Shown here: positions 1 through 64,000 of the stretch, one piece after another
How positions within the stretch are numbered: position 1 is the stretch's first letter
How the letters are laid out: every line of letters starts with the position of its first letter
Assembly (NCBI RefSeq): GCF_001536285.1
Contig: NZ_FAOZ01000002.1
Coordinates: forward strand, 62,001-126,000
Length of the DNA: 64,000 nt
Direction of reading: 5' to 3'
Source of the DNA: Parafrankia irregularis
Lineage (GTDB): Bacteria > Actinomycetota > Actinomycetes > Frankiales > Frankiaceae
Translations under genes and position numbers: made by a program
Notes under the pieces: generated by a model
The model's input: only the letters and a program-made list of their open reading frames with translations
What the model was told of the DNA's origin: nothing
Databases searched by the model: none

Positions 1-1242
1 CGCCGCCTGCCACCACTTGCCGGCGGGTGCGGGGGATGGCGCCGGTGCCGGCGGTGATGGTTGTGCCGCCGCCGGTGCCGCTGGCTGGGACGGCGGCTGC
101 ATCGGTTGTGTTGACGGCTGGGCCGCCTGCTGTGGCTGCTGTGACGGTGCTTGCTGTGATGATGGCTGCTGTGGCTGCTGTGGCTGCTGTGGCTGCGGCG
201 GGCTGGGCTGCGGTGCGGGCGGTGCCGCCGCGGGAGCGCCGGGGGTCTGCGCCCACCACCTGGCCCGTGGCGCGGGGCTGGCAGGCGGTGGGTTCGAAGC
301 CGCTGGCGCCGCCGGGGTTCCCGCCGCGCTCGGGGTACCTGATCTGCTGGGGGCGCTTGGACTGCGCGGAGCGCTTGGACTGTTCGGGGCGCTTGGGCTG
401 GTCGGGGTGCTCGGGGCGGCACCGATGATGGCGGCCTGGGCCGCCGCCGCGAAGGCGGCAGTGGACGGATACCGCTCCCCGGGATCCTTCGCCATGCCGC
501 GGACGATGACGGCGTCGAGTGCCGCCGGAGCGTCCGGCCGCACCGCGGACAGGATTGGGGGCGGCTCCTCCAGATGTGCTCGTACCACCGCCAGCCGTTC
601 GGCGGAGGCGAACGGCCGGCGCCTGGTGAGGCACTGGAACAGCAGGCAGGCCAGGGAGTAGACGTCCACCCGGTGGTCGACGGGCCCGGGGCCGAAGCGC
701 TCGGGCGCCATGTAGTCGATCGAGCCGATCGCGGCCCCGGTCGTCGTGAGGTCGGTGCCGTGGACCGAACGGGCGATGCCGAAGTCGACGAGGTAGACGA
801 AGTCGGTCGGGCGCCCCCGGCCCGCGCAGAGCACGTTGGACGGCTTGACGTCCCGGTGGACCAGGCCGTCGGCGTGTGCGGCGTCCAGCGCGGCGGCGAT
901 CTGCTCGATGACGTTGCCGGCCGTCCGCAGGTCGAGCGGACCGGCCCGCAGCACGGTGCCCAGGTCGGCGCCCTCAACGAGACGCATGTCGATGTACAGC
1001 TGGCCGTCGATCTCGCCGTAACGGTGGATCGGGATCACATGCGGCTCACGCAGCTGGGCCACCGTCGCGGATTCCCGGCGAAACCGCTCGATGTAGTGCG
1101 GATCTTCGGCCAGGCTGGGGAGCAGGAGCTTGAGTGCCACCAGACGTTGCTGGGCGGTGTCGTACGCCCGGTAGACCTCGCCCATACCGCCGCGGCCCAG
1201 TCGGGCCTCGATGCGGTAGGGGCCGAACATCCGCTCTGTCAT
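1..1242 (-). CDS. Ser/Thr protein kinase, C-terminus cut by window edge
   Basis: Hanks-type kinase that would phosphorylate Ser/Thr on target proteins in the cytoplasm. The start is the ATG at 1242. The glycine loop GRGGMG lies near residues 16-21, the ATP lysine is in VALK (about K38), the catalytic loop HRDVKPSN starts at about H129, DFG is at about 153, and GSIDYMAPE follows. After about residue 270 the protein becomes a Pro/Gln/Ala-rich linker with PQQ repeats (around 140-200), and it is still open at base 1, so a membrane or sensor end may be missing. It is the last visible gene of a leftward operon, 52 bp behind the atypical kinase gene. The partner PP2C and VWA genes just upstream suggest a dedicated phospho-signalling module. 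Kinase identity is secure; the substrate is unknown. Confidence 0.93.
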   Translation of the reverse strand, partial: MTERMFGPYRIEARLGRGGMGEVYRAYDTAQQRLVALKLLLPSLAEDPHYIERFRRESATVAQLREPHVIPIHRYGEIDGQLYIDMRLVEGADLGTVLRAGPLDLRTAGNVIEQIAAALDAAHADGLVHRDVKPSNVLCAGRGRPTDFVYLVDFGIARSVHGTDLTTTGAAIGSIDYMAPERFGPGPVDHRVDVYSLACLLFQCLTRRRPFASAERLAVVRAHLEEPPPILSAVRPDAPAALDAVIVRGMAKDPGERYPSTAAFAAAAQAAIIGAAPSTPTSPSAPNSPSAPRSPSAPSRSGTPSAAGTPAAPAASNPPPASPAPRARWWAQTPGAPAAAPPAPQPSPPQPQQPQQPQQPSSQQAPSQQPQQAAQPSTQPMQPPSQPAAPAAAQPSPPAPAPSPAPAGKWWQAA

Positions 1243-1294
1243 ACCGCCTTCTCCGGTGGTCGCCGTGCGAGGTCTCGCCCGTGCTCGGACGTCG

Positions 1295-2863
1295 CTATCG
1301 CGGGTTCCCGGGCTGCTTACGGCGGCGTCGCCGCCACCGTGCCCAGAGGACGCCGACGAGGACCGCCGGCAGGAGAGCAATCAGTGCGCTGACGTTCGCG
1401 ATCGCCGGCCGGGTGTCCTCGCCCTGGACGATCGCGAGGGTGATCGCGATGGTGGCGGCCAGCCAGGTGAGCACTGCCACGGCAACGGCGCTCAGGTTGC
1501 GTCGCACCCGCCCGCGGCCAGCCGCCGCAGCCGGCGCCGGGTGTGCGGGCGCCGGCCGCACCGGTGTGGAAGGAGCCGGTGCCGAGCCCCGGCCCGGTCC
1601 GGCCGCGGCCGCTCCCTCAGAGCCGGATGACTGCTGCCACCAGGCGGTTGCCTCCGCCGGCCGGGTACCTGTCTGCGTGCCCCGGCGGCGACGCTGCCCC
1701 GTCGATGTCCTCGCTGGTCCGGATGGCTTGGCAGCTGGTCCGGATGGCTTGGCACTCGGCCCGGTTGGTTTGGTGGCTGGTCTGGACGGTCTGGCGGTGG
1801 GCCTGGACGGTGTGGGCGCCGGCCCGGCCGGCGGTGTCGCCGGGTCGGGTGTGGAGCTGGTCGCGGTCGCCGCGGGCTCGGCCGGCGCGGGCTTGGCCGG
1901 CGCGGCGGGTACGACGCGGCTGCTGGTGCGCGTCCACCAGGGCAACGAGCCCGTGATCAGATCCTCGAGGTCGCCGGTTGCCGCCCAGCCTGCCGCGCAG
2001 CAGGATCGCAGCCTGGCCGCGAGCTGGTCGATCTGCGGGTCGCGCAGCTCGGCCAGCCAGGACCAGGCCTCGGTCTGGTGCGGCGGCTGGAAGTCGCGGC
2101 GGCCCAGGAGCAGGTTCTCCCCGTCGTTGAACCGCTCCCACTGGTCCGGTTCCTGGGCGAGCGCCAACAGCGACAGGTAGATCACAAGACCGGGGAACGT
2201 GTCCATCCACGGCCCCCACAGCCGGTTCTCGGGCTGGTAGTTGCGGTGCCCGCCTTCCGTGGGTGGCGGCGAGCCCGTGAACGGGGCGATCCACGAACTG
2301 TCGAAGTCGACGAGGCGCAGCCGCCCGGCGGTGTCGACGAGCACGTTGCCGTGCTGCAGGTCGCCGTGCGCGAACTGGGCGGACTGGAGCCGGCGCAGCA
2401 GATCCCGCCACGAGTCGGCCAGCGTCCGCAGCGCCGCGCGGTCGTCGGCCTCGACGAGCTCCTCCACATGCCGGTCGAGGGTGTGGCCGTCCACCCAGTC
2501 CATCTGGACCATCGGCCAGCGGCGCCCGTTCACCAGGATCGCGTCGTCCACCCACCGGCAGGCGGCCACGTCCGGGCTGAGGCCGCGTTCGGTGAACCAG
2601 TCGTCGATCGCGGTGTAACGCTGCTGGGTGGACGCGTCCTCGCGGGTGAAGAACCGCAGCGCGTGCGCGGTGCCGCCGATCGTCGCGCGGAACACGACCG
2701 CGGTGCTGCCCGACGCCGGAACGGGAATGCCCAGCAGCGGATGGACGTCGAAACGGGCCCCGGTCAGCTCGGGATGGTCGAACACGAGGTCCGGCCGCTG
2801 AACCGCGCGGATGTAGTCCTCTGCCGACGGGTGGCGGACGGCCGGCTGGCGAGCGCTGGTCAC
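1295..2863 (-). CDS. Atypical protein kinase-like membrane protein
   Basis: 522 residues from the GTG at 2863, which overlaps the PP2C stop (GTGA), so the two are translationally coupled. The N-terminal half (about 40-290) reads as a kinase fold. HGDLQHGN at about 166-173 replaces the usual HRD loop, and DFD at about 186-188 replaces DFG. The beta-3 position reads ALRFF, with Arg where Lys is normal, so catalysis may be weak or altered. A Pro/Thr/Ala linker with KPSGPA-type repeats follows (about 330-400). The last 73 residues carry two probable membrane helices and a basic tail. In TerY-P type cassettes a kinase sits next to a VWA and a PP2C gene, as here. Pseudokinase or phosphotransferase of the aminoglycoside-kinase fold are alternatives. 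Confidence 0.85.
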   Translation of the reverse strand: MTSARQPAVRHPSAEDYIRAVQRPDLVFDHPELTGARFDVHPLLGIPVPASGSTAVVFRATIGGTAHALRFFTREDASTQQRYTAIDDWFTERGLSPDVAACRWVDDAILVNGRRWPMVQMDWVDGHTLDRHVEELVEADDRAALRTLADSWRDLLRRLQSAQFAHGDLQHGNVLVDTAGRLRLVDFDSSWIAPFTGSPPPTEGGHRNYQPENRLWGPWMDTFPGLVIYLSLLALAQEPDQWERFNDGENLLLGRRDFQPPHQTEAWSWLAELRDPQIDQLAARLRSCCAAGWAATGDLEDLITGSLPWWTRTSSRVVPAAPAKPAPAEPAATATSSTPDPATPPAGPAPTPSRPTARPSRPATKPTGPSAKPSGPAAKPSGPARTSTGQRRRRGTQTGTRPAEATAWWQQSSGSEGAAAAGPGRGSAPAPSTPVRPAPAHPAPAAAAGRGRVRRNLSAVAVAVLTWLAATIAITLAIVQGEDTRPAIANVSALIALLPAVLVGVLWARWRRRRRKQPGNPR

Positions 2864-3729
2864 AGGCACACCACCAGCGCGTCGGGTTCGGCCGCCACGA
2901 GCTGCACCCGCAGCAGGGTGACGTCGTCGTTGCGCATCCGTCCCGCGGCGCGTTGGTCGGCGACGATCGCCGCGAAGGTCGCGTCGTGGTCGATACCGGT
3001 GAGGTCGGCCCACAGCCCGTCCCGTTTCCGGCCGGTGCCCTTGCCACCGGTGGCGTGCCTGCCGGTGCCGTGTGTGCCGGTGCCGTGTCGGCTGGTGCCG
3101 CCCGTGCCCGTCTCGGTCAGCAGCCAGTGGGCCAGCGCGTCCGTGGCGAGGAACAGGACGTCGCCGACCCGGAGCTCGCCGTGGGCGAGGGCCAGGCCGC
3201 GCAGCATCGGGCCGAGCGCCTCCGGACGGGTACTGACCCCGTCGGGGGACAGGCCGAACCCGTCGACGTCAAGGTGAGGGAAGTGGGTCAGCAGCCGGCC
3301 GCCCCGGATGTGGAACAGCACCGTGTCACCGAGCGCCGCCGCCTCCCAGCGGGCCTGTGGTCCGTCCAGGCCGGTGAGACGGCAGCCGAGGAACGTCGCG
3401 AACGACCCCTCGCTGCGGAACTTGTGCTCCTCGATCACCGTCGCGAACCGGGCCGGTGACTCGGCCACCCACAGCTGTTGGACGTACTCGAACCAGGCCC
3501 GCAGGCCCTCCGAGGTGAGGTCCGGTCCGGCGCCGGCGACGAACGAGGTGACCAGGTGGTCCACCCAGCGGATCGCGTCGTAGGCCTCGGTGGCGCCGTC
3601 CGCGACCGCGTAGCGGGGCGCGACGCCGACCGCCGGATCGCCGTCGTGGCAGGCCGCGGCGTCCTCCCATTCCTGGGGTGTGCTCCCCAGCTTCTCCAAC
3701 GCGAAGCAGACCGAGCGGGCGACGATCAT
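2860..3729 (-). CDS. PP2C-like protein phosphatase
   Basis: 289 residues. I chose the ATG at 3729 because it begins MIVARSV, 10 bp after the VWA stop; a longer in-frame upstream extension would overlap the VWA gene. PP2C features are visible: YAVADGATEAY at about 40-50 (metal-binding Asp of motif DG), a central LGDTVLFHI strand, LATDALAHW (equivalent of the conserved SDG/TDG motif) and RNDDVTLL near the C-terminus, which supplies the last metal Asp pair. Predicted metal-dependent Ser/Thr phosphatase, cytosolic, probably counteracting the two neighbouring kinases. Its stop overlaps the start of the atypical kinase. The His/Gly tandem (about 3020-3110) is a low-complexity insertion before the last motif. 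Confidence 0.85.
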   Translation of the reverse strand: MIVARSVCFALEKLGSTPQEWEDAAACHDGDPAVGVAPRYAVADGATEAYDAIRWVDHLVTSFVAGAGPDLTSEGLRAWFEYVQQLWVAESPARFATVIEEHKFRSEGSFATFLGCRLTGLDGPQARWEAAALGDTVLFHIRGGRLLTHFPHLDVDGFGLSPDGVSTRPEALGPMLRGLALAHGELRVGDVLFLATDALAHWLLTETGTGGTSRHGTGTHGTGRHATGGKGTGRKRDGLWADLTGIDHDATFAAIVADQRAAGRMRNDDVTLLRVQLVAAEPDALVVCL

Positions 3730-3739
3730 CGGTGGGCCC

Positions 3740-4621
3740 TCACCGGTCCCGCAGGTCGGCGACCCGGGTGCCGACCTCCAGGAACCACACGAGCGTCGCG
3801 AGGCCCGCGTTGAACACGAACCCGCGGGCACCGTCGGTGATCTCCATCCGGGCACCGCGAGCGTTCGCGACCATCGACGCCGGCAGCGTGCTCGAGATCG
3901 CGAACAGCTCGGGGCCCGGCTCGGGCAGCCCGGCCGCGGAGACCGGGAACAGCACCTCGGGCGCGAGGGCCGGCGACAGGAAGATGTTGAACAGCAGCGC
4001 GGGGCCGTCGTGGGTCTCGATCGAGGTGAGCCGGGAGGCCCAGTCAGTCAGGCCGACGCCGTCGAACGGGCTGTCGGTGACCATCCCGTCGGTGATGTTG
4101 ATGATGATCGGCGGGAAGGAGTCGGGATGGCTCGCCGCCCACTCGAAGACGTGCTCGCCGGCGCTGGCGATCGCCTGGCACATCGGGGTGCGGTAGCCGT
4201 GGACGGGCTCGACCCAGACCGGCAGCCGTGAGCCCGCGACCGGGTCCACCGTCGCCGCGGCGCCGGGCCCGGATGGCGGCGGCGTCGACTCGATCCGCAG
4301 CGGGTTCTCGAAGACGTGCGAGATCGGGACGATCGGCTGACCACCCACCGGGCCGATCAGTGCGGGCTCGACGCCCTCACCGCCCGTCACCGGGCAGGCA
4401 CCGTAGCCGAAGACGCCTACGTCGAAATAGTGCCGGGCCCGGCCGCCCACCTCCTTCGCCGACTTCACGCACAGATCGAGGAGGATCTTGTTCACCGCGC
4501 GGGCGGCGCCCTCGGCGAGGGTTCCCCCACTGGACTGCCACGGCTGTTTCATCGAGTCGGACCGGTCCAGCAGGAACACGATGCAACCCGGGTTGGCACG
4601 GGAGAAGGTCTGCTCGTACAT
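3740..4621 (-). CDS. VWA-domain protein (TerY-like)
   Basis: 293 residues forming essentially one von Willebrand A domain. The MIDAS metal site starts with DRSDSM at residues 19-24, followed by a conserved Thr region (YRTPMCQA) and INITDGMVTD, a typical MIDAS Asp motif. No signal peptide or membrane helix is visible, so it should be cytosolic. VWA proteins of the TerY type occur with a PP2C phosphatase and a kinase (the TerY-P triad described by comparative genomics of tellurite/stress systems). Here the phosphatase follows 10 bp downstream and a membrane zinc-ribbon gene precedes by 37 bp. No terD/terC-like gene is seen in this window, so the link to metal stress is inference. Confidence 0.85.
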   Translation of the reverse strand: MYEQTFSRANPGCIVFLLDRSDSMKQPWQSSGGTLAEGAARAVNKILLDLCVKSAKEVGGRARHYFDVGVFGYGACPVTGGEGVEPALIGPVGGQPIVPISHVFENPLRIESTPPPSGPGAAATVDPVAGSRLPVWVEPVHGYRTPMCQAIASAGEHVFEWAASHPDSFPPIIINITDGMVTDSPFDGVGLTDWASRLTSIETHDGPALLFNIFLSPALAPEVLFPVSAAGLPEPGPELFAISSTLPASMVANARGARMEITDGARGFVFNAGLATLVWFLEVGTRVADLRDR

Positions 4622-4658
4622 GCTCGCTCTGTCCGTTCTCGTCAGCGCGGTCCGGGGT

Positions 4659-5465
4659 TCATGGGTTTCCGTTCCGACGGCGGCTCGTCACGACGGTCAC
4701 CGGCCAGGCGGTCCCGGGCTGCCAGGACCAGCTGTGCCCGTCGACCCGGCAGCGGAAGGCGAACCCGGTAGCGGCGTACCGGGCGTCGACACGGAACGCG
4801 CCGCAGCGTGGGCACTGGACGACCCGGGCCGCCTCGCGCAGCTCGGCGATCTCACGGGGAGCCGGCCGGACCGGTTCGGTACCCGGGGCGGTCCTGTTCC
4901 CGGCGGGTTCCCTGGCGCCGCCCGCGGGCCCGCCCGGTGGCGTTGCGGTCTGGGTCCACCACTGGCCGCCGCGGGTCGTCTCGGTACCGGGACGCTCGAC
5001 CGGCAGCAGGACGGCCTGGGCCTGGGCCGGTGTCTGGGCCTGGGCCGGCGCCTCACGTTTCCCGCCGCCATGCGGTGGGGCCCACTGGTCGTCGCCTGTG
5101 GGCTGCTGCCGGTTGGGCTGTTGCCGGTCGGTGGGCTGTTGCCGGTCCGTCGGATGAGATCGGTCCGCGGGATGTGGTCGATGTGCGCCCGCGGTCCCGG
5201 TGCGCCCGGGCGCCTGGTTGGGTTGGGGCCGACGGGGTGCTTCGCCCAGCCGTGCATCCCGCGCTCCGGCCGGTCGTCGCGCCGACCCGGGCGGCAGGAC
5301 CAACAGCGCCGACGCCAGCACACCCACGGCGAAGGAGCCGGCTACCACCATGGCGGTCGTGGTTCCCGGGCGGTCGCGGAACAGCAGCCCCCAGCCGGCC
5401 AGTGACGCGCCGCCGGCGGCGACCAGGAGCAGGACGAGGGAGACCCGCGTCGCCTTCTCGGTCAC
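4659..5465 (-). CDS. Membrane-anchored zinc-ribbon protein
   Basis: 268 residues. Two membrane helices lie at about 8-30 and 38-58. A long Pro/Gln/Arg-rich low-complexity stretch follows, with repeats such as DRQQPT. The C-terminal domain contains CPRCGAF followed by a second cluster FRCRVDGHSW, giving Cys4/Cys3His-type metal ligands. I recognise no named family. The position first in front of VWA-PP2C-kinase genes, with a 37-bp gap, argues that it is the membrane-side partner or metal-responsive adaptor of that module; zinc-ribbon proteins are known companions of TerY-P cassettes. The enzymatic role is unknown. Confidence 0.7.
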   Translation of the reverse strand: MTEKATRVSLVLLLVAAGGASLAGWGLLFRDRPGTTTAMVVAGSFAVGVLASALLVLPPGSARRPAGARDARLGEAPRRPQPNQAPGRTGTAGAHRPHPADRSHPTDRQQPTDRQQPNRQQPTGDDQWAPPHGGGKREAPAQAQTPAQAQAVLLPVERPGTETTRGGQWWTQTATPPGGPAGGAREPAGNRTAPGTEPVRPAPREIAELREAARVVQCPRCGAFRVDARYAATGFAFRCRVDGHSWSWQPGTAWPVTVVTSRRRNGNP

Positions 5466-5508
5466 CAGGCCACCACCTTTCCCGTGGGGCCTGATGGGAG
5501 GGCCGGCG

Positions 5509-6294
5509 TCATGACGCCTCCACCGGGAACGTCACGTCCGCGACCGGATTGGTGACCGCTCGGCACTGCTCGCCGCCGGGTTCCGCGGCGCCGACGAACC
5601 GCCAGCCGCCCACCAGCTTCAGGCAGACCTGCGCGTCAGGCGGCAGCCGGTTCGGGATGAACCACCCGGAATCCCCGAGCTTGCCATCCGGCGAACCACC
5701 GTCCTGTGCGTCGCCGCGCGCGTAGCGAATCGTGACGGAGCTGCCGGTGGGGACCTTGGTACCGCCCCCCGCGACCTGTGCGATCACCCGCGCCGGTTCG
5801 ACCTTCAGCTCGATGGGCCGGGTGTTCGTCACCTGCTCCTGCCGGCACGCGGACGGGGTTTCCAGCCCGGCCAGGCGCACCGGGGCATCCGCCGACATCA
5901 CGCAGACCTCGCGTCTGCCGACGGTGATCTCGGATGACCACCGTCCCTGGTCATCGGCGCGTTCGTCGGCCAGCACGACACCGCCCTCGCGGATCTGCAC
6001 GGCCAGGTGACTGAGGCGCAGGTCGGCGCCTGCCTCCGTCACGGTCACCATCGCGGTTACGGGCACCTTCCCCGGCGCGGTGGTCACGGGCTTGGCGGCG
6101 GGCTTTGTGGTGGGCGCGGTCACGGGCGCGGTGGCCGTCGGTGGCGCCGTGGGCGACCCTGGCGGATCGTCACCGGCCGAGGCGTGCGGTGCCACCACGA
6201 GGCTCGCCAGGGCGACACAGCCGATCGCCAGCGCCGCCGCGTATACGGGCGCCAGGGCCGGGTGCCGCCACAGCGGCGGGCGTGGCGGCGTCAC
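5509..6294 (-). CDS. Secreted protein of unknown function
   Basis: Start is uncertain. The open frame extends back to an ATG at 6492, but that would cross the divergent regulator gene at 6461. The GTG at 6294 gives a compact signal peptide (Arg-rich start, hydrophobic VYAAALAIGCVALASLV, cleavage near PHASA). The mature part begins with a Thr/Pro/Ala stretch and then about 200 residues of beta-rich sequence with two Cys (VCVMS and SACRQEQ) and a later pair (VCLKL, EQCRAV) that could form disulfides. No catalytic motif is recognised. It lies 43 bp upstream of the zinc-ribbon gene and may be the first gene of the kinase/phosphatase operon, possibly an extracellular sensor part. Confidence 0.6.
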   Translation of the reverse strand: MTPPRPPLWRHPALAPVYAAALAIGCVALASLVVAPHASAGDDPPGSPTAPPTATAPVTAPTTKPAAKPVTTAPGKVPVTAMVTVTEAGADLRLSHLAVQIREGGVVLADERADDQGRWSSEITVGRREVCVMSADAPVRLAGLETPSACRQEQVTNTRPIELKVEPARVIAQVAGGGTKVPTGSSVTIRYARGDAQDGGSPDGKLGDSGWFIPNRLPPDAQVCLKLVGGWRFVGAAEPGGEQCRAVTNPVADVTFPVEAS

Positions 6295-6460
6295 CCGCGG
6301 GTGAACGGGTCGGCGGTGCCGGTGCGCAAGGCCTTCACGGAAACGAGTGTCCGGCGGGCCGGAAACCGGCACATCTGTGCCACCACTGGCTTCTTTGACC
6401 GGTACGGCCCAGTGCTGGCACGGAGTTCCGGGCGGGTGCGGCGGTGCTAACGTCCGAGCC

Positions 6461-6850
6461 GTGGACCGGGTGGCGGTGGGGCGTGTCTTCATCGTCGACG
6501 ACAGCGCACCGTTCCGGGCGGTGGCCCGCGCGTTGCTGGAAAGCGGTGGCTACGAGGTCGTCGGCGACGCCGCGACCGGGGCCGAGGCGTTGGCCGCGGC
6601 ACCCGTGGCGAGCCCCGACGTCGTGCTGCTCGACGTCGCCCTGCCCGACCTGGACGGTTTCGCCGTCTGCCGCGAGCTGCGGGAGACCGTTCCCGGTGCC
6701 ACGGTTGTGTTCTGCTCGGTACGCGACGCCGAGCACTACGGGGACGCGGTCGACCAGTCGTCCGCCGCTGGCTTCCTCCCCAAGTCGACGCTGTCCGCGG
6801 AGGCGCTCGCGCTTGTCGTGGCGCGGGCGCGGGGGGCCGAACGCAGATAG
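6461..6850 (+). CDS. Stand-alone response-regulator receiver (CheY-like)
   Basis: 129 residues from GTG 6461 (VDRVAVGRVFIVDD); longer in-frame starts at 6347 would run antisense through the 5' part of the left neighbour and lack homologous sequence. A complete receiver fold is seen: acidic VDDS, phospho-acceptor Asp in VVLLDVALPDLDG, Ser in VVFCSVRD and the invariant Lys in GFLPKS. There is no output domain. It is transcribed toward the NarL-type regulator gene and overlaps its 3' end by 115 bp tail to tail. It likely accepts phosphate from the nearby histidine kinase or acts as a phosphate sink; this is inference from context. Confidence 0.85.
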   Translation: MDRVAVGRVFIVDDSAPFRAVARALLESGGYEVVGDAATGAEALAAAPVASPDVVLLDVALPDLDGFAVCRELRETVPGATVVFCSVRDAEHYGDAVDQSSAAGFLPKSTLSAEALALVVARARGAERR

Positions 6851-7584
6851 GCGAGCACGGCCAGGACGCGGCGGTTGTGCTCCGCCTCGTCAGGCAGTGA
6901 GAGCCGCAGGAACACGTTGCGTACGTGTGTCTCCACGGTCCGCGTCGTGAGCTGGAGCTCGGTGGCGATCGCGCTGTTCGACCGGCCCTGCGCCATCAGC
7001 GCGAGGACCTCCCGCTCCCGCGCGCTGAGCGCGGCCAGCTCGTCGCGCCGCGCCCCGCCACGCTGGCCGGCGAGCAGCGGGACCACCTCCGGGTCGAACG
7101 CACAGCCGTCGGAGGCCACCCGGCGGATCGCGCTGAGGAAATCGGGCCCGGTGACCCGGTCCTTGAGCAGGTAGCCGACGCCGCGGGCGGACTGCCCGAC
7201 CAGCTCGTCGAGATGCGTGACCTCAAGATGCTGGGACAGCAGCAGCACTCCCGTCCCGGGGTGCCGCCGACGTAGCCGGACGGCCGCGCGCAGACCCTCC
7301 AGATGGTGGCCGGGCGGCATCCTGATGTCGACGACCGCGAGGTCGGGGCGGTGTCGTTCGACCGCGTCGAGCAGTCCGTCCGCGTCCGCGGCCTGGCCGA
7401 CGATCACGCATCCGTCTCGTTCCAGCAGGTCGGCGAGAGCCGTCCGGAACAGCTCCGCGTCGTCGGCGAGCACGACCCGAGGCCCCGACGAGGAAGATCG
7501 TCCGGGCTGGTTCGTGGCGGGCTGGTCCGTCGCAGGATGGTGAGCGGGAGCAGGCTGGTCAGCTGGGGTGATGGCTGGGGTCAA
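6736..7584 (-). CDS. NarL/LuxR-type response regulator
   Basis: 282 residues. After a Pro/Ala/Thr-rich N-terminal leader, the receiver begins at RVVLADDAE (Asp41/42); the phospho-acceptor is Asp86 in VVDIRMPP and the Lys is in YLLKDR. The LuxR helix-turn-helix is LSAREREVLALMAQGRSNSA with TTRTVETHVRNVF. It should bind DNA as a dimer after phosphorylation. The ATG at 7584 overlaps the histidine kinase stop (ATGA), so they are coupled. The C-terminal 35 residues after the HTH are low complexity and encoded antisense to the CheY-like gene, so the true functional end may be shorter. Regulon unknown. Confidence 0.92.
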   Translation of the reverse strand: MTPAITPADQPAPAHHPATDQPATNQPGRSSSSGPRVVLADDAELFRTALADLLERDGCVIVGQAADADGLLDAVERHRPDLAVVDIRMPPGHHLEGLRAAVRLRRRHPGTGVLLLSQHLEVTHLDELVGQSARGVGYLLKDRVTGPDFLSAIRRVASDGCAFDPEVVPLLAGQRGGARRDELAALSAREREVLALMAQGRSNSAIATELQLTTRTVETHVRNVFLRLSLPDEAEHNRRVLAVLAYLRSAPRARATTSASASADSVDLGRKPAADDWSTASP

Positions 7585-9656
7585 GGCATCTCCAGGGGCA
7601 GGTTGGCGTGGACGGATGTGCCGTCGCCGGGGGAGCTCCGCACGACCAGCCGGCCCTCGATCGCGGCGACCCGGTCGCGCAGCCCGAGCAGTCCGGTCCC
7701 ACCGGCCAGGTCCGCGCCGCCGACGCCGTCATCGGCAACGGTGACGACCAGCCGGTTCGCGGACACCCGCACACCGACGTGGACCCGAGTGGCGTGGGCG
7801 TGCTTCGTGGCGTTTGTGACCGCCTCGGCCGCCACGAAATAGGCGGTCGCGGCCACCTGGTCCGGCAGCGGAGGAAGCGCCGGGCCGTCGATGACGTCGA
7901 CCGGGTACGCGGACCGGGCCGCGAGCGCCCGCAGCGCGGGCATCAGGCCCGCCTCGGTGAGCACCGCCGGGTGGATGCCGCGGGCCAGTTCCCGAAGCTC
8001 CGCCACCGAGGCCTCCAGCCCGTCGGCGGCCCGCCGCAGCAGGACCCCCAGCTCCGGATCGGACGGATCGGGGCCGAGCCGGTCCCGTGCCAGCCGCAGG
8101 ATCAGCGCGGTCGTGACCAGCTGCTGCTGGGCTCCGTCATGCAGGTCGCGTTCGATCCTGCGGCGCTGCTCGTCGGCCGCCGTGACGATGCGGGCCCGGG
8201 AGGCCCGAGCCTCCGTGAGCTGCGCCCGCACCTCCGCGGCGAGCCGCTGGTTGTCCAGCTCCAGCGCGGCGGCCGCGATGGTGGCTTCCAGGACGTGCCG
8301 GTCGGCACGCAGCGCCGGATCATGCAGCAGTACCGCGACCACCCGCGGACCGCGCAGGACCGGTGTGACCGCGTCCTGCGGCCGGGGGATGACCGGGCGC
8401 CCCGCGGCGTCCACATAGAGCTCGGAGGCGTCGCGGTCGTCTGTGTCGTCCGGGTGGGGGTAGGCGATCCGCAGTGTCGGATCGCCGAGCGCGTGGGCCA
8501 GCAGGTCGCGCAGCTCCGCCGGATCCGCCCGCGGCAGCCGGAGCAGTAGGCCACCTACGACGGTGCGGCCGAGCCGGATCCGTAACGCGCCGGCGAGGAA
8601 GGCCAGCGGCAGACCCAACGTCGCCAGGTGGGCGATCTCGTTGACCAGCTCGGCGCTCTCACCGGGCAGCCCCGGCTGTGACAGCGACGCGGCGACTCCC
8701 GTGATCCCGACGCCGTACACCGGCGCCAGCACGCGGCGGGCCGGTGGCGTCGCGACGAACCACCGGCGAATCAGCAGCCCGCCCACGGCGACGGCGAAGC
8801 CGACCTGCGCGCCGTTGATCAGATTCTCCTGCAGCCGGGTCAGGTCGGCGACCAGCACCAGGTTCGGTGTTATCGAGCTGTAGAACGGGACGCCGAGCGG
8901 CACGAGGAGCAACACCGTCGCGTACACGGCACCGGTCACCGCCCGCTCGGCCCGCCCATGCAGACGTCCGTCGGGAAAGGCGAGCAGCAGGTGCACCAGG
9001 CTCGCCGAGGCCACCGTCCGGCAGAACAACCCGATGGTGTGCGGGACGGGATTGTTCGAGACCTGCAGGTCCTCGGCGAACCAGGCGATACCGACCATCA
9101 CCATCAGCAGGCCGAGCCGGCCGGGCCGGCGCAGGTGCGCGATGGACCCGGTGAGCAGATAAAGGCCGCCGACGACACCGGAGAAGAAGGTGGTGGTCGT
9201 GTCCGGGTCCCGGCCGCCGTCGGACACCCAGAGCGCCGTGGCGCCGAAGAGCGCTCCCACCACTGCCAGTGCCGGTACCCCAACCCCGCCACCATCACGC
9301 CGGCTTTTGTCGGGATCTTGGGAAATGCGCTGGAGGCGCCCTCGAAAGCGCCTGTCACGGCCTCCGGCCGGATACTTTGCGGGCGAGGATCGGGCAGCTT
9401 CCGTCCGGGTGGCGACGTCGCTCCCGGCAGTGGCGGAACCTGCCTGCGCCTCTCCTTTCTGTGCTGCCGGTACTGCCGCTTCCTCTGTTTGCGCTGTGCC
9501 TGCTCCCACGGCCGCGACCCGCGGGGTGGTATGCCCCCGGGCCTGATCGTGTCGGCCCCCGTTCCCCACCCCTGAGCCTTCCCCCGACTCACCGGACCGA
9601 TCAGGACGCCAATCATTATTCGCGAGACGGTGACTCCGAACAAGGGGGCCGCTCAC
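7581..9656 (-). CDS. Sensor histidine kinase, HisKA_3 type
   Basis: Up to 691 residues from GTG 9656; the first ~115 residues are polar and Ala/Gly-rich, so a later start just before GVPALAVV is possible. About eight hydrophobic segments form the membrane part, followed by a GAF-like linker region with NQRLAAEVRAQL coiled coil. The dimerisation/phosphoacceptor motif is ERDLHDGAQQQL with His near 506. The ATPase has EAVTNATKHAHA (N box), VADDGVGGAD and GTGLLGLRDRVAAIEGRL. It pairs with the downstream regulator through a 4-bp overlap. The upstream 379 bp contains a conserved hairpin element at 9750-9818. The ligand is unknown. Confidence 0.9.
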   Translation of the reverse strand: MSGPLVRSHRLANNDWRPDRSGESGEGSGVGNGGRHDQARGHTTPRVAAVGAGTAQTEEAAVPAAQKGEAQAGSATAGSDVATRTEAARSSPAKYPAGGRDRRFRGRLQRISQDPDKSRRDGGGVGVPALAVVGALFGATALWVSDGGRDPDTTTTFFSGVVGGLYLLTGSIAHLRRPGRLGLLMVMVGIAWFAEDLQVSNNPVPHTIGLFCRTVASASLVHLLLAFPDGRLHGRAERAVTGAVYATVLLLVPLGVPFYSSITPNLVLVADLTRLQENLINGAQVGFAVAVGGLLIRRWFVATPPARRVLAPVYGVGITGVAASLSQPGLPGESAELVNEIAHLATLGLPLAFLAGALRIRLGRTVVGGLLLRLPRADPAELRDLLAHALGDPTLRIAYPHPDDTDDRDASELYVDAAGRPVIPRPQDAVTPVLRGPRVVAVLLHDPALRADRHVLEATIAAAALELDNQRLAAEVRAQLTEARASRARIVTAADEQRRRIERDLHDGAQQQLVTTALILRLARDRLGPDPSDPELGVLLRRAADGLEASVAELRELARGIHPAVLTEAGLMPALRALAARSAYPVDVIDGPALPPLPDQVAATAYFVAAEAVTNATKHAHATRVHVGVRVSANRLVVTVADDGVGGADLAGGTGLLGLRDRVAAIEGRLVVRSSPGDGTSVHANLPLEMP

Positions 9657-9749
9657 TCCGGCCGCACATCGCGGAGCTCGGTAATGGAGACTCGCCCGGC
9701 CCCATCATACGGAAAGCTGTGCCGTTCACCTCGCCGCGGCCTGGTTCAG

Positions 9750-9818
9750 CGAACCTTTTCCCTCTCACGGTCCACGGGCAGGGAAGCCGCAGACCGAGCC
9801 GACGATGGAAAAGGTTCG
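9750..9818. repeat. Hairpin element family 1, copy A
   Basis: A perfect 12-bp inverted repeat, cgaaccttttcc (9750-9761) and its complement (9807-9818), encloses a 45-bp loop. The loop and arms match a second element at 42431-42498. Shared core words include gtccacgg, cagggaa and ccgcag. Arm differences between copies (GAACC/GGTTC here, GATCC/GGATC there) keep the pairing. It lies in the 379-bp gap between the AraC-type gene end and the histidine kinase start, oriented with both on the minus strand. The rest of this gap shows no convincing gene. It could be a structured RNA, attenuator or small palindromic mobile repeat. Confidence 0.75.
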
Positions 9819-10035
9819 GTCTTCATCGGGTATCCGGGCGACCGTGGATTCTTCCTCGTCCGGGTGTCGGCGAGCGTGATTCCCGGCGTTTCCGGCCGGT
9901 CGACGGGAAGGCCCGGAACGAGGAGAACTTCGGCGGCTCCGCATACCCGGCGGCCCTCGATCTGATGGCCGGGCGACGATCACAGTCCCCGCACTCGGCG
10001 AGACGGGTGGGCCGCCGTTCACACGGCGGCGGACG

Positions 10036-10992
10036 TCAGGCGCGGAAGGTTCTGCGGTAGGCGTTCGGTGACACCGCGATCGCCTCCCGCAGATGCTGGC
10101 GCAGGGAGGTGGCGGTGCCGAAGCCCGCGCGCTCCGCGATGCGGTCGACTGGCAGGTCGGTGTTCTCCAGAAGATGCCTGGCAAGGTCGATCCGCTGCCC
10201 GGTGAGCCACTGCCCTGGGCTCTGCCCGACCTCGGCACGGAAGCGGCGGGTGAACGTCCGCCGGCTCATCCCCGCGTGCGCGGCAAGCTCGTCGAGCCCC
10301 AGTGCCTGGTCGAGCCGATCGAGGGCCCAGCCGCGGGTCGGCGCCGTCCCGTTGTCCGCGGTGCGTGGGACGGGGCGTTCGATGTACTGGGCCTGGCCGC
10401 CGTCCCGCCAGGGCGGAACCACGCTGTTGCGGGCCACCCGGTTGGCGACGCCGCTGCCATGGTCGCGGCGGACGATGTGGAGACAGAGGTCGACTGCCGC
10501 GGCCGCACCCGCGGAGGTGAGGATGCGCCCCGTGTCGACGAAGAGGACGCCAGGGTCGACGTCGATGGCTGGGTAGCAGCGCCGGAGGTGCTCCGCATGC
10601 CGCCAGTGGGTGGTGGCCCGCAGACCGTCCAGCAGGCCGCCGGCGGCGAGGACGTACGACGCCAGGCAGAGCGAGACCAGCCGGGCGTCGGGGCGAACCT
10701 GGCCGAGCGCGTTCGCCAGATCGGCGGGCAGGAGATCGCGGCCGGTGATCCTGGTCATCTCCTCGGCGGGAGGGATGACGACGGTGTCGGCGGTTGACAG
10801 CGCCGCTGCGCCACCTGTGACGGTGACGGAGAAATCGGCGGCCGTCCTCACCGGGCCGCCACTCACCGTGCAGGTGGTCACCCGGTACAGCGGCCGGCCG
10901 GCGTCGTCGCAGGCATTGCCGAAGATCTTGGACGGCGTGCTGAGCTCGAACGGCATCACCCCGTCCGTCGCGAGGACGGCAACCTGATGCAT
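10036..10992 (-). CDS. GlxA-type transcriptional regulator (DJ-1/PfpI + AraC HTH)
   Basis: 318 residues from ATG 10992 (MHQVAVLATDG). The N-terminal half (about 1-180) is a DJ-1/PfpI-like domain: AVLATDGVMPFELSTP, DTVVIPPAEE and SLCLASYVLAAGGLLDG, where the Cys sits at the nucleophile elbow. The C-terminal ~100 residues form a double AraC HTH: LGLDELAAHAGMSRRTFTRR, then VGQSPGQWLTGQRI and DRIAERAGFGTATSLRQH. Such proteins usually act as activators of adjacent metabolic genes. It is divergent from the oxidoreductase gene with a 70-bp shared promoter region, so that gene is a likely target. Confidence 0.93.
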   Translation of the reverse strand: MHQVAVLATDGVMPFELSTPSKIFGNACDDAGRPLYRVTTCTVSGGPVRTAADFSVTVTGGAAALSTADTVVIPPAEEMTRITGRDLLPADLANALGQVRPDARLVSLCLASYVLAAGGLLDGLRATTHWRHAEHLRRCYPAIDVDPGVLFVDTGRILTSAGAAAAVDLCLHIVRRDHGSGVANRVARNSVVPPWRDGGQAQYIERPVPRTADNGTAPTRGWALDRLDQALGLDELAAHAGMSRRTFTRRFRAEVGQSPGQWLTGQRIDLARHLLENTDLPVDRIAERAGFGTATSLRQHLREAIAVSPNAYRRTFRA

Positions 10993-11062
10993 GGCCCGAT
11001 CCTTGCACAAGTCGGCCTTCGGGCCACTTTCTGGCGCTCGGGGCCGGCGGCAGTGTGGAGCC

Positions 11063-12082
11063 ATGACGACAACGACGCCCCCGACGACGCCCCCGACGAC
11101 GTCCACGTTGCCGGCGACGCCGACCGTGACGTCCACGGCCACGGCGATGATGCGTGCGATCAGCCAGGACAGTCTGGGAGGACCTGAGCGGCTGCGGCTG
11201 GTCGAGGTCGAACGCCCCGCTCCAGGCCCGTCCGAGGTTCTGGTGCGGGTGCGGGCGGTGGGCCTCAACCCGACCGACTGGAAGCATCGGGCCATGCCGG
11301 GCTTCCTCGGGGAGCTTCCGCTCGTCCTCGGCTGGGACGTCTCCGGCGTGGTCGAGGCGGTCGGGCTCGGGGTGACCATCCACGAGGTGGGCGACGAGGT
11401 GTTCGGCATGCTGCCGTACCCGTACGGGCACGGTTCCTGCGCCGAGTACGTCATCGCGCCGGCCCGCGTGCTCGTCCACAAACCGGCGGAGCTCGATCAC
11501 GCTCACGCCGGTGCGATTCCGCTGGCGGCGCTGACCGCCTACCAGGCGCTGGTGGACACCGCCAGTGTGCGGGCCGGCCAGCGGGTGCTGATCCACGCCG
11601 CGGCCGGCGGAGTCGGGCACTTCGCGGTCCAGATCGCGAAGTCGCTCGGGGCGTATGTGATCGGTACCGCCAGCGAGGTCAAGCACGACCTGCTTCGCGG
11701 GCTCGGCGCCGACGAACTGATCGACTACCACCATGAGGACTTCGAGCGGGCAGCCGGGGGAGTCGACGTCGTCATCGATCCGATTGGTGGCGATTACACG
11801 GCCAGGTCGCTGCGGACGCTGCGCCCGGGTGGTGTCCTTGTGTCCCTCGCGCTCACCGAGACTCAGCCGATGCCGCAGGAGGCTGCCCGGCGCGGTGTCC
11901 ATCACCGGCTGATGCTGGTCGAGGCCGATCAGGAGGGCATGCTTGCGGTCGCCGAGCTGGCGCGGACGCGGCGGCTCCGCCCCGTCATCGAGGCCGCCTT
12001 CCCGTGGGAGGAGGCGGCGAAGGCGCATGCGGTGGGCGATGGCGGCCGGGTGACCGGCAAGCTCGTGCTCACCGTCGGATGA
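11063..12082 (+). CDS. Zinc-independent MDR oxidoreductase / quinone reductase
   Basis: 339 residues from ATG 11063, preceded by gtggag. A Thr/Pro-rich leader comes before MMRAISQDSLGG, so a start near 11144 is also possible. MDR-fold features: RAVGLNPTDWKHR, GWDVSGVVEAVG, GDEVFGM, and the nucleotide-binding LIHAAAGGVGHFAVQIAKSLGA, then GADELIDYHHEDF. The structural zinc Cys cluster of alcohol dehydrogenases is absent, pointing to the NADPH:quinone reductase branch. Divergent from the GlxA-type regulator. The electron acceptor cannot be read from sequence. Confidence 0.9.
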   Translation: MTTTTPPTTPPTTSTLPATPTVTSTATAMMRAISQDSLGGPERLRLVEVERPAPGPSEVLVRVRAVGLNPTDWKHRAMPGFLGELPLVLGWDVSGVVEAVGLGVTIHEVGDEVFGMLPYPYGHGSCAEYVIAPARVLVHKPAELDHAHAGAIPLAALTAYQALVDTASVRAGQRVLIHAAAGGVGHFAVQIAKSLGAYVIGTASEVKHDLLRGLGADELIDYHHEDFERAAGGVDVVIDPIGGDYTARSLRTLRPGGVLVSLALTETQPMPQEAARRGVHHRLMLVEADQEGMLAVAELARTRRLRPVIEAAFPWEEAAKAHAVGDGGRVTGKLVLTVG

Positions 12083-12181
12083 TCGGTGCACGATGGGCCG
12101 GGCGGCCCGCCACGGCCGGGATGAAGCCATCGCGGGGCGGCGGGCGGCGGGCGGCGGTGCGGCCGGGGTGCCAGCAGCGCC

Positions 12182-12258
12182 CGGTGCGGCGTGGCAGCAG
12201 GCGGTGCGGCGTGGCAGCAGGGCGGTGCGGCGTGGCAGCAGGCGGTGCGGCGGGAAGG
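12182..12258. repeat. 20-bp tandem repeat in a 5' leader
   Basis: Unit cggtgcggcgtggcagcagg occurs at 12182, 12202 (with one extra g) and 12223, followed by a partial unit at 12243. It occupies most of the leader of the split-barrel gene at 12268 and ends at its Shine-Dalgarno (gggaaggag). Such an array may vary in copy number between strains. Confidence 0.85.
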
Positions 12259-12267
12259 AGCCAGGGT

Positions 12268-12711
12268 ATGAGCACGGCTGATGGCATGAACACACTGCCT
12301 CGAGAGCTGCGGGAATTGGTCGAAACCGGCCCACTCGCGCATCTGAGCACCATCAACGCGGACGGGAGTCCGCAGGTCTCCGTCATCTGGATCGGCCTCG
12401 ACGGCGACGATCTGGTCAGTGGCCACATGTCGTGGTACGCGAAGCTACGCAACATCGAGCGGGATCCCCGGGCGGTGCTGTCCTTCGCCGCGCCCCGGGA
12501 ACCCGGCGTGGTCATGAACCCGTACGCCGTGCTGCACACGCGGGCCATCGTGCAGCCCAGCGACGAAGCCTGGGGCCTGCTCGATCGCCTGACGAGAATC
12601 TACGTCGCGGCGGACGCGCGGTTCCCGGCGCCCCAGGGCCCCGGCTACATCGTCCGGTATCGCGTGCAACGCATCGGCGGGGTCGGCCCCTGGGCGGCGG
12701 CCCGCCGCTGA
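12268..12711 (+). CDS. PPOX-class F420/FMN-dependent protein
   Basis: 147 residues from ATG 12268, with gggaaggag 8 bp upstream. It matches the small split beta-barrel flavin/F420-binding family: LVETGPLAHLSTINADGSPQ, VSVIWIGLDGDDLV, YAKLRNIERDPRAVLSF and a C-terminal YRVQRIGG. Family members bind FMN or deazaflavin F420 and reduce a range of small molecules; in actinomycetes the TIGR03618-like group often uses F420. It is cytosolic, 185 bp after the oxidoreductase gene and possibly co-transcribed with it. The substrate is not evident. Confidence 0.88.
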   Translation: MSTADGMNTLPRELRELVETGPLAHLSTINADGSPQVSVIWIGLDGDDLVSGHMSWYAKLRNIERDPRAVLSFAAPREPGVVMNPYAVLHTRAIVQPSDEAWGLLDRLTRIYVAADARFPAPQGPGYIVRYRVQRIGGVGPWAAARR

Positions 12712-12749
12712 GCTGCCCGCGGCGCACCTCGGCCGGCCGGCTCCCGGGA

Positions 12750-13409
12750 TCAGACGCGGCGGGTGAAGGACAGATGGGTGATGCCGCTGGGGGAGGAGAC
12801 CGTCTCGATGTCGAAGCGCTCCTCGAGGCCCTCCTGGCCGTCCCACAGCCGGGTGCCCCGGCCGAGCAGGATCGGGACCACCGCGACGTGCATCGAGTCG
12901 ATCAGGTTGGCGGTCAGGAAGTCACGCACGATGGTCGGGCCGCCGCCGATGCGCACGTCGAGGTCGCCGGCGGCCTCCCGGGCGAGGTCGAGTGCCTGCT
13001 TCGGCGCCGCGTCGATGAAATGGAACACGGTGCCGCCCTCCATCTCGATGGACGGCCTCGGATGATGCGTGAGAACGAAGACCGGGGTGTGGAACGGCGG
13101 GTTGGGCCCCCACCAACCGCGCCATTCCCGGTCGGTGCCGAGATCCTCCCACGGGCCGGTCTGGGGGCCGAACTTGCCGCGGCCCATGATCTCGGCTCCG
13201 ATACCGGGGCCGAAACGCTCGGCGTAGGCGTTGTCGACGCCGGTGCTGCCACCCGGCTGGCCGTGCGAGGCCCGGCCGAACCGGGTGGCGAACGCCCACT
13301 CGTGGAGGCGGATGCCGGCGTGGCCGAACGGTGCTTCGAACGTCGGGCCCTCGCCGGTGGCGAATCCGTCGAGTGAGATCGCGAAGTTGTGGACACGTAC
13401 CGCCGACAT
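12750..13409 (-). CDS. RibD C-terminal / dihydrofolate reductase-fold protein
   Basis: 219 residues from ATG 13409 (MSAVRVHNFAISLDG); an ATG at 13478 would add a weak leader. Typical motifs: NFAISLDGFATG at the start, MGRGKFGP, VFVLTHHPRP, LDVRIGGGPTIVRDFL (nucleotide-binding glycine turn) and ELxxxVVPILLGRGTRLW-like text (HVAVVPILLGRG). This family reduces pterin- or flavin-precursor-like compounds with NADPH, and many members are uncharacterised. Convergent with the split-barrel gene (39-bp gap). It may be F420/flavin related by neighbourhood, which is only inference. Confidence 0.88.
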   Translation of the reverse strand: MSAVRVHNFAISLDGFATGEGPTFEAPFGHAGIRLHEWAFATRFGRASHGQPGGSTGVDNAYAERFGPGIGAEIMGRGKFGPQTGPWEDLGTDREWRGWWGPNPPFHTPVFVLTHHPRPSIEMEGGTVFHFIDAAPKQALDLAREAAGDLDVRIGGGPTIVRDFLTANLIDSMHVAVVPILLGRGTRLWDGQEGLEERFDIETVSSPSGITHLSFTRRV

Positions 13410-13594
13410 CGCTGCTCCCGGTGCTGGTGATCTGCAAGCGGTCGCCGCCAGGCTAGCGAGATCAGTGGAGGTCCGCATCTCCCTGGGTGGCTGGAGTCCT
13501 GCGCAACGCGACAGGTGTTGGGCGGAACGAGGCGCCCCGACGGCAGTTTCTGTATTTGTTTCCCGGCACCGGTCCGTCGGTGTAGCACTGATTC

Positions 13595-14449
13595 GTGCAG
13601 CCTCTTACGGTCGTCATCGTTCACCGCGACCAACCGGAGCGACTCCTCGACACCATCGACGCGTTCCGCGCGCAGGACATCCCCGTCACGATCACGATCG
13701 TCGACAACGGATCGGTGACCATCCCGCCGGTCGAGGCCGACGACGTCACGGTCGTGCTCGGCGGCGCCAACCTGGGATTCGGGCCGGCGGCGAACATCGG
13801 CTACCGCAGGTTCCTCGCCGACCCGGACGCGGGTGAATGGGTTGTGCTCGCGCCGCACGACGCACTGCCCGAACCGACCTGCCTGAGCCACATCCTCGGC
13901 GTGCTGGCCGAGCGGCCGCGGGCAGGGCTCGCCTGCGCGGACGTCGGTGACGGTGCGACCCCGGTCATCGACGCCTACCTCGGCGGGATCCTCGTGCCCG
14001 CGAGCGTCGACGCGGGCTGGGAGACGGTCGGGCATCCGCACGGCACGCTGATGTTCGCCCGGCGGGCCTGCCTCGACGAGGTGGGAATCTTCGACGAGCG
14101 CTACTTCGCGTACTGCGAGGAAGCCGACCTGGCGCTGCGGGCACGCGCCGCCGGCTGGGAATCCGGGCTGGTACGGGGCGCGATGGTCAAGAACCCGTAT
14201 GTCGGCTCGCCCTCCGGGGCGATCGACTACCTGCAGCTGCGAAACACCCTGCTGATGGTGCGGGAGCACTTCGGCCGCTATCACGTGTTCATCCGGCTCT
14301 GCATCGCGTTGTTGCAGCTTGGTACGGGTGCGATCAGGCCAGCCCGTCGGGGCCCCTACTGGCACCCCGACGGGCGTGTCCGCGGCATCGTCGACTTTCT
14401 CCGCGGGCGTTTCGGCCCGCCGCCGGCGCACCTTTACACGAAACGCTGA
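13595..14449 (+). CDS. Family 2 glycosyltransferase
   Basis: 284 residues from GTG 13595. GT-A fold signs: QPLTVVIVHRDQPERLLDTI, VTITIVDNGS, GGANLGFGPAANIGYRRFL and the acceptor-side GTLMFARRACLDEVGIFDERYFAYCEEADLALRAR pattern, which is common in rhamnosyl/galactofuranosyl-type enzymes. No transmembrane anchor is obvious except a hydrophobic stretch near IRLCIALLQLG. It probably adds a sugar to a cell-surface polymer or secondary metabolite. It stands alone: the upstream neighbour is divergent and the downstream neighbour convergent. Confidence 0.9.
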   Translation: MQPLTVVIVHRDQPERLLDTIDAFRAQDIPVTITIVDNGSVTIPPVEADDVTVVLGGANLGFGPAANIGYRRFLADPDAGEWVVLAPHDALPEPTCLSHILGVLAERPRAGLACADVGDGATPVIDAYLGGILVPASVDAGWETVGHPHGTLMFARRACLDEVGIFDERYFAYCEEADLALRARAAGWESGLVRGAMVKNPYVGSPSGAIDYLQLRNTLLMVREHFGRYHVFIRLCIALLQLGTGAIRPARRGPYWHPDGRVRGIVDFLRGRFGPPPAHLYTKR

Positions 14450-14510
14450 GTGCGCCGGCCGGGCACATGCCGCTGCCGCTGCTATGCCGCCGTACCGCTG
14501 CGGCCTCAGG

Positions 14511-15452
14511 TCAGGGCGCGGGGCAGACAGCCCCCGCCCAGCCCATGACGTGGCAGTAGGTCTCGCGGCTGACCTTCCACCGGCCCTCGCTGATCACGGC
14601 CTTGCCGGTCTGCAGACCGAAGGTCACCCCGCCCTGGTAGGTGATCTCGTAACGCAGCGACGCATGCCGCGGGTCGGTGAAGACGATGTCGCGGGTGGTC
14701 ACCGTGGCGGTCGACGTCGCTGTGGGGAAATTCTGAATGGCCTGCTCCAGGGTGCCAGCCAACGACGGACCCGCCTCGACCGCGGCAAGGGAGTACGCCG
14801 GGTCCTGGCCACTCGTGAATGCCTGCGCGTAGGCCTGCTGGACCGCGTTTCGGGCTGCCGCAACGTCCCGTGGCTGGCGGCCGGCTTTGGCCGGGCAGAT
14901 GGCCCCGGCCCAGCTCATGACGGTGCAGTAGGTCTCGCGGCTGACCTTCCACCGGCCGTCGCTGATCACCGCGGTGCCGTTCTGCACGCCGAAGTCGATG
15001 CCGCCCTGGTAGACGACGTGGAAACGCAGCCCGGCCGTGCGAGGCCCCTGGAGCTTGATGTCACTGACCGTCACCTGTGCGGTGCTGGTGGCCTGCGGGA
15101 AGTTCTGCATGGCCTGCTGCAGGGTGCCGGCCAGCGCCGGCCCGTCCTCGACGGCGGCGAGGGCGTACGCCGGGTCCTGGCCGCCGGTGAAGGCCTGCGT
15201 GTAGGCGGCGGTGATCGCGGCCTGCGGCCGGTGCTGGGTCGGTGCGGGCCGGGGCCCGCCGGCGGTCGCCGTCTGGGCGGGAATCTGCGCCACGATGGCG
15301 ACGGCGGCAAGCGTCAGCCAGGCCAGGCACCCCCGCCGTGCCCGCTGCCTGCGCCGACCTTCCTGGCCGTTCCGATTCGGCCGCAGGCTTCGCCTGCTTC
15401 CGGTGGCGGGCTGCTGGGCCGGGCGCACCCCGGTCTGGTCGGACATCGTCAT
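14511..15452 (-). CDS. Secreted protein with duplicated ~110-residue domain
   Basis: 313 residues, ATG 15452 with a strong ggaggagga Shine-Dalgarno. An Arg-rich N-terminus and the hydrophobic CLAWLTLAAVAIVAQI form a signal peptide or anchor. Two copies of one domain follow (about 80-195 and 205-313). Each has A.TQAFT.GQDPAY.LAAVE, a ..QNFP.ATSTA core, YQGG and the near-identical GRWKVSRETYC plus WAGA.CP ending. The pattern is reminiscent of mycobacterial Mtb12-like low-molecular-weight antigen domains, but that match is tentative. Two Cys per domain may form a disulfide. No enzyme motif is visible. Confidence 0.8.
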   Translation of the reverse strand: MTMSDQTGVRPAQQPATGSRRSLRPNRNGQEGRRRQRARRGCLAWLTLAAVAIVAQIPAQTATAGGPRPAPTQHRPQAAITAAYTQAFTGGQDPAYALAAVEDGPALAGTLQQAMQNFPQATSTAQVTVSDIKLQGPRTAGLRFHVVYQGGIDFGVQNGTAVISDGRWKVSRETYCTVMSWAGAICPAKAGRQPRDVAAARNAVQQAYAQAFTSGQDPAYSLAAVEAGPSLAGTLEQAIQNFPTATSTATVTTRDIVFTDPRHASLRYEITYQGGVTFGLQTGKAVISEGRWKVSRETYCHVMGWAGAVCPAP

Positions 15453-15529
15453 TGTCTCCTCCTCCGCGGCAAGGTTGCCGCCGATACAGGAGAGTCCGCA
15501 CGGCCCGGGATGGTTTACCCGGAAAAGAC

Positions 15530-15760
15530 AACGATTCGCGGATCAGTGCCCTCGGCCAGACCGGCCGGACCTCGTTGCGCTTCGACGGCGGCGCCGCCAC
15601 CGAGCTCGCCGTCCTGTGGACGACCAGTGAGAACGGCCTGTGCACCGTCACCGCCGCGGTTCCCGCCGGGGCGACGAACGCCCAGTTCCTGCTGCGCTAC
15701 GGCAGCAACAACTGTTCTGGGCCGTGGACGACTTCAGGGCCACGACGTCCACCACGGCGC
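15530..15760 (+). pseudogene. Remnant of a secreted beta-sandwich (jelly-roll) domain, frameshifted
   Basis: Between 15453 and 15868 there is no intact gene. One frame reads ISALGQTGRTSLRFDGG, then TELAVLWTTSENG and AQFLLRYGSNN, and breaks off. Supplying one g after 15714 (aactgttctgg read as aactggttctgg) continues the domain as NNWFWAVDDFRATT. NNW(F/Y)WAVDD is a familiar ending of carbohydrate-binding/MAM-like domains on secreted hydrolases. The upstream catalytic part is absent and no start codon fits. I read it as a decayed gene tail with one base lost, or an assembly error inside a fragment. Confidence 0.6.
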
Positions 15761-15761
15761 A

Positions 15762-15799
15762 GGTATCGAGCACGGCTGTAGGTATCGAGCACGGCTGTA
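15762..15799. repeat. 19-bp perfect tandem duplication
   Basis: ggtatcgagcacggctgta occurs at 15762-15780 and immediately again at 15781-15799. Two more degenerate copies (ggatcgagcgcggcgta, ggcgtcgag) follow to about 15826. It sits just behind the decayed gene tail. Confidence 0.9.
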
Positions 15800-15868
15800 A
15801 GGATCGAGCGCGGCGTAGGCGTCGAGTGCGACCGGCGGGTGTGTCTCTCCCCGCCCGCCGGTCGGCTG

Positions 15869-17374
15869 TCAGACTCCGAGGCTTCGGCGCATCACGGCGG
15901 TCGCCGCAGCTGTTTTCGTGCGCAGGGGAAGGACCGCGCCGACGACTCGGTAGGTACGGTTGATCAGTCCGGGAACGTGGACGAGATCCCGGCCCAGGGT
16001 GGCCAGTGAACCCGTGGCGACGACCTCGGGGGTCAGCGTCCACGGTGGCAGGCGGGTGCTTCCGGAGCGTGCCTGAAAGGGCGTGGCCGTCGTTCCGGGC
16101 AGTACGGTCTGGAACAGCACGCCGCTGTCACGGTTCTCGTGCCAGACGGCCGTCGCATACGAGAGCAGAAACGCCTTCCCCGCCGAATAGACGGCGCTGT
16201 GCCCGATTGGTGCCAGGGCGTTCACCGAGGCGATGTGGATCACGGCACCGCGGCCGCGACCGAGCATCGAGGGCAGGACAGTTCGGGTCAGCAGTGCCGG
16301 AGCCAGCATGTTGAGGTGGACCAGGTCCGTGTACGCGGCGTTGTCCGTGGCGGTGAACGGTCCCTTGATGCCGATTCCGGCGCTGTTGACCAGCACGTCC
16401 ACACGCCGCCCGTCGACAAGGCCCGGCAGCTTGTCGACGAAGGAGGGATCGGCCAGGTCCAGGGGATGAGCAACCGCCCGGACGCCGTGTTCGGCGCGCA
16501 GCGCGGCGGCCACCCGGACCAGGTTCTCGGCGTCGTCGCTGGTCAGGATCAGATCCACACCGAGGGCGGCGAGAGCTTCGGCGTAGGCCCGGCCGATGCC
16601 CGACGACGCGCCTGTCACCAGCGCCCACCCGCCGTCGGCCGCCTGGGCGAGAACGGCCTTGCCGGCCGCCGACATCCGCAACGGCGCCCGCACCCGCATC
16701 CGCATCCGCCCCTCGGTCCGTGGCCCTGGCCTCCTGGCGGGCAGGCCCAGCCGCTCTCTCAGTGCCCTGCCCAGCCTGTTCCGCACTATCCGCAGAATGC
16801 CGAAATAGCGCTTTTCGAGCGTCGTCTGGTAAACCCAGCCGGTCTTCTCGACGCCGTCGACCACGACCGGCCCGACGTATAACGGCCGCGGCCTGCTGTG
16901 GTGGTAGAAGTCGCGCAGCGCGGGAACCTCGGTGCCCATGATGACACTGTGTCTGCCGGCCTTTCCGCCCTGGTGCAGCACATGGCACCAGAACAGGAGG
17001 GAACGCCAGCTCCGGCGCAGCGACGGCGCGAGCCAGGCGCAGGTGAACTCCTGGGTGTCTGTTTCGTCGACCTCCATCTCGCAGCGGGCCCGCGCTGGCT
17101 GCGGAATTCGGGTGAGAGTGCGGAAGGGGGGAGTCACGTTCAGTACGAAGCCGCCGACGAGGTCGGGGCCGTCGAAGGTGGCGAAGACGCGCGCAAGGCG
17201 CAGATATTCGATTTCGACGGAATATCCAGAATATCGGGCATAGTGTGCGGTGAATTCGGCCAGTTCGGTGTCCGTGCGCAGCCGCCTCAGCCGGAACGCG
17301 TGTCGCCCCACAGTGCCATGGTAGGGAGGGTCGGCGGTTCCGCGCGGCGGCGGCTGCCTGCGGAAGGCTTCCAC
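15869..17374 (-). CDS. Acyltransferase-like domain fused to short-chain dehydrogenase
   Basis: 501 residues from GTG 17374. The frame is open further to 17596, but that would translate the terminator-like hairpin at 17387-17429. The N-terminal ~210 residues (FRLRRLRTDTELAEF, ADLV-type GGFVLNVTPPFRT, HSVIMGTEVPALRDFYHH, GWVYQTTLEKRYFGILR) look like a GNAT/acyltransferase fold, with no firm family assignment. The C-terminal ~270 residues are a classical SDR: ALVTGASSGIGRAYAE (NAD(P) motif), VLVNSAGIG, the Ser of HIASVNALAP, and YSAGK with the catalytic Tyr/Lys. It lies behind the SDR and monooxygenase genes, all leftward, so a role in the same carbonyl/alcohol pathway is likely. The fusion is unusual. 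Confidence 0.78.
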   Translation of the reverse strand: MEAFRRQPPPRGTADPPYHGTVGRHAFRLRRLRTDTELAEFTAHYARYSGYSVEIEYLRLARVFATFDGPDLVGGFVLNVTPPFRTLTRIPQPARARCEMEVDETDTQEFTCAWLAPSLRRSWRSLLFWCHVLHQGGKAGRHSVIMGTEVPALRDFYHHSRPRPLYVGPVVVDGVEKTGWVYQTTLEKRYFGILRIVRNRLGRALRERLGLPARRPGPRTEGRMRMRVRAPLRMSAAGKAVLAQAADGGWALVTGASSGIGRAYAEALAALGVDLILTSDDAENLVRVAAALRAEHGVRAVAHPLDLADPSFVDKLPGLVDGRRVDVLVNSAGIGIKGPFTATDNAAYTDLVHLNMLAPALLTRTVLPSMLGRGRGAVIHIASVNALAPIGHSAVYSAGKAFLLSYATAVWHENRDSGVLFQTVLPGTTATPFQARSGSTRLPPWTLTPEVVATGSLATLGRDLVHVPGLINRTYRVVGAVLPLRTKTAAATAVMRRSLGV

Positions 17375-17386
17375 TGTCGCCGGAGC

Positions 17387-17429
17387 AAAAAGTGAGGATT
17401 TCGGCTGCGAGGATAGCCAAATCTTCACT
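17387..17429 (-). terminator. Terminator-like hairpin, family 2 copy C
   Basis: Read on the minus strand, an 11-bp stem (17429-17419 with 17401-17391, one G-U) is extended by an inner ggct/agcc pair and an 8-nt loop, then followed by UUUU (17390-17387). This is an intrinsic terminator pattern 94 bp beyond the SDR stop at 17523. The sequence is related to the hairpin at 22554-22591. Confidence 0.7.
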
Positions 17430-17522
17430 TCCTGTGGATCGTCAGGTGATCGTGCACCCCAGTTTGCGCCTGTTGGCGATAGTTGTTGGCGTCGTGCGGC
17501 GGCGCGGGATCCCGGCGGGTCG

Positions 17523-18380
17523 CTAGGGGAGCGCGCGGCGCAGGAGACGGTGCGCCAGCGCCGGGTACTGTCGTGGCAAAAGCCGCACCACGGCATCGGT
17601 GATCTTGGCGTCGGTGCCCACGAGGATACGCGGTCGGTTCGCCTCGACGCCCCGCAGAATTGTGGTCGCGGCCTTCTCCGCGGGAAGCCTCAGTAGCTTT
17701 TCGTTGTAAAGTCGGGCACGTCGAAGCTGCTCGTCGGTGATCTCCAGGTCTCGGCGCCGCGCCTCCGCGAGCGCGGCGGTGGCAATGTTGGTCTTCACCC
17801 CGCCCGGGTGGACGACGGTGACCCGCACCGGATGGTTTCCCTGCAGCATCTCGATGCGCAGGGTCTCGGTAAAGCCCCGTACCCCGAACTTCGAGGTGCA
17901 GTAGGGGCCGAGCTCGGGCTGGGCCATGAATCCGTTCAGGCTCGAGATGTTGATGACATGGCCGTCGCCGGAGGCGATCAGATACGGCAGGAACGCCTTG
18001 GTGCCGTGCAGCACACCCCACAGGTTCACGGACAGGACGCGCTCGAAGACCGTCCAGTCGGAGTCGAGGATCGTGGTACCGGCGCCGGCGATCCCGGCAT
18101 TGTTGTAGAGCTGGTGGACGGACCCGAAGCGGGCGTTGACCTCGGTGGCGAAGACCTCCACCGCGGCGCGGTCACTGACGTCGAGGTGGCTGGTGTGCAG
18201 GTCGGGCACGTCGGCACCGGCGGCCGCCTTGACCAGGTCGGCGGTCTCGGCGAGGCCGGCGTCGTCGATGTCCGCCAGGGCCAGCCGGGCGCCCCGGCCG
18301 GCGAGGCCCAGGGCGAGGGCGCGGCCGATACCCGACGCGGCGCCGGTGACGACGGCGACCCTGCTGTGGAAGGTGGTCAG
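17523..18380 (-). CDS. Short-chain dehydrogenase with apparent CTG start
   Basis: 285 residues if translation begins at CTG 18380-18378 (LTTFHSRVAVVTGAASGIGR). No ATG, GTG or TTG is in frame before the essential NAD(P) motif TGAASGIG (about 13-20); the first ATG/GTG-type internal starts near 18209 would delete the cofactor-binding half. The CTG overlaps the stop of the upstream monooxygenase gene (CTGA), and GGAGGAG lies 7 bp before it, ideal for coupled initiation. Catalytic features: YNNAGIAG, ISSLNGFMAQPELGPYCTSKFG with Ser/Tyr/Lys. Predicted NAD(P)-dependent alcohol/ketone oxidoreductase in the same pathway as the monooxygenase-hydrolase fusion. Confidence 0.85.
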   Translation of the reverse strand: MTTFHSRVAVVTGAASGIGRALALGLAGRGARLALADIDDAGLAETADLVKAAAGADVPDLHTSHLDVSDRAAVEVFATEVNARFGSVHQLYNNAGIAGAGTTILDSDWTVFERVLSVNLWGVLHGTKAFLPYLIASGDGHVINISSLNGFMAQPELGPYCTSKFGVRGFTETLRIEMLQGNHPVRVTVVHPGGVKTNIATAALAEARRRDLEITDEQLRRARLYNEKLLRLPAEKAATTILRGVEANRPRILVGTDAKITDAVVRLLPRQYPALAHRLLRRALP

Positions 18381-21148
18381 CGTGCTTCTCCTCCGTGCTG
18401 GGCCGCTCCCGACCGGGCGGTTCGGGCTTTGCCGGCCGCCGGGGCCTCGCCGGCCGGGCGGGCTGTGCTGGCGCGGGCTGTGCTGGTGTGGTCGGTGATG
18501 AGCTCGACGAGCTGGTCGACGACGCCCGGTGCGAGGTGATGGCGCAGGCCGGTGATCTCGACGTGCCGCGCTCCCGTGATCGCCGCCGCGGTGGCCCGGC
18601 CGCCGCTGGGATGAACCATCAGATCGGCGTCGCCATGGATGACCAGGGTCGGAGCGGTGACGGCGGCGAGCGAGGCGGTGCGGTTGCCCGAGGCCTGGAT
18701 CGCGCCGATCTGCCGGGCGACCCCGGCCCGTCCCCGCGGGCCCGGCCCGCGGTCCCAGGCCCGGGCGGCCCAGTCGGATTCGACGTCCACATCGGGCGGG
18801 TAGGTGGCCGACCCGATATGCCCGAGCAGCGCCAGATGGCGGGCCACGGCCTCCTCGCGGTCGCGGGGCGGGCGCCTGGCCATCAGCCGCAGCGTCGACC
18901 GGGCCGGCTGTCCGACCTGACGCGCCCCCGTGGTGGAGAAGATCGAGGTGAGGGTGGCGACCCGCTCCCCGTGGCGGGCGGCGAGCGACTGGGCGATCAT
19001 GCCGCCCATCGACATGCCGACGACATGGGCGCGGGCGACGCCGAGCTGGTCGAGCAGCCCCACCGTGTCCTCGACCATGGCGGCCAGGCTGTAGGCGTCG
19101 GGGCGGGGGCGGGCCAGCAGCAGCCGGGCCCGGCCCGGCGGAGGCGGCGATGGTGACGCGGCGGGGAACGTCGTCCGACCGACGTCACGATTGTCGAACC
19201 GGATGACTCGCAGGCCACTGGACAGCAGGCCGGCCACCATCGACTCCGGCCAGGACGCCAGGTCGAGGCTGAGCCCGGCGATCAGCAGCACCGGGACCGC
19301 GCCACCCGGATCGTTCCGGCCGCTCTGCCCGCTCTGCCCGTTCTGGCCGCTCTGCCCGGACCGGTCGGACTGATCCGGCTCGTCGATCCGATAGCAAAGC
19401 CGCATCCCGTTGGGCAGGTCGCAGAACCGCTCGTCCTGCCCAGCGGAGGCCGGTGCCGATGCCGGGGCTGCTGTCAGCGCCGAGGCCGGTGTCAGCGTCT
19501 GAGTCGGGGTCGGGGCCTGCCGGGCTCGGGTGAACCGCAGCTCGTCGTCCTCCACCGGCATCCGCCGCAGCAGCCTGACATCACCGAAGTAGTCGAACGA
19601 CGTCCGCCACGGTGCCCGGTCGCCCTGCCGGGGCAGCTCGTCGATGGAACGCTGGATGTAGCCGGCGCCGAAATCGAGGAACGGCTGGGTGCTCAGTGCT
19701 GGGCCGGTGACCGCCGGGCAGGCTGTGTCGTAGCCGTTCGCGTCCATATGGGCCAGCAGGCGGCACAGGTGCTGCGCGAGCAGGCCGACCTTGAGCGTCC
19801 AGGAGGAGTTCGTATAGCCGACCAGGTAGGCGAAGTTCGGCACGCCGGAAAGCATGAGGCCCTTGTAGGAGACGGTGGACGGCAGCCGCACCGGCTCCCC
19901 GTCGACATCCAGGCTCACGTCGCCGAGCGATTTCAGGTTCAGCCCGGTCGCGGTGACGATGACATCCGCCGCCAGCTCCCGGCCGGATTCCAGCAGCACA
20001 CCGTCCTCGGTGAACTCGGTGATCCGGTCGGTGACGACCGAGGCCGCACCGCGGCCGATCGTCCGGAAAAGATCGGCACCGGGGGCGATACACAGCCGCT
20101 GATCCCACGGGTCATACGGCGGGTTGAAATGCTCGTCGACCGGATAACCGGCGGGCAGCAGCATCCTGGTCAGCCGGCGGAGGATGCGGCGGGCCGCCGT
20201 CGGATACCGCCGGCAGAAACGCCAGATCGCCTGCTGGCGAAAAATGTAGAGGGGGCGGATGATCGCGTGCGCGCGTTCCGCGCCGACCGCGCGCCGCAGC
20301 CCGATGGACAGCACGTCTTTGCTGGCCATCGGCAGGATGTAGGTGGGCGTCCGCTGCAGCATGGTCACGTGCTTCGCGGTGGCGGCCAGCGCCGGGACCA
20401 GCGTCACCGCTGTCGCACCACTGCCGACCACCACGACCCGTTTCCCGGCGCAGTCGAGATCCGCCGGCCAGTGCTGGGGGTGGACGATCTGCCCGCGGAA
20501 CCGTTCCCGGCCTTCGAACCGCGGGGTGTAGCCCTCGTCGTAGCGGTAGTAGCCGGTCGCCGACAACAGCCAGGAGCAGGTCAGCGTCCGGCGGGTCCCG
20601 GACCGGCCGCCTTCACCGTCGCCGCCGAGTGATCCGCCGCCGCTTTCGCCGCCGCTGCCGCTTTCACCGCTGCTGTTGTCGTCGCCGACCTCGACCTCGA
20701 CGGTCCAGCGCGCGTCGGGGGACGACCAGGAGGCGCCGACGACCTTCGTCCGAAGGTGGATCCTGCTCGCGATGTCGAACTCGGCCGCGGTCTCGTGGAG
20801 GTAGGTGAGGATCTCGTCGCCACCGGCGAGTGATCCGTCGCCGCGCCACGGCTTGAACTCGTAGCCGAACGTGTGCAGGTCGGAGTCGGAGCGGATACCC
20901 GGGTACCGGAACAGGTCCCAGGTGCCGCCGATCGCCCCGCGTGCCTCCACGATCGCGTAGCTGCGCCGAGGATGGTCCCGCTGCAGGTAGTACGCCGCGC
21001 CGATACCGGAGATCCCCGCCCCGACGATGAGGACGTCGACGTGCTCGGGAAGGTTGGCCTGCTCGGGAAGGCCGACTTGCTCGGGGAGGCTGCGCGTGCG
21101 CTCGGCAGAGCCGCGGGCGTGCGCGGCGGAGTCGGGGTTCGGCGACAT
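18377..21148 (-). CDS. Baeyer-Villiger monooxygenase fused to alpha/beta hydrolase
   Basis: 923 residues from ATG 21148 (gggaggt 9 bp upstream). The N-terminal ~530 residues form a class B flavoprotein: FAD motif GAGISGIG (43-50), the Baeyer-Villiger fingerprint FRGQIVHPQHWP (about 217-228) and the second nucleotide motif VVGSGATAVTL. A Ser/Gly-rich insertion (about 150-175) and a Thr/Ala/Ser/Gln linker (about 545-625) flank the next domain. The C-terminal ~300 residues are a hydrolase with nucleophile elbow GMSMGG (Ser near 713), Asp in VIHGDADLMVHP and a His in LRHHLAPG. The logical reaction is ketone to ester with NADPH and O2, then ester hydrolysis in the same polypeptide. Divergent from the PucR-type regulator; coupled to the SDR downstream. 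Confidence 0.9.
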   Translation of the reverse strand: MSPNPDSAAHARGSAERTRSLPEQVGLPEQANLPEHVDVLIVGAGISGIGAAYYLQRDHPRRSYAIVEARGAIGGTWDLFRYPGIRSDSDLHTFGYEFKPWRGDGSLAGGDEILTYLHETAAEFDIASRIHLRTKVVGASWSSPDARWTVEVEVGDDNSSGESGSGGESGGGSLGGDGEGGRSGTRRTLTCSWLLSATGYYRYDEGYTPRFEGRERFRGQIVHPQHWPADLDCAGKRVVVVGSGATAVTLVPALAATAKHVTMLQRTPTYILPMASKDVLSIGLRRAVGAERAHAIIRPLYIFRQQAIWRFCRRYPTAARRILRRLTRMLLPAGYPVDEHFNPPYDPWDQRLCIAPGADLFRTIGRGAASVVTDRITEFTEDGVLLESGRELAADVIVTATGLNLKSLGDVSLDVDGEPVRLPSTVSYKGLMLSGVPNFAYLVGYTNSSWTLKVGLLAQHLCRLLAHMDANGYDTACPAVTGPALSTQPFLDFGAGYIQRSIDELPRQGDRAPWRTSFDYFGDVRLLRRMPVEDDELRFTRARQAPTPTQTLTPASALTAAPASAPASAGQDERFCDLPNGMRLCYRIDEPDQSDRSGQSGQNGQSGQSGRNDPGGAVPVLLIAGLSLDLASWPESMVAGLLSSGLRVIRFDNRDVGRTTFPAASPSPPPPGRARLLLARPRPDAYSLAAMVEDTVGLLDQLGVARAHVVGMSMGGMIAQSLAARHGERVATLTSIFSTTGARQVGQPARSTLRLMARRPPRDREEAVARHLALLGHIGSATYPPDVDVESDWAARAWDRGPGPRGRAGVARQIGAIQASGNRTASLAAVTAPTLVIHGDADLMVHPSGGRATAAAITGARHVEITGLRHHLAPGVVDQLVELITDHTSTARASTARPAGEAPAAGKARTARSGAAQHGGEAR

Positions 21149-21224
21149 TCGGTGACCTCCCAGCCGGCATCAAGCACCGTATGGGGACTTATGGTGTCGC
21201 TGCCGCGCGCGATCCGCCAGGGAT

Positions 21225-21267
21225 GCAGTGCACCATCCTGGATGGAAACTGGTGCAGATTGCACTGC
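21225..21267. promoter_or_regulatory. Operator-like nested dyad in divergent promoter
   Basis: Outer arms gcagtgc (21225-21231) and gcactgc (21261-21267) enclose tgcacca/tggtgca arms and an inner ccatcc-tgg-type dyad near 21233-21245. It lies between the monooxygenase start (21148) and regulator GTG (21286). Likely binding site of the PucR-type regulator; inferred from symmetry and position. Confidence 0.55.
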
Positions 21268-21285
21268 CTGCCGTAGGTTCGGGTC

Positions 21286-22503
21286 GTGTCCTGGGACCTT
21301 CCGCCCAGCCGGATCCGCGAGCTGCTGCGCCGCGGCGCCGAGCTGGTGCTTCATCCCAAGCCGGAGTGGCTCGACGAGCTCGACGCGGCGACCCTCGCCG
21401 GGCCGGCCCGCCAGCAGGTCGCCGAGGACCCGGTGCTCGCCGCGGCCATCCGGCGCAGCAACCGCTCGAACCTGCGCTACTGGGCGGCGGCAAACATCCG
21501 TGCACCGGGGGAGCGGGTACCCGCCGATCTGGGGGATGTGCCGCTCGCGGTCGCCCGCGACCTGGTCCGCCGCGGCCTGGACGACGCGATGCTCGGCGCC
21601 TACCGATCCGGGCAGAGCGTCGCCCTGCGCTACTGGATCGAGATCGTGTTCACCCTCACCTCCGACCCGGAGGAGCTGCAGGTCCTGCTGGACGTCTCCT
21701 GCCGCTCGATCGCCACCTACATCGAGGACACCGTCGACGCGATCGCCGCCCAGATGGACCGGGAACGTGCCGACCTCACCCACGGCACCCACGCCGAGCG
21801 CCGCGAGGCCGTCACCCTGCTGCTGGACGGGGCGCCGCTGTCCCCGCAGCGTGCGCAGCAGCGGCTGGGCTATCGCCTCGAAGGCGCGCACTGGGCGGCC
21901 GTCATCTGGAGCGACGACCCCGACATCGACCTCGCCGACCTCGACCGGGCCGCCGACCTGCTCGCCGTGGCCGCCGGCGACCCCCGGCCACTGACCGTGC
22001 TCGCCAGCGCCGCGACCCGCTGGGTCTGGGTCCACGGCGAGCCGGACCTCGCCCGGCTGCACGCCACCGCCGCCGAGATCCCGGCCGCCCGCATCGCGAT
22101 CGGCCGCCGCCGGGTCGACCTCGACGGGTTCCGGCGCAGCCATCATGACGCCCTCACCGTGCAGCGGATGCTGGCCCGGCTGGGCGCCCCGCGCCAGATC
22201 GCCACCTACGCCGATGTGGAGCTCGTCGCGCTGCTCACCGCCGACCGCGAACGCGCCGACCAGTTCGTCGCCGGCGCCCTCGGGGATCTCGCCACCGCCC
22301 CGCCCGAGCTTCGCGAGGCGGTACGCACCTTCGTCGCCGCCGGCTGCAACGCCACCGCCGCCGCGGCCCGGCTCTACACCCACCGCAACACCCTGCTGCG
22401 CCGACTCGCCCGCGCCGAGCGTCTGCTACCGGTGCCGCTCGCCGACAACCTCATCCCGGTCGCCGCCGCACTGGAGATCCAGCACTGGCACACCGGCACC
22501 TGA
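21286..22503 (+). CDS. PucR/CdaR-type transcriptional regulator
   Basis: 405 residues from GTG 21286. The C-terminal PucR HTH is clear: LREAVRTFVAAGCNATAAAA followed by LYTHRNTLLRRLARAERLL. The middle part (about 180-300) is a GGDEF-like/CdaR domain, and the N-terminal 160 residues carry a regulator domain often seen in mycobacterial/actinobacterial activators of ketone or fatty-acid pathways. Family members usually activate the adjacent, often divergent, catabolic operon, which fits the monooxygenase-SDR operon here. Single copy, no signal or membrane helix. Confidence 0.9.
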   Translation: MSWDLPPSRIRELLRRGAELVLHPKPEWLDELDAATLAGPARQQVAEDPVLAAAIRRSNRSNLRYWAAANIRAPGERVPADLGDVPLAVARDLVRRGLDDAMLGAYRSGQSVALRYWIEIVFTLTSDPEELQVLLDVSCRSIATYIEDTVDAIAAQMDRERADLTHGTHAERREAVTLLLDGAPLSPQRAQQRLGYRLEGAHWAAVIWSDDPDIDLADLDRAADLLAVAAGDPRPLTVLASAATRWVWVHGEPDLARLHATAAEIPAARIAIGRRRVDLDGFRRSHHDALTVQRMLARLGAPRQIATYADVELVALLTADRERADQFVAGALGDLATAPPELREAVRTFVAAGCNATAAAARLYTHRNTLLRRLARAERLLPVPLADNLIPVAAALEIQHWHTGT

Positions 22504-22553
22504 CCGCCGCGGAATCCGAATGTGAGGCCGCCGCTGTCGCTGTCGAGCAAAGG

Positions 22554-22591
22554 TTGAGGATTTTAGTCGTACTGACAACCAAAATCCTCAA
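22554..22591. terminator. Hairpin element family 2, copy D (convergent gap)
   Basis: A perfect 11-bp stem, ttgaggatttt (22554-22564) with aaaatcctcaa (22581-22591), carries a 16-nt loop. It lies between two convergent gene ends (22503 and 22733), where a bidirectional terminator is expected. On the minus strand it is followed by a short T-run (cctttg). It is similar to the hairpin at 17387-17429, including flanking gagcaaa and gcggat/gtggat words. The rest of the 229-bp gap holds no gene. Confidence 0.7.
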
Positions 22592-22732
22592 ATCTTGCGG
22601 ATTGCCGAGCGCCTCCGGGCCCTTTTTATCGCTTTTGATTGATTTGCAGGGGCTGTGCGACGGCGCGTGATCCCCAGTGGGTGGTCCCCGATCGTGGGTG
22701 AGTTCTGGCCAGACGCGGCACGTCCCGCGAAC

Positions 22733-23719
22733 TCAGGGCAGCAGGTCCGCGCAGCCGGACTCCTCCGGCAGCAGCGGGCGGAACCTGATCCGCCACTGCC
22801 TGCCGTCGGACGTCCACAGGGCGGTGCTCACCGCGGTGCTGGCCGCCGCCAGCACCGCCCGCGCCTGGTCGCCGCGGACCGTGGCGCAGGTTATCCGGGT
22901 GAGCGAACCGAACGGCTCACCCGGAAGCGGCGGCCCGGGCCAGGCCGGCCCGCTCGCGGTGGTGACGGCCATGGGGCCGGCTGGCGCAGACTCGGCGGAC
23001 ACAGGGCCGGCGGACACAGGGCCGATGGGCGCAGATTCGGCGGGCACAGGTTCGACGAGCGCGGCCACGGCGGCCGGGACGTACGGCCCGGCATCGCTGA
23101 CCGCACGGGGGCCGAGCGTGGCTGGTAGATCGATCAGCGCGTCCAGCAGCCGCTGGAGATCCTTCCGCGCGGATCGCTGCCTCGCCGTCAGTCCGCTGCC
23201 ACCGATCACGTGCGAGTACTCGGACAGCGCGTACACCGACGTCGTCCGGACACCATCCGAGGTGCGGACGGTGAACAGGGTCGACGACGAGTCGGTGATC
23301 CGCGGCTGGCCGAAGTCCCGGTGGCCACCGGCACCGGCCGCGACGGCGCGTTCGACGAGCCCGCGGACGTCCGCGGCCGAGATGCGCCGAAGCTGGACTG
23401 CGGGCAGCGCCGGCCCCGGCTCCACGGCGGACGCCGGATCCTGGCTGATCACCCGGCCGTCCTCGTAGACCACCACCTTCGGTAGCCGGACGGCCTGCGT
23501 GTCCGGGGCGACCATGCCGCCCAGCACATCCACCCGGATGGCCACGGTTCCGGGGTTGTGACCCGGGACGGTGGTGTCAGTGATGTCGGAGGTGTGGGTC
23601 GGACGGTCGGGCTGTCCGGTGCCGTCGGTTCCAGCGCACGCCGTGGCTGCGGCAGCCACGGCAGCCAGGGAAATGGCGGCCGCCACCAGCCCGGCGCCGC
23701 GGTGCGTCCTCGTCGTCAT
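22733..23719 (-). CDS. Lipoprotein of unknown function
   Basis: 328 residues from ATG 23719 (MTTRTHRGAGLVAAAIS). The signal peptide ends in a lipobox, AAATAC, so it is probably anchored to the outer face of the membrane. The mature protein has a beta-rich core (VVVYEDGRVISQD, LFTVRTSDGVRTTSVYALSEY, then RKDLQRLLDAL) that resembles other actinobacterial surface proteins without a named fold. A Pro/Ala/Ser repeat (SAESAPxGP) follows, and the C-terminal portion contains one Cys pair (ITCATV, SGCADLLP). No enzyme motif. Isolated between convergent and tandem neighbours. Confidence 0.75.
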   Translation of the reverse strand: MTTRTHRGAGLVAAAISLAAVAAAATACAGTDGTGQPDRPTHTSDITDTTVPGHNPGTVAIRVDVLGGMVAPDTQAVRLPKVVVYEDGRVISQDPASAVEPGPALPAVQLRRISAADVRGLVERAVAAGAGGHRDFGQPRITDSSSTLFTVRTSDGVRTTSVYALSEYSHVIGGSGLTARQRSARKDLQRLLDALIDLPATLGPRAVSDAGPYVPAAVAALVEPVPAESAPIGPVSAGPVSAESAPAGPMAVTTASGPAWPGPPLPGEPFGSLTRITCATVRGDQARAVLAAASTAVSTALWTSDGRQWRIRFRPLLPEESGCADLLP

Positions 23720-23997
23720 GGGTCTTTCGACGGAACGGCACGCGGTCTGGTTCGCGTCTTCCGCCGGGAACCTGCTGGCGATCGTGGAGAAGTCAAACGC
23801 CGCCACACTCGAACATCACCAGCTGTCACCGGACAGATGCCGCCTCCGGTCGGTCGGGAAGTGCCCCTTACCCGGTGGCGGCGGAGACCTGCCACGACTG
23901 CTCGACGCGGCGCCGCGCGAGGCCCGTGACGTCATCCGTGCGCTGGTACGCACGGACCTCGGCTGACCGGCCGAATCCCAGCCGGCCTCAGCCGACC

Positions 23998-24822
23998 TCA
24001 GCTGCCTGCGGCGCTGCGCTCGTAGGCGCCGTCGCGCAGGATGGGCACCACGTCGTCGGCGTCGGCATGTGCCGCGCACAGCACGTCGTCATCCCAGCCT
24101 CGGGCCCGCAGTTCCTGGCCGGAGGCCGAGGCCATCAGCTCGCCGGGCAGATCCGCCGCCGCGGCGCGGAACGCCGCCATCGCCGCCCGTGCCTCGGGTG
24201 ACACCGCGGACGTCGGTAGTCCCCCCGCGTCAACGGTGCGCGCAATGATGCCGCCGGCGCCGAGCAGGTCCTCCACCGCCGGCCGCAACGGACCCAGGTG
24301 CGGGGTGCCGGACGGATCCGGCCAACGTTCCCCGGCGGCGATGACCGCCACGGCCTGCCCCGCGCCGATCCGTTTGGCGAGCCACCCGCCGACCGCAGCC
24401 GCGTTGCGTAGACAGCCGGCGATCACGGCGGCGGCACCCAGCTCCTGGGCCCGCGCCGACAGCGTCGCCCCGTTCGGCGACGTCAGCACCAGCCGCGTAC
24501 CGGCCGGGATGGCGGTCAGCCTCGCCGGCGACAGCGACCACCGGCTGGACGGATCATCCCGGCTACCTGCCAGCGCCGCGCCATGCTCCACGGCGAACCC
24601 ACGCGCGGACGCATCGCGCCAGCGATAAGGCCACACCCGGGCACCGCGCGCGACGGCGACCGACACCGCTGTGCTGAACCTAAGGACGTCGACGACGACA
24701 AGGACACATCCAGCCCGGGCAAGCACCGCGAGATCCTCGCCGCCCCACCCGAACCTGAGCGGGTACTCGCGCTGGTTGGTGAAGACATCCGCCCCGGCCA
24801 CTGCGCCGGCATGCACAACCAC
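23998..24822 (-). CDS. ComB-like 2-phosphosulfolactate phosphatase family protein
   Basis: 274 residues from GTG 24822. Family hallmarks: YPLRFGWGGEDL, VLVVVDVLRFSTAVSVAVARGA (Asp-rich metal/phosphate motif), RLVLTSPNGATLS and AAVIAGCLRNAAAV. The archetype, ComB, hydrolyses 2-phosphosulfolactate in coenzyme M synthesis; many bacteria that make no coenzyme M carry homologues of unknown substrate, and no sulfolactate genes are near. Cytosolic, Mg-dependent by family. It is divergent from the membrane protein/sigma pair (120-bp gap). Confidence 0.85.
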   Translation of the reverse strand: MVVHAGAVAGADVFTNQREYPLRFGWGGEDLAVLARAGCVLVVVDVLRFSTAVSVAVARGARVWPYRWRDASARGFAVEHGAALAGSRDDPSSRWSLSPARLTAIPAGTRLVLTSPNGATLSARAQELGAAAVIAGCLRNAAAVGGWLAKRIGAGQAVAVIAAGERWPDPSGTPHLGPLRPAVEDLLGAGGIIARTVDAGGLPTSAVSPEARAAMAAFRAAAADLPGELMASASGQELRARGWDDDVLCAAHADADDVVPILRDGAYERSAAGS

Positions 24823-24942
24823 GCTGCGATGGTGACATCCCCGGATCGGGCCATGCCGCTGAGGGCGGCGGTGTCACACCGGCAGATGTGCCGGACATGT
24901 TCTGGTCGGCCGACCACGTCGACAGCGGAGGTTGATCAGGAG

Positions 24943-25809
24943 ATGAGGCGACGGAGAACCGATCGTCCCGAAGGCGGTGAACTGATCCAGCGGGTGCGCT
25001 CCGCGGACCCGCTCGCGCCCGACCTCACCAGCAGCGAGGACGTCGCCCGCCTCGTCGACGAGCTTGCATGTGCGGTGGTGCGGACGGGGCCTGCCGAGCC
25101 CGCTGTGCCTGCCGCCGGATCCGTGCACCGCACTGCGACCGCGCAGGCTTTGGGCTACAGCCTGACCCGGGCACCGGGAGCCGACGAGAAACCGATCACC
25201 GCGGGGCGGATTGACGCCGGTCGGACTGAGGCCGGTCGGATCGGTGCGAGAGGGCGGCGTGTGGTGGTCGCCGCGCTGGTGGCCGTGGCCCTGCTGGGAA
25301 CGGCGGCGTTCACCTTCGGCAACGACCTCATTGCACGAACCGGAATGTTCGGCTCGCCGGGGATGACGGAAAACGACACGAGCGAGTGGCTCAACACCGG
25401 TGCCTCGGACTTCCGGGAGGTCATGGAATCGCTGCAACCGAACGACATCCCGTTGCCGGCTGGCCGTAGTTGGCAGCCCGTCATCGACAACAGTGTCGCG
25501 AACGGCCAGCGGGAAGGCGCGTTGATGCAGGTCACCGGGGTCCGGGCGGCCTTCGCGTTCTACGCGGAATGTGTCTGGGACTACGAATGGCTCGTCGCCC
25601 GCCAGGCGGGTGACAGCGGCCGGGTCGACCGCGCGGTCGAGGTGATGGGCGGTATGGCGTCCTGGCCGATTGTCATCGCGACCGACGGAGGTGGCGTTCG
25701 GGACTGGCTTCGCAATATGGCCGACGCGGCGGCGCGTGGCGACGAGGGTCCGGTGCGGCAGAACCTGGCGGCGAACTGCGACGCCGACTGGATCGGTGCC
25801 ACCCCGTGA
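24943..25809 (+). CDS. Single-pass membrane protein coupled to ECF sigma factor
   Basis: 288 residues from ATG 24943, with caggag 2 bp upstream (rather close). The N-terminal ~95 residues are charged and cytosolic, then RRVVVAALVAVALLGTAAFTF forms one membrane helix, and about 160 residues lie outside. The external part includes FAFYAECVWDYEWL and a second Cys in AANCDADW, a possible disulfide. Its stop overlaps the sigma gene start (GTGA). This arrangement suggests an anti-sigma or signal-receiving partner, but no zinc anti-sigma HxxxCxxC motif is present, so it may be a different type of regulator. Confidence 0.75.
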   Translation: MRRRRTDRPEGGELIQRVRSADPLAPDLTSSEDVARLVDELACAVVRTGPAEPAVPAAGSVHRTATAQALGYSLTRAPGADEKPITAGRIDAGRTEAGRIGARGRRVVVAALVAVALLGTAAFTFGNDLIARTGMFGSPGMTENDTSEWLNTGASDFREVMESLQPNDIPLPAGRSWQPVIDNSVANGQREGALMQVTGVRAAFAFYAECVWDYEWLVARQAGDSGRVDRAVEVMGGMASWPIVIATDGGGVRDWLRNMADAAARGDEGPVRQNLAANCDADWIGATP

Positions 25810-26447
25810 CCGGTGAGAGCCTGACCCGCGCCGCGTTCCCGGCGACGTCGTCGTTCCTCGCGACGTCGCCGTCTGTCCGAACCACATCCGCGACGGATCC
25901 GGAGATGTCCGCACCAGGCCCGGCAGCCTCGGTGGAGGAGCGGTTCACCGGTCTGGTCAATGTGGTCGGTCCGCGGGTGCTGGCGTTTCTCGCCCGCCGT
26001 GTCGATCCGCCCGCGGACGCCGCCGACCTGCTCGCCGACGTCCTGATGACCGCCTGGCGCCGGGTCGGCGACCTCCCGTCCGACGACGACGCGGCGGCTG
26101 CCTGGCTGTTCGGCGTGGCCCGCCACACGCTCGCCAACCACCGCCGCTCCCAGACCCGCCGGGCCGCACTCGCCGACCGCCTGCGAGACCATCTCGCCAC
26201 GGTCGTCCCGACGCGAGAGGCGCTGACCGGCGCTGCGATGGCTGACGACGTGATGACCGACGAGGCCGTCGAAATCCGGGCCGGGCTGGCGCGGCTCAGC
26301 GAGGCCGACAGGCTGGTTCTCACCCTCTCCTGCTGGGACGGCCTGACCGCGGACGAGATCGCCGGCGTTCTGCGGATCACCCCGGCGGCCGTCCGGCAAC
26401 GCCTGCGCCGCGCCCGCACGCGCCTGCGCCGCCTGTTGGACGCCTGA
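25806..26447 (+). CDS. ECF-type RNA polymerase sigma factor
   Basis: 213 residues from GTG 25806, overlapping the preceding gene. Region 2: VGPRVLAFLARRVDPPADAA then DLLADVLMTAWRR and AWLFGVARHTLANHRRS, the core-binding and -10 reading helices. Region 4: LSEADRLVLTLSCWDGLTAD then EIAGVLRITPAAVRQRLRRA, the -35 reading HTH. No extra C-terminal domain. It would redirect RNA polymerase to a small regulon, likely under control of the membrane protein encoded just upstream. Its 3' end is joined by a long stem to the stop of the convergent oxidoreductase gene. Confidence 0.92.
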   Translation: MTGESLTRAAFPATSSFLATSPSVRTTSATDPEMSAPGPAASVEERFTGLVNVVGPRVLAFLARRVDPPADAADLLADVLMTAWRRVGDLPSDDDAAAAWLFGVARHTLANHRRSQTRRAALADRLRDHLATVVPTREALTGAAMADDVMTDEAVEIRAGLARLSEADRLVLTLSCWDGLTADEIAGVLRITPAAVRQRLRRARTRLRRLLDA

Positions 26448-26494
26448 CGCCTGACTTCTGGCGTCTGGCGTCTGGCGTCTGAGGCGTCAGGCGT
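26440..26494. terminator. Bidirectional terminator-like stem spanning two stop codons
   Basis: A perfect 13-bp inverted repeat, acgcctgacgcct (26440-26452) with aggcgtcaggcgt (26482-26494). It starts inside the last codons of the sigma gene and ends on the first base of the convergent stop. The loop holds three tandem tctggcg units. No T-tract, so termination strength is uncertain. Confidence 0.65.
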
Positions 26495-27453
26495 TACTCG
26501 GCCACCGCCAGGACGATCTTCCCCTGGATGTGGCCCTGCTCGGCCCGCTCGTGTGCCCGCCAGGCTTCGGCGAGCGGGAAGACGCTGTCGATACCGGCCC
26601 GCACGGCACCGGATTCGAGGAGTGCGGCGATCTCAGCCAGCTGGTCACCGGCGGAGCGGACCTGGCCGCTGCGAATCAGGACGCCGCGCCGGGCCAGCTC
26701 CTCCTCGCCGAAGTCGCCGTAGAACACCGGGCTGAGCACGCCACCGTCCCTGATCGCAGGGGTGAGGCGGTGGGCGTTCGGCCCTCCGACGGTGTCGAAC
26801 AGGACGTCGACATCCTTCACGACGTCCGTGGCCTGGGTTGTCGTGTAGTCGATGTACTCGTCGACACCCAGCCCACGCAGGAACTCCTCGTGCCGCGTCG
26901 ACGCGACGGCGATCACCCGGGCGCCGAGAACGCGCAGGAACTGGACGAGGAGGTGCCCGACGCCCCCGGCGGCGCCGTTGACCAGCACGGTGCTCCCGGG
27001 GGTCACACGAGCATGGTCCCGGATGAACTGCCAGGCCGTGAGGCCCGCCATCGGGACAGCCGCGGCCTCGATGTGACTGACTCCGGCCGGCTTGCGCGCG
27101 AGCTCCGTGGCCGGTGCGGTCGTGTACTCGGCGTAGCCTTTCGACGCGCCTATCTCGGTGGGGAAGCGAAGCAGCCCGAAGACCTCGTCCCCCACCGCCC
27201 AGGCGGTGACGCCGGGCCCGGTGGCCGTGACGACGCCGGACACGTCCGTCCCTGGCGTGAACGGGAAAGGGACGACTGGTCGGAGTTCCGCGGGGATCGA
27301 GGCGAGCCCGGACCGCGCGTACCAGTCCGGCGGGTTCACCCCGGCGGCGTGCACCCGCACGAGGACCTCACCCGGGCCGGGCTCTGGACGGCCGACGTCG
27401 GCGAGCTGGAGCTCGCGGGGCGGGCCGGGGCGGTGCACGAGGATGGTTTTCAT
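26494..27453 (-). CDS. NADP-dependent MDR oxidoreductase (quinone reductase-like)
   Basis: 319 residues from ATG 27453. Motifs: VHAAGVNPPDWYAR, PFTPGTDVSGVVTATG, GDEVFGLLRF, VLVNGAAGGVGHLLVQFLRVLGA (dinucleotide fold), GVDEYIDYTT and VLFDTVGGPNAHRL. Zinc ligands of alcohol dehydrogenases are missing. Members reduce quinones, enones or similar electrophiles with NADPH. It is divergent from a TetR gene, and the 93-bp region between them has two perfect operator dyads, so the pair is almost certainly an inducible detoxification unit. A paralogue lies at 11063-12082. Confidence 0.92.
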   Translation of the reverse strand: MKTILVHRPGPPRELQLADVGRPEPGPGEVLVRVHAAGVNPPDWYARSGLASIPAELRPVVPFPFTPGTDVSGVVTATGPGVTAWAVGDEVFGLLRFPTEIGASKGYAEYTTAPATELARKPAGVSHIEAAAVPMAGLTAWQFIRDHARVTPGSTVLVNGAAGGVGHLLVQFLRVLGARVIAVASTRHEEFLRGLGVDEYIDYTTTQATDVVKDVDVLFDTVGGPNAHRLTPAIRDGGVLSPVFYGDFGEEELARRGVLIRSGQVRSAGDQLAEIAALLESGAVRAGIDSVFPLAEAWRAHERAEQGHIQGKIVLAVAE

Positions 27454-27495
27454 GCGAGGTCGTCTCCTGATCGTCAGACGAAGGTCACCACATTC

Positions 27496-27534
27496 CGGAG
27501 CGGCGCTCCGGATGCTAGACGGAGCACTGCTCCG
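27496..27534. promoter_or_regulatory. Twin TetR operator dyads
   Basis: Two perfect 6-3-6 palindromes, CGGAGC-NNN-GCTCCG, at 27496-27510 and 27520-27534, spaced 24 bp start to start. They lie between the oxidoreductase ATG (27453) and TetR GTG (27547). The second copy is 12 bp from the TetR start. The regular spacing suits two dimers binding cooperatively on one DNA face region. Confidence 0.8.
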
Positions 27535-27546
27535 ATTTCAACCTCG

Positions 27547-28146
27547 GTGGACGGCGTGAGCGCTGGACCGGACTCGCCCGGTCACCGCGACCGGCGCGCG
27601 GATGCCCGTCGCAACTACGACCACATCCTCGCCACCGCGGCGGTCGTGCTGGCGGAGCAGGGCGTGCAGGCGTCCCTACGCGACGTCGCCCGCCGCGCCG
27701 ACGTCGGTCTGGGCACCCTCTATCGGCATTTCCCGACCCGCGAGGCGCTCCTGGAGACGCTGCTGCGCCAGGGTTTCGAACGGCTCGTCGAGCTCGCCGG
27801 CAGCCTGCGCGCGACCCACCCACCCGAACAGGCCCTCACCAGATGGCTCCACGAGCTCGCCGCCGGCGCCAGCGTCTACCGCGGTCTACCGGCCTCGCTG
27901 GTCGCGACCCTGCAGGACCCGACATCGGCGCTTTTCGCGTCCTGCTCCGCGCTGCAGAACGCGGGCGCCGGCCTGGTCGAGAACGCCCAGCAGGCCGGCG
28001 CCGTCCGGGCTGACATCACCGGCCCGGACGTCTTCGCGCTCGTGGGAGCGGTCGCGTCGATGGCCGAACACTCCGCCTTCCGGGGCCGCACCGCCCTTCT
28101 GCTCGACGTCGTCATCGACGGGCTGAAGAGACCGGCGGGTGGCTAG
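27547..28146 (+). CDS. TetR-family repressor
   Basis: 199 residues from GTG 27547 (GTG 27556 also possible). HTH: DHILATAAVVLAEQGVQASL then RDVARRADVGLGTLYRHFPT, a standard TetR N-terminus. The ligand domain includes TLQDPTSALFASCSALQNAGAG, as in TetR_C-type regulators of redox enzymes. It is divergent from the quinone reductase with two perfect operators between, so it very likely represses both. Its 3' end overlaps the convergent WD40 gene by 35 bp. Confidence 0.92.
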   Translation: MDGVSAGPDSPGHRDRRADARRNYDHILATAAVVLAEQGVQASLRDVARRADVGLGTLYRHFPTREALLETLLRQGFERLVELAGSLRATHPPEQALTRWLHELAAGASVYRGLPASLVATLQDPTSALFASCSALQNAGAGLVENAQQAGAVRADITGPDVFALVGAVASMAEHSAFRGRTALLLDVVIDGLKRPAGG

Positions 28147-30189
28147 CCGCGGCCGAGTGATCACCGGGGGCGCCGCCTCGGACCTGCCGCAGACCGCGCC
28201 GGTCCCAGACCCGGATCGTGTGGTCCTCGCTGACGCTGACGATCTCGGTGCCGTCCGGGGTGATGGCCACACCCGCGACCCCGCGGGTGTGGCCGGTGAG
28301 GCAGGCCAGTTGTCGGCCACTGGCGCGGTCCCAGATCCGGATCGTCCCGTCGCCGCCCAGCCCTCGCGCCGCCGCGCCGCCGGCGCCGCCGCAGCTGACG
28401 ATCTCCGATCCGTCCGGGCTTACCGCCACCGCCCGCACATCGCCGACATGGCCGGTGAGACGGGCCTGTTCACGGCTACGGATCAGGTCCCACAGCCGCA
28501 CCGTCCCGTCGCCGCCACCGCTGACCGCCTGACGGCCGTCCGGAGTGACGGCCACCGCGGACGCCCAGTGTCGGTGCCGCCCAAGCTGACGCTGCCGGTC
28601 GCCGTCGAGGCCCGCCACCCAGATGGTTCCGTCCAGATCGCCGCAGACGATCCGCTGGCCGTCCGGGGTCACGGCCAGCGCGGTCACCGCCATCTCCCGG
28701 CCCGGAAACAGCCGCTCCCAGAGCGCTCGTCGACGTCTACGACGGGTGTGTTCTCGAGCGACCTGCCGATCCCTGCCGGCATCCCGGTCCTGCTCACGGT
28801 CCCGCTCCCAGAGCCGGACCGTGCCGTCGCCGTGGCCGGTCACGATCCGTCGGCCATCGGGAGTGACGGCGACTGCCCACACCGGGACGCCGTCGCTGGT
28901 CAGGCACCCGAGGCGGCGGCCGCCGGCGAGATCCCAGATCCGCAGCGCCCCGGAGGGGTCGCCGCTGGCGGCCCACCGGCCGTCCGGCGCCACGGCCAGC
29001 GCCGACATCCGGTCAGGTCCGACGAAAGGCGCCTGTGATGTCGCTGGTGTCTCCCCCGGACGGATATGGGCCTGCTCCTCGCCGGTCTCCCGTTCCCAGA
29101 TCCGCAGCATGCCGTCGCCACCGCCGGTCACGACCCGTCTGCCATCCGGCGTTGACGCGACCGTCGACACCTCACCGGTGTGGCCGGTCAGGGCCGCCCG
29201 CTCCGTGCCGTCGGCGAGGTCCCACAGCCGCACCACCCCGTCCGCGCCCCCGCTGACGACCTGCCGGCCGTCCGGGGTGAGGGCCACGGCCTGGACCGCG
29301 CCATGGTGGCCGCTCAGGCAGGCCTGCTCCCGGCTGCCGGCGAGGTCCCAGACCCGGACCAGCCCGTCGTAGCCGCCGCTGACGCCCTGCCTGCCGTCCG
29401 CCGCGAGCACCAACGACGTCATCGCCGTCAGCCCCGGCGCCCGGCCGGAACCCTCCGCGTTCTCCGCGTTCTCCGTGCCCTCAGTGCTCTCCGCGTGCCC
29501 GGCGGGATACAGGCAGGCCTGTTCGCGGGCGGTGGCCAGGTCCCAGACCCGCACCGTTCCGTCGGCGCATCCGCCGACCGCCTGGGTGCCATCCGGTGTC
29601 AGCGCCAACCTGGCCGGTAACCCGAAGGCATGTTCAGCGACCTGATGACCGGTGGCGAGGTCGTGTATTCGGAGCAACCAGGCGTCGACGATCTGGGAGA
29701 TGACGACATGCGTTCCGTCGGGGGTGAGCGCAAGCCCAGCACGTTCGCGACGTCGATGGTCGCCACCGGCTGGCCGCCGTCCAGGTCCAGCACGTGGATC
29801 GGCCCGCGCCACCCGGCGCTGACCACCCGCCGCCCGTCGGGGGTGACCACCACCGCCGTCACGTCGTCGTGCCCCGCCGATCCGTCCGCGGGATCTTCCA
29901 GCCAATGGGTGAAACTGGCGCGTTGCCGGCCCGTGTCCAGGTCCCAGATCCGTACCGCGCCGCCGTCGTCGCCGCTGACGACCTGCTGTCCGTCCGGCGT
30001 CACCGCCAGTGCCATCACACGGGACGCGCCGGTGGTGAGGCGGAGCCGTTCCCGGCCGGTCGACCGGTCCCAGATCCGCACCGTGCCGTCGTCCGCGCCC
30101 CCGCTGACGACCGAACGCCCGTCGGGTGTCACCGCCACCGCGGACACCGCGCCGGCATGCCCCCAGAACGGCGCCACCGTCACCGCCAC
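28112..30189 (-). pseudogene. 14-repeat WD40 protein with a single-base frameshift
   Basis: From GTG 30189, only 2 bp after the upstream stop. The first reading frame carries three WD40 repeats (for example VTPDGRSVVSGGADDGTVRI) and then drifts. Restoring one base near 29730 (minus-strand ggcttgcgctc as ggcttggcgctc) continues in one frame to 28112, giving exactly 693 codons. The repaired protein has 14 WD40-type repeats (xVTPDGRxVVSGGxDGTVRxWD), enough for two seven-bladed propellers with no other domain, signal or membrane helix. It would be a protein-interaction scaffold. Either a recent pseudogene, a programmed shift, or an assembly error. Confidence 0.8.
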
Positions 30190-30191
30190 TG

Positions 30192-31451
30192 TCAGGTAGC
30201 GGTATCGGAATCGGTGTCGGTGAGTGCTGGCAGGGCGGCGTCGGCGACGGCGGGGGCGAGCTGGGGGTGGTCCGGCCGCGGGAGCAGCGCGCCGAAGGGG
30301 GCCTGGGCGGCGATGGCGTGGACCGCGGCGACCCGGGCGGCCATGTTGATCGGGCAGTGGGCGGTGACCGCGGCGCGCAGCAGTCCGGGCAGCGCGTGCA
30401 GGGGCCGCGGCCCGTCGGTCGCCTGCGGGAGCAGGGGCGGTGATTCGGGACGGACCCGCAGCAGCGTGGGGCCTTTCGGCGGCGCAGCCAGGCCGATCAG
30501 GTCGACGAGGAGATCGAGACGGCCCGCGAGCTCGTGCAGCAGCGTCACCCCGTAGGCGACCGGGTCGTACAGCAGCAGGTCGTGGATCCCGGCGGCCAGC
30601 AGGAGACCGGCGAGATCCCCGCCGCGCTGCGGATCGACGACTGCCACCCGGGCGTGGCGGGGGTCGACACCCCGGCGCCGCAGATGGTTCAGAGCGGCCG
30701 CCACGGCCGCCACGGCGAGACCGTCGTTGATCGCGTCCAGCAGCACCGGGTGCGATGCGGGTTGCGGTGCGGGCGCGGCCCGCAGCGTGGCGCGGACGGC
30801 GTCGATGTGCCGGACGTGCGTGTGGACCAGCACCGACGCACCGAACCCCGGCGCCATCATGCGGATCATCGCGGCGAGTTCGCCCGGGCCACAGGCCGAC
30901 AGCGGAATCGGCACCACGTCCAGACCGGTCTCCCGGTGCAGGTGGGCTGCCTGCGACTCGACGGCTGGCAGCGCCGCCTCCGCTGGCAACGACTCGAAGT
31001 CCAGCACCGCGCTGGCGTCACTGAGCAGCGCGACTCGGCGGGCCCGGCCGCTGAACCTGTCGACCTGCCCCGGATGGGCGACCAGATGACGGATCACCCG
31101 GCGGTCCGCGTCGGCATCCAGCAACGCCAGGTCCCGCCCGGTCGCGGTCGACGCCCGCAGCTGCTGGCCCAGCTTCCCCGTCGAGGCGACCGTGAACACC
31201 GGGTCCTCGGTCCGGAGCAGGTCAGCGCCCAGCGTTTCCCGGAGGGCCTCCACCAGCCAGGACAGTGTCGGCCCGCTGTCGGCGTCCACGATGATCCGCC
31301 GGCAGCCGTCCGGGCCGGGCTCGTCCGCCTGGATGACCGCCATGCCCGGGTTTCGGGAGAGAACCGCATCCACCGCCGGCCGCGCCTGCGTGGACACGTA
31401 CACCGCGACACCGAACGCCGCACTGACGGCGGCCGACCCGTGGGGCGTCAT
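30192..31451 (-). CDS. Unrecognised Rossmann-like protein coupled to WD40 gene
   Basis: 419 residues from ATG 31451. No firm family. The first ~200 residues alternate strands and helices (AVIQADEPGPDGCRRIIVDA, LALLDADADRRVIRHLVAHP, VALLSDASAVLDFESL). The middle segment (VLLDAINDGLAVAAVAAALN then RHARVAVVDPQRGGDLAGLL) faintly recalls the NAD-binding half of malic-enzyme-like proteins, but the canonical GxGxxG is replaced by PQRGG. Several His (HTHVRHIDA, TAHCPINMAA) could bind metal. Its stop is 2 bp before the WD40 start, and a 42-codon frame overlaps its own start (ATGA). A shared complex with the WD40 protein is likely. Confidence 0.6.
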   Translation of the reverse strand: MTPHGSAAVSAAFGVAVYVSTQARPAVDAVLSRNPGMAVIQADEPGPDGCRRIIVDADSGPTLSWLVEALRETLGADLLRTEDPVFTVASTGKLGQQLRASTATGRDLALLDADADRRVIRHLVAHPGQVDRFSGRARRVALLSDASAVLDFESLPAEAALPAVESQAAHLHRETGLDVVPIPLSACGPGELAAMIRMMAPGFGASVLVHTHVRHIDAVRATLRAAPAPQPASHPVLLDAINDGLAVAAVAAALNHLRRRGVDPRHARVAVVDPQRGGDLAGLLLAAGIHDLLLYDPVAYGVTLLHELAGRLDLLVDLIGLAAPPKGPTLLRVRPESPPLLPQATDGPRPLHALPGLLRAAVTAHCPINMAARVAAVHAIAAQAPFGALLPRPDHPQLAPAVADAALPALTDTDSDTAT

Positions 31452-31576
31452 GGCGCCACCTGTGTCAGGATCCGTCGGGCCGCATCCCCCACCTGGCCGT
31501 CCGGCATCCTTACAGGATCTACGAAGTTGCCGGGGTCAGCAAGCAGCCGGCGCGCCAGAGCGCTCCGGCGCCCCAT
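31448..31576 (-). CDS. Possible 42-residue protein overlapping next start
   Basis: Frame MGRRSALARRLLADPGNF through ARRILTQVAP, with its stop in an ATGA overlap with the 419-residue gene. This coupling favours translation. It is basic at the start and has no signal or membrane segment. The start lies in the 26 bp between it and the ABC permease stop, so it could be the first gene of the WD40 operon. Function unknown; it might also be a non-coding leader. Confidence 0.4.
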   Translation of the reverse strand: MGRRSALARRLLADPGNFVDPVRMPDGQVGDAARRILTQVAP

Positions 31577-31601
31577 CCGGCGGGCAGGGGCGCCGCGCGC
31601 G

Positions 31602-32354
31602 TCAGGCGTCGCGGCGGTGTAGCGCCCGCCAGCCACCGAAGACCGCGATCGCGACCCAGGCGCTCATGATCGGCAGGCCCAGCCATGGGCTGTAGAGGAC
31701 ATCAGGGTCCGCCCGCGAGGTCAGGATCGCGTACAGCCCGGCCCGGTCCGGCAGGAACTGGGTGACCTTCCGCAGGCCGGGGACCTCCATGCTCAACGGG
31801 GACAGCAGGAAGAGGAACGGCAGGAGCAGGCCCAGCGTCGCCGCCAGGGAACGGGTCATCGCGGCCAGACCCATGCACAGCAGAGTCAGCAGCGGAAAGT
31901 AGAGGATCAGACAGATCACGGCGCGCACCGTGCCGGGATCGCCGAGGGAAACGCCGTGCTCGCCGAGCAGCCCCTGGGTCAGGAAGAACGTCAGCGGCGC
32001 GGCCGGGAGGGCGACTGTCAGCGCCAGGCCGGCGTTGGCCGTCAGCTTGCCCAGGTAGAAGCGGGTTCGGTGGGGAACGGCCGTAAGCGAGGTGGTGATG
32101 GTGCCCTTCTCGTATTCGCCGCCGAGGGACAGCATCGCGAAGACAGCCAACGAGATCTGGGCGAAGTTCAGGCCCCAGAAACCAATCGCCAGCGGGTCGT
32201 AGTCCGCTGCGGCAGCCTCGGCATCGCCGTAAGCCCCGCACGCGAACGCACCGAACCCCATGAGCATCACAACGGACAGCGCCAGGGACGAGACGAGTGA
32301 CCGTACGGACCAGATCTTGGTCCATTCCGAGTACAGCACCGGCTGCAGGGTCAT
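31602..32354 (-). CDS. ABC transporter permease
   Basis: 250 residues from ATG 32354, overlapping the ATPase stop (ATGA). ABC-2 type permease: YSEWTKIWSVRSLVSSLALS at the N-terminus (the common SEWTK motif), then about six hydrophobic helices including LLGLLLPFLFLLSPLSM and ISLAVFAMLSLGGEYEKGT (the conserved EY.. GT region). With the adjacent ATPase it would form an exporter for a lipid, peptide or antibiotic. The divergent two-component operon next door suggests control by cell-envelope signals, as with bacterial antibiotic-resistance ABC systems. Confidence 0.93.
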   Translation of the reverse strand: MTLQPVLYSEWTKIWSVRSLVSSLALSVVMLMGFGAFACGAYGDAEAAAADYDPLAIGFWGLNFAQISLAVFAMLSLGGEYEKGTITTSLTAVPHRTRFYLGKLTANAGLALTVALPAAPLTFFLTQGLLGEHGVSLGDPGTVRAVICLILYFPLLTLLCMGLAAMTRSLAATLGLLLPFLFLLSPLSMEVPGLRKVTQFLPDRAGLYAILTSRADPDVLYSPWLGLPIMSAWVAIAVFGGWRALHRRDA

Positions 32355-33322
32355 TCCGGCGCACCCTTCCGCCCGGAATCGGTGGTGAACTCGGCGGTGA
32401 AGTCGGTGGAAACCGCGGTCAACCGCAGGAACGCCTCCTCCAGGGAGTCGCTGCGCAGCGCGAGCTCCTGGAGCGGCACCCTTTCGCGTGCGGCGACCAC
32501 GCCGATGCGGTCCGGCTGGGCGTCGGCCACCTCCCACGCCCCGCCCTTCGCCGGTGCCGGGGTGAGACCCTCGGCGATGAGCGCCCTGCCCAGCCGTTCC
32601 GGCCTGGTCGTGCGCAGGCGGACCCGACCGCGGCCATACCGGGCGCCGAAATCGGTCATGCTGACGTCCGCCAGGAGCCGGCCCCTGCCGATGACGACGA
32701 GATGATCGGCGGTCACCGCCATCTCGTTCATGAGATGGCTGGAGACCAGGACAACCCGGCCGCCCTCGGCAAGCTCCCTCAGCAGGCCCCGGACCCCCTG
32801 GATGCCCTCGGGGTCGAGGCCGTTGAGGGGCTCGTCCAGGATGAGCACCCGAGGCTCGCCGAGCAGCGCGGCCGCGAGCCCGAGCCGCTGACGCATTCCC
32901 AGCGAGAACTCGCCGAGCCGGCGTCTGGCCGCACCGGCCAGGCCCACCCGGTCGAGCATCACGTCCACCCGCCGGTCCGGGATCCTGTTGCTCCTGGCCA
33001 GAACCAGCAGCTGGTCACGAGCCCGCCGCCCCGGGTGTACCGCGGACGGATCGAGGAGTGCGCCGACCTCCCGCAATGGTTCCCGAATCTGTGAATAGGG
33101 CCGGCCGCCGATGAGCACCTCGCCGCCGGTCGGCCGGTCGAGACCGATCATCATGCGCATGGTCGTCGACTTGCCAGCCCCGTTCGGGCCGAGGAAGCCG
33201 GTGACGCGACCCGGTTCGACCCGAAAGGTGAGCTGTTCCACGGCAACGGTTGAGCCATAGCGTTTGCTGAGATCCCGGACGTCGATGCTCACCCGGGTCG
33301 GTCGGTCCTCCTTGGTCGCCAT
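32351..33322 (-). CDS. ABC transporter ATP-binding protein
   Basis: 323 residues from ATG 33322 (MATKEDRPTR); longer starts up to 33433 would cross the divergent promoter. Walker A GPNGAGKST at about 45-53, Q-loop region VGALLDPSAVHPGRRARD, signature FSLGMRQRLGLAAALLG, Walker B RVLILDEPLNGLDP, and switch His in SSHLMNEM. The C-terminal ~90 residues (LLADVSMTDFGARYG to LRSDSLEEAFLRL) are the extension usual in ABC-2/antibiotic exporters. Drives the permease encoded by the overlapping next gene. Confidence 0.95.
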   Translation of the reverse strand: MATKEDRPTRVSIDVRDLSKRYGSTVAVEQLTFRVEPGRVTGFLGPNGAGKSTTMRMMIGLDRPTGGEVLIGGRPYSQIREPLREVGALLDPSAVHPGRRARDQLLVLARSNRIPDRRVDVMLDRVGLAGAARRRLGEFSLGMRQRLGLAAALLGEPRVLILDEPLNGLDPEGIQGVRGLLRELAEGGRVVLVSSHLMNEMAVTADHLVVIGRGRLLADVSMTDFGARYGRGRVRLRTTRPERLGRALIAEGLTPAPAKGGAWEVADAQPDRIGVVAARERVPLQELALRSDSLEEAFLRLTAVSTDFTAEFTTDSGRKGAPE

Positions 33323-33432
33323 GGTTGTAGTAAGCGTCCTGGCAGGCTGCGAGCGGATCCCCCTGCGGTCCGAATGTCGACTCCCTCTCGCGGGGGAGGC
33401 GCTCCAGGGGCGGCCGTGGGCATCATGGAGCA

Positions 33433-34809
33433 ATGCCGATCTTCGTCTCCGCCGTGTTGCGGCCCGCGGTCTTCACGCGCTGGCTGCACCTGGCCATGGG
33501 CGGGGTCTTCGCCGGCATGTGCGTCATGGTGGTCCCGGGCTTCGACGAGTCGCTGCCGCGCACCCTGGTCTCCTGCCTGATCTCCCCGCTGCCGGTGCTG
33601 GCGGTGGCTGCACTCGTGCCGGCGACCAGGCATGCCGAGGGTGTCCAGGCACGATGGTTGCTGAGGCCGGCGGAAAGCGGCGCGATCAGCCTCTCCCCGT
33701 CACGCGCCCGGTCTGACCGGCTGCGGACCGGGCTCTGGTTGTTCATCCGGGTCTGGCTCGGTGTCGCCGTTCTCGCGCTGACGGTCAACTCGGTCCTGCT
33801 CGCCGGCCGGCTCGCGCTCGCCCCTTTTCGGCCGGAGCCGCTGCAGGCCACCGGAATCCGGGTGCTTTCCGCGGACGGCCGTCTGTTGGGCCCGTTCCTG
33901 GTGCCGCCCCTGATCCTCGCTCTGCTGGGGGTGATCGCCGCGGTCGGTGTGTTTCAGGCTCGAGCGGCCCGCGCTCTGCTCGGCCCGTCTGCGGCGGAGC
34001 GGCTGGCCGAGGTCGAGTACCGGGCCGAGCAGCTCCTGGAGCGCAACCGACTCGCCGCGGAGCTGCACGACTCCATCGGCCACGCCCTCACCCTGACCAT
34101 CCTGCAGGCCGGTGCGGCGAGGGGGCTTGCGGCGACCGATCCCGAGTTCGTCCACCGTGCCCTGACGGTGATCGAGGATGCCGGGCGGCGCGCCCTGGGC
34201 GATCTCGAGCGGACGCTGGCAGTGCTGCGTGACGCGGACGACGGGCCGCGAGCCCGTCCCACGCTCGCCGAGCTCGACACCCTGCTGGACAACGCGCGCA
34301 CCGCCGGAACTCCGATCCTGGCTGCCATCAGTCCGCGGATCGACGGTGTCCCCGGGGTCGTGTCGCGGGAGGCCTACCGGATCCTGCAGGAGGCGGTGAC
34401 CAACGTGCTGCGGCATGCGCCGGGTGGCCCGGTGACGATCGACGTCGTTGTCGACGACGTCTGTCTGGAGCTGCGTGTCGTCAGTCTGCTGCCCGCCAGG
34501 TCCGCCGGTCCACCGAGGCAGGGCGGCAAAGGCCTGCGAGGCGCGAGGGAACGTGCCATTCTCCTCGGCGGCGATTTCAGCGCGAAACCCCAGAACGACA
34601 ACTGGATCCTCGAAGCCAGGCTGCCTCTCGTCCTGGGATCCGACGTTCAGGCCGTTCCCGGTGATGGGGCGTCTCCGAGCGGCTCGCGCGGCAGCGGCGC
34701 GGGCCGTGCCCCACCAATCGACGTTGACCTATTAGGCTGCGTCGGTGGATCGAGCAGCCGATGTGCCCGAGTATCCTGCCCAGTCCGAGGATTCGGCCCG
34801 GGTGAATGA
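33433..34809 (+). CDS. Sensor histidine kinase, NarX/DesK-like
   Basis: 458 residues from ATG 33433. Four or so membrane helices occupy the first 180 residues (WLHLAMGGVFAGMCVMVVPG, then a helix near WLFIRVWLGVAVLAL and PPLILALLGVIAAVGVF). A coiled coil AERLAEVEYRAEQLLERNR leads to the phosphoacceptor box AAELHDSIGHALTLTILQAG. ATPase boxes: EAYRILQEAVTNVLRHA and KGLRGARERAILLGGDF. The last ~55 residues are low complexity and overlap the methyltransferase start. Pairs with the regulator at 35571, and faces the ABC exporter across 110 bp, its probable target. Confidence 0.93.
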   Translation: MPIFVSAVLRPAVFTRWLHLAMGGVFAGMCVMVVPGFDESLPRTLVSCLISPLPVLAVAALVPATRHAEGVQARWLLRPAESGAISLSPSRARSDRLRTGLWLFIRVWLGVAVLALTVNSVLLAGRLALAPFRPEPLQATGIRVLSADGRLLGPFLVPPLILALLGVIAAVGVFQARAARALLGPSAAERLAEVEYRAEQLLERNRLAAELHDSIGHALTLTILQAGAARGLAATDPEFVHRALTVIEDAGRRALGDLERTLAVLRDADDGPRARPTLAELDTLLDNARTAGTPILAAISPRIDGVPGVVSREAYRILQEAVTNVLRHAPGGPVTIDVVVDDVCLELRVVSLLPARSAGPPRQGGKGLRGARERAILLGGDFSAKPQNDNWILEARLPLVLGSDVQAVPGDGASPSGSRGSGAGRAPPIDVDLLGCVGGSSSRCARVSCPVRGFGPGE

Positions 34810-35581
34810 CTACGACAGCTTTGCGCAGGCGTACTCGGCGGAGACCGAGAACAGTCTCGTGAACGCGTTCTATGAGCGCCCCGCCATGTTGGACCTGGCC
34901 GGAGATGTGGCCGGCCGTCGGATCCTGGACGCGGGCTGCGGCACCGGGCCCCTGTCTGCCGCGCTGCGCGATCGCGGTGCGGTCGTCACCGGCATCGATG
35001 CCAGCGCCGAAATGCTGGCGTTGGCCAGGCGACGTCTGGGGAGCGACATGGCCCTGCAGCTGGTCGACCTGCGCGACCGCCTGCCGTTCACCGACGGCGC
35101 GTTCGACGACGTGGTCGCGTCACTGGTGCTGCACTATCTGGAGGAATGGGGGCCGACACTGGCCGAGCTGCGGCGAGTCCTCAGGCCCGGCGGCCGGCTG
35201 ATCGCGTCGGTGGACCATCCTTTCGTGGCCTTTATGATCAGCAAACCTCGGCCTGACTACTTCGCGACCACCAGTTATGACTTCAGCTGGACGCTCAACG
35301 GGCAGTCCGTCCCGATGCGGTTCTGGCGCAAGCCGCTGCATGCGATGACCGATGCCTTCACCGCCGCCGGCTTCCGTCTTTCGAGCATCAGCGAGCCGCA
35401 GCCCGACCCGGCCGCACGTGAGCTGTTCCCCGACGGCTTCCGTGATCTTTCGACCAGAACCACCTTCCTGTTCTTCGTCCTCGAGGTACCGCCGTCGCCG
35501 GCCACGGGCCCGGTCGGCGAATCAGCCGTTGATCACGAGCGGCGTCAGAATCCACCGGCGAGTACCGAAAATGCCCAGTAG
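34802..35581 (+). CDS. SAM-dependent methyltransferase in a two-component operon
   Basis: 259 residues from GTG 34802, which has gagg upstream and overlaps the kinase stop by 8 bp; a GTG at 34745 lacks a ribosome site. Class I fold: RRILDAGCGTGPLSAALRDRG (SAM motif I, about 40-52), ITGIDASAEM as VVTGIDASAEMLALARRR, FDDVVASLVLHYL and LRPGGRLIASVDHPF. Resembles small-molecule or UbiE/Cyc-type methyltransferases. Placed between a histidine kinase and response regulator with overlaps on both sides (11 bp at the 3' end), so it is part of the same transcript. The substrate may be a compound exported by the neighbouring ABC system. Confidence 0.92.
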   Translation: MNDYDSFAQAYSAETENSLVNAFYERPAMLDLAGDVAGRRILDAGCGTGPLSAALRDRGAVVTGIDASAEMLALARRRLGSDMALQLVDLRDRLPFTDGAFDDVVASLVLHYLEEWGPTLAELRRVLRPGGRLIASVDHPFVAFMISKPRPDYFATTSYDFSWTLNGQSVPMRFWRKPLHAMTDAFTAAGFRLSSISEPQPDPAARELFPDGFRDLSTRTTFLFFVLEVPPSPATGPVGESAVDHERRQNPPASTENAQ

Positions 35582-36242
35582 CCGCACCCAGGTCTCAGCG
35601 CTCCTCGTGGACGACGAGGAGCTGGTGCGGGTGGGCCTGCGGGCCATCCTGGAGTCGTGTGGCGAGATCGTCGTCGTAGGGGAGGCCCCGGACGGCTCGC
35701 AGGTCGTGCCACTGATCCGGGAGAGGAATCCGGACGTCGTCATCATGGACGTCCGCATGCCGAAGGTCGACGGGCTGGCCGCCATTCGGGAAATCCTCAG
35801 AGAAGTCGCCGAGCCTCCGAAGATCCTGGTGCTGACCACCTTCGAGCTGGACGACTACGTCTACGAGGCGCTCCGTGGTGGGGCCAGCGGGTTCCTGCTC
35901 AAAAGAGCCCGGCCGGAAGAGATCATCCAGGCCGTCCGAACGATTGCCCGCAGCGACATCCTGCTGTTTCCCGAGGCAATCCGACACATGGCGGGCAGCC
36001 GGCGGAACCGGGCGGCCCAGGAGACGATGCGACGGGCCGCGCTCACCGATCGGGAGTCCGAAGTGCTTCGACTGATCAGTGAGGGACTGTCCAACAACGA
36101 GATCGCCAGCCGGTTGTACCTCGGCGCCCAGACCGTCAAAACCCACGTGAGCAGCGTGCTCGCCAAGCTCGGCGCTCGTGACCGCACCCAGGCGGTCATC
36201 ATCGCCTACGAATCCGGCTTCGTGGGCTCGGGCAAGCCCTGA
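35571..36242 (+). CDS. NarL/LuxR-type response regulator
   Basis: 223 residues from ATG 35571, 11 bp inside the methyltransferase end. Receiver: ALLVDDEELVRVG (acidic pocket), Asp in VVIMDVRMPKVDG, Thr in LVLTTFELDD, Lys in GFLLKRARPEE. Output HTH: ALTDRESEVLRLISEGLSNN with EIASRLYLGAQTVKTHVSSV. Partner of the histidine kinase two genes upstream; expected to regulate the divergent ABC transporter and its own operon. A perfect dyad follows 40 bp after the stop. Confidence 0.95.
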   Translation: MPSSRTQVSALLVDDEELVRVGLRAILESCGEIVVVGEAPDGSQVVPLIRERNPDVVIMDVRMPKVDGLAAIREILREVAEPPKILVLTTFELDDYVYEALRGGASGFLLKRARPEEIIQAVRTIARSDILLFPEAIRHMAGSRRNRAAQETMRRAALTDRESEVLRLISEGLSNNEIASRLYLGAQTVKTHVSSVLAKLGARDRTQAVIIAYESGFVGSGKP

Positions 36243-36282
36243 GAGCCCAGCGCCGGTGACGCGATCGTCCGGGGCGCCGTAA

Positions 36283-36297
36283 GCGCTGATACAGCGC
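36283..36297. promoter_or_regulatory. Perfect 15-bp dyad
   Basis: gcgctg-ata-cagcgc, a perfect 6-3-6 palindrome, lies between the response-regulator stop (36242) and GTG 36350. It may be an operator for the next gene or a weak terminator stem; there is no T-run. Confidence 0.45.
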
Positions 36298-36349
36298 AGG
36301 CGTCGTCCGCCCTCTCCGGACCACGGCTCGATGGGCCATCATTTCACTC

Positions 36350-36820
36350 GTGTCCCGCACACGACGATCACCTGGCAGCCGGACCGCCCTCGACGTTCTT
36401 CGTGGACTGTTGAGACCGTCCGACCCGGATGCCGTCAGCCGGGTCACGGCCGAGATGGACGCAGGCCGGCTCGTCGAAAATCCCGTGGCTGTCACGTGTT
36501 TTCTGCGCGGCACCGCGGATGCCATGCCACCTCGTTGGTCTTTCGGGGTTCTGATCCTCGACGGGAGAACGTTGACGTGGCGGTCCTTCTACTACTGGCG
36601 CCGTAACCGGGTGACACGTCTGCCGCCCCGGCTCGATGTTGAGCAGGTACGCGAGGTCCGGGGCGCGGAGAGTTTCAAGATCCAGGCTGATCTGTTCAGG
36701 ATCGTCGTCTGCCAGTCGACGTCAGGACGACTGGAACTCGGGATACCGACACCGGATGTTCCGCTCGTGCGGCGCGCGATTCAACGTGATCAGGGAGAAC
36801 CTTTTCCCGTCTCGGGCTGA
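36350..36820 (+). CDS. Hypothetical protein, possibly PH-like
   Basis: 156 residues from GTG 36350. No signal peptide or membrane helix. The middle half has a strand-rich layout (WSFGVLILDGRTLTWRSFYY, WRRNRVTRLPPRLDVEQVRE and FKIQADLFRIVVCQ), similar in style to small actinobacterial PH-like or DUF2550-type domains, but lacking the membrane anchor typical of DUF2550. The assignment is weak. It follows the two-component operon by 107 bp and is convergent with a TetR gene (28-bp gap). Confidence 0.6.
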   Translation: MSRTRRSPGSRTALDVLRGLLRPSDPDAVSRVTAEMDAGRLVENPVAVTCFLRGTADAMPPRWSFGVLILDGRTLTWRSFYYWRRNRVTRLPPRLDVEQVREVRGAESFKIQADLFRIVVCQSTSGRLELGIPTPDVPLVRRAIQRDQGEPFPVSG

Positions 36821-36848
36821 GCTGACCGACACCGGATCGGCTGGGGGA

Positions 36849-37451
36849 TCACGGGCGGGGGCGGTGCGCCCGAAGGAAGTCGTCAACAAGATCATGAACG
36901 TAGGTGGTGGTGAAGGTCTGCCCGGCGAGGAGCCGCCGGTAGATCAGCGGTCCGGCCAGTTGGTCGACCGCCCGGGACGGGTCGAGCCGTGCGTCGAGCT
37001 CACCCCGCGCGATCCCGGAGCGGACAATTTCCCCGAGGACGCGCGAGCCCTCCTGGTACAGGAACTCCTTGAGCTCGCCATAGGCCGGATGGGTCGGCGC
37101 GCGTTCGATCATCGTCCGCATCGTCCGTTCCAGCGGCGGTCGGTGGAGCTGGCCGCGCAGCACCTCCAGCTCACTGGTCAGGTCGTCGCGCAGGACGCCG
37201 GTGGGAACGGTGTGATCGATCTCCATCTGCTCGCGGAGCACGTCGCGCAGGAGTGCGATGGTGTCCGGCCAGTGCCGGTAGAGAGTGGTTCGCCCGACCC
37301 CGCTTCGGGTGGCGACCGCGACGTGGGTGACGGCCTCCCATCCGTCTTCGAGCAGGATCGCGCGCGCTGCGGCGAGGGCGGCGGCGCGGCTGCGCAGCAC
37401 GCGCGGATCAACCGTCCCGCCGTCCGGCGAGTGCGCAGGCTCGCTGGCCAC
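36849..37451 (-). CDS. TetR-family regulator
   Basis: 200 residues from GTG 37451, with aaggggg 9 bp upstream. HTH: AILLEDGWEAVTHVAVATRS then GVGRTTLYRHWPDTIALLRD, a standard TetR N-terminus. The C-terminal domain has the TetR_C_16-like text LERTMRTMIERAPTHPAYGE and SRAVDQLAGPLIYRRLLAG. Divergent from the cupin gene; a near-perfect dyad at 37532-37567 between them is the likely operator. Confidence 0.92.
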   Translation of the reverse strand: MASEPAHSPDGGTVDPRVLRSRAAALAAARAILLEDGWEAVTHVAVATRSGVGRTTLYRHWPDTIALLRDVLREQMEIDHTVPTGVLRDDLTSELEVLRGQLHRPPLERTMRTMIERAPTHPAYGELKEFLYQEGSRVLGEIVRSGIARGELDARLDPSRAVDQLAGPLIYRRLLAGQTFTTTYVHDLVDDFLRAHRPRP

Positions 37452-37531
37452 GTGGCGTGACCCCCTTCGGGTTCTGGGGCGACCCCGCCCATGGTTCGAC
37501 TGCGTCGGCACTTGCCCGCCGGTGAACTTCG

Positions 37532-37567
37532 GGGCAAGCTGTTCCATATCTTCGGAACAACTTGTCC
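37532..37567. promoter_or_regulatory. TetR operator-like dyad
   Basis: Arms gggcaagctgttcc (37532-37545) and ggaacaacttgtcc (37554-37567) match at 12 of 14 positions around an 8-bp spacer. It sits in the middle of the divergent TetR/cupin promoter region, 34 bp before the cupin ATG. Confidence 0.6.
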
Positions 37568-37601
37568 CAGATCTTCTTTCCGCCCCTGGAGGCGACCAGC
37601 G

Positions 37602-38093
37602 ATGCCTGACGATCGCTTCATCATGCTCGGCGACGCCCAGACCCGGCCGGGCCGCGTTCCCCTGCCGCCTGCCTTCGCGGTCAAGGCGCGCACCGAGGAC
37701 ACCGCAGGGAGCTTCTCCCTCCTTGAGGTGTCCGTGGCGGCCGACATCCCCCGGCATGTTCATCTGCACGCGGACGAGTGCATCTACGTGTTGGAAGGTG
37801 TGCTGGGCGTCGACTTCGAGGACCGGACCTACACGGCGTCGGCGGGCATGTTCACGCTGCTGCCGCGGGGCGTTCCCCACGCGCTGCGCCGCATCTCGAC
37901 GCCACCCCCTCGGGTGCTGCAGATCTCCTCGCCCGGTGGCTGGGAGCGCTACCTGGAGGACCTTTTCGAGGCCGGCCCGACCGTCCTCACCGATGGGGTG
38001 CTCGATCCGGCGAAGATCAACCCGATCGCCGCCCGGCACGGCATTCGCTACGAGGAGCGGCCCTGGTGCGCCACCCCCGATACGGACGGGTGA
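37602..38093 (+). CDS. Cupin-domain protein
   Basis: 163 residues from ATG 37602 with ctggagg 7 bp upstream. Cupin motif 1 is HVHLHADECIYVLEGVLGVD (metal ligands His-x-His, then Glu) and motif 2 is FTLLPRGVPHALRRIS (His). About residues 50-115 form the barrel; the rest is a short C-terminal extension ending in FEAGPTVLTDGVLDPA. Members range from dioxygenases to sugar epimerases and binding proteins; the sequence gives no clear substrate. Divergent from a TetR gene with shared operator, so it is probably inducible by a small molecule. Confidence 0.9.
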   Translation: MPDDRFIMLGDAQTRPGRVPLPPAFAVKARTEDTAGSFSLLEVSVAADIPRHVHLHADECIYVLEGVLGVDFEDRTYTASAGMFTLLPRGVPHALRRISTPPPRVLQISSPGGWERYLEDLFEAGPTVLTDGVLDPAKINPIAARHGIRYEERPWCATPDTDG

Positions 38094-38096
38094 CGC

Positions 38097-38132
38097 TCGG
38101 ACGCCTCGGACGCCTCGGACGCCTCGGACGCC
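38097..38132. repeat. Four tandem 9-bp units
   Basis: tcggacgcc repeated four times without change between the cupin stop (38093) and the convergent DinB-like stop (38152). The next bases, gaaggcgg, are not a full unit. A likely slippage site. Confidence 0.9.
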
Positions 38133-38151
38133 GAAGGCGGAGCGGCCCAGC

Positions 38152-38799
38152 TCAGGACTTGTCCTGGATCTCCCAGACGTGGTCGAGGGCGTGCCAGGCG
38201 AATCGGCGGGCGGCGTAGGCCGGTGGCCAGCCGCCGCCGGTGAGCGGCACGCCGTCGGCGGGGGTGCCCAGCACCTCGAGGATCTCGGCACGCAGGGCGG
38301 TCAGCGCGGCCCGGTCGTCGGCCGGGAACCGCCGATGCCGGATGCCGATCTTCCGTGCGTAGGCGCGCTCGTTGTCGATGACGTGGGCGACGATCTCGTC
38401 GCGGTCACGCCCGCCGCCGCGGGGCCCCTTGCGCAGCGTTCGCGGGGCCGACCGGGCGAGGTCGTCGAGGGTGCGCCAGGCGGTCTGTAGTACCGCGACG
38501 GCGCGCTGCGCCGCCGCGACGCCGTAGGGGCCGCTGTCCGCTGCGACGGGAACGCCGGGTGCGCCCCAGTCGGTGGTGTTGACACCGGTCACCGTGTCGA
38601 CGATGTCGATCGGGCCGGGTGCGAAGGTCAGCTCCGCGCCGGTGGTGATCAGACGGTACCGGTCGGTGTACGCGGTCAGCGCGGCCACGGCGCGGTCCTC
38701 GGTGGTGCCGATGCGCGCCCAGCCGGGCCAGTCCAGCGCGCAGGCGACGATCTTCGTCCGGCCCTTTTCCAGGTAGATGCGTGTCGTCTCTCGTGTCAT
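38152..38799 (-). CDS. DinB-like superfamily protein
   Basis: 215 residues from ATG 38799. The C-terminal half has the DinB four-helix style with spaced His: DEIVAHVIDNERAYARKIG, then RRFAWHALDHVWEIQ, which could supply metal ligands. The N-terminal ~90 residues (LEKGRTKIVACALDWPGWAR) form a separate strand-rich domain found with some such proteins. Members include mycothiol- or bacillithiol-dependent enzymes and unknowns. Divergent from the WYL-domain regulator with a perfect dyad between them, so it may be its target. Confidence 0.75.
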   Translation of the reverse strand: MTRETTRIYLEKGRTKIVACALDWPGWARIGTTEDRAVAALTAYTDRYRLITTGAELTFAPGPIDIVDTVTGVNTTDWGAPGVPVAADSGPYGVAAAQRAVAVLQTAWRTLDDLARSAPRTLRKGPRGGGRDRDEIVAHVIDNERAYARKIGIRHRRFPADDRAALTALRAEILEVLGTPADGVPLTGGGWPPAYAARRFAWHALDHVWEIQDKS

Positions 38800-38868
38800 C
38801 TCTCGGTTGCCCTCGATCTCGAGAAGGTGGCCCGGTCGGCGGGCCGGTACCAGCCACCCTGGAGACTC

Positions 38869-38891
38869 CTGAGGACGGATTCGGTCCTCAG
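38869..38891. promoter_or_regulatory. Perfect 8-7-8 dyad
   Basis: ctgaggac (38869-38876) and gtcctcag (38884-38891) around ggattcg, in the divergent region between starts 38799 and 38913. Likely operator for the WYL regulator. A related gaggac...gtcc sequence follows that gene near 39888. Confidence 0.6.
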
Positions 38892-38912
38892 CCCGAAGGG
38901 AGCTGCACGCGG

Positions 38913-39887
38913 ATGCTGGAAACGTCGGCCCGGCTGTTACGGCTGCTGTCCCTGCTGCAGTCCCGCCGCGACTGGCCCGGCGCCGAGCTCGCCGAGCGCC
39001 TCGCTGTCACCACCCGCACGGTGCGCCGCGACGTCGACCGGTTGCGCGACCTCGGCTACCCCGTCGAGTCCGCCACCGGCACCCGCGGCGGGTACCGGCT
39101 CGGCGCGGGCGCCGCCCTGCCCCCGCTGCTGCTCGACGACGACGAGGCCGTCGCCGTGGCCGTCGGCCTGCGCGCCGCCACCGGGACGGTCACCGGGCTC
39201 GAGGAGACGTCGCTGCGTGCGCTCGCCAAGCTCGAACAGGTCCTGCCGTCCCGGCTGCGCCATCGGGTCGACGCGATGCGGTCGGCCATCCTGCCGCTGA
39301 CCGGCCCCGGCCCGACCGTGGACCCCGATCTGCTCCTTGCGCTGGCCGCCGCCTGCCGGGCCCACGAAGGCGTCCGATTCGGATATCAGCAGCGCACCCG
39401 CCGCGTCGAGCCGTACCGCCTCGTGCACACCGGCCGACGCTGGTACCTGCTCGCCTTCGACCTCGACCGCGACGACTGGCGTACCTTCCGCGTCGACCGC
39501 ATGGACCCGGCACCACCGCAGCCCGGGCCACGCTTCACGCCCCGGCCCGAGCCCGCCGAGGGAGCGCATGCCTATGTCGCGAACGCCCTCACCGCCGCTC
39601 CGTACCGGTATCAGGCGACGATCCTGTTTCACGCGCCGCTTCAGGTCGTCGCCGAGCACACCTCGCCCACCTCGGGCCGGCTCGAGCCCCGCGACGCCGA
39701 CAGCTGCCTGTTCCACGCGGGCGGCGACTCCCTCGACAAGATCGCCCTTTACGTCGCGCTGAAGGGCATCGACTTCCAGGTCCTCGAACCGCCCGAACTC
39801 AGGGACCACATCCGCGCGCTCGCCCGCCGGCTCGGCCACGCCGCCTCAGCCACGGAGCTGGCCGCTGCCGCCAACGCGGAAATCTGA
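38913..39887 (+). CDS. HTH_11/WYL-domain transcriptional regulator
   Basis: 324 residues from ATG 38913. DeoR-like HTH at the start: LLRLLSLLQSRRDWPGAELA with ERLAVTTRTVRRDVDRLRDL, then GYRLGAGAALPPLLLDDDEA, the usual link. The WYL segment appears around 200-240: RVEPYRLVHTGRRWYLLAFD and DRDDWRTFRVDRM. A C-terminal WCX-like extension ends near 310. WYL domains bind nucleic acid or nucleotides and control stress or defence genes in some bacteria. No defence genes are nearby; it probably controls the divergent DinB-like gene. Confidence 0.93.
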   Translation: MLETSARLLRLLSLLQSRRDWPGAELAERLAVTTRTVRRDVDRLRDLGYPVESATGTRGGYRLGAGAALPPLLLDDDEAVAVAVGLRAATGTVTGLEETSLRALAKLEQVLPSRLRHRVDAMRSAILPLTGPGPTVDPDLLLALAAACRAHEGVRFGYQQRTRRVEPYRLVHTGRRWYLLAFDLDRDDWRTFRVDRMDPAPPQPGPRFTPRPEPAEGAHAYVANALTAAPYRYQATILFHAPLQVVAEHTSPTSGRLEPRDADSCLFHAGGDSLDKIALYVALKGIDFQVLEPPELRDHIRALARRLGHAASATELAAAANAEI

Positions 39888-39926
39888 GGACGGGGACTGT
39901 CCGCGAGGATCTCCAGCGTTCCGGGT

Positions 39927-40061
39927 ATGAGCGAAACGATCAACCGGTTCCGGATCGACATCCCCCAGGCGGACCTCGACGACCTGCACCGCCGACTGGC
40001 AGCCGTGCGCTGGCCCGGCGAGCTGCCCGGCGTCGACTGGTCCCGGGGGGTGCCCCTGGAC
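39927..40061 (+). pseudogene. Truncated epoxide hydrolase N-terminus
   Basis: The first 45 codons match the epoxide hydrolase N-terminal (EHN) pattern: [20 protein letters not shown] then [18 protein letters not shown]. Homology ends abruptly at 40061. The frame runs on without family sequence through the TetR promoter and into that gene. The catalytic alpha/beta-hydrolase core (about 330 further residues in the family) is missing, so this is a relic left by a deletion or by insertion of the TetR/MFS unit. Confidence 0.8.
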
Positions 40062-40084
40062 GTGGCTCGTCCGCTTGACGAAGT

Positions 40085-40103
40085 AGTGATTGGCCACTAC
40101 CTT
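40085..40103 (+). promoter_or_regulatory. TetR operator 1 (autoregulatory)
   Basis: AGTG-N6-CACTACCTT at 40085-40103, 8 bp before the GTG start. A TTGACG -35 element lies at 40075-40080, with TACCTT 17 bp later as a possible -10, so the operator fills the promoter spacer. The same motif precedes the MFS gene. Confidence 0.75.
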
Positions 40104-40110
40104 CGCTCTT

Positions 40111-40740
40111 GTGGCAGCGACAGGGACAAGGCTGACGGCGGAGGAACGCCGTGTGTCGGTGCTCGCCGCGGCGGTGTCGGAGTTCGCGCGGGGCGGGCTG
40201 GAAGGCACGTCGACCGAGTCGATCGCCTCGGCGGCCGGCATCTCCCAGCCCTACCTGTTCCGGCTGTTCGGCTCTAAGAAGGGCCTGTTCCTGGCGGCCG
40301 TGAAGGAGACCTTCGCCCGAACGGTCGCGGCCTTCGAGGCCGCGGCGGGGGAGCGGTCCGGCCAGGAGGCCATGGCCGCTATGGCTGTGGCCTACAACGA
40401 CCTGCTGGCCGAACCCAGCTACCTGCTGATGCAGATGCAGGCGTACGCCGCGTGCGGCGATCCGGACATCAGGGCTGTGACGCGGCGGGGGTTCCGGGAT
40501 CTCTGGTACGCGGTCGAGCGTCTCAGCGGCCTGGATGTCGACGTCGTGCGTGCCTTCTTCGCCATGGGGATGCTCTGCAACGTCTCGGCGGCCATGGATC
40601 TGCCCGCCCTCGACGAGCGCTGGGCGCAGATCATCTGCACGGATGGCGTGGGCGTCGGGGTGAGCAAGAAGGTGCTGGCCGAAGGCTTCACAGGCCCGGT
40701 CTCCGAGTCCGCCGACGCCGATGTGGCCGGCATCGACTGA
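40111..40740 (+). CDS. TetR-family regulator of the adjacent MFS exporter
   Basis: 209 residues from GTG 40111 (a TTG at 40090 lies inside the operator and is unlikely). [23 protein letters not shown] then [20 protein letters not shown]. The ligand-binding part has [20 protein letters not shown] and [16 protein letters not shown], as in efflux-pump repressors. It lies 78 bp upstream of the MFS gene on the same strand, and both promoters carry AGTG-N6-CACTACCTT, so it probably represses itself and the pump until an exported compound binds. Confidence 0.93.
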
Positions 40741-40785
40741 GCAGCAACACGAGTCATCCGCGGCATTTTTTTGACCGCGTAAGGA

Positions 40786-40804
40786 AGTGGTCAGTCACTA
40801 CCTT
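40786..40804 (+). promoter_or_regulatory. TetR operator 2 (MFS promoter)
   Basis: AGTG-N6-CACTACCTT at 40786-40804, identical in layout to the copy at 40085-40103, 14 bp before the MFS ATG. TTGACC at 40771-40776 may be the -35. The spacer sequences differ, which points to selection on the arms. Confidence 0.75.
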
Positions 40805-40818
40805 GGAGGGAAGGCCTG

Positions 40819-42285
40819 ATGGCCACCGAACGGAACCGCCTCACCTGGACCTTCGTCGTCACCTGCATCGCCGCCTTCATGACCTCCCTGGACAACCTGG
40901 TGGTCACGATGGCGCTCCCGTCGATCCGCGAGCACCTCCACGCCAGCCTGGCCGAGCTGGAATGGACCGTTAACGCCTACACCCTCAGCTTCGCCGTCCT
41001 CCTGCTGCCCGCGGCGGCGCTGGGGGACAGGCTCGGCCGGCGCCGGGTCTTCGCTGCCGGTTTGGCGATCTTCACGGTGGCCAGTGCCGCCGCCGCGCTG
41101 GCGCCGGGCGTCAGCACGCTCATCGCCGCCCGAGCGGTGCAGGGCGTCGGTGGGGCGATCGTGCTGCCGCTGTCGATGACCCTGCTGTCGGCCGCGGTCC
41201 CGGCGGAGCGCCGCGGCGCCGCACTGGGCATCTGGGGCGCGGTCTCCGGTCTGGCCATCGCACTCGGGCCGCTGGTCGGCGGGGCCATCACGCAGGGGGC
41301 GGCCTGGCAGTGGATCTTCTGGGTGAACGTCCCGCTGGGCCTCGCTGTGATCCCCCTGGCTTTCACCCGCCTCACCGAGAGCCGTGAGCCGTCCAGCCGG
41401 CTGGACGTCACGGGAACCGTCCTGGTCAGCCTGGGCCTGTTCGGGGTGGTCCTCGGTGTGGTCCGTGGGCAGGACCACGGCTGGACGAGCGCCGGGGTGC
41501 TCAGTGCACTGATCGCCGGCGTGGTCGGACTGGTCGCGTTCGTTGCCTGGGAGCTGCGGTCCGAGCGGCGCGGCGGCGCGCCGATGCTGCCGGTGAGCCT
41601 GTTCCGCCGCCGCGGGTTCGCCGCGGTCAACGCGGTCGCGGTGCTGTTCTCCTTCGGGATGTTCGGCTCGATCTTCCTGATCTCCCAGTACCTGCAGAAC
41701 GTCATGGGCTACTCACCGCTGGGCGCAGGTCTGCGCACCCTGCCCTGGACGGTGATGCCGCTGATCGTCGCGCCGATCGCCGGCCCGCTGTCCGACCGGA
41801 TCGGCGGGCGCCCGCTGATGGTCACCGGCCTGGCCATGATGACCGGCGGGCTGCTGTGGCTGCGCGCCGATCTGGCCCCCGACACGTCGTTCCTGACCCT
41901 TGTCCCCGCCTTCATCGTCTCCGGCGTCGGCATGGCCCTGTTCTTCGTCCCGGTCGCGAACGTGGTCATGGGGTCGGTTCCGACCGAGTTCGAGGGTGTG
42001 GCCTCCGGGGTCAACAACGCTTTCCGTGAGGTCGGCGGCGTCTTCGGTATCGCGGTCCTCGCCTCGGTGTTCGCCGCGGCCGGTGGCTACGCCAGCGCCG
42101 CCGACTTCACCGACGGCATCCGCGTCGCCCTGGTCGTCGGCGCGGTCGCGACCGGCGTCGGAACGCTCGGCTCCCTGCTCGTCCCCCGCCACCGGACGTC
42201 CCCCGCCGACGAGCTCACCGACCGGACCGACATCCGCACCGACGCACCGGCCCGCAGCCTCGGCTACGAGCCCGCCGGTACCTGA
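40819..42285 (+). CDS. MFS drug exporter, DHA2 (EmrB/QacA) type
   Basis: 488 residues from ATG 40819 with ggaggg 11 bp upstream. Fourteen hydrophobic segments. Motifs: LDNLVVTMALPSIREHL (motif D1 of DHA2), LLPAAALGDRLGRRRVF (motif A), ARAVQGVGGAIVLPLSMTLL (motif C-like region), GPLVGGAITQGAAWQWIFWVN. Exports drugs or secondary metabolites in exchange for protons. Placed directly after its likely TetR repressor. Confidence 0.95.
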   Translation: MATERNRLTWTFVVTCIAAFMTSLDNLVVTMALPSIREHLHASLAELEWTVNAYTLSFAVLLLPAAALGDRLGRRRVFAAGLAIFTVASAAAALAPGVSTLIAARAVQGVGGAIVLPLSMTLLSAAVPAERRGAALGIWGAVSGLAIALGPLVGGAITQGAAWQWIFWVNVPLGLAVIPLAFTRLTESREPSSRLDVTGTVLVSLGLFGVVLGVVRGQDHGWTSAGVLSALIAGVVGLVAFVAWELRSERRGGAPMLPVSLFRRRGFAAVNAVAVLFSFGMFGSIFLISQYLQNVMGYSPLGAGLRTLPWTVMPLIVAPIAGPLSDRIGGRPLMVTGLAMMTGGLLWLRADLAPDTSFLTLVPAFIVSGVGMALFFVPVANVVMGSVPTEFEGVASGVNNAFREVGGVFGIAVLASVFAAAGGYASAADFTDGIRVALVVGAVATGVGTLGSLLVPRHRTSPADELTDRTDIRTDAPARSLGYEPAGT

Positions 42286-42430
42286 CGGCTCCGCCGCCTT
42301 CCCGCAGGGGCGGATCCGGTCAGATTGCGAATCCCCGCCACGCCCACGCCCACGCCAATAGTCGGGACGCCGGCCGCCCACGCTGCGGAATATCACCCGC
42401 AGCCCGGGCGGCCGGCCCCTGACTTTCAGT

Positions 42431-42498
42431 GATCCTTCTCCGTATCACCGTCCACGGTCAGGGAAACCGCAGGTCCGGGTCGATGACGGAAAAGGATC
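42431..42498. repeat. Hairpin element family 1, copy B
   Basis: Arms gatccttctccgt (42431-42443) and acggaaaaggatc (42486-42498) pair with a single non-Watson-Crick position that would be G-U on the minus strand. The loop shares gtccacgg, cagggaa and ccgcag with copy A at 9750-9818. It begins 2 bp after the haloperoxidase-type stop codon (minus strand), where a terminator would lie. The rest of the 215-bp gap between 42285 and 42501 is non-coding. Confidence 0.75.
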
Positions 42499-42500
42499 CG

Positions 42501-43790
42501 TTACAGCCGGGGGCGGAAATAGTTTCTGACCGCGTAGGCGGTGGTCTTCGCACCGATCTTCGCACCCTCGATGTCAGCCGTCCGGGTGTGGATTCCACCC
42601 CAGATACGGGCCTCGATCACCTCGGCGATGGCCTGCGAGAAGCTCCGGAAATACCGGGTGGTGCCCGAGGCCTCGCTGTAGGCGCTGAAGGTCACGTCGT
42701 CCCGGCCGAAGAAGTACGCCAACGCCGACATGCTCGCCGCCGTGAAGCAGGTGTGCCCCGAGGTGAAATCGGGGTGCGGCGGCGTCACGAGCAGCGGCAT
42801 CCAGTTCGGGTCGGCCGCGGTGGCCGGGTTGCCGTCGGTGTCCGCGAGCTGGATCGCGGTCACCGGCCGCCAGAACATCCAGGCCGCCTTCTCGTTGTAG
42901 CAGGCGGTGGTCGCGTCGGCCTCGGAGATGTCCACCATGGCGAACATCCGCGCCGTCTGCAGGACATTCAGGTGCTGGCCGGTGGCCAGCTGCCGCTTGA
43001 TCTCCCACTCGCCCAGGTGACGGTCATGCCACCAGATCGCGGCCTGCGTCTGGTCGAGGGTGCGGGTGGTGCTGTTGACCGCGCCGATCTCCTTGACCTC
43101 GTTGAAGTCGCGGGCGTACTGGGCGGAGGTCAGCGCGGGCGGGCCCGCGGTGCGGAACATCGACGTACTCGGCAGGAGGAACGGCTTGAGCTTCGCCACC
43201 CACGCCGTGTCGGAGGCGTAGGTGGGCGGGGTCGGCCGCCACTGGCCGGGCTCGGTTCCCACCGGCCAGGCCGGGTCACCGAACGCCCCGTCATCCTGGC
43301 GCGCCCGGATCATCGCGTCGGCGGTCTGGCCGCCCACCGAGACCCCGCCGCGCTTCGCGGCGGTACTGCCCGGGACGGTCGCCATCCACTCGTCGTACTG
43401 TGCCTGCAGACGCGCCTGCTGAGCGGGGAAAAGCGAGCTGAGAACCTGGAAGGCCGCGGTGCCGACCGCCGCGTCCACCGATTCGCGGCCGTTGGTGCGC
43501 GGGGCGCTGAGATAGGGCTGGTAAGGGCGCCCGGAGATGGCGTTCACCGCGTCGTAGATCGCCCCGTGCACCATCGCGAAGCTGCGCGCCTGCACCTGCG
43601 GCTGCTGGCCGGCGACATCCCAGATCGCGGTCTGCGCGTTACGGTCCCAGACGATGACGGCATTTGGCGAGGTGTTCGCGACCGTGCCCGGTGCGGGCGA
43701 GGCACCGGCCACGGCCGGCACGCCGGCGGCAAGAAAAACGGCGACGACCGTGCACATTAGTTTTCGGCGAAACCGACCCGAGCGCACCAC
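42501..43790 (-). CDS. Secreted vanadium haloperoxidase-type (PAP2) enzyme
   Basis: 429 residues from GTG 43790. Signal peptide: LMCTVVAVFLAAGVPAVAG, cleaved near GASPA. The vanadate-binding set is seen in order: EKAAWMFWRPV (Lys and Arg, near 300), PPHPDFTSGHT (Ser-Gly-His, near 343) and RIWGGIHTRTADIEG (Arg and His, near 400). This is the bacterial VCPO/PAP2 pattern with the FTSGHT variant. It would oxidise halide with peroxide or dephosphorylate lipids; secreted members in actinomycetes are usually of unknown role. Alone on the strand, followed by a conserved hairpin. Confidence 0.92.
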   Translation of the reverse strand: MVRSGRFRRKLMCTVVAVFLAAGVPAVAGASPAPGTVANTSPNAVIVWDRNAQTAIWDVAGQQPQVQARSFAMVHGAIYDAVNAISGRPYQPYLSAPRTNGRESVDAAVGTAAFQVLSSLFPAQQARLQAQYDEWMATVPGSTAAKRGGVSVGGQTADAMIRARQDDGAFGDPAWPVGTEPGQWRPTPPTYASDTAWVAKLKPFLLPSTSMFRTAGPPALTSAQYARDFNEVKEIGAVNSTTRTLDQTQAAIWWHDRHLGEWEIKRQLATGQHLNVLQTARMFAMVDISEADATTACYNEKAAWMFWRPVTAIQLADTDGNPATAADPNWMPLLVTPPHPDFTSGHTCFTAASMSALAYFFGRDDVTFSAYSEASGTTRYFRSFSQAIAEVIEARIWGGIHTRTADIEGAKIGAKTTAYAVRNYFRPRL

Positions 43791-44023
43791 AGTTGGTCTC
43801 CCTTGCTCGCGGGCAGAAAACGACGAGAGATGGACGACAGTCCGGCATGAACCTCGGTCATGATGTCACCACGAGATCAAAGGCGTCGCGCTTTGAAGTG
43901 CAACGTGCTGTTTCGGCAGGTCCGGGCGTTACCGGCTGTGGGTATCGCCGATGCCGTTCCCCGTTCCTGGCGGAGCCCCCAGCCAGCCGGCCAGGCGCTG
44001 CGATGGTCCGGCATGCTGGGCGG

Positions 44024-44230
44024 ATGCGTGAAGTGAGTATTCGTGACGACGTCATCCGCCTTGGTCAGTTCCTCAAGCTCGCCGACGTCGTGGAGGCGGG
44101 CGCGGAGGTCAGGACAGTGCTGGCCAACGGGGACGTCCAAGTCAACGGTGAGGTTGAGACCCGCCGCGGCCGTCAGCTTCGGCGGGGAGACGAGGTCACG
44201 CTGGCTGGTGTGCAGCTTCGCGTCGGCTGA
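44024..44230 (+). CDS. Small S4-domain RNA-binding protein
   Basis: 68 residues from ATG 44024. It consists of one S4 fold: IRLGQFLKLADVVEAGAEVR, LANGDVQVNGEVETRRGRQL then RRGDEVTLAGVQLRVG. Matches the YbcJ/RNA-binding S4-like small proteins, which bind structured RNA, often ribosomal. Single gene with 233 bp upstream to the divergent haloperoxidase start. Its partner RNA is unknown. Confidence 0.88.
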   Translation: MREVSIRDDVIRLGQFLKLADVVEAGAEVRTVLANGDVQVNGEVETRRGRQLRRGDEVTLAGVQLRVG

Positions 44231-44639
44231 GCCGCCCCTGGGGCCCATCCACCCCGGGGGGAGAGAGGTCACCCCGGGTCGCCCGGACGTCTTTCTCACC
44301 CCGGGGGCAACGGGGCCACGGCGGCCACCGAACCGGCGAAGCCGCGCTCCCACCGAATCGCCTGCCTGTCGGGAGGCCGCTCTGTCTGACCTGGTCGTAT
44401 TCGCGCCGGAGTGTTTCCTCGGCGAGCGTCGAAATTATCAACAGAAGAGCAACTGATTTCTGATCGGCTATGTCCGAACAATGGTTCCGGGCTGACTCGA
44501 TGAGTTTACCGGTCGGTCGGTAGTCTTCGGGGCTCGATTCGGTTCGGGCTGCTTCTCCCCACGGCGATGACGCCGCCAGCGGGCACCCGCGCGCCAGCTT
44601 CGTCCTCGCCGCGTCCACCGACTGACCCTGGAGAAACGT
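44231..44639 (+). other. Non-coding interval, 409 bp
   Basis: No convincing gene on either strand. It contains ccccggg-type inverted pieces near 44246-44305 and a lower-GC stretch around 44430-44470 (gaaattatcaacagaag) that could hold the promoter of the lipoprotein gene. Nothing else supported. Confidence 0.5.
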
Positions 44640-45551
44640 ATGAAGTTCCGCCGATCCCCCTGCGTACGAGGCAAGGCAGGCCGACCCGTGATGCTCGCCC
44701 TCGCGGCATCGGCGGCCTGCGGCGTCCTGGCTGCCGGGTGCGAGCCGATCGCCTCGGGCCCTGGCGGCGCTGGCAGTGACCCGACGGCGACGGCGAGCCC
44801 GAGCCCCAGGCCGACAACGACGTCCACGACCACCACTTCGACACCGGGCCCGACGCCGACGTCGCCGCCCACCCCTGCCGTGACGACGCCGGCTGCTTCC
44901 CCGCTGCCTACCTCCTCGGCGTCGGCCGACACCCGGACACCGGTGACCGTCGGCGCCGCCCACGTGCCGGACGGCGAGGGAATCTGGGTCGAGGTCGTCC
45001 CGGTCTCCGATCGTTCGAGCCTGCTGCCCGCGGCGACGGGCACCGTCACGGTGCACGAGGGGGACAAGCTACTCGGCACGGTGACAATCGAGAAGAAGGG
45101 CTCGGATCCGTTCGCGACAGGTGAGCTGGATGTCGACCTGCCGCCGGGATACCACTCGCTGACCCTCGACTACGGCGGCGACGTGAACTACCAGCCGAAC
45201 CGGGCCACGACGCCCGTGAACACCCCGAACGTCGAGGTCATCGCCTCGGCACCCGGTTCGTTCGTGGACGGCCAGTCCTACACCATCGAGGTGCAGGTGG
45301 TGCCGGTCGCCGGAATCACCGGCACCCCCACCGGCAGGATACGCAACACGGAGAACCTCGCTCTGCCGCCGTTCGAGGCGGCCCTCGACTCCCAGGGCCG
45401 AGCGACGATCACCATTCCGGAGAAGCCGGCCCGGCCCTACATCACGGAACCGAGCCAGGGCCACGTCTACATCGAGTACACGGGGGACAGCACCTTTGTC
45501 CCCAACCGTGCGATGATTCTGTTCACCGTTCTCCCGAGCACAGCGGGGTAA
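44640..45551 (+). CDS. Lipoprotein with two Ig-like domains
   Basis: 303 residues from ATG 44640 (gagaaac upstream). Signal peptide with lipobox LAAGC. A Thr/Ser/Pro-rich spacer of about 60 residues (many TTST repeats, likely exposed or glycosylated) precedes two immunoglobulin-like beta domains. The first has ATGTVTVHEGDKLLGTVTIE and YHSLTLDYGGDVNYQPNRAT; the second GTPTGRIRNTENLALPPFEA and HVYIEYTGDSTFVPNRA. The GD.NYxPNRA endings are typical of Big_3_5-type repeats in surface adhesins. Surface display is likely; the binding partner is unknown. Confidence 0.85.
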   Translation: MKFRRSPCVRGKAGRPVMLALAASAACGVLAAGCEPIASGPGGAGSDPTATASPSPRPTTTSTTTTSTPGPTPTSPPTPAVTTPAASPLPTSSASADTRTPVTVGAAHVPDGEGIWVEVVPVSDRSSLLPAATGTVTVHEGDKLLGTVTIEKKGSDPFATGELDVDLPPGYHSLTLDYGGDVNYQPNRATTPVNTPNVEVIASAPGSFVDGQSYTIEVQVVPVAGITGTPTGRIRNTENLALPPFEAALDSQGRATITIPEKPARPYITEPSQGHVYIEYTGDSTFVPNRAMILFTVLPSTAG

Positions 45552-45647
45552 CCACCCGACGCGGACGTCGCCGGCCGGGTTGTTCCGAGGCCTGCCAGTT
45601 GGTTCTGGCACTGGCTGCACCCAGCCGGTCGCCGCGACGAACCGGCT

Positions 45648-46556
45648 TCAGCCGCCGAAATCACCGGCGTTCTGCGGGCGCCAGTCCGCCGACCGCAGCC
45701 ACGCCCCCATCGTCAGGACCTTCGGGTGCAGGGCACGCAGGGCCGGCAGATCGGGCTGTTCCATCACGCCGGAATCGAACCAGGCGAACATCTTCGCGAC
45801 CTCCCCGTCGAAGGCACGCAGCTGCTCGAGCGGGGTCTGGTGAAAACGCGCCGGAATTCCGGCCGCCTCGCCGAACCGCTCGGCTATCTCCGAGGCGGCG
45901 AGATGGTCACCCGCGATCACCAGGGTCTGACCGACGAACGTCGCCGGCTCGTCGAACGCCAATGCCGCGAACTCGCCGATGTCGACCATCGAGATCAGCG
46001 GCAGCCGGCTGGACGGGCGCAGGGCGAGGGAGACGACCAGCCCGTTCTCGGTCAGGACGGGGCGGGTGACGGTCGTGAAGTTCTCCATGAAGAACACCGG
46101 CCGCAGGACGGTGGCAGGCAGGCCGAGATCCCGGATGTGCGCTTCGACGATCCCCTTGCTTTCCAGATGCGGAACGCCGGTGTCCTGGTCGGCGCCGGCA
46201 ACCGAGCTGTAGACGAGGTGGTCGACGCCGGCCTGCGCCGCGAGGTCGGCGGCGCGTCTGCCGCGCCGTACCTCGGACTCGACGTCCGCCAGGCTCACGG
46301 TGCCCGAGGTCACGCTGCTCAGCATCAGGAAGACGCCGCTCACGTCCGCCATGGCCGTGCGGATCGATGCCGGGTCGTCCAGATCGCCGACGACGAGCCG
46401 GGCTCCCGCCGCCTGAAGCGCCCGCGCCGCGGGCCGCTGCGGGTCACGTACCAGCGCGTGCACCTTCCGCCCGCGTCCCAGCAGCGCTCGGGCCACCGCA
46501 CCGCCCTGCTGTCCGGTCGCGCCGATGACAAGAACTGAATTCTCACGATCATCCAT
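45648..46556 (-). CDS. NmrA-like NAD(P)-binding protein
   Basis: 302 residues from ATG 46556. NmrA/atypical SDR: VLVIGATGQQGGAVARALLG (nucleotide motif at about 8-27), LVVGDLDDPASIRTAMADVS, then VDHLVYSSVAGADQDTGVPH and SKGIVEAHIRDLGLPATVLR. Such proteins sense NAD(P) redox state or reduce small substrates; YxxxK is replaced, favouring a sensor or quinone-reductase role. Divergent from the XRE regulator with 88 bp between, so the regulator likely controls it. Confidence 0.92.
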   Translation of the reverse strand: MDDRENSVLVIGATGQQGGAVARALLGRGRKVHALVRDPQRPAARALQAAGARLVVGDLDDPASIRTAMADVSGVFLMLSSVTSGTVSLADVESEVRRGRRAADLAAQAGVDHLVYSSVAGADQDTGVPHLESKGIVEAHIRDLGLPATVLRPVFFMENFTTVTRPVLTENGLVVSLALRPSSRLPLISMVDIGEFAALAFDEPATFVGQTLVIAGDHLAASEIAERFGEAAGIPARFHQTPLEQLRAFDGEVAKMFAWFDSGVMEQPDLPALRALHPKVLTMGAWLRSADWRPQNAGDFGG

Positions 46557-46644
46557 GGGGCGTAAAGCTAGCCACGGTCACCGCCGACAACCTGGTTGCG
46601 ATGGTGATACCCAGGACTCCTGGACAGCAAGGGGACGAGGATCT

Positions 46645-47460
46645 ATGCATCGCGCCGAACTGGCCACCTTCCTGCGCGCGCGACGGGCAGCCCTGCGGCC
46701 CGCGGACGTCGGCCTGCCTGACGGCGTCGGCCAGCGCCGGACCCCCGGCCTGCGCCGCGAGGAGGTGGCCGAGCTGGCCGGGCTCTCGCTCACCTGGTAC
46801 ACGTGGCTGGAGCAGGGCCGCCCGATCGCGGCGTCCGCACAGGTCGTGGACGCGCTGGCCCGCGCACTGCGGCTCGATGCCGACCAGCACCGGCACCTGC
46901 GTGTCCTGGCCGGCCTGCCGGTGCCGCCGGCGCGAACCGTCCCGGACGAGGTCGAGCCCCGGGTCCAGCGTCTCGTCGACGCGACCGCGCCGAACCCGTC
47001 CGTCATGTTCGACCGGTACTTCGACTTCATCGCCTGGAACGCCCCGTACGTTCGGATCAGGCATGATCCCGCCGTGTTACCTGAAGGCCGGCGCAATCTG
47101 CTGTGGATGATGTTCACGGACAGGGAGAACCGCGCACGAATGCCGTTCTGGGAAGCGGCCGCGCGGGCTGTGCTGAGCCAGTTCCGCGCGGCCGTTGGCC
47201 AGCGCCCGGACGACGCCCGGTTCGTGGAGCTGGTCCGTGTGCTGACCGAGGCGAGCCCCGAATTCGGCCAGTGGTGGAACACCTACCCGATCCGGGATTT
47301 CAGACCAGCGACGATTTCGATCGACCATCCGGCCACCGGCCGAATCGCCCTGGACGTCTACCAGCTGCGACCGGTGGAATACCCGGACCTCCTGCTGGTC
47401 ATGCAGGTTCCGACAACCCCCGACGACCTGCGCCGCGCCCTCTCGTTGGTCGACCACTGA
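46645..47460 (+). CDS. XRE-family regulator with MmyB-like domain
   Basis: 271 residues from ATG 46645. HTH: QRRTPGLRREEVAELAGLS then LTWYTWLEQGRPIAASAQVV, a Cro/C1 type. The C-terminal two thirds match the MmyB-like ligand-binding (PAS-like) domain: FDRYFDFIAWNAPYVRIRHD, RNLLWMMFTDRENRARMPFW and FGQWWNTYPIRDFRPATISI. Members bind fatty acids or similar hydrophobic ligands and control a divergent oxidoreductase gene, exactly the arrangement seen here with the NmrA-like gene. Confidence 0.95.
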   Translation: MHRAELATFLRARRAALRPADVGLPDGVGQRRTPGLRREEVAELAGLSLTWYTWLEQGRPIAASAQVVDALARALRLDADQHRHLRVLAGLPVPPARTVPDEVEPRVQRLVDATAPNPSVMFDRYFDFIAWNAPYVRIRHDPAVLPEGRRNLLWMMFTDRENRARMPFWEAAARAVLSQFRAAVGQRPDDARFVELVRVLTEASPEFGQWWNTYPIRDFRPATISIDHPATGRIALDVYQLRPVEYPDLLLVMQVPTTPDDLRRALSLVDH

Positions 47461-47517
47461 CCGCAACTCAACGCAGCGCAACTTAACGCATCGCATCGCA
47501 TCGCAGTGCGGTTCTCG

Positions 47518-47557
47518 CGGTGCCGTTCAGATATCGGATGAGTTCGGGGGGATGGCG
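47518..47557. repeat. 40-bp direct repeat, copy 1 (TetR gene 3' end)
   Basis: Starts cggtgccgttcagatatcgg and continues to 47557. It matches 56657-56696 with one difference (a to c). It covers the last ten codons of the TetR gene (AIPPNSSDI then stop) plus about 9 bp beyond. Flanking sequence on both sides differs between copies. Confidence 0.9.
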
Positions 47558-48159
47558 TCGAGGACGGCGAGGGCGTCGCTGAGCATGGTGGCGAGGTCGC
47601 CGCCGTGGAAGCTCCAGCGTGCGTGCGCGGCGATCATGATCGCCGCGGCGGCGACCGCGAGCATCGTGGGTTGGAGGCTGTCGCGTGCGGTGCCAAGGCG
47701 GGTGCTGAGGAAGTCGCCGAGGACGGCGTTGAGTTCCAGGACGTTGATGCCGAGCATCACGTTGCTGGCGGCCGGGCTGACCATGGAGATACGGATCCAG
47801 CGGGCGACGTCGGTGGTGTCCTCGGCGGCGACGACGTCGTGGACAGCCCATCGGATGGAGCGCATGGGTGGTTCGTCGGTCGCTCGGGCGGCCAACGCGG
47901 TGGCGATGGCCTGTGCCCGGCGGCGGACACCGGCGCGCAGAAGATCGTCTTTGGTGGGGAAGTAGCGGTAGAAGGTGCGGATGGAGATCCCTGCGGCGGT
48001 CGCGATGTCACCGGCGGTCACCGCGTCGAATCCGTGCAGTTCGAACAGGTTGAGAGCGGCGGATTCGACAGCCCGGGCCGCGGCTTCTCGCCGGTCGGCC
48101 CGGGCCTGTTCCACATGCGGTGATGTCCTGTACGGACGCTTCGCCGTCCCGCCCGCCAC
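47527..48159 (-). CDS. TetR-family regulator
   Basis: 210 residues from GTG 48159. HTH: AALNLFELHGFDAVTAGDIA then TAAGISIRTFYRYFPTKDDL. The C-terminal ligand domain includes RWIRISMVSPAASNVMLGIN and MIAAHARWSFHGGDLATMLS. The last ten codons are duplicated 9.1 kb away at 56657-56696. Downstream of the gene (47463-47510) is a simple-sequence run of cgcat-type units. No obvious target beside it; the downstream lipoprotein gene on the same strand is broken. Confidence 0.92.
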   Translation of the reverse strand: MAGGTAKRPYRTSPHVEQARADRREAAARAVESAALNLFELHGFDAVTAGDIATAAGISIRTFYRYFPTKDDLLRAGVRRRAQAIATALAARATDEPPMRSIRWAVHDVVAAEDTTDVARWIRISMVSPAASNVMLGINVLELNAVLGDFLSTRLGTARDSLQPTMLAVAAAAIMIAAHARWSFHGGDLATMLSDALAVLDAIPPNSSDI

Positions 48160-48333
48160 CGTTTCCCCCTGTGCCCGCCTGTGCCTGTGTCCGCGACGGC
48201 AGTCTGCGCCGTTTCGACCAGGCTAGCTTCGGGGGCCGCCGGTGGCCGGGGGCAGCTGATGGTGGGCAGGGTCAGGGTGGATCCGCCGTCGCCGGTGGCT
48301 GGCGCGCAGGAAGCCGTTGCTCGGGCCCGGTCG

Positions 48334-48812
48334 TCAGTAGAGATCCGTGATCTCGGCGGCCGTTCCCATGCCTGCCGCGCCTGCCGATCCCGCCGGGGGG
48401 ACCGCGGCCGGACTGCTGTCGATACCGTCGGTCGGCCCGCCGCCGAATTCCGCGAGAGCCTGCTCGTACATGTCGACCTGGTCGGCGGTGACAAGCCGGG
48501 AGACCCGGATGAGGACCCCGCCCGTCACGTAGTCGTATTCGGTGTAGGCCGGATTCGCCGCCATCGTCTCGACGATGTAGGCCTTCCGGGCCTGGGCTCC
48601 GTTCGTGTCAGGGAACACCTCGATGGAGCCGCCGCGGGCGAGTGCGTCGGGCCCGAGGTGCTGTACCTGGGCCGCCGGGATCCGGGTGTCAGCAAACCGG
48701 AAACCCCGGCCTGCGCAGACGCACCGGCTGCGCCCGGTGCGTCGTCCGCGCCTGAACTCGCTGAACAGCCGGCCACCAGGGTCAGGGCGGCCACTGCCAG
48801 GACTATGCGCAC
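48334..48812 (-). pseudogene. Lipoprotein gene split by a single-base frameshift
   Basis: From GTG 48812 the frame gives a lipoprotein signal, VRIVLAVAALTLVAGCSASS, plus an Ala/Gly-rich spacer. It then loses sense. A second frame continues with FRFADTRIPAAQVQHLGPDA, SIEVFPDTNGAQARKAYIVE and AEYDY-like text YTEYDYVTGGVLIRVSRLVT to the stop at 48334. Joining the two requires one extra base near 48690-48710 and yields 160 codons. This looks like a small surface lipoprotein with an alpha-beta core of a type common in actinomycetes. Decay or sequencing error. Confidence 0.7.
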
Positions 48813-48948
48813 GAAAACTCCTGAAGTGTCGGCAACAGGCCGCACAGCATACTGATCAACACAGCTGGGTCCGGACCCGTCGGCAACGCTCCGCCGCCGG
48901 GCGCCGCACCGGGGCCCGGGGCCAGATTCACCTCCAGAACGGACGCGG

Positions 48949-49356
48949 TCAGCCGCGGGGAAACCGGTCGTTGAAGTTCTCTGCGGCAAGTTGATCGAAG
49001 AGCCCCCGGGCGCGTGCGTCCTCGGCGTCAAGGTGCTCATCCATAGCCGTCTCCGCCTCCTCATCGGTCGGAAAGCGCAGACTGTCCAGCGCCGCGCAGT
49101 GGCAGGTCACCTGCCACTGGCCGTCGAGGTCCTGGTCGATGGTGGCGCCTGTGCAGCTTTCGTCGCCCAGCAGGAACAGGGGCATGGAGCGGAGCCCTGG
49201 CGGCTCCGGGCTCTTCAGGACCACGTCGCACCGTCGATCCGAGAGCGGGTGGCTGTGAACAGCCGAATCGGCTGCGGCCTCAGTCGGATACTCGCCGTTG
49301 AGGGCGCCACACCAGCAGTGCACCCACCACCGCTCGTCAGCTCCGCCTGCTTCCAC
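48949..49356 (-). CDS. Small protein with duplicated CxC...H motif
   Basis: 135 residues from GTG 49356, preceded by aggag at 6 bp; longer starts to 49425 lack a ribosome site. Two similar halves: WWVHCWCGALNGEYPTEAAA with VHSHP, and WQVTCHCAALDSLRFPTDEE with MDEHLD. Each has Cys-x-Cys-(Gly/Ala)-Ala-Leu, a Pro-Thr turn, and a His at the end, so each could bind a metal such as zinc. No known family recognised. No signal peptide; acidic and His-rich tail. The gap to the next gene (49655) holds nothing supported. Confidence 0.7.
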   Translation of the reverse strand: MEAGGADERWWVHCWCGALNGEYPTEAAADSAVHSHPLSDRRCDVVLKSPEPPGLRSMPLFLLGDESCTGATIDQDLDGQWQVTCHCAALDSLRFPTDEEAETAMDEHLDAEDARARGLFDQLAAENFNDRFPRG

Positions 49357-49654
49357 CGCGTTCTCCTCTGCTGCATGGGCCCGCCGGATGCGTATGCAGC
49401 GTCCCATCGCCCTGGTCTGACCCACGGGCAGCCCATCGGTGAGGTCTGTCCAGGCAACGACCGCTGGAACCCAAGCCGGCAGGACGAGGGCCTGAATCCC
49501 GGGCCGTGCCGGTGCGGATGCCCGGAAGGGAACGATCGCGCGCGGGCACGACCCGGGTCGGGCGCCGGAAATGTGTACCTACCCGGCGGTCAGGTTCACG
49601 GCCAGGTCGGTGGTCGTACCGCGGTTCCGCGGAACCGCGCGGTACCGGACGGCA

Positions 49655-50749
49655 TCAGGCCGGGGAGTAGCGCAGCACTCGGCTTCCGGTCAGCTGGGCC
49701 ATCCAGACGGCATCGCCCGGACCGTAGTTCAGCTCCGCGGGTGGGCCGAGGGGGCCGCCGGGCACCGAGGTCTCGGTGAACACGCCGGTCGCCGGATCGT
49801 AGGCACCCAGCTTGTCGCGGAGAAGATAAGTGAAGTAGATCTTCCCCTGCGGTGAGGAGCAGATCCCGATCGGGAACGACAGTGGGACCGGCACCGGGAC
49901 CTCGCTGACCGAACCGGTGACCGTGTCGATCCGGCCGAGCTTGCTGGCGCCGAGCTCGGTGAACCAGACATAGCGGCCGCCATCCGTCTCGGCACGCATC
50001 ACGAACGGGACCGCGAGGAGGCTCGGGACCGGGTATTCGGTGATCGTTCTGGTCGCCGCGTCAATGCGGCCGATCTTGTTCCCGAGGGCCTCAGTGAACC
50101 ACACATCGCCGTTCGAGCCGGTGAAGACACCAATCGGTAGCGCACCCGGCGTGGGCACCGGGTAGGACGTGAAGGTCTTCGTCGCGATGTCGAATCGACC
50201 GATCGTGTTGGCGGTGGTCTGGGTGAACCAGATCGCCCCGGCCGGGTCGGCGGCCAGGTCGTTGAAGGGGAAGAGATTACCCCCCACGCCGGGAACCGAG
50301 TAAAGCGCGAAAGCCTTCGTCTGCGGGTCGATGCTGCCGAGCTGGTTGCGCAGACCGTTGGCGAAGTAGATCTTCCCGTCCGGCCCGGCTGTGATCGCGC
50401 ACGGCAGGGCGGTAACCGGTGCGGGTGTCGCGACCGGCAGATTGAGCCAGCTGAGCGACGCCGGCAGCTGTGCGGTGGACCAGGGAATCGGGAATTCCGC
50501 CGTTGCGCCGGTCGCCGGGTCGATGCGGCCGATCTTGTTGGCGAGCGCTTCGACGAACCAGGCCGCCCCGTCCGGCCCACCCGCCGTGACACAGGGAATC
50601 GAAGCCGGGGTGGGGGTCGGGTACGAGGTGAACGTGCCAGCCGCCTGGGCCGGGGTCGCGACAGAAAGCGCGAAAGCGCCCATAGCGGCAGCCAGCCCCA
50701 CGGCAGCTACGCGGTGACGAGCGCGGGCTCGCTCCAGTAAGGGAAACAA
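49655..50749 (-). CDS. Secreted Vgb-like beta-propeller
   Basis: 364 residues from TTG 50749, justified by aaggaggag just upstream and by the Arg-rich signal peptide it starts (FPLLERARARHRVAAVG, then AAAMGAFALSVATPAQA). The mature protein has about six repeats of the form G..VWFTEALGNKIGRIDxxTxTxTEYPVP, as in virginiamycin B lyase and related NHL-like propellers. The lyase catalytic His/Glu pattern cannot be confirmed by eye. Probably an extracellular binding or lyase protein. Divergent from the large LAL regulator across 287 bp. Confidence 0.85.
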   Translation of the reverse strand: MFPLLERARARHRVAAVGLAAAMGAFALSVATPAQAAGTFTSYPTPTPASIPCVTAGGPDGAAWFVEALANKIGRIDPATGATAEFPIPWSTAQLPASLSWLNLPVATPAPVTALPCAITAGPDGKIYFANGLRNQLGSIDPQTKAFALYSVPGVGGNLFPFNDLAADPAGAIWFTQTTANTIGRFDIATKTFTSYPVPTPGALPIGVFTGSNGDVWFTEALGNKIGRIDAATRTITEYPVPSLLAVPFVMRAETDGGRYVWFTELGASKLGRIDTVTGSVSEVPVPVPLSFPIGICSSPQGKIYFTYLLRDKLGAYDPATGVFTETSVPGGPLGPPAELNYGPGDAVWMAQLTGSRVLRYSPA

Positions 50750-51036
50750 GGCTCCTCCTTCATGATGAGAGGCGGATTTCGGCGGAATTCTCGCAGAGTG
50801 AATCGTGGCCTCAGCCCGGTTTCACGCTCTGCATGTGCTGCCCGCGGCCCGTGATGGTCGCGCTGCGGCGAAGCGTTGCGTTTGCGCGGCGCCGCTCTGG
50901 TCGGAGTTCGGCGAGTCGGCCTCCACGATCCGGGTTGAATGCCAGGTAACCCGGGCGCGCGGGGTGAGAGGCTGGAGACCGGCCCGACACGGAGCCAGGT
51001 TGGACCGAGAACGCGACATTCAGGAGAGGAACGAGC

Positions 51037-54000
51037 TTGGGGGCACCGGGCCTGGTGGGCCGCCGACGCGAGCGTGCCGCCATCTCCGGCTGGCTTGCCG
51101 CCGCCTTCGGCGGGGCGCCGATGCTGGTGCTGTGCGGAGGTGAGCCGGGCATCGGCAAGACCCGGCTGGCCACGGAGGCCGCCGACATGGCGGCGGCCGC
51201 CGGCGCACTCACCCGGTGGGCACGGGCGCATGAAGGCGTCGGTACCCCTCCTTTCTGGCTGTGGCGGCAACTGCTGCGTTCCGACCTGGCAGGGGAGGGG
51301 AACGGCCCGGCGGATCTACCGACGATGATCGAGGCGAACTCGGCGGCCGACCGGATCGCGCTGTTCGACGCCGTCGTCCGCCGGGTGTTCGCGCTCGCCG
51401 AGCGTTCCGGCCTGCTGCTGGTGGTCGAGGATGCGCAGTGGGCGGACGAGCCGTCGCTCCTGCTGTTGCGCTACCTGGCTCGCGAGCTGCGCGGAGCGCG
51501 GGTGCTGGTCCTGGCCACCCATCGGACGGTAGGTGCCGGTGGCGCGGCGCCGTGGCGCAGGATTCTCCCGGACCTGGGCCGGGAGCCGGTGACCGTGCAG
51601 GTGCCGCTGGCCGGACTGGACGAGGCGGAGACCGCCCACCTGGTGCGGGCGGTCACCGACACGGCCGTGGCCGACGACGTGGCGAGGGAGGTGCACCGGC
51701 GGACCGGCGGCAACCCGTTCTTCGTCCGGGAGCTGTCCCGGATGCTGACGACGGACGCGGCTCTGGCCGGCCAGCGGCTGCCGGCGTCGCTCGTCGAGGT
51801 GGTGGGGCAGCGCGCGGCGGGCCTGTCCGGCCCGGCCCGCCGGATGCTGGCGGCGGCCGCGGTGCTGGGAGAGCAGTTCTCGGTGGCGACGGTGGCGGCG
51901 ATGGCTGGCCGACCACCGCTGGACTGCCTGCCACCGCTGGAGGAAGCAGCCGACGCCGGGCTGATCGCTGCCGCTGACACCGCCGGGGCCTGGCGGTTCG
52001 TCCACGCGCTGGTGTGCGAGGCGATCGAGGCTGACACGCCGGCCCAGGAGCGGCTGCGGCTGCACCGGTCCGCGGCCGAGGCGCTCGAGCGCGTCCACGC
52101 GGGGCAGATCGATGACCGGCTGGCGGACATCGCACGGCACTGGGCCGCGGCCGCGCTCGATGACCCGCGGCCTGCCGTGGCCTGGGCCCGGCGGGCCGCG
52201 GACGCAGCCCTGCGCTCCCTCGCGTATGAGGAGAGCGCGCGGCTCTACCAGCTCGCGCTCGACGCGGGCGGGCCGACGGTCGACCGACAGCTGCGATGCC
52301 GGCTGTTGATCGACCTCGCTGGTGCCCGCTGGAGGGCCAGGGACATCGAGCCGTGCCGGACCGCGACGACGGAGGCAGTTGCGCTCGCCCGCCGGATCGG
52401 CCGGGTGGACCTGATCGCCCGGGCCGCCCTCGGTATCGAGCCCATCGGCGCGATGGCCTGGGACCTGGAGCTGCGCCGGTTGTGTGACGAGGCGCTCGCC
52501 GGGCTCGACCTGGCGGCCTTGACTGACCCGGCCGACCCGGCCGACCCGGCCGACCCGGCTGCTCTGGCTGACCCGGCCGTTCTGTCCCGCCGGGCGCGCC
52601 TGCTCGCCAGGTCGGCCGAGAGCTCCGTGTATCTGAACGACGTCACCGCGGCGGAGGAGAGCAGCCGGCAGGCGTTGGAGATCGCCGCCGACGTCACCGA
52701 TCCGGCTGCGGTGATCGCTGCTCTGAGGTCCCGCCAGCTGTGTCGTAGCGGTCCGGAACACGTGGACGAGCGCGCCGGGCTCGCCGACCGGATGACCGAG
52801 ATCGGGCGTACGCTGCTCCGCCCCCGGGAGGAGATGTGGGGCCGGCTGTGGCGGATCGACACCTACTGGGAGCGTGGGGACCTGGCGGCTGTCACGGCCG
52901 AGCTGCCCCGGCTGGGCTGGTGCGTCGACCAGGTCGGCGGCCCGATCGCCCGCTGGCACCTGCTCGTCGTGCGTGCCGCGCTCGCCGGCGCGCTCGGCCG
53001 CTACGGCGAGGCGCTCGAGCTCGGCCGCGCGGCCCTCGCAACACTCCCCGCCGACAGCCACCCGACCGCGTCAGGCGCCTACCGGTCACTGGAGTGCATG
53101 ATCGCCGCCCACATCGGCCAGGAGCGGGTGGCGGCCAGCCAGCCGTCGGACCCGCCGGACCCCTCCGACCCCGCGGGCTCGCCGGACCCGCGGACCGGCC
53201 GATCGGCCGGTGGTGGCGAGGCACGAGTGGGGATCTTCCGCGGGCCTCTCGGGACCGCGCACATGCTCGTCCTCGCCGGCCGGAAGGCCGAGGCCCTCGG
53301 TGCCTACCGGGAGGCCGGGCCAGTGCAGAGCTGGCGCCCGCCGCCGTACTGGCGGGTGCCGACCTGGGCGTTCGGGTCCGCGGTCGCGGTTGCGGTCGGC
53401 GAACGCCGTGACGTCGAGTTCCTGTACGACCGGCTGCTCGCCGAACGCGGGCGTTTCGTGGTCGGCGGTGCCGGGACCGCCAACTATCTGGGCCCTGTCG
53501 AGCTCCACCTCGGCAGGGCGGCGGTCTTCCTGGGCCGTCTCGACGACGCCGTCGCGGACCTCGACACCGCGCTCGCCTACTGTCGCGCCGCGGGCGCGGC
53601 CGGGTTCACCGTCGAAACCGAATGCGAGCTCGCCGCCGCCCTGACCCGTCGAGCACACCTCGGCGACCTCGACCGGGCCGGTCAGCTCCTCGACCATGCC
53701 GAGACGGCCGCCGTCCAGCTCGGTATGGAACCGTGGGCCCGCCGAACCCGTGATCTGCGCGCCGCGACCTCCGCGACGTCCACGGCGGCGAGCGCCAGGA
53801 CGCCGGCCGTCAGCCCGCTGTCGCCCCGGGAGGGCGAGGTCGCCGAACTGGTGGCCCAGGGACTGACGAACCGGCAGATCGCCGTGAAGCTGTTCATCTC
53901 CGAGCGCACCGCGCAGACTCACGTCCAGCACATCCTGACCAGGCTCGGCTTCTCCTCCCGGGCTCAGATCGCCGCCTGGGTCACTGCCCGCCACCAACCG

Positions 54001-54048
54001 CAGGACACCGAGGGCTCGCGCCTGCGGGATGCGCAGGCCCCACGCTGA
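51037..54048 (+). CDS. LAL-type ATPase/LuxR transcriptional regulator
   Basis: 1003 residues from TTG 51037 with ggagagg 8-14 bp upstream. STAND-like ATPase at the start: LVGRRRERAAISGW, Walker A CGGEPGIGKTRLA (about 36-48), Walker B LLLVVEDAQWADEP (about 130). A long TPR-like helical middle (about 330-900) contains two low-complexity inserts, DPADPADPA (around 495-510) and SDPPDPSDPAG (around 705-720). The C-terminal LuxR HTH is SPREGEVAELVAQGLTNRQI with AVKLFISERTAQTHVQHIL. LAL regulators integrate a ligand signal to switch on nearby pathways; the divergent secreted propeller is a possible target. Confidence 0.95.
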   Translation: MGAPGLVGRRRERAAISGWLAAAFGGAPMLVLCGGEPGIGKTRLATEAADMAAAAGALTRWARAHEGVGTPPFWLWRQLLRSDLAGEGNGPADLPTMIEANSAADRIALFDAVVRRVFALAERSGLLLVVEDAQWADEPSLLLLRYLARELRGARVLVLATHRTVGAGGAAPWRRILPDLGREPVTVQVPLAGLDEAETAHLVRAVTDTAVADDVAREVHRRTGGNPFFVRELSRMLTTDAALAGQRLPASLVEVVGQRAAGLSGPARRMLAAAAVLGEQFSVATVAAMAGRPPLDCLPPLEEAADAGLIAAADTAGAWRFVHALVCEAIEADTPAQERLRLHRSAAEALERVHAGQIDDRLADIARHWAAAALDDPRPAVAWARRAADAALRSLAYEESARLYQLALDAGGPTVDRQLRCRLLIDLAGARWRARDIEPCRTATTEAVALARRIGRVDLIARAALGIEPIGAMAWDLELRRLCDEALAGLDLAALTDPADPADPADPAALADPAVLSRRARLLARSAESSVYLNDVTAAEESSRQALEIAADVTDPAAVIAALRSRQLCRSGPEHVDERAGLADRMTEIGRTLLRPREEMWGRLWRIDTYWERGDLAAVTAELPRLGWCVDQVGGPIARWHLLVVRAALAGALGRYGEALELGRAALATLPADSHPTASGAYRSLECMIAAHIGQERVAASQPSDPPDPSDPAGSPDPRTGRSAGGGEARVGIFRGPLGTAHMLVLAGRKAEALGAYREAGPVQSWRPPPYWRVPTWAFGSAVAVAVGERRDVEFLYDRLLAERGRFVVGGAGTANYLGPVELHLGRAAVFLGRLDDAVADLDTALAYCRAAGAAGFTVETECELAAALTRRAHLGDLDRAGQLLDHAETAAVQLGMEPWARRTRDLRAATSATSTAASARTPAVSPLSPREGEVAELVAQGLTNRQIAVKLFISERTAQTHVQHILTRLGFSSRAQIAAWVTARHQPQDTEGSRLRDAQAPR

Positions 54049-54063
54049 CCGCTTCACCGAAAA

Positions 54064-54612
54064 TCACCCTGCGGCCCCTGCACCGTCCGTGGTGGAGCGG
54101 GACGGGACTCCCGGCTGGTAGCCGGGCGCTGGTGTGCCGGGCGGGTTGTGGACGCCCGGCCGGCCGGCGGGATTCGGGACGCACACCTCCGCCTCGAGTC
54201 CGTCCGGGTCACGGAAGAACAGGCTGAGGGTCGGGCCGAAATCGGTGACGAATCCGTCGGAGGCGTCGCGGGCGATGAGCCGATCTCGGATGAGGTCGAA
54301 CGTCTCCCGGGAGGCGGCCCGCAGGCCCAGATGATCGAGACGGCCGCGGCCGAACATCGGTGCCTGACGTCGGGCCTCGGTGTTGCCGGGAATCTCGTAG
54401 ATGTTGAGCGCGGTAGCCGGGCCGATCTGGAGAACGGAGATCCGGCCACCGCCGGGCCCGGGAACCTGATAGCGGACGGTGGCGTCGAACACCTCGGCGT
54501 AGAAGGCAATCAGCCGCTCGGTGTCACCCGTGATGACCGCCACGTGGTCCAGACCGTTCAGCAATCTCCCCGATTGTCCGTCGGTATCCTCCGGAAGCTG
54601 TTCCAGCGCCAT
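54064..54612 (-). CDS. VOC-superfamily (glyoxalase/dioxygenase-like) protein
   Basis: 182 residues from ATG 54612 with aaggagga 7 bp upstream. Vicinal oxygen chelate fold: GLDHVAVITGDTERLIAFYA (first metal His), GRLDHLGLRAASRETFDLIR (second) and SLFFRDPDGLEAEVCVPNP (Glu ligand). About 1-150 form the domain; a Pro/Gly tail follows. Such proteins are glyoxalases, ring-cleavage dioxygenases or drug-binding resistance proteins; the sequence does not decide. Convergent with the LAL regulator (15-bp gap). Confidence 0.92.
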   Translation of the reverse strand: MALEQLPEDTDGQSGRLLNGLDHVAVITGDTERLIAFYAEVFDATVRYQVPGPGGGRISVLQIGPATALNIYEIPGNTEARRQAPMFGRGRLDHLGLRAASRETFDLIRDRLIARDASDGFVTDFGPTLSLFFRDPDGLEAEVCVPNPAGRPGVHNPPGTPAPGYQPGVPSRSTTDGAGAAG

Positions 54613-54665
54613 TGTTGTTCCTCCTTCAGGTTGACGAGGATGAATGGACGTCCCGCCGGCGCGGA

Positions 54666-55415
54666 TCACTGTTGCTGGGCGGTGCCCGGCCCGGGTGCGG
54701 CCTTGGTTGCGCGCGCGGGCGTGGGCATAGACGCGGGCACGGTTGTGGTCGTGGTCGTGGCGGCGGTCGCGGGCACGGGCACGGCGGGAAGGCCGGAGCG
54801 CAGAATGCACGCGGCGCAGGCGCCGAAACCGGCGAGGAGCAGGCCGGTGGAGATGACGCCGGTGACAGGCGCCGCGAACGGTCCGCCCACGACAAAGCCG
54901 AGGGGGAACGCGACCGCGAACGGCCAGGCGACGACCTTCGCGCGGATCAGCGCGATCGCGAGCAGGACGAAGGCCGCCAGGCCACCCGCCACGCCCACGG
55001 CGAGGTAGACGATCACGACCGGTCGTTCGAAGAAGGCGGCGACGACCTCCGCGGCGGCCTCGCGGTCGGCGGTGTGCGCGGCGGCGGCGCACATGATGTC
55101 GATGGCCACCAGAACACCGGTCGCCCCGCCGACGACCGTTCCCAGCAGGCCGGCCCAGGTGGACAGCGCCCGCGCGCCGGGCCGGGCGAGCAGCGCGACG
55201 AGGCCGATGGCGACGGGGAGGAGCAGGGCGCCGAGATCGAGGACGAGCAGGGCGTTCGCTCGTCCGGGATGGACGGCGAAGTTCTCGACGGTGGCGAGGG
55301 CGGAGCCGCCGCCACCGCCGGGCGCCGGGTGGACCGCTACCGACATTCCGTAGCAGACGGCGACGATGACCAGGCAGACGACGGCGAGAACGCGGCCCGA
55401 GACGCGGGTGAGCAT
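54666..55415 (-). CDS. Six-helix membrane protein, unknown function
   Basis: 249 residues from ATG 55415. Six hydrophobic segments: VLAVVCLVIVAVCYGMSVAV, ANALLVLDLGALLLPVAIGL, STWAGLLGTVVGGATGVLVA, PVVIVYLAVGVAGGLAAFVL and two in the last third (AFPLGFVVGGPFAAPV, VISTGLLLAGFGACAACIL). The tail is Thr/Ala/Pro low complexity. No channel or enzyme signature recognised. Lies 53 bp after the VOC gene start and is likely co-transcribed with the lipoprotein gene upstream (50-bp gap). Confidence 0.75.
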   Translation of the reverse strand: MLTRVSGRVLAVVCLVIVAVCYGMSVAVHPAPGGGGGSALATVENFAVHPGRANALLVLDLGALLLPVAIGLVALLARPGARALSTWAGLLGTVVGGATGVLVAIDIMCAAAAHTADREAAAEVVAAFFERPVVIVYLAVGVAGGLAAFVLLAIALIRAKVVAWPFAVAFPLGFVVGGPFAAPVTGVISTGLLLAGFGACAACILRSGLPAVPVPATAATTTTTTVPASMPTPARATKAAPGPGTAQQQ

Positions 55416-55465
55416 GGGGTCCCCTTCGGATGGGATCGACTGGGATCGACGCTGACGTCGGCGGC

Positions 55466-56299
55466 TCAGCGGACGTGGAGCTCGCGGGCGGCGAAACCAC
55501 CGGCGAAGTCCGGCGGGCTGCCGAGCGGACTGGCGACGATGTAGCGACCGGCGGGCAGCTCCGCCAGGCCATAACCGGGAGAGTCACCCTGTGGCTGAAC
55601 CGCGGAGACGATGTCGGTGGCCGATTCCAGGCTGGTCGACCCGTCCGCGAGTCCGGCCGCGGTCGCGGTGACCCCGTCCTTGACCTTGGCGAACAGCAGG
55701 ACGAACCCGGCCTTCTCTGGGTCGTCGCCTGCGTTGGTGAACGTGATGGCGACCGGGCCGGCGGGAGCGGTCTCCGGCAGGCCGGTGAGCGTCCCGGCGT
55801 CGTTGGTCACGGCGAGCGTGGGATAACCGCAGTTGTCGACCATCCAGGCGTCGACGATCTGGCCCGCGGCGAACAGCCCACTGCCTTCGTAGTCGATCGG
55901 CTGGCCCTGCCTGGCGGAACTCACCACGGAGATCAGGACGTCGACCTTGCTGGTCAGCTCGGCGGGGACGCTCGCGCGCAGCGTGGCGGCCAGCGGTTCG
56001 GCGGCCGTCGCGAAGGCCCGCAGCTCCGCGGCGGTCGGAGTCGGGGCCGCGGGATCGGACCCGGGGAAGCCGAGGCTGTTGATCGCGACTTCCGCTGCGC
56101 ATGCGGCCCGCACGTCGCCTGCGTCCGCGGCGACGGTGGTCAGGCCGGCGGTCGGCGGGCCGGCGGTCGGGCTGGTGGCCGTGGCGGTAGCCGGCTCGTC
56201 GGAGGCCGAGGAACAGGCAGCGGCCGCGGTCAGGGCCGCGGCGGCGACCACAGCCGCGGCGCCGTGGCGGACGACGCGGAAAACATGGGGGGACGTCAC
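55466..56299 (-). CDS. Lipoprotein, hypothetical
   Basis: 277 residues from ATG 56299. Signal peptide with lipobox: AAVVAAAALTAAAAC, then a Ser/Thr/Ala/Pro spacer. The mature region has a helical half (AELRAFATAAEPLAATLRAS) and a beta-rich half (VAITFTNAGDDPEKAGFVLL then FAKVKDGVTATAAGLADGST) resembling cupredoxin-like or stalk domains of extracellular actinobacterial proteins, without metal ligands. Two Cys (VRAACAAEV, DNCGYPTL) may pair. Anchored outside the membrane; function unknown. Confidence 0.8.
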   Translation of the reverse strand: MTSPHVFRVVRHGAAAVVAAAALTAAAACSSASDEPATATATSPTAGPPTAGLTTVAADAGDVRAACAAEVAINSLGFPGSDPAAPTPTAAELRAFATAAEPLAATLRASVPAELTSKVDVLISVVSSARQGQPIDYEGSGLFAAGQIVDAWMVDNCGYPTLAVTNDAGTLTGLPETAPAGPVAITFTNAGDDPEKAGFVLLFAKVKDGVTATAAGLADGSTSLESATDIVSAVQPQGDSPGYGLAELPAGRYIVASPLGSPPDFAGGFAARELHVR

Positions 56300-56976
56300 G
56301 GGAGCGCTCCTGAACTGGTGTGGCGGCGGGTGCTGGTTTCTGAGACGGCGCCTCGCGTCTTCCCGCTTCCAGCTCGCGCTCTCGCGGAGAACGGGCCGGG
56401 GGAGGGCGGTGCGAGTTCGCCTTTCCTCACTTACGGATGCCGGTCAGGGCGTCCGGGAGGATCATGGCCGCCGCCGGGTGGCGCGGGAATCCGCCGAAAT
56501 ACGTATCGGACCTACGTATCGCCGGGCCTTGTGGCGTTCGTGGCGCTCGTTGCCGAGGGCGGGGGCCGGCACCTCGGTCCGCACCCCGCTTCGGGCGCGG
56601 ATCGTTGCTACCCGGCGAAAAGCGTCGAAAGCCGGACGCTGCTGTTCAGGAGTCGGACGGTGCCGTTCAGATATCGGATGCGTTCGGGGGGATGGCGCGT
56701 CGACGCGCGTCCGACCCACTGCGGCGGCTAGCGTGACGGGTTAGTAGCGGGCAGTGAGAATGCGGGGATCGTGGCCGACTCTGTGGAATTCTCCTGGGTC
56801 GGCGGGTTCCTGCTTCCCAGGCTCGATACCGGTGAGGTGCCCCGGTCCTCATCGCGCTCCCGTGTCAACAGGCCATTTCCCTCCTGACATGTGCCCCTGA
56901 ACGTCGCCTGGCCGCGACGACAAGGAGTACATCTCGGAGCTTTTCTCTCGGTTGAGAAGAAACGGGTGTACCGCTG
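56300..56976. other. 677-bp non-coding interval
   Basis: No gene recognised. Contains two tacgtatcg copies 13 bp apart (56500-56508, 56513-56521) and the 40-bp TetR-end copy at 56657-56696. The segment before the DUF2278 gene has aaggag (56922) and ggttgag near 56955. Confidence 0.5.
56657..56696. repeat. 40-bp direct repeat, copy 2 (orphan TetR 3' end)
   Basis: 39 of 40 bases match 47518-47557, which encodes the end of an intact TetR gene. Here no TetR gene is attached: the minus-strand frame reads only AIPPNASDI and stop before unrelated sequence. The two copies are 9139 bp apart in the same orientation. Confidence 0.9.
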
Positions 56977-58011
56977 ATGTCTCTGGATCGATACGGTGTT
57001 CTAAAAGGCCGGGTTCTTGACCACCGCCGGGAACCCGACGATGACACGCCGCACTACCAGATCCTCATCGACGGTGACGGTTCCGCCCGCGCGGCCGTCA
57101 ACGTTCTTTCCTCTGGCCAGGAGTCGGATCCGAAGATGTCGGAACTGCTCTATGTTGCCGTGGAGGACTTCCAACATCCCATTCTTGCGGATCTCGAGAA
57201 ACTGAAGGACGGGTACACGGAGCTCGACCGGAAGCCCGGCGGGCTGGCGTTGGACTACATCCGCGGCAGTCTGTTCGACCGCACCGACCTGCGGGCGCTG
57301 CCCGCGCACGAGCCCGGCGAGGACAACGATCTCGCCGATGTGCTCGACCACTACGTGACCCGAGCACAGGCGAACAACGGTAGCCGCATCTACGCCTTCG
57401 GCGAGCCGTGGTCGGCGGAGAAGGAAGCCGACAAGATCTTCAGGTTCAAGCCGGGCCGAGGTATCCACAACATCCACATGAACCAGGGGAACGCGGGCCG
57501 GTTCAAAGGCGACAACGGGGTGTGGCAGGACGGCGCGCTCCTGTTCCACTTCCCTGCCGCGGATCGCTGGGTCGCGATCTTCCTTGCGTTCCAGAGCCAG
57601 AAGTGGCACACCGATGACCGCACCGGCGGTGCGCTGCCGGACGTTCCGCAGGCCCGTCCGGGTGGCCAACCGGCGGAGGGCGAGCCCGACCAGCGGCTGC
57701 GGATCGTCGGAGCGCTCGTCAACGCGGTCGGCGCCTCGCCCGAGGACGAGTCCGTAACACTGATCAACACGACGACCGAGTCGGTTGACCTGGCCGGCTG
57801 GGCGATCGCCGACCGAGACCAGCACCAGGTGTCGCTGCCTGCCCGTACGCTGGCGGCGGGAGAGACGATCCGGATCCCGCTCATACCACCTGTCGCGCTG
57901 GGAAACCACGGTGGGACGATCACTCTGCTCGACGCGGTCGGCCTCAAGGTCGATGGTGTCGCCTACACCGCCGCGGACGCCACCGAGGAAGGGCGCACCG
58001 TCGTCTTCTGA
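56977..58011 (+). CDS. DUF2278 protein with lamin-tail domain
   Basis: 344 residues from ATG 56977. The first ~225 residues are the DUF2278 (YukJ-like) pattern: SLDRYGVLKGRVLDHRREPD, HYQILIDGDGSARAAVNVLS, NDLADVLDHYVTRAQANNGS, FKPGRGIHNIHMNQGNAGRF and WVAIFLAFQSQKWHTDD. The last ~105 residues form a lamin-tail (LTD) beta domain: ESVTLINTTTESVDLAGWAI and PPVALGNHGGTITLLDAVGL. DUF2278 proteins are scattered in bacteria and of unknown role; LTD parts often bind DNA or cell-surface polymers. No signal peptide seen, so probably cytosolic. Confidence 0.88.
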   Translation: MSLDRYGVLKGRVLDHRREPDDDTPHYQILIDGDGSARAAVNVLSSGQESDPKMSELLYVAVEDFQHPILADLEKLKDGYTELDRKPGGLALDYIRGSLFDRTDLRALPAHEPGEDNDLADVLDHYVTRAQANNGSRIYAFGEPWSAEKEADKIFRFKPGRGIHNIHMNQGNAGRFKGDNGVWQDGALLFHFPAADRWVAIFLAFQSQKWHTDDRTGGALPDVPQARPGGQPAEGEPDQRLRIVGALVNAVGASPEDESVTLINTTTESVDLAGWAIADRDQHQVSLPARTLAAGETIRIPLIPPVALGNHGGTITLLDAVGLKVDGVAYTAADATEEGRTVVF

Positions 58012-58233
58012 CCCGGCGAAGCATGCCCGGTGGCCCCGGACTTACTCCGGGGCCACACGGTGCCCTCGCGTTGCCCACGACGGTCGTCCGTTCTCCGTGA
58101 GCACAGGCGGCGGCAGGACAAGCGGCGGCAGGACAGGCGACGGTGGCTGGACGATGACCGTGCCCGGCTCGGCGTGGAACGCTCGGCGGCCAGCGGCCAG
58201 CGGCCAGCGGCCGACGATCGGCGGTCAGGGCCG

Positions 58234-59736
58234 TCAGCGGTGGCGATGGGCCACCATCGGTAGGCCGCCCCTGGGGCGCAGGGTGACCAGCGGTTCGGGC
58301 ACGACCGGAGTGTCGGACGCCGGGGTGAATGACCAGCGGCGAGCGATCGCCGCCAGTGTCAGCACGCCCTCGGCGACCGCGAAGCTGTTTCCGATGCACT
58401 GGCGGGGCCCGGCGCCGAAGGGGAAGTAGGTGAAACGCGGCCGGTTGTCCGCCGCCCCCAGCCAGCGGGTGGGATCGAAGCGGTCGGGATCGGGCCACCA
58501 GCGCTCGTGGCGGTGCATCACCCACTGGCTGAAGACCAGCGTCGACCCTGCGGGAAGCAGGTAGCCGGCTACCTTGTGGTCCGCGACGAGGTGGCGGCCC
58601 ATCGCCCAGACCGGAGGATAGAGCCGCATCGACTCGGAGAACACCGCGTTCGTGTAGGTCAGCCTCGGCAGGTCCTCGATCGTGGGCGGCCGGCCGTCGA
58701 GGGCTGTGTCGAGCTCCTCCCGCAGCCGCGCCGCCACCGCCGGTTCGCCACCGAGCAGGTGGAACGTCCACGCCAGCGCGTTCGCGGTCGTCTCATGACC
58801 GGCGAGGAGCAGGGTCATCGCTTCGTCGCGGATCTGGATGTCGTCCATCCGCTCGCCGGTGTCGGGATCCCGGGCGGCCAGCAGCAGCGACAGCAGGTCG
58901 GTGCCGGCTCCTGCGCTCGTGCCCTGTGCCTGGGCGGCGCGACGGCCGGTGATCATCTCGTGGACGGTGCGGTCGAGCGCTGCCCTGGCGCCCTGGCGCC
59001 GCCGTGCGGCTCGCAGCGGGAGGCGTTCCAGCCGTTCGAGGACGGGCAGGCCGGCCCGGCGCGCGACCGGCATGTTCTCGCTGACGGCGGTCCGCACGAC
59101 GTCGACGACGTGGTCGGAGATGTCTACGTCGAACAGCGTCCTGGCGACGATCGCCAGCGTCATCTCCGTCATTTCTGCGTGCAGGTCCAGGGACTGGCCG
59201 TCCCGCCAGGTCGCGGCGGTGGCCTCGGCGAGGGCGACGAACTGGCCGCTGTAGCCGGCCATCTGCTTCTTGTGGAACAGGGGCTGGATCAGCCGGCGCT
59301 GGCGCATGTGCGTCTCGCCGGCGCTGGTCAGCAGGCCCTGGCCGAGCAGGAGCGTGAGCGGCTGCGTGACGGTTGCCCGCGAGCCGGGGCCACGGACCAC
59401 GGCCCCCTTGGCGTAAAGGCGGTGACCGCTGACCAGCGCGTCGGCGATCGCGTCCGGGTCGGACACGAGGAAGGCGGACACCGGCCAGCTTGCCAGCCGC
59501 GCGATCGGCCCGTACCCACGGCGGATCTCGGCGAGCCGGGTCAGCGGGTCGGCCCGCAGCCGCCGCACGGCCGCCATCGGCCCGCCGGCCGGGCCGGGCA
59601 CCTCGGTCGCGGCCCGCGGGGCCGACGCCCGCGGGGCCGATTCCCGCGTGGACGCCGGAGCCGCTGCGGTGGCCGGTCTGACCAGGGGAGAAGGAACCAG
59701 CGGGTGGTCGGGTTCGGATGCCGTCGGGCGCGTCAT
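58234..59736 (-). CDS. Cytochrome P450
   Basis: 500 residues from ATG 59736 with aaggagg 7 bp upstream. A Pro/Ala/Ser-rich leader of about 50 residues precedes the core. Motifs: I-helix TLLLAGHETTANALA (near 315), ESMRLYPP (K-helix, near 366), heme-binding FPFGAGPRQCIGNSF with Cys near 447. Related to bacterial CYP102/CYP4-like fatty-acid-type P450s by the FGAGPR and YPP wording. Needs an electron donor, and none is adjacent. Soluble; the substrate is unknown. Confidence 0.95.
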   Translation of the reverse strand: MTRPTASEPDHPLVPSPLVRPATAAAPASTRESAPRASAPRAATEVPGPAGGPMAAVRRLRADPLTRLAEIRRGYGPIARLASWPVSAFLVSDPDAIADALVSGHRLYAKGAVVRGPGSRATVTQPLTLLLGQGLLTSAGETHMRQRRLIQPLFHKKQMAGYSGQFVALAEATAATWRDGQSLDLHAEMTEMTLAIVARTLFDVDISDHVVDVVRTAVSENMPVARRAGLPVLERLERLPLRAARRRQGARAALDRTVHEMITGRRAAQAQGTSAGAGTDLLSLLLAARDPDTGERMDDIQIRDEAMTLLLAGHETTANALAWTFHLLGGEPAVAARLREELDTALDGRPPTIEDLPRLTYTNAVFSESMRLYPPVWAMGRHLVADHKVAGYLLPAGSTLVFSQWVMHRHERWWPDPDRFDPTRWLGAADNRPRFTYFPFGAGPRQCIGNSFAVAEGVLTLAAIARRWSFTPASDTPVVPEPLVTLRPRGGLPMVAHRHR

Positions 59737-59923
59737 GCGGCGCCTCCTTGTCACGACGTAGGGAAGGACGTAGGGAAGGCGGATCGGGACTGTCGAGGTG
59801 GGACACGGGCGGACCTGGGTCCGTGCGGGCAGCGGCACGGCCGCCGTGGGTAGGCCGGGCGGTTCCCGACCGGCGCGGCCGGCAAGGTGCGGGCGGTCGT
59901 CCCAACGGTCATCCGGACGTCCG

Positions 59924-60562
59924 TCAGCCGGGAAGGAGGACAAACGCCACCAGCAGGGCGATCTTCAGGGCGAGGACGAGGTCGCCGGCGGGACCGGACA
60001 CGTGGGGCAGTCCGATCGCTGCCAGGACACGGGTGGCTGCCTCCCGGGCCTTCGGCCACAACAGCAGCACGACGCTGACGCCGCAGCCCGCAACAGCGGC
60101 CTGGATGCCGACCGGCTCGGCCGTGAACATGACTGCGATCGCCGACGCCGCCACCATCGCGAATGCCTTGATTCCGGCGAACGCCGCCAGCACGTGCGCG
60201 CGGGGAAGCAGGATGGTGGCGAGGCCCGCCGAGATCAGGACCATGGCCAGTGTGGTCAGCCCGGTTGTCGGCTCCGGTTCGACCTCGGCCAGGCGAGCCA
60301 TACGCAGGCCCGGAGCTGGGTGCTCGAGCCCGGAGACGGTCACCGCGAGCACGGTCAGCCCGGCGACGGCGGCCTGAACCACGCGCAGCACCAGCAGCGC
60401 GGCGAGAACGAAAAGCAGCCTGGTCGCGCGATTCCGTGCCGACAGGTCACGCCGGACGGCGAGACGCCCAACGACGCGCACGGCGACGCGCCCAACGACG
60501 CGCACGGCGACGCGCCGGGCGGCGCCGGTCTCGGCGAGCTCTGCGTCCCGTCCGTCAGCCAC
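59924..60562 (-). CDS. Five-helix membrane protein
   Basis: 212 residues from GTG 60562, which overlaps the stop of the DUF2993 gene. The start contains VAVRVVGRVAVRVVGR, encoded by a 24-bp tandem duplication (about 60463-60520). Five hydrophobic helices follow: RLLFVLAALLVLRVVQAAVA, LTTLAMVLISAGLATILL, VLAAFAGIKAFAMVAASAIA, VAGCGVSVVLLLWP and a last one at LALKIALLVAFVLLP. No active-site motif. Likely a partner of the DUF2993 protein in the envelope. Confidence 0.7.
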   Translation of the reverse strand: MADGRDAELAETGAARRVAVRVVGRVAVRVVGRLAVRRDLSARNRATRLLFVLAALLVLRVVQAAVAGLTVLAVTVSGLEHPAPGLRMARLAEVEPEPTTGLTTLAMVLISAGLATILLPRAHVLAAFAGIKAFAMVAASAIAVMFTAEPVGIQAAVAGCGVSVVLLLWPKAREAATRVLAAIGLPHVSGPAGDLVLALKIALLVAFVLLPG

Positions 60563-61202
60563 GGCACAGCCGTCCGCCGGTCTCGGCGAGCACGCCACCC
60601 GGGATCGTGACCGTGACCCGCAGCCCACCCGGCATGGGCTCGACGGAGTCCAGGTGCGTGCCCGGCGGCAGGACCGGCTCCGCTGACGACCCCGCCGCCA
60701 GTGGTCGGCTGAGCAGGCCGCCCGAGCCGGCGAGAACCGGCCGATCGTCTGACCCGAACCGCAGGACGGCTGCCGCCGAGACCGAGCCGACGGTGAGCGA
60801 GCTGGAGCGCCCCCGGCCGAGAAGAACCGACCAGACGGGCACACGGACGTCACGGAAGGTCACCGCGACGTCGGTCAACCTGCCGGCCGGGCCGATCCCG
60901 GCGGCCGTGGCTGTCACGGTCCGGAGATTCCCCGCAGCGAGCTGGGTCAGGAACGGAAAGCCGCCGATGTGGACGGACCGCGTGCCCACAAACGTGCCCG
61001 TGCAGCCGAACCGCTCGGTCAGGCGGTGCTCGACGACCCGAACGAGCAGGCGGTCGGTCACCAGGAGGGCTGCTATGACGACAAACGGCGCCGCAGCCAC
61101 CCATCGCCACCGGTCCTGCCACCACGCTCGGCCATCCACGCCGCCCGCCCGCGGCCGGAGCGGGCGGGTCTGCGATCGGGGTACAGCGACCAGGTTCCGC
61201 AT
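60555..61202 (-). CDS. DUF2993 (LmeA-like) lipid-binding membrane protein
   Basis: 215 residues from ATG 61202. A single membrane helix, WVAAAPFVVIAALLVTDRLL, near 33-52, then about 150 extracytoplasmic residues of DUF2993 type: LTERFGCTGTFVGTRSVHIG, GFPFLTQLAAGNLRTVTATA, and TDVAVTFRDVRVPVWSVLLG. In mycobacteria LmeA, a DUF2993 member, helps make mature lipomannan; LmeA-like folds resemble TULIP lipid-binding proteins. A role in envelope lipid or glycolipid transport is likely. Coupled to the five-helix protein gene by overlap. Confidence 0.82.
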   Translation of the reverse strand: MRNLVAVPRSQTRPLRPRAGGVDGRAWWQDRWRWVAAAPFVVIAALLVTDRLLVRVVEHRLTERFGCTGTFVGTRSVHIGGFPFLTQLAAGNLRTVTATAAGIGPAGRLTDVAVTFRDVRVPVWSVLLGRGRSSSLTVGSVSAAAVLRFGSDDRPVLAGSGGLLSRPLAAGSSAEPVLPPGTHLDSVEPMPGGLRVTVTIPGGVLAETGGRLCRG

Positions 61203-61510
61203 AGGACCGAGAAGACCGCGCGTTCATGCGGAAATGATGTGAACCAGAGGCGAGCGGCGTACGGGTTTGGCGGGCGGGCACTGTTGCACGGCCGCCGGCC
61301 GGCCGAAGTCACCACGTTGGCTGCCACCCTGGCTGCCGTCCGTTGCGGCCTGCCCTCCGGGATGGACGACGGAGCACCTCAGAGACACCGGGGGGTGGCC
61401 CAAGCAGGGGCGAGACCGGACGCTGTTTCCCGGCAGCTTCCTGGGAACCGGGGGAGCGCGCACTGCGTCGAAACGGGAAGCCTTTTCCTCTCAAACCCGA
61501 CGGAGAGCAA
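61203..61510. other. 308-bp non-coding interval
   Basis: No gene supported on either strand. It separates the divergent starts of the DUF2993 and small lipoprotein genes and likely holds both promoters. ggagagc precedes the ATG at 61511. Short ccttttcctctca near 61483 resembles part of the hairpin family 1 arm but has no pairing partner. Confidence 0.5.
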
Positions 61511-61876
61511 ATGTATGTCCTCGCCTCGATACGGACGCGCGCGGCCAGTGCGGTCGCCGTCGCCTGCCTGACCGCGCTGCTCGGCGGCTGCGGGTCCTCG
61601 CCCGCGGAACCCGAGCAACTGGGCCCGGCGGTGCCTTACGGGCTCTCCACGCACTGCGGCATCAGCGAGGCGCACTATCAGGACCGCTACTACGAGCTGG
61701 TCCCGCCGCTGCACGACGGCAACTTCAACCCGCCGGACGGCTGGGGTAACCCGTCCCAGATCGGCGTCCTGACACCTGTGAGCGAGACAGAGGTCGTCTT
61801 CACGGATGACGCCGGGCATCGCGTGACCTTCACACTGCGACCCGGCGCGACGACATGGAAGCGGCTCTGCGAGTGA
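61511..61876 (+). CDS. Small lipoprotein
   Basis: 121 residues from ATG 61511. Signal with lipobox LLGGC at about 23-27. The mature part, about 95 residues, has Cys in STHCGISEAHYQDRYYELVP and RLCE at the end, and a beta hairpin VVFTDDAGHRVTFTL. The pattern recalls a small actinobacterial family of conserved surface lipoproteins with an HCG motif and a C-terminal Cys. Its stop is followed at once (7 bp) by a transposase remnant. Confidence 0.75.
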   Translation: MYVLASIRTRAASAVAVACLTALLGGCGSSPAEPEQLGPAVPYGLSTHCGISEAHYQDRYYELVPPLHDGNFNPPDGWGNPSQIGVLTPVSETEVVFTDDAGHRVTFTLRPGATTWKRLCE

Positions 61877-61883
61877 CCCCCGC

Positions 61884-62123
61884 GAACGGTTCGTCCGCAA
61901 TGTCCGGATCGAGGTCACCGATCGGATGCTGATCTTCGGCGAACGGCACCTGTGCACCGTCGTGGCCGAGTACGCACGGCACCACAACGGACGACGACCC
62001 CACCGCGGTGGGGGCCTTCAGCCACCACGGCCTGACCACCCCGTCGTGGAACTGACCCAGGAACGGATCAAACGTCGGCCTGTCCTCGGCGGCCTGATCA
62101 ACGAATACGGACGAGCCGCTTAA
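61884..62123 (+). pseudogene. Transposase (integrase-core) C-terminal remnant
   Basis: 80 codons in one frame to TAA, with no start codon: ERFVRNVRIEVTDRMLIFGE, HLCTVVAEYARHHNGRRPHR, and ERIKRRPVLGGLINEY. This is the end of an rve-type transposase of the IS3/IS481-like group, beginning at the last catalytic Glu. The N-terminal HTH and the first two catalytic Asp are missing. Nothing resembling terminal inverted repeats was found. It marks an old insertion in the lower-GC pocket. Confidence 0.85.
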
Positions 62124-62314
62124 AACCCCAGGTCGACACCGGTGGCCGAGTTCTGACACCCCACAATCCTCCGTCGAGGGATCCGCCCATGCATCCAGAG
62201 TGCCACTCGGCATCTTCCGACGTTTTCCCCGACCTCGGGCCGGATAATTCCATCTGCCGGGGGGAACGTCGGCAGGGACCGTGGTGCCGCTACGTCCTCT
62301 GCGGGGTTCGGACT

Positions 62315-62890
62315 ATGAAAAATCCGAGTAAAAGCACCAATTCGGACAGTAGGAAAATCCCTTTCTGGGATCGCTTTGTCGGCTGGCTGAGTGAACACGG
62401 AAACCCGCTGGGGCGGAAGCTCGTCGCGCAGGTAATGGCTGCCCTCCTCGGTCTTGCGGGAGCCTGGATCATCGCTGCCAAGACGATCGAGCCACGCATT
62501 CCCCTTGATGCGGCGACTGTGTATATCGGCCGGTTCTACCGGGAGATCTCCGATCCTGCGAAGATTCATGCGGCGTGGCAGAACATGACGACCAAAACCT
62601 TCCAGACGTACTCCAGTCTTCCCTATCGGAACTTCCGAAAGTTCTGGGCAAATCAGCAGAGGCCGTCGATTCTCGACGTGTCCAAGGATGGCAGTAACAC
62701 GTTTGCGGTTTCTATTCAGTTCCATCCCAAGGGAAAACCGAAGGGCACGAAGGATCCGGAGGCACACTTCGCGGCTGTTCTTCAGTGTGATGATCGTGTG
62801 GCGATATGGACGTTCACGAACTGTGACAGTAGGTCGCTCAAACTCGAAGACCTCAAGGACTACGATCTCCGGGTGCTGGACGGAGGATGA
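62315..62890 (+). CDS. Single-pass membrane protein, orphan
   Basis: 191 residues from ATG 62315. A basic N-terminus (KNPSKSTNSDSRKIPFWDRF) precedes one membrane helix, VAQVMAALLGLAGAWIIAAK. About 130 residues follow outside, with FYREISDPAKIHAAWQNMTT, RPSILDVSKDGSNTFAVSIQ and a Cys pair (VLQCDD, TNCDS). The region resembles small NTF2-like or stalk domains that read YIGRFYREISD, but this is uncertain. GC content and codon use are clearly lower than in the flanking genes, suggesting recent transfer. Confidence 0.7.
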   Translation: MKNPSKSTNSDSRKIPFWDRFVGWLSEHGNPLGRKLVAQVMAALLGLAGAWIIAAKTIEPRIPLDAATVYIGRFYREISDPAKIHAAWQNMTTKTFQTYSSLPYRNFRKFWANQQRPSILDVSKDGSNTFAVSIQFHPKGKPKGTKDPEAHFAAVLQCDDRVAIWTFTNCDSRSLKLEDLKDYDLRVLDGG

Positions 62891-63109
62891 GTCCGTGGGC
62901 CTCGGGTTTCCCTGGGGTCCGTCATGCCGACGGTGAACGCATGATTCACGGCCGAACGGGTACGTCGAACTGGGTCCGAGTGGGTATCGAATCCCGCTCC
63001 CGTGGTTCCGTCGTTGATTCCGATGAACGGCGTGACGGCCAGTCGAACTGGCGCCGATCAACTGATTCCGAGAGTCAACGGCCCCGCCACTCAGAAGGAG
63101 GCGGTCCCA

Positions 63110-63280
63110 GTGTTCGCTCGAATGATCCGTTGTCATGCCAGGTACCAGGCGATGATTCTCCTTTTTCTGCTCGCCGCGGCCATGCTGACTTTCGCCGCTA
63201 CGGTCGTCTCACCGTCGGCTGAAGCGAAGCCCCCGTCCGAGTGCTACAAGTACCCCGACGGGACGATCGAATGTGAGTAA
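63110..63280 (+). CDS. 56-residue secreted or membrane peptide
   Basis: Start GTG 63110 with a strong aaggagg 7 bp before it. A basic start (ARMIRCHARYQA) is followed by a long hydrophobic run (MILLFLLAAAMLTFAATVVS), AEAKPP as a possible cleavage site, and a 15-residue end with two Cys (SECYKYPDGTIECE). A small secreted disulfide peptide is the simplest reading. No homologue recognised. It could be missed by standard annotation because of its size. Confidence 0.6.
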   Translation: MFARMIRCHARYQAMILLFLLAAAMLTFAATVVSPSAEAKPPSECYKYPDGTIECE

Positions 63281-63350
63281 GCGTTACACTGCTTGAGGTG
63301 TGCTCGGCAACCCTTGTTGGAAGCCTCGTAATCAGAAGCGTCGTGAGTGC

Positions 63351-63378
63351 CCGGTGGTGTAGCGGGCTACACCACCGG
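63351..63378. terminator. Perfect 12-bp stem hairpin
   Basis: ccggtggtgtag (63351-63362), loop cggg, then ctacaccaccgg (63367-63378). Perfect pairing, 71 bp after the small peptide stop and before the MMPL gene. No T-run, so it is a stem-only terminator or an RNA structure. Confidence 0.7.
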
Positions 63379-63538
63379 TTGGGGAGTCCTCACCCTCGTG
63401 GCGAAGACCGTCTCGCGGAATCGTGTGAGACGACGAAGGACACTCCTCACCGGCACTTCAGCTGGCCGGATGCGTGCGTGGGGTGGTTCTTCGAGTCTGT
63501 ATTCGACTCGATGCGCTGATGCGGAGGCTGCTCCAGCC

Positions 63539-64000
63539 ATGGCAACTGTCCTTTATCGCCTGGGCCATGTCTCCTTCCGGTGGCGATGGTTCGTCGCCTT
63601 GCTGTGGGTGGCCGTGCTGTGTGGCGTCGGCTTCGCCGCCTCGCAGGCGTCCACCGCCAGGGACGAGGGGTTCACCACGCCAGGTATCGAGTCGCAGAAG
63701 GCATTCGACCTGATGGAGCAGCGCTTCCCCGGCTCCGTCGCGAACGCCGCGAGCGCCCGGATCGTGTTCGTCGCGCCCGGCGGTGAGAAGGTCACCGCGG
63801 CAGAGAACCGGAAGGCCATCGAGCGTCTCGTCGACGAGACGGCCGACGGCACGCAGGTCGCCAGTGCTGTGGATCCCTTCCAGGTGAGGGCGCTGAGCGA
63901 CGACGGCACGACGGCGTATACGACCGTCAGTTTCAAAGTCACCGCCGACGACCTCTCCGACGCGAGCAAGAAGCACCTGGAGCACGCCGTCGAACAGGCC
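63539..64000 (+). CDS. MMPL-family transporter, N-terminal part
   Basis: 154 residues are visible from ATG 63539, and the frame is open at the window end. An amphipathic N-terminus and first helix FRWRWFVALLWVAVLCGVGF are followed by the periplasmic TPGIESQKAFDLMEQRFPGS, ANAASARIVFVAPGGEKVTA and ADDLSDASKKHLEHAVEQ. This is the start of an RND/MMPL protein, which has about 12 helices and 700+ residues in full. Such transporters export lipids or small metabolites in actinobacteria. ggagg lies 12 bp upstream. Confidence 0.9.
   Translation, partial: MATVLYRLGHVSFRWRWFVALLWVAVLCGVGFAASQASTARDEGFTTPGIESQKAFDLMEQRFPGSVANAASARIVFVAPGGEKVTAAENRKAIERLVDETADGTQVASAVDPFQVRALSDDGTTAYTTVSFKVTADDLSDASKKHLEHAVEQA

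Follow-up and report, generated by a model that had tools for sequence, protein, structure and literature searches.

The DNA analysed here (the window) is a 64,000-nucleotide stretch of the Parafrankia irregularis genome (NCBI RefSeq assembly GCF_001536285.1, contig NZ_FAOZ01000002.1, positions 62,001 to 126,000 of the forward strand), and two hairpins of 67-68 bp with a common stem and loop were found in it where an initial annotation of the sequence had placed them. The exact bounds of copy 1 were 9751-9817 (67 bp) and those of copy 2 were 42431-42498 (68 bp), in surroundings of 68-73% GC. Copy 1 lies 215 bp past a minus-strand gene for an AraC/DJ-1-type regulator (stop at 10036) and upstream of a minus-strand histidine kinase gene (ORF 7581-9656). 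Copy 2 lies between two convergent genes, for an MFS transporter on the plus strand (40819-42285) and for a PAP2-superfamily protein on the minus strand (42501-43790), the latter with a match to a vanadium chloroperoxidase N-terminal domain that fell below the cut-off of that model. The element abuts the stop codon of the PAP2-superfamily gene, the final base of which is also the final base of the CGT triplet at the right of copy 2. Each copy is located 3' of a minus-strand gene, in agreement with the initial annotation, and the arm variants from which compensatory change had been proposed (GAACC/GGTTC as opposed to GATCC/GGATC) are present in the sequence. The arms of copy 1, at 9750-9764 and 9804-9818, were 93% complementary in the output of a repeat finder; those of copy 2 were absent from this output, which listed a neighbouring GC-rich repeat instead. 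This inverted repeat (42369-42416; 20-nt arms, 8-nt loop) lies between the 3' end of the MFS transporter gene and copy 2, and is possibly the terminator of that gene. Features of both elements are listed in Table 1.

Table 1. Parts of the two window copies and the evidence by which each was placed (positions in the window).
Feature	Sequence	Position	Strand	Basis
Copy 1, left target-site duplication copy	AGC	9748..9750		Direct reading; empty site in EUN1f; family-wide ANT
Copy 1, left terminal inverted repeat	GAACCTTTTCCCTC (family consensus GAGCCTTTTCCATC)	9751..9764	+	Reading; alignment; repeat finder
Copy 1, interior	39 nt	9765..9803	+	Kind common to sampled copies of own and sister genome
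Copy 1, right terminal inverted repeat	GATGGAAAAGGTTC	9804..9817	+	Reading; repeat finder
Copy 1, right target-site duplication copy	GGT	9818..9820		Reading; empty-site comparison
Copy 2, left target-site duplication copy	AGT	42428..42430		Reading; comparison with sister
Copy 2, left terminal inverted repeat	GATCCTTCTCCGTA	42431..42444	+	Reading; alignment
Copy 2, interior	40 nt	42445..42484	+	Reading; alignment
Copy 2, right terminal inverted repeat	GACGGAAAAGGATC	42485..42498	+	Reading; alignment
Copy 2, right target-site duplication copy	CGT	42499..42501		Reading; comparison with sister; gene map

The many further copies expected of an RNA or MITE family were found in the own genome (G000) and in one relative, the sister genome (G001), which is apparently that of Parafrankia sp. 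EUN1f. As a DNA query, copy 1 matched 40 places in the own genome. A covariance model of 76 positions, built from 36 copies and applied at E<=0.001 with 150 candidates scored per genome, returned 121 rows in the own genome, which correspond to 115 distinct places (both window copies included) after removal of 6 two-strand duplicates, and 140 rows or 134 distinct places in G001. A 15-base terminal pattern, with at most one mismatch, occurred 69 times in the own genome and 123 times in G001 as opposed to 0 times for a reversed-pattern control. Because of the 115 places found by the model and the 69 and 123 pattern matches against none, the likeness of the copies is far above chance. Median element length was 68 bp in both MITE-rich genomes, and random pairs of copies from the own genome had a median identity of 72%. 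Few copies were inside ORFs predicted by a GC3 caller (9/98 in G000, 5/97 in G001), a crude method that left one side unassigned for 55/98 and 46/97 copies and from which only the inside-ORF counts were used. Comparisons between copies were based on samples of 99 of the 115 places in G000 and 99 of the 134 in G001, with 98 and 97 of these, respectively, in the count of gene context.

The four other congeners (G002-G005) gave no covariance-model match under filters stricter than those of the own-genome search. Altogether, the model matched 17 of 58 relatives, namely G000, G001, seven of the eight genomes of a neighbouring genus (g6) and eight others, the latter with weak single matches (E 1.6e-4 to 6.5e-4), of which seven were rejected as family members since by eye they were unlike the family. 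The remaining one (L092 in G030, from another genus) resembled a worn element whose ends are similar and whose interior differs. When GTDB contigs were scanned with a 22-base pattern, 29 loci were identified, of which 28 belonged to Parafrankia sp. EUN1f and the other to Sphingorhabdus.

Other arrangements of the repeat were also noted. Tandem arrays of 2-3 elements with one ANT triplet common to both elements at the junction (L031:597-814, which is G000:C5:331854-332071, as well as L015 and L279) suggest that an element had been inserted into another's target duplication. Solo terminal repeats, followed by short family-like or unrelated sequence, were seen in G000 at C1:39213, C5:439976, C14:65440 and six other places (L175-L183). 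These nine, chosen by eye as missing from the covariance-model list, had no second repeat within 3 kb at <=3 mismatches and are probably truncated elements.

The alignment of copies defined a family consensus of C-ANT-GAGCCTTTTCCATC-(~40 nt)-GATGGAAAAGGCTC-ANT-G. Both 14-bp terminal inverted repeats were within 5 mismatches of GAGCCTTTTCCATC in 183 of the 198 sampled copies; the other 15 were dropped from the duplication counts by this test of register. When the copies were first aligned, the position within the left CA_TG and its counterpart on the right held G/G in 15 copies, A/A in 5, C/C in 5 and T/T in 2 (n=37), and since the same letter rather than its complement appeared on both sides, the ANT triplets form a direct repeat, that is, a target-site duplication. 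Among non-tandem, well-registered copies, the middle base of ANT was identical left and right in 52 of the 75 from the own genome and 54 of the 79 from G001, whereas agreement in 5000 permutations averaged 22.5 and 23.5 copies and peaked at 35 and 37. At control positions farther out, the number of agreeing copies ranged from 16 to 28 (n=75) and from 16 to 31 (n=79). Tandem copies were left out of this main test, which was computed with them as well. All three bases agreed in 20/75 and 24/79 copies as opposed to 7.0 and 8.4 after permutation; the duplication is imperfect in the remaining copies and worn beside both window elements (AGC/GGT for copy 1, AGT/CGT for copy 2).

Comparison with EUN1f provided a clean empty site for copy 1. 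Thus, the own genome reads ...GCGGCCTGGTTC-AGC-element-GGT-CTTCATCG... where EUN1f, with no element, reads ...GCGGCCTGGTTC-CGT-CTTCATCG..., and the two sequences differ by the element together with a single 3-bp duplication. Also absent from EUN1f were copy 2 and the copy at G000:C14:148040, although the junctions had drifted at these two of the three absence sites, which are inexact at the base level, and the left flank of copy 2 was placed ambiguously by MAFFT. The other three copies in the same 15-kb stretch as G000:C14:148040 were common to G000 and G001. Among the 99 + 99 sampled copies, 79 pairs matched in both flanks, from which 64 one-to-one insertions common to the two genomes were obtained after removal of tandem cross-pairs (median identity between the paired elements, 91%); 10 of the 64 were dropped for register, leaving 54.

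A candidate for the source of transposase was found among the insertion sequences (IS) of other Frankiaceae. In the neighbouring genus, one locus (L307) has an exact copy of the terminal repeat beside an AAT triplet, followed by a transposase ORF, which matched DDE_Tnp_4 at 91.5 bits (cut-off 24.8) and HTH_Tnp_4 at 62.7 bits (cut-off 27); no right end was found at this locus. A second transposase (L342) exceeded the same cut-offs, at 101.8 and 63.4 bits, respectively. In the congener G002, GAGCCTTTTCCATC was present exactly at three left IS ends (L330, L353 and L354), and the same 14 bp was present exactly at a right IS end beside a transposase C-terminus (L352). The left and right ends in G002 are on separate contigs, and no single contig with a full-length IS bearing both exact repeats was seen. 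Triplets beside the G002 ends were ATT, ACC and CAG and, at the right end read inward, GGT, with one of the four conforming to ANT. Six close relatives with both ends in place, from other Frankiaceae genomes, shared 71-74% protein identity and had similar ends; five were of 968-1003 bp and one of 688 bp. Their duplications were AAT/AAT in three cases, ACT/ACT in one, CGT/AGT in one and ACT/ACA in the 688-bp copy, so that an identical ANT duplication is kept in four of six. PMC4482050 describes duplications of ANT targets as being in keeping with bacterial IS5.

The IS5 model of NCBIfam (NF033581) scored 116.3 and 105.8 bits against a cut-off of 140, and because these scores are below the cut-off, assignment to the IS5 type rests on the Pfam domains, the ends and the target. 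A partner IS with HTH_Tnp_4 and DDE_Tnp_4 would probably belong to the ISL2 group of the IS5 family. The IS5-type elements (G002, G013, G016, G025 and G031) resemble the MITE in the 14-bp terminus, which is exact in G002 and L307, as well as, for four of the six two-ended relatives, in the ANT duplication. In contrast, the MITE has no transposase and measures 68 as opposed to approximately 1000 bp, and both of its ends are alike whereas the G013-type IS has two unlike ends (GAGCCTTTTCAATC and GAGCCATTTCAAAG). No derivation of the MITE interior from the partner IS was visible.

Of 35 Frankiaceae genomes, 20 contained relatives of the L307 transposase, and no match was obtained at E<=0.001 in G000 or G001. 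Other transposases in these two genomes, comprising 18 DDE_Tnp_1 loci (PF01609) and one DDE_Tnp_4 locus (PF13359, in G001), were considered as partners and rejected because no repeat pair with <=3 mismatches was found in the sequence around any of them. In G003, another congener, 18 IS5-type transposase matches were noted (e.g., L355-L360), several of them at contig ends; thus, an IS expansion seems to exist in G003 while the MITE was not found there. Because the transposase is without a match in either MITE-rich genome, the copies in these genomes look stranded, and for the same reason mobilisation by an IS5-type transposase is something that we infer. An autonomous partner in the same genome is not a defining requirement for a MITE.

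The features found, namely 14-bp terminal inverted repeats, a 3-bp ANT duplication, more than 100 dispersed copies without a transposase, an empty site and termini shared with an IS, indicate that the element is a new MITE family, ordinary in kind, which an IS5-type transposase probably moved in the past and which is at present stranded in the lineage. We place at about 0.93 the probability of the full reading, i.e., a 67-68 bp MITE that was moved by an IS5-type transposase and is now stranded and drifting in the lineage. According to this reading, an IS5-type IS would have supplied a transposase (HTH_Tnp_4 + DDE_Tnp_4) that bound to each of the two terminal repeats and joined the element to ANT sites cut in a staggered manner. 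Many of the insertions would have taken place before the species split from EUN1f, the transposase would then have been lost from the own lineage, and the copies would since have drifted as unselected DNA. The hairpin would follow from the inverted ends, and covariation between copies may have come from different active source elements, each with two matching ends.

The family could alternatively be a structured non-coding or cis-regulatory RNA with a stem kept by selection on pairing, as the initial annotation had claimed from the arm variants. Single-strand folds of the window copies were in accord with this to the extent that all four were more stable than the shuffle mean, with z values of -3.15 (plus strand) and -4.87 (minus strand) for copy 1 and -2.06 and -4.79 for copy 2, the minus strand being the better one in each case. 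The location of copies mostly outside the ORFs predicted by the crude caller also accords with an RNA, as does an excess of both-side changes between copies (18 cells compared with 7.7 in shuffled alignments, a value not reached in any of 500 shuffles). However, a second measure of covariation gave 5 pairs with both-side change compared with 4.2 (178/500 shuffles), and 16 of the 18 cells fell in three columns. Between-copy covariation peaked at positions 3, 6 and 12 of the repeat, and most columns paired approximately as predicted from composition, for a slight overall excess of Watson-Crick pairs (2112 of 2562 stem positions compared with 2028 expected from column composition). No structure was returned by RNAalifold for the plus-strand alignment, and 9 pairs with a covariation energy of -0.37 were returned for the minus-strand alignment. 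No Rfam family matched at gathering score in the window, and the initial annotation had recognised no named RNA.

Among orthologous copies, covariation was no longer seen. Among 756 stem pairs from 54 copies common to the two species, 114 had changed on one side, and of the pairs changed on both sides, 1 was Watson-Crick in both species and 11 were not, where independence of the two sides would predict 6.1 double changes. Slipped register probably accounts for the surplus of double changes without pairing. Divergence per base was 0.082 in the terminal repeats, 0.083 in the interior and 0.053 in the flanks, which are partly coding; for arms and interior, only pairs of equal length were used (1176/28 = 42 pairs), and the flank rate omits flanks that were more than 30% different. 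Thus, the arms keep pace with the interior in divergence and outpace the flanks, the pattern among orthologs is one of drift and pairing is not being maintained. The claim that base pairing is under selection is therefore unsupported. Wobble-type mismatches, considered as a sign of a transcribed strand, occurred on both strands without clear asymmetry (39 GT and 53 AC, 127 and 162 in a larger set). With the window copies in two different gene arrangements and target duplications and empty sites that point to transposition, an RNA family is very improbable. The arms presumably match within each copy because a transposase must recognise both ends and source elements need ends that match. Of the two possibilities named at the outset, an RNA or a MITE family, the latter stands in view of the many copies in the genome and its relative, and one candidate RNA family is removed; covariation between copies of a repeat is by itself no evidence of RNA function.

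Drift above the flank rate also bears on whether the MITE was later co-opted at particular sites, as a terminator, an RNase III site or a protein-binding site. Uses of this sort have been described or proposed for other prokaryotic MITEs (PMC10969869), and the position of copy 2, directly at a stop codon between convergent genes, would suit such a role. The rate of drift argues against a function of the whole family, although single copies could still serve, and we regard co-option as unlikely.

A palindrome of the REP/RAYT type (IS200/IS605-related), or some other repeat whose spread involves no target duplication, is very improbable. The REP/BIME/RAYT systems resemble the Parafrankia element in their short palindromes, which are mostly outside predicted ORFs and occasionally in tandem arrays, but differ from it in that it has a target duplication and the termini of an IS with a DDE transposase. 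In size as well, 68 bp with a 40-nt interior contrasts with the 20-40 bp given for REPs in PMC3733652. The Correia/NEMIS elements, like the Parafrankia MITE, are short, dispersed and hairpin-forming, with inverted repeats and a target duplication. The ends and target are different, however, and the Correia element is of 204 bp according to PMC10969869, in which MITEs are also described as typically AT-rich, in contrast with the GC-rich window. No paper on a Frankia MITE was found in the open-access literature searched; the words MITE and miniature do not occur in the main text of PMC2770080, nor does Frankia in PMC3733652.

The more than 100 hairpins in each of two Parafrankia genomes are thus accounted for by a single mobile family, for which there is a probable type of partner. 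Stranded copies are good markers, given the many insertions common to both species, and sites that are occupied in one species and empty in the other can date the burst of transposition.

Elements with similar ends in the neighbouring genus mostly differed from those of Parafrankia in the interior rather than in length. The terminal pattern was rare in five g6 genomes (4 to 19 matches). Of 25 g6 elements examined, comprising 15 model matches and 10 of 20 single-repeat loci with an evident second end, 21 were of 67-70 bp, a result to be read with the fact that the 15 came from a 76-position model that favours this length. Nor are the 25 independent, since L302/L316, L095/L082, L084/L098/L099 and L311/L321 are likely orthologs or members of one subfamily. 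The middle target base was the same on both sides in 15 elements and the whole triplet in 6. When compared with the Parafrankia interior, 21 of the 25 g6 interiors scored within 2 standard deviations of shuffled sequence; one interior (L078) was clearly related.

Two further counts were blind to length. In the first, 7 of 9 visible repeat pairs in a list compiled by pattern spanned 68-70 bp and the others 83 and 85 bp. Among the 20 loci taken by one repeat, 8 had a partner with <=3 mismatches within 30-500 bp, at 67, 68, 68, 69, 69, 81, 170 and 402 bp. The chance of a partner with <=4 mismatches in the same range is 0.38 in g6 locus DNA, and single weak partners therefore mean little. These lengths and interiors raise the tentative idea, which we consider doubtful, of a blank cassette, whereby the IS5-type transposase would mobilise any DNA of approximately 67-70 bp with the 14-bp repeat at both ends, whatever the interior. 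If so, size would be fixed by transpososome geometry, and MITEs would have been born repeatedly or had their interiors replaced. A near-constant length with an exchangeable interior would be the one feature of this family to surprise a specialist and, should fixed length and variable interiors hold, an IS5-type transposase would have, in a high-GC actinobacterium, a natural substrate of minimal size.

Another dispersed repeat, measuring up to about 430 bp and, as far as seen, unrelated to the 68-bp element, was noted at L184:7574-8004 of the own genome (G000:C14, approximately 144073-144503). This repeat contains a palindrome around TTTTGGTCGTTGCAACGACCAAAA and had approximately 25-30 partial matches of about 70-88% identity in the sister genome.
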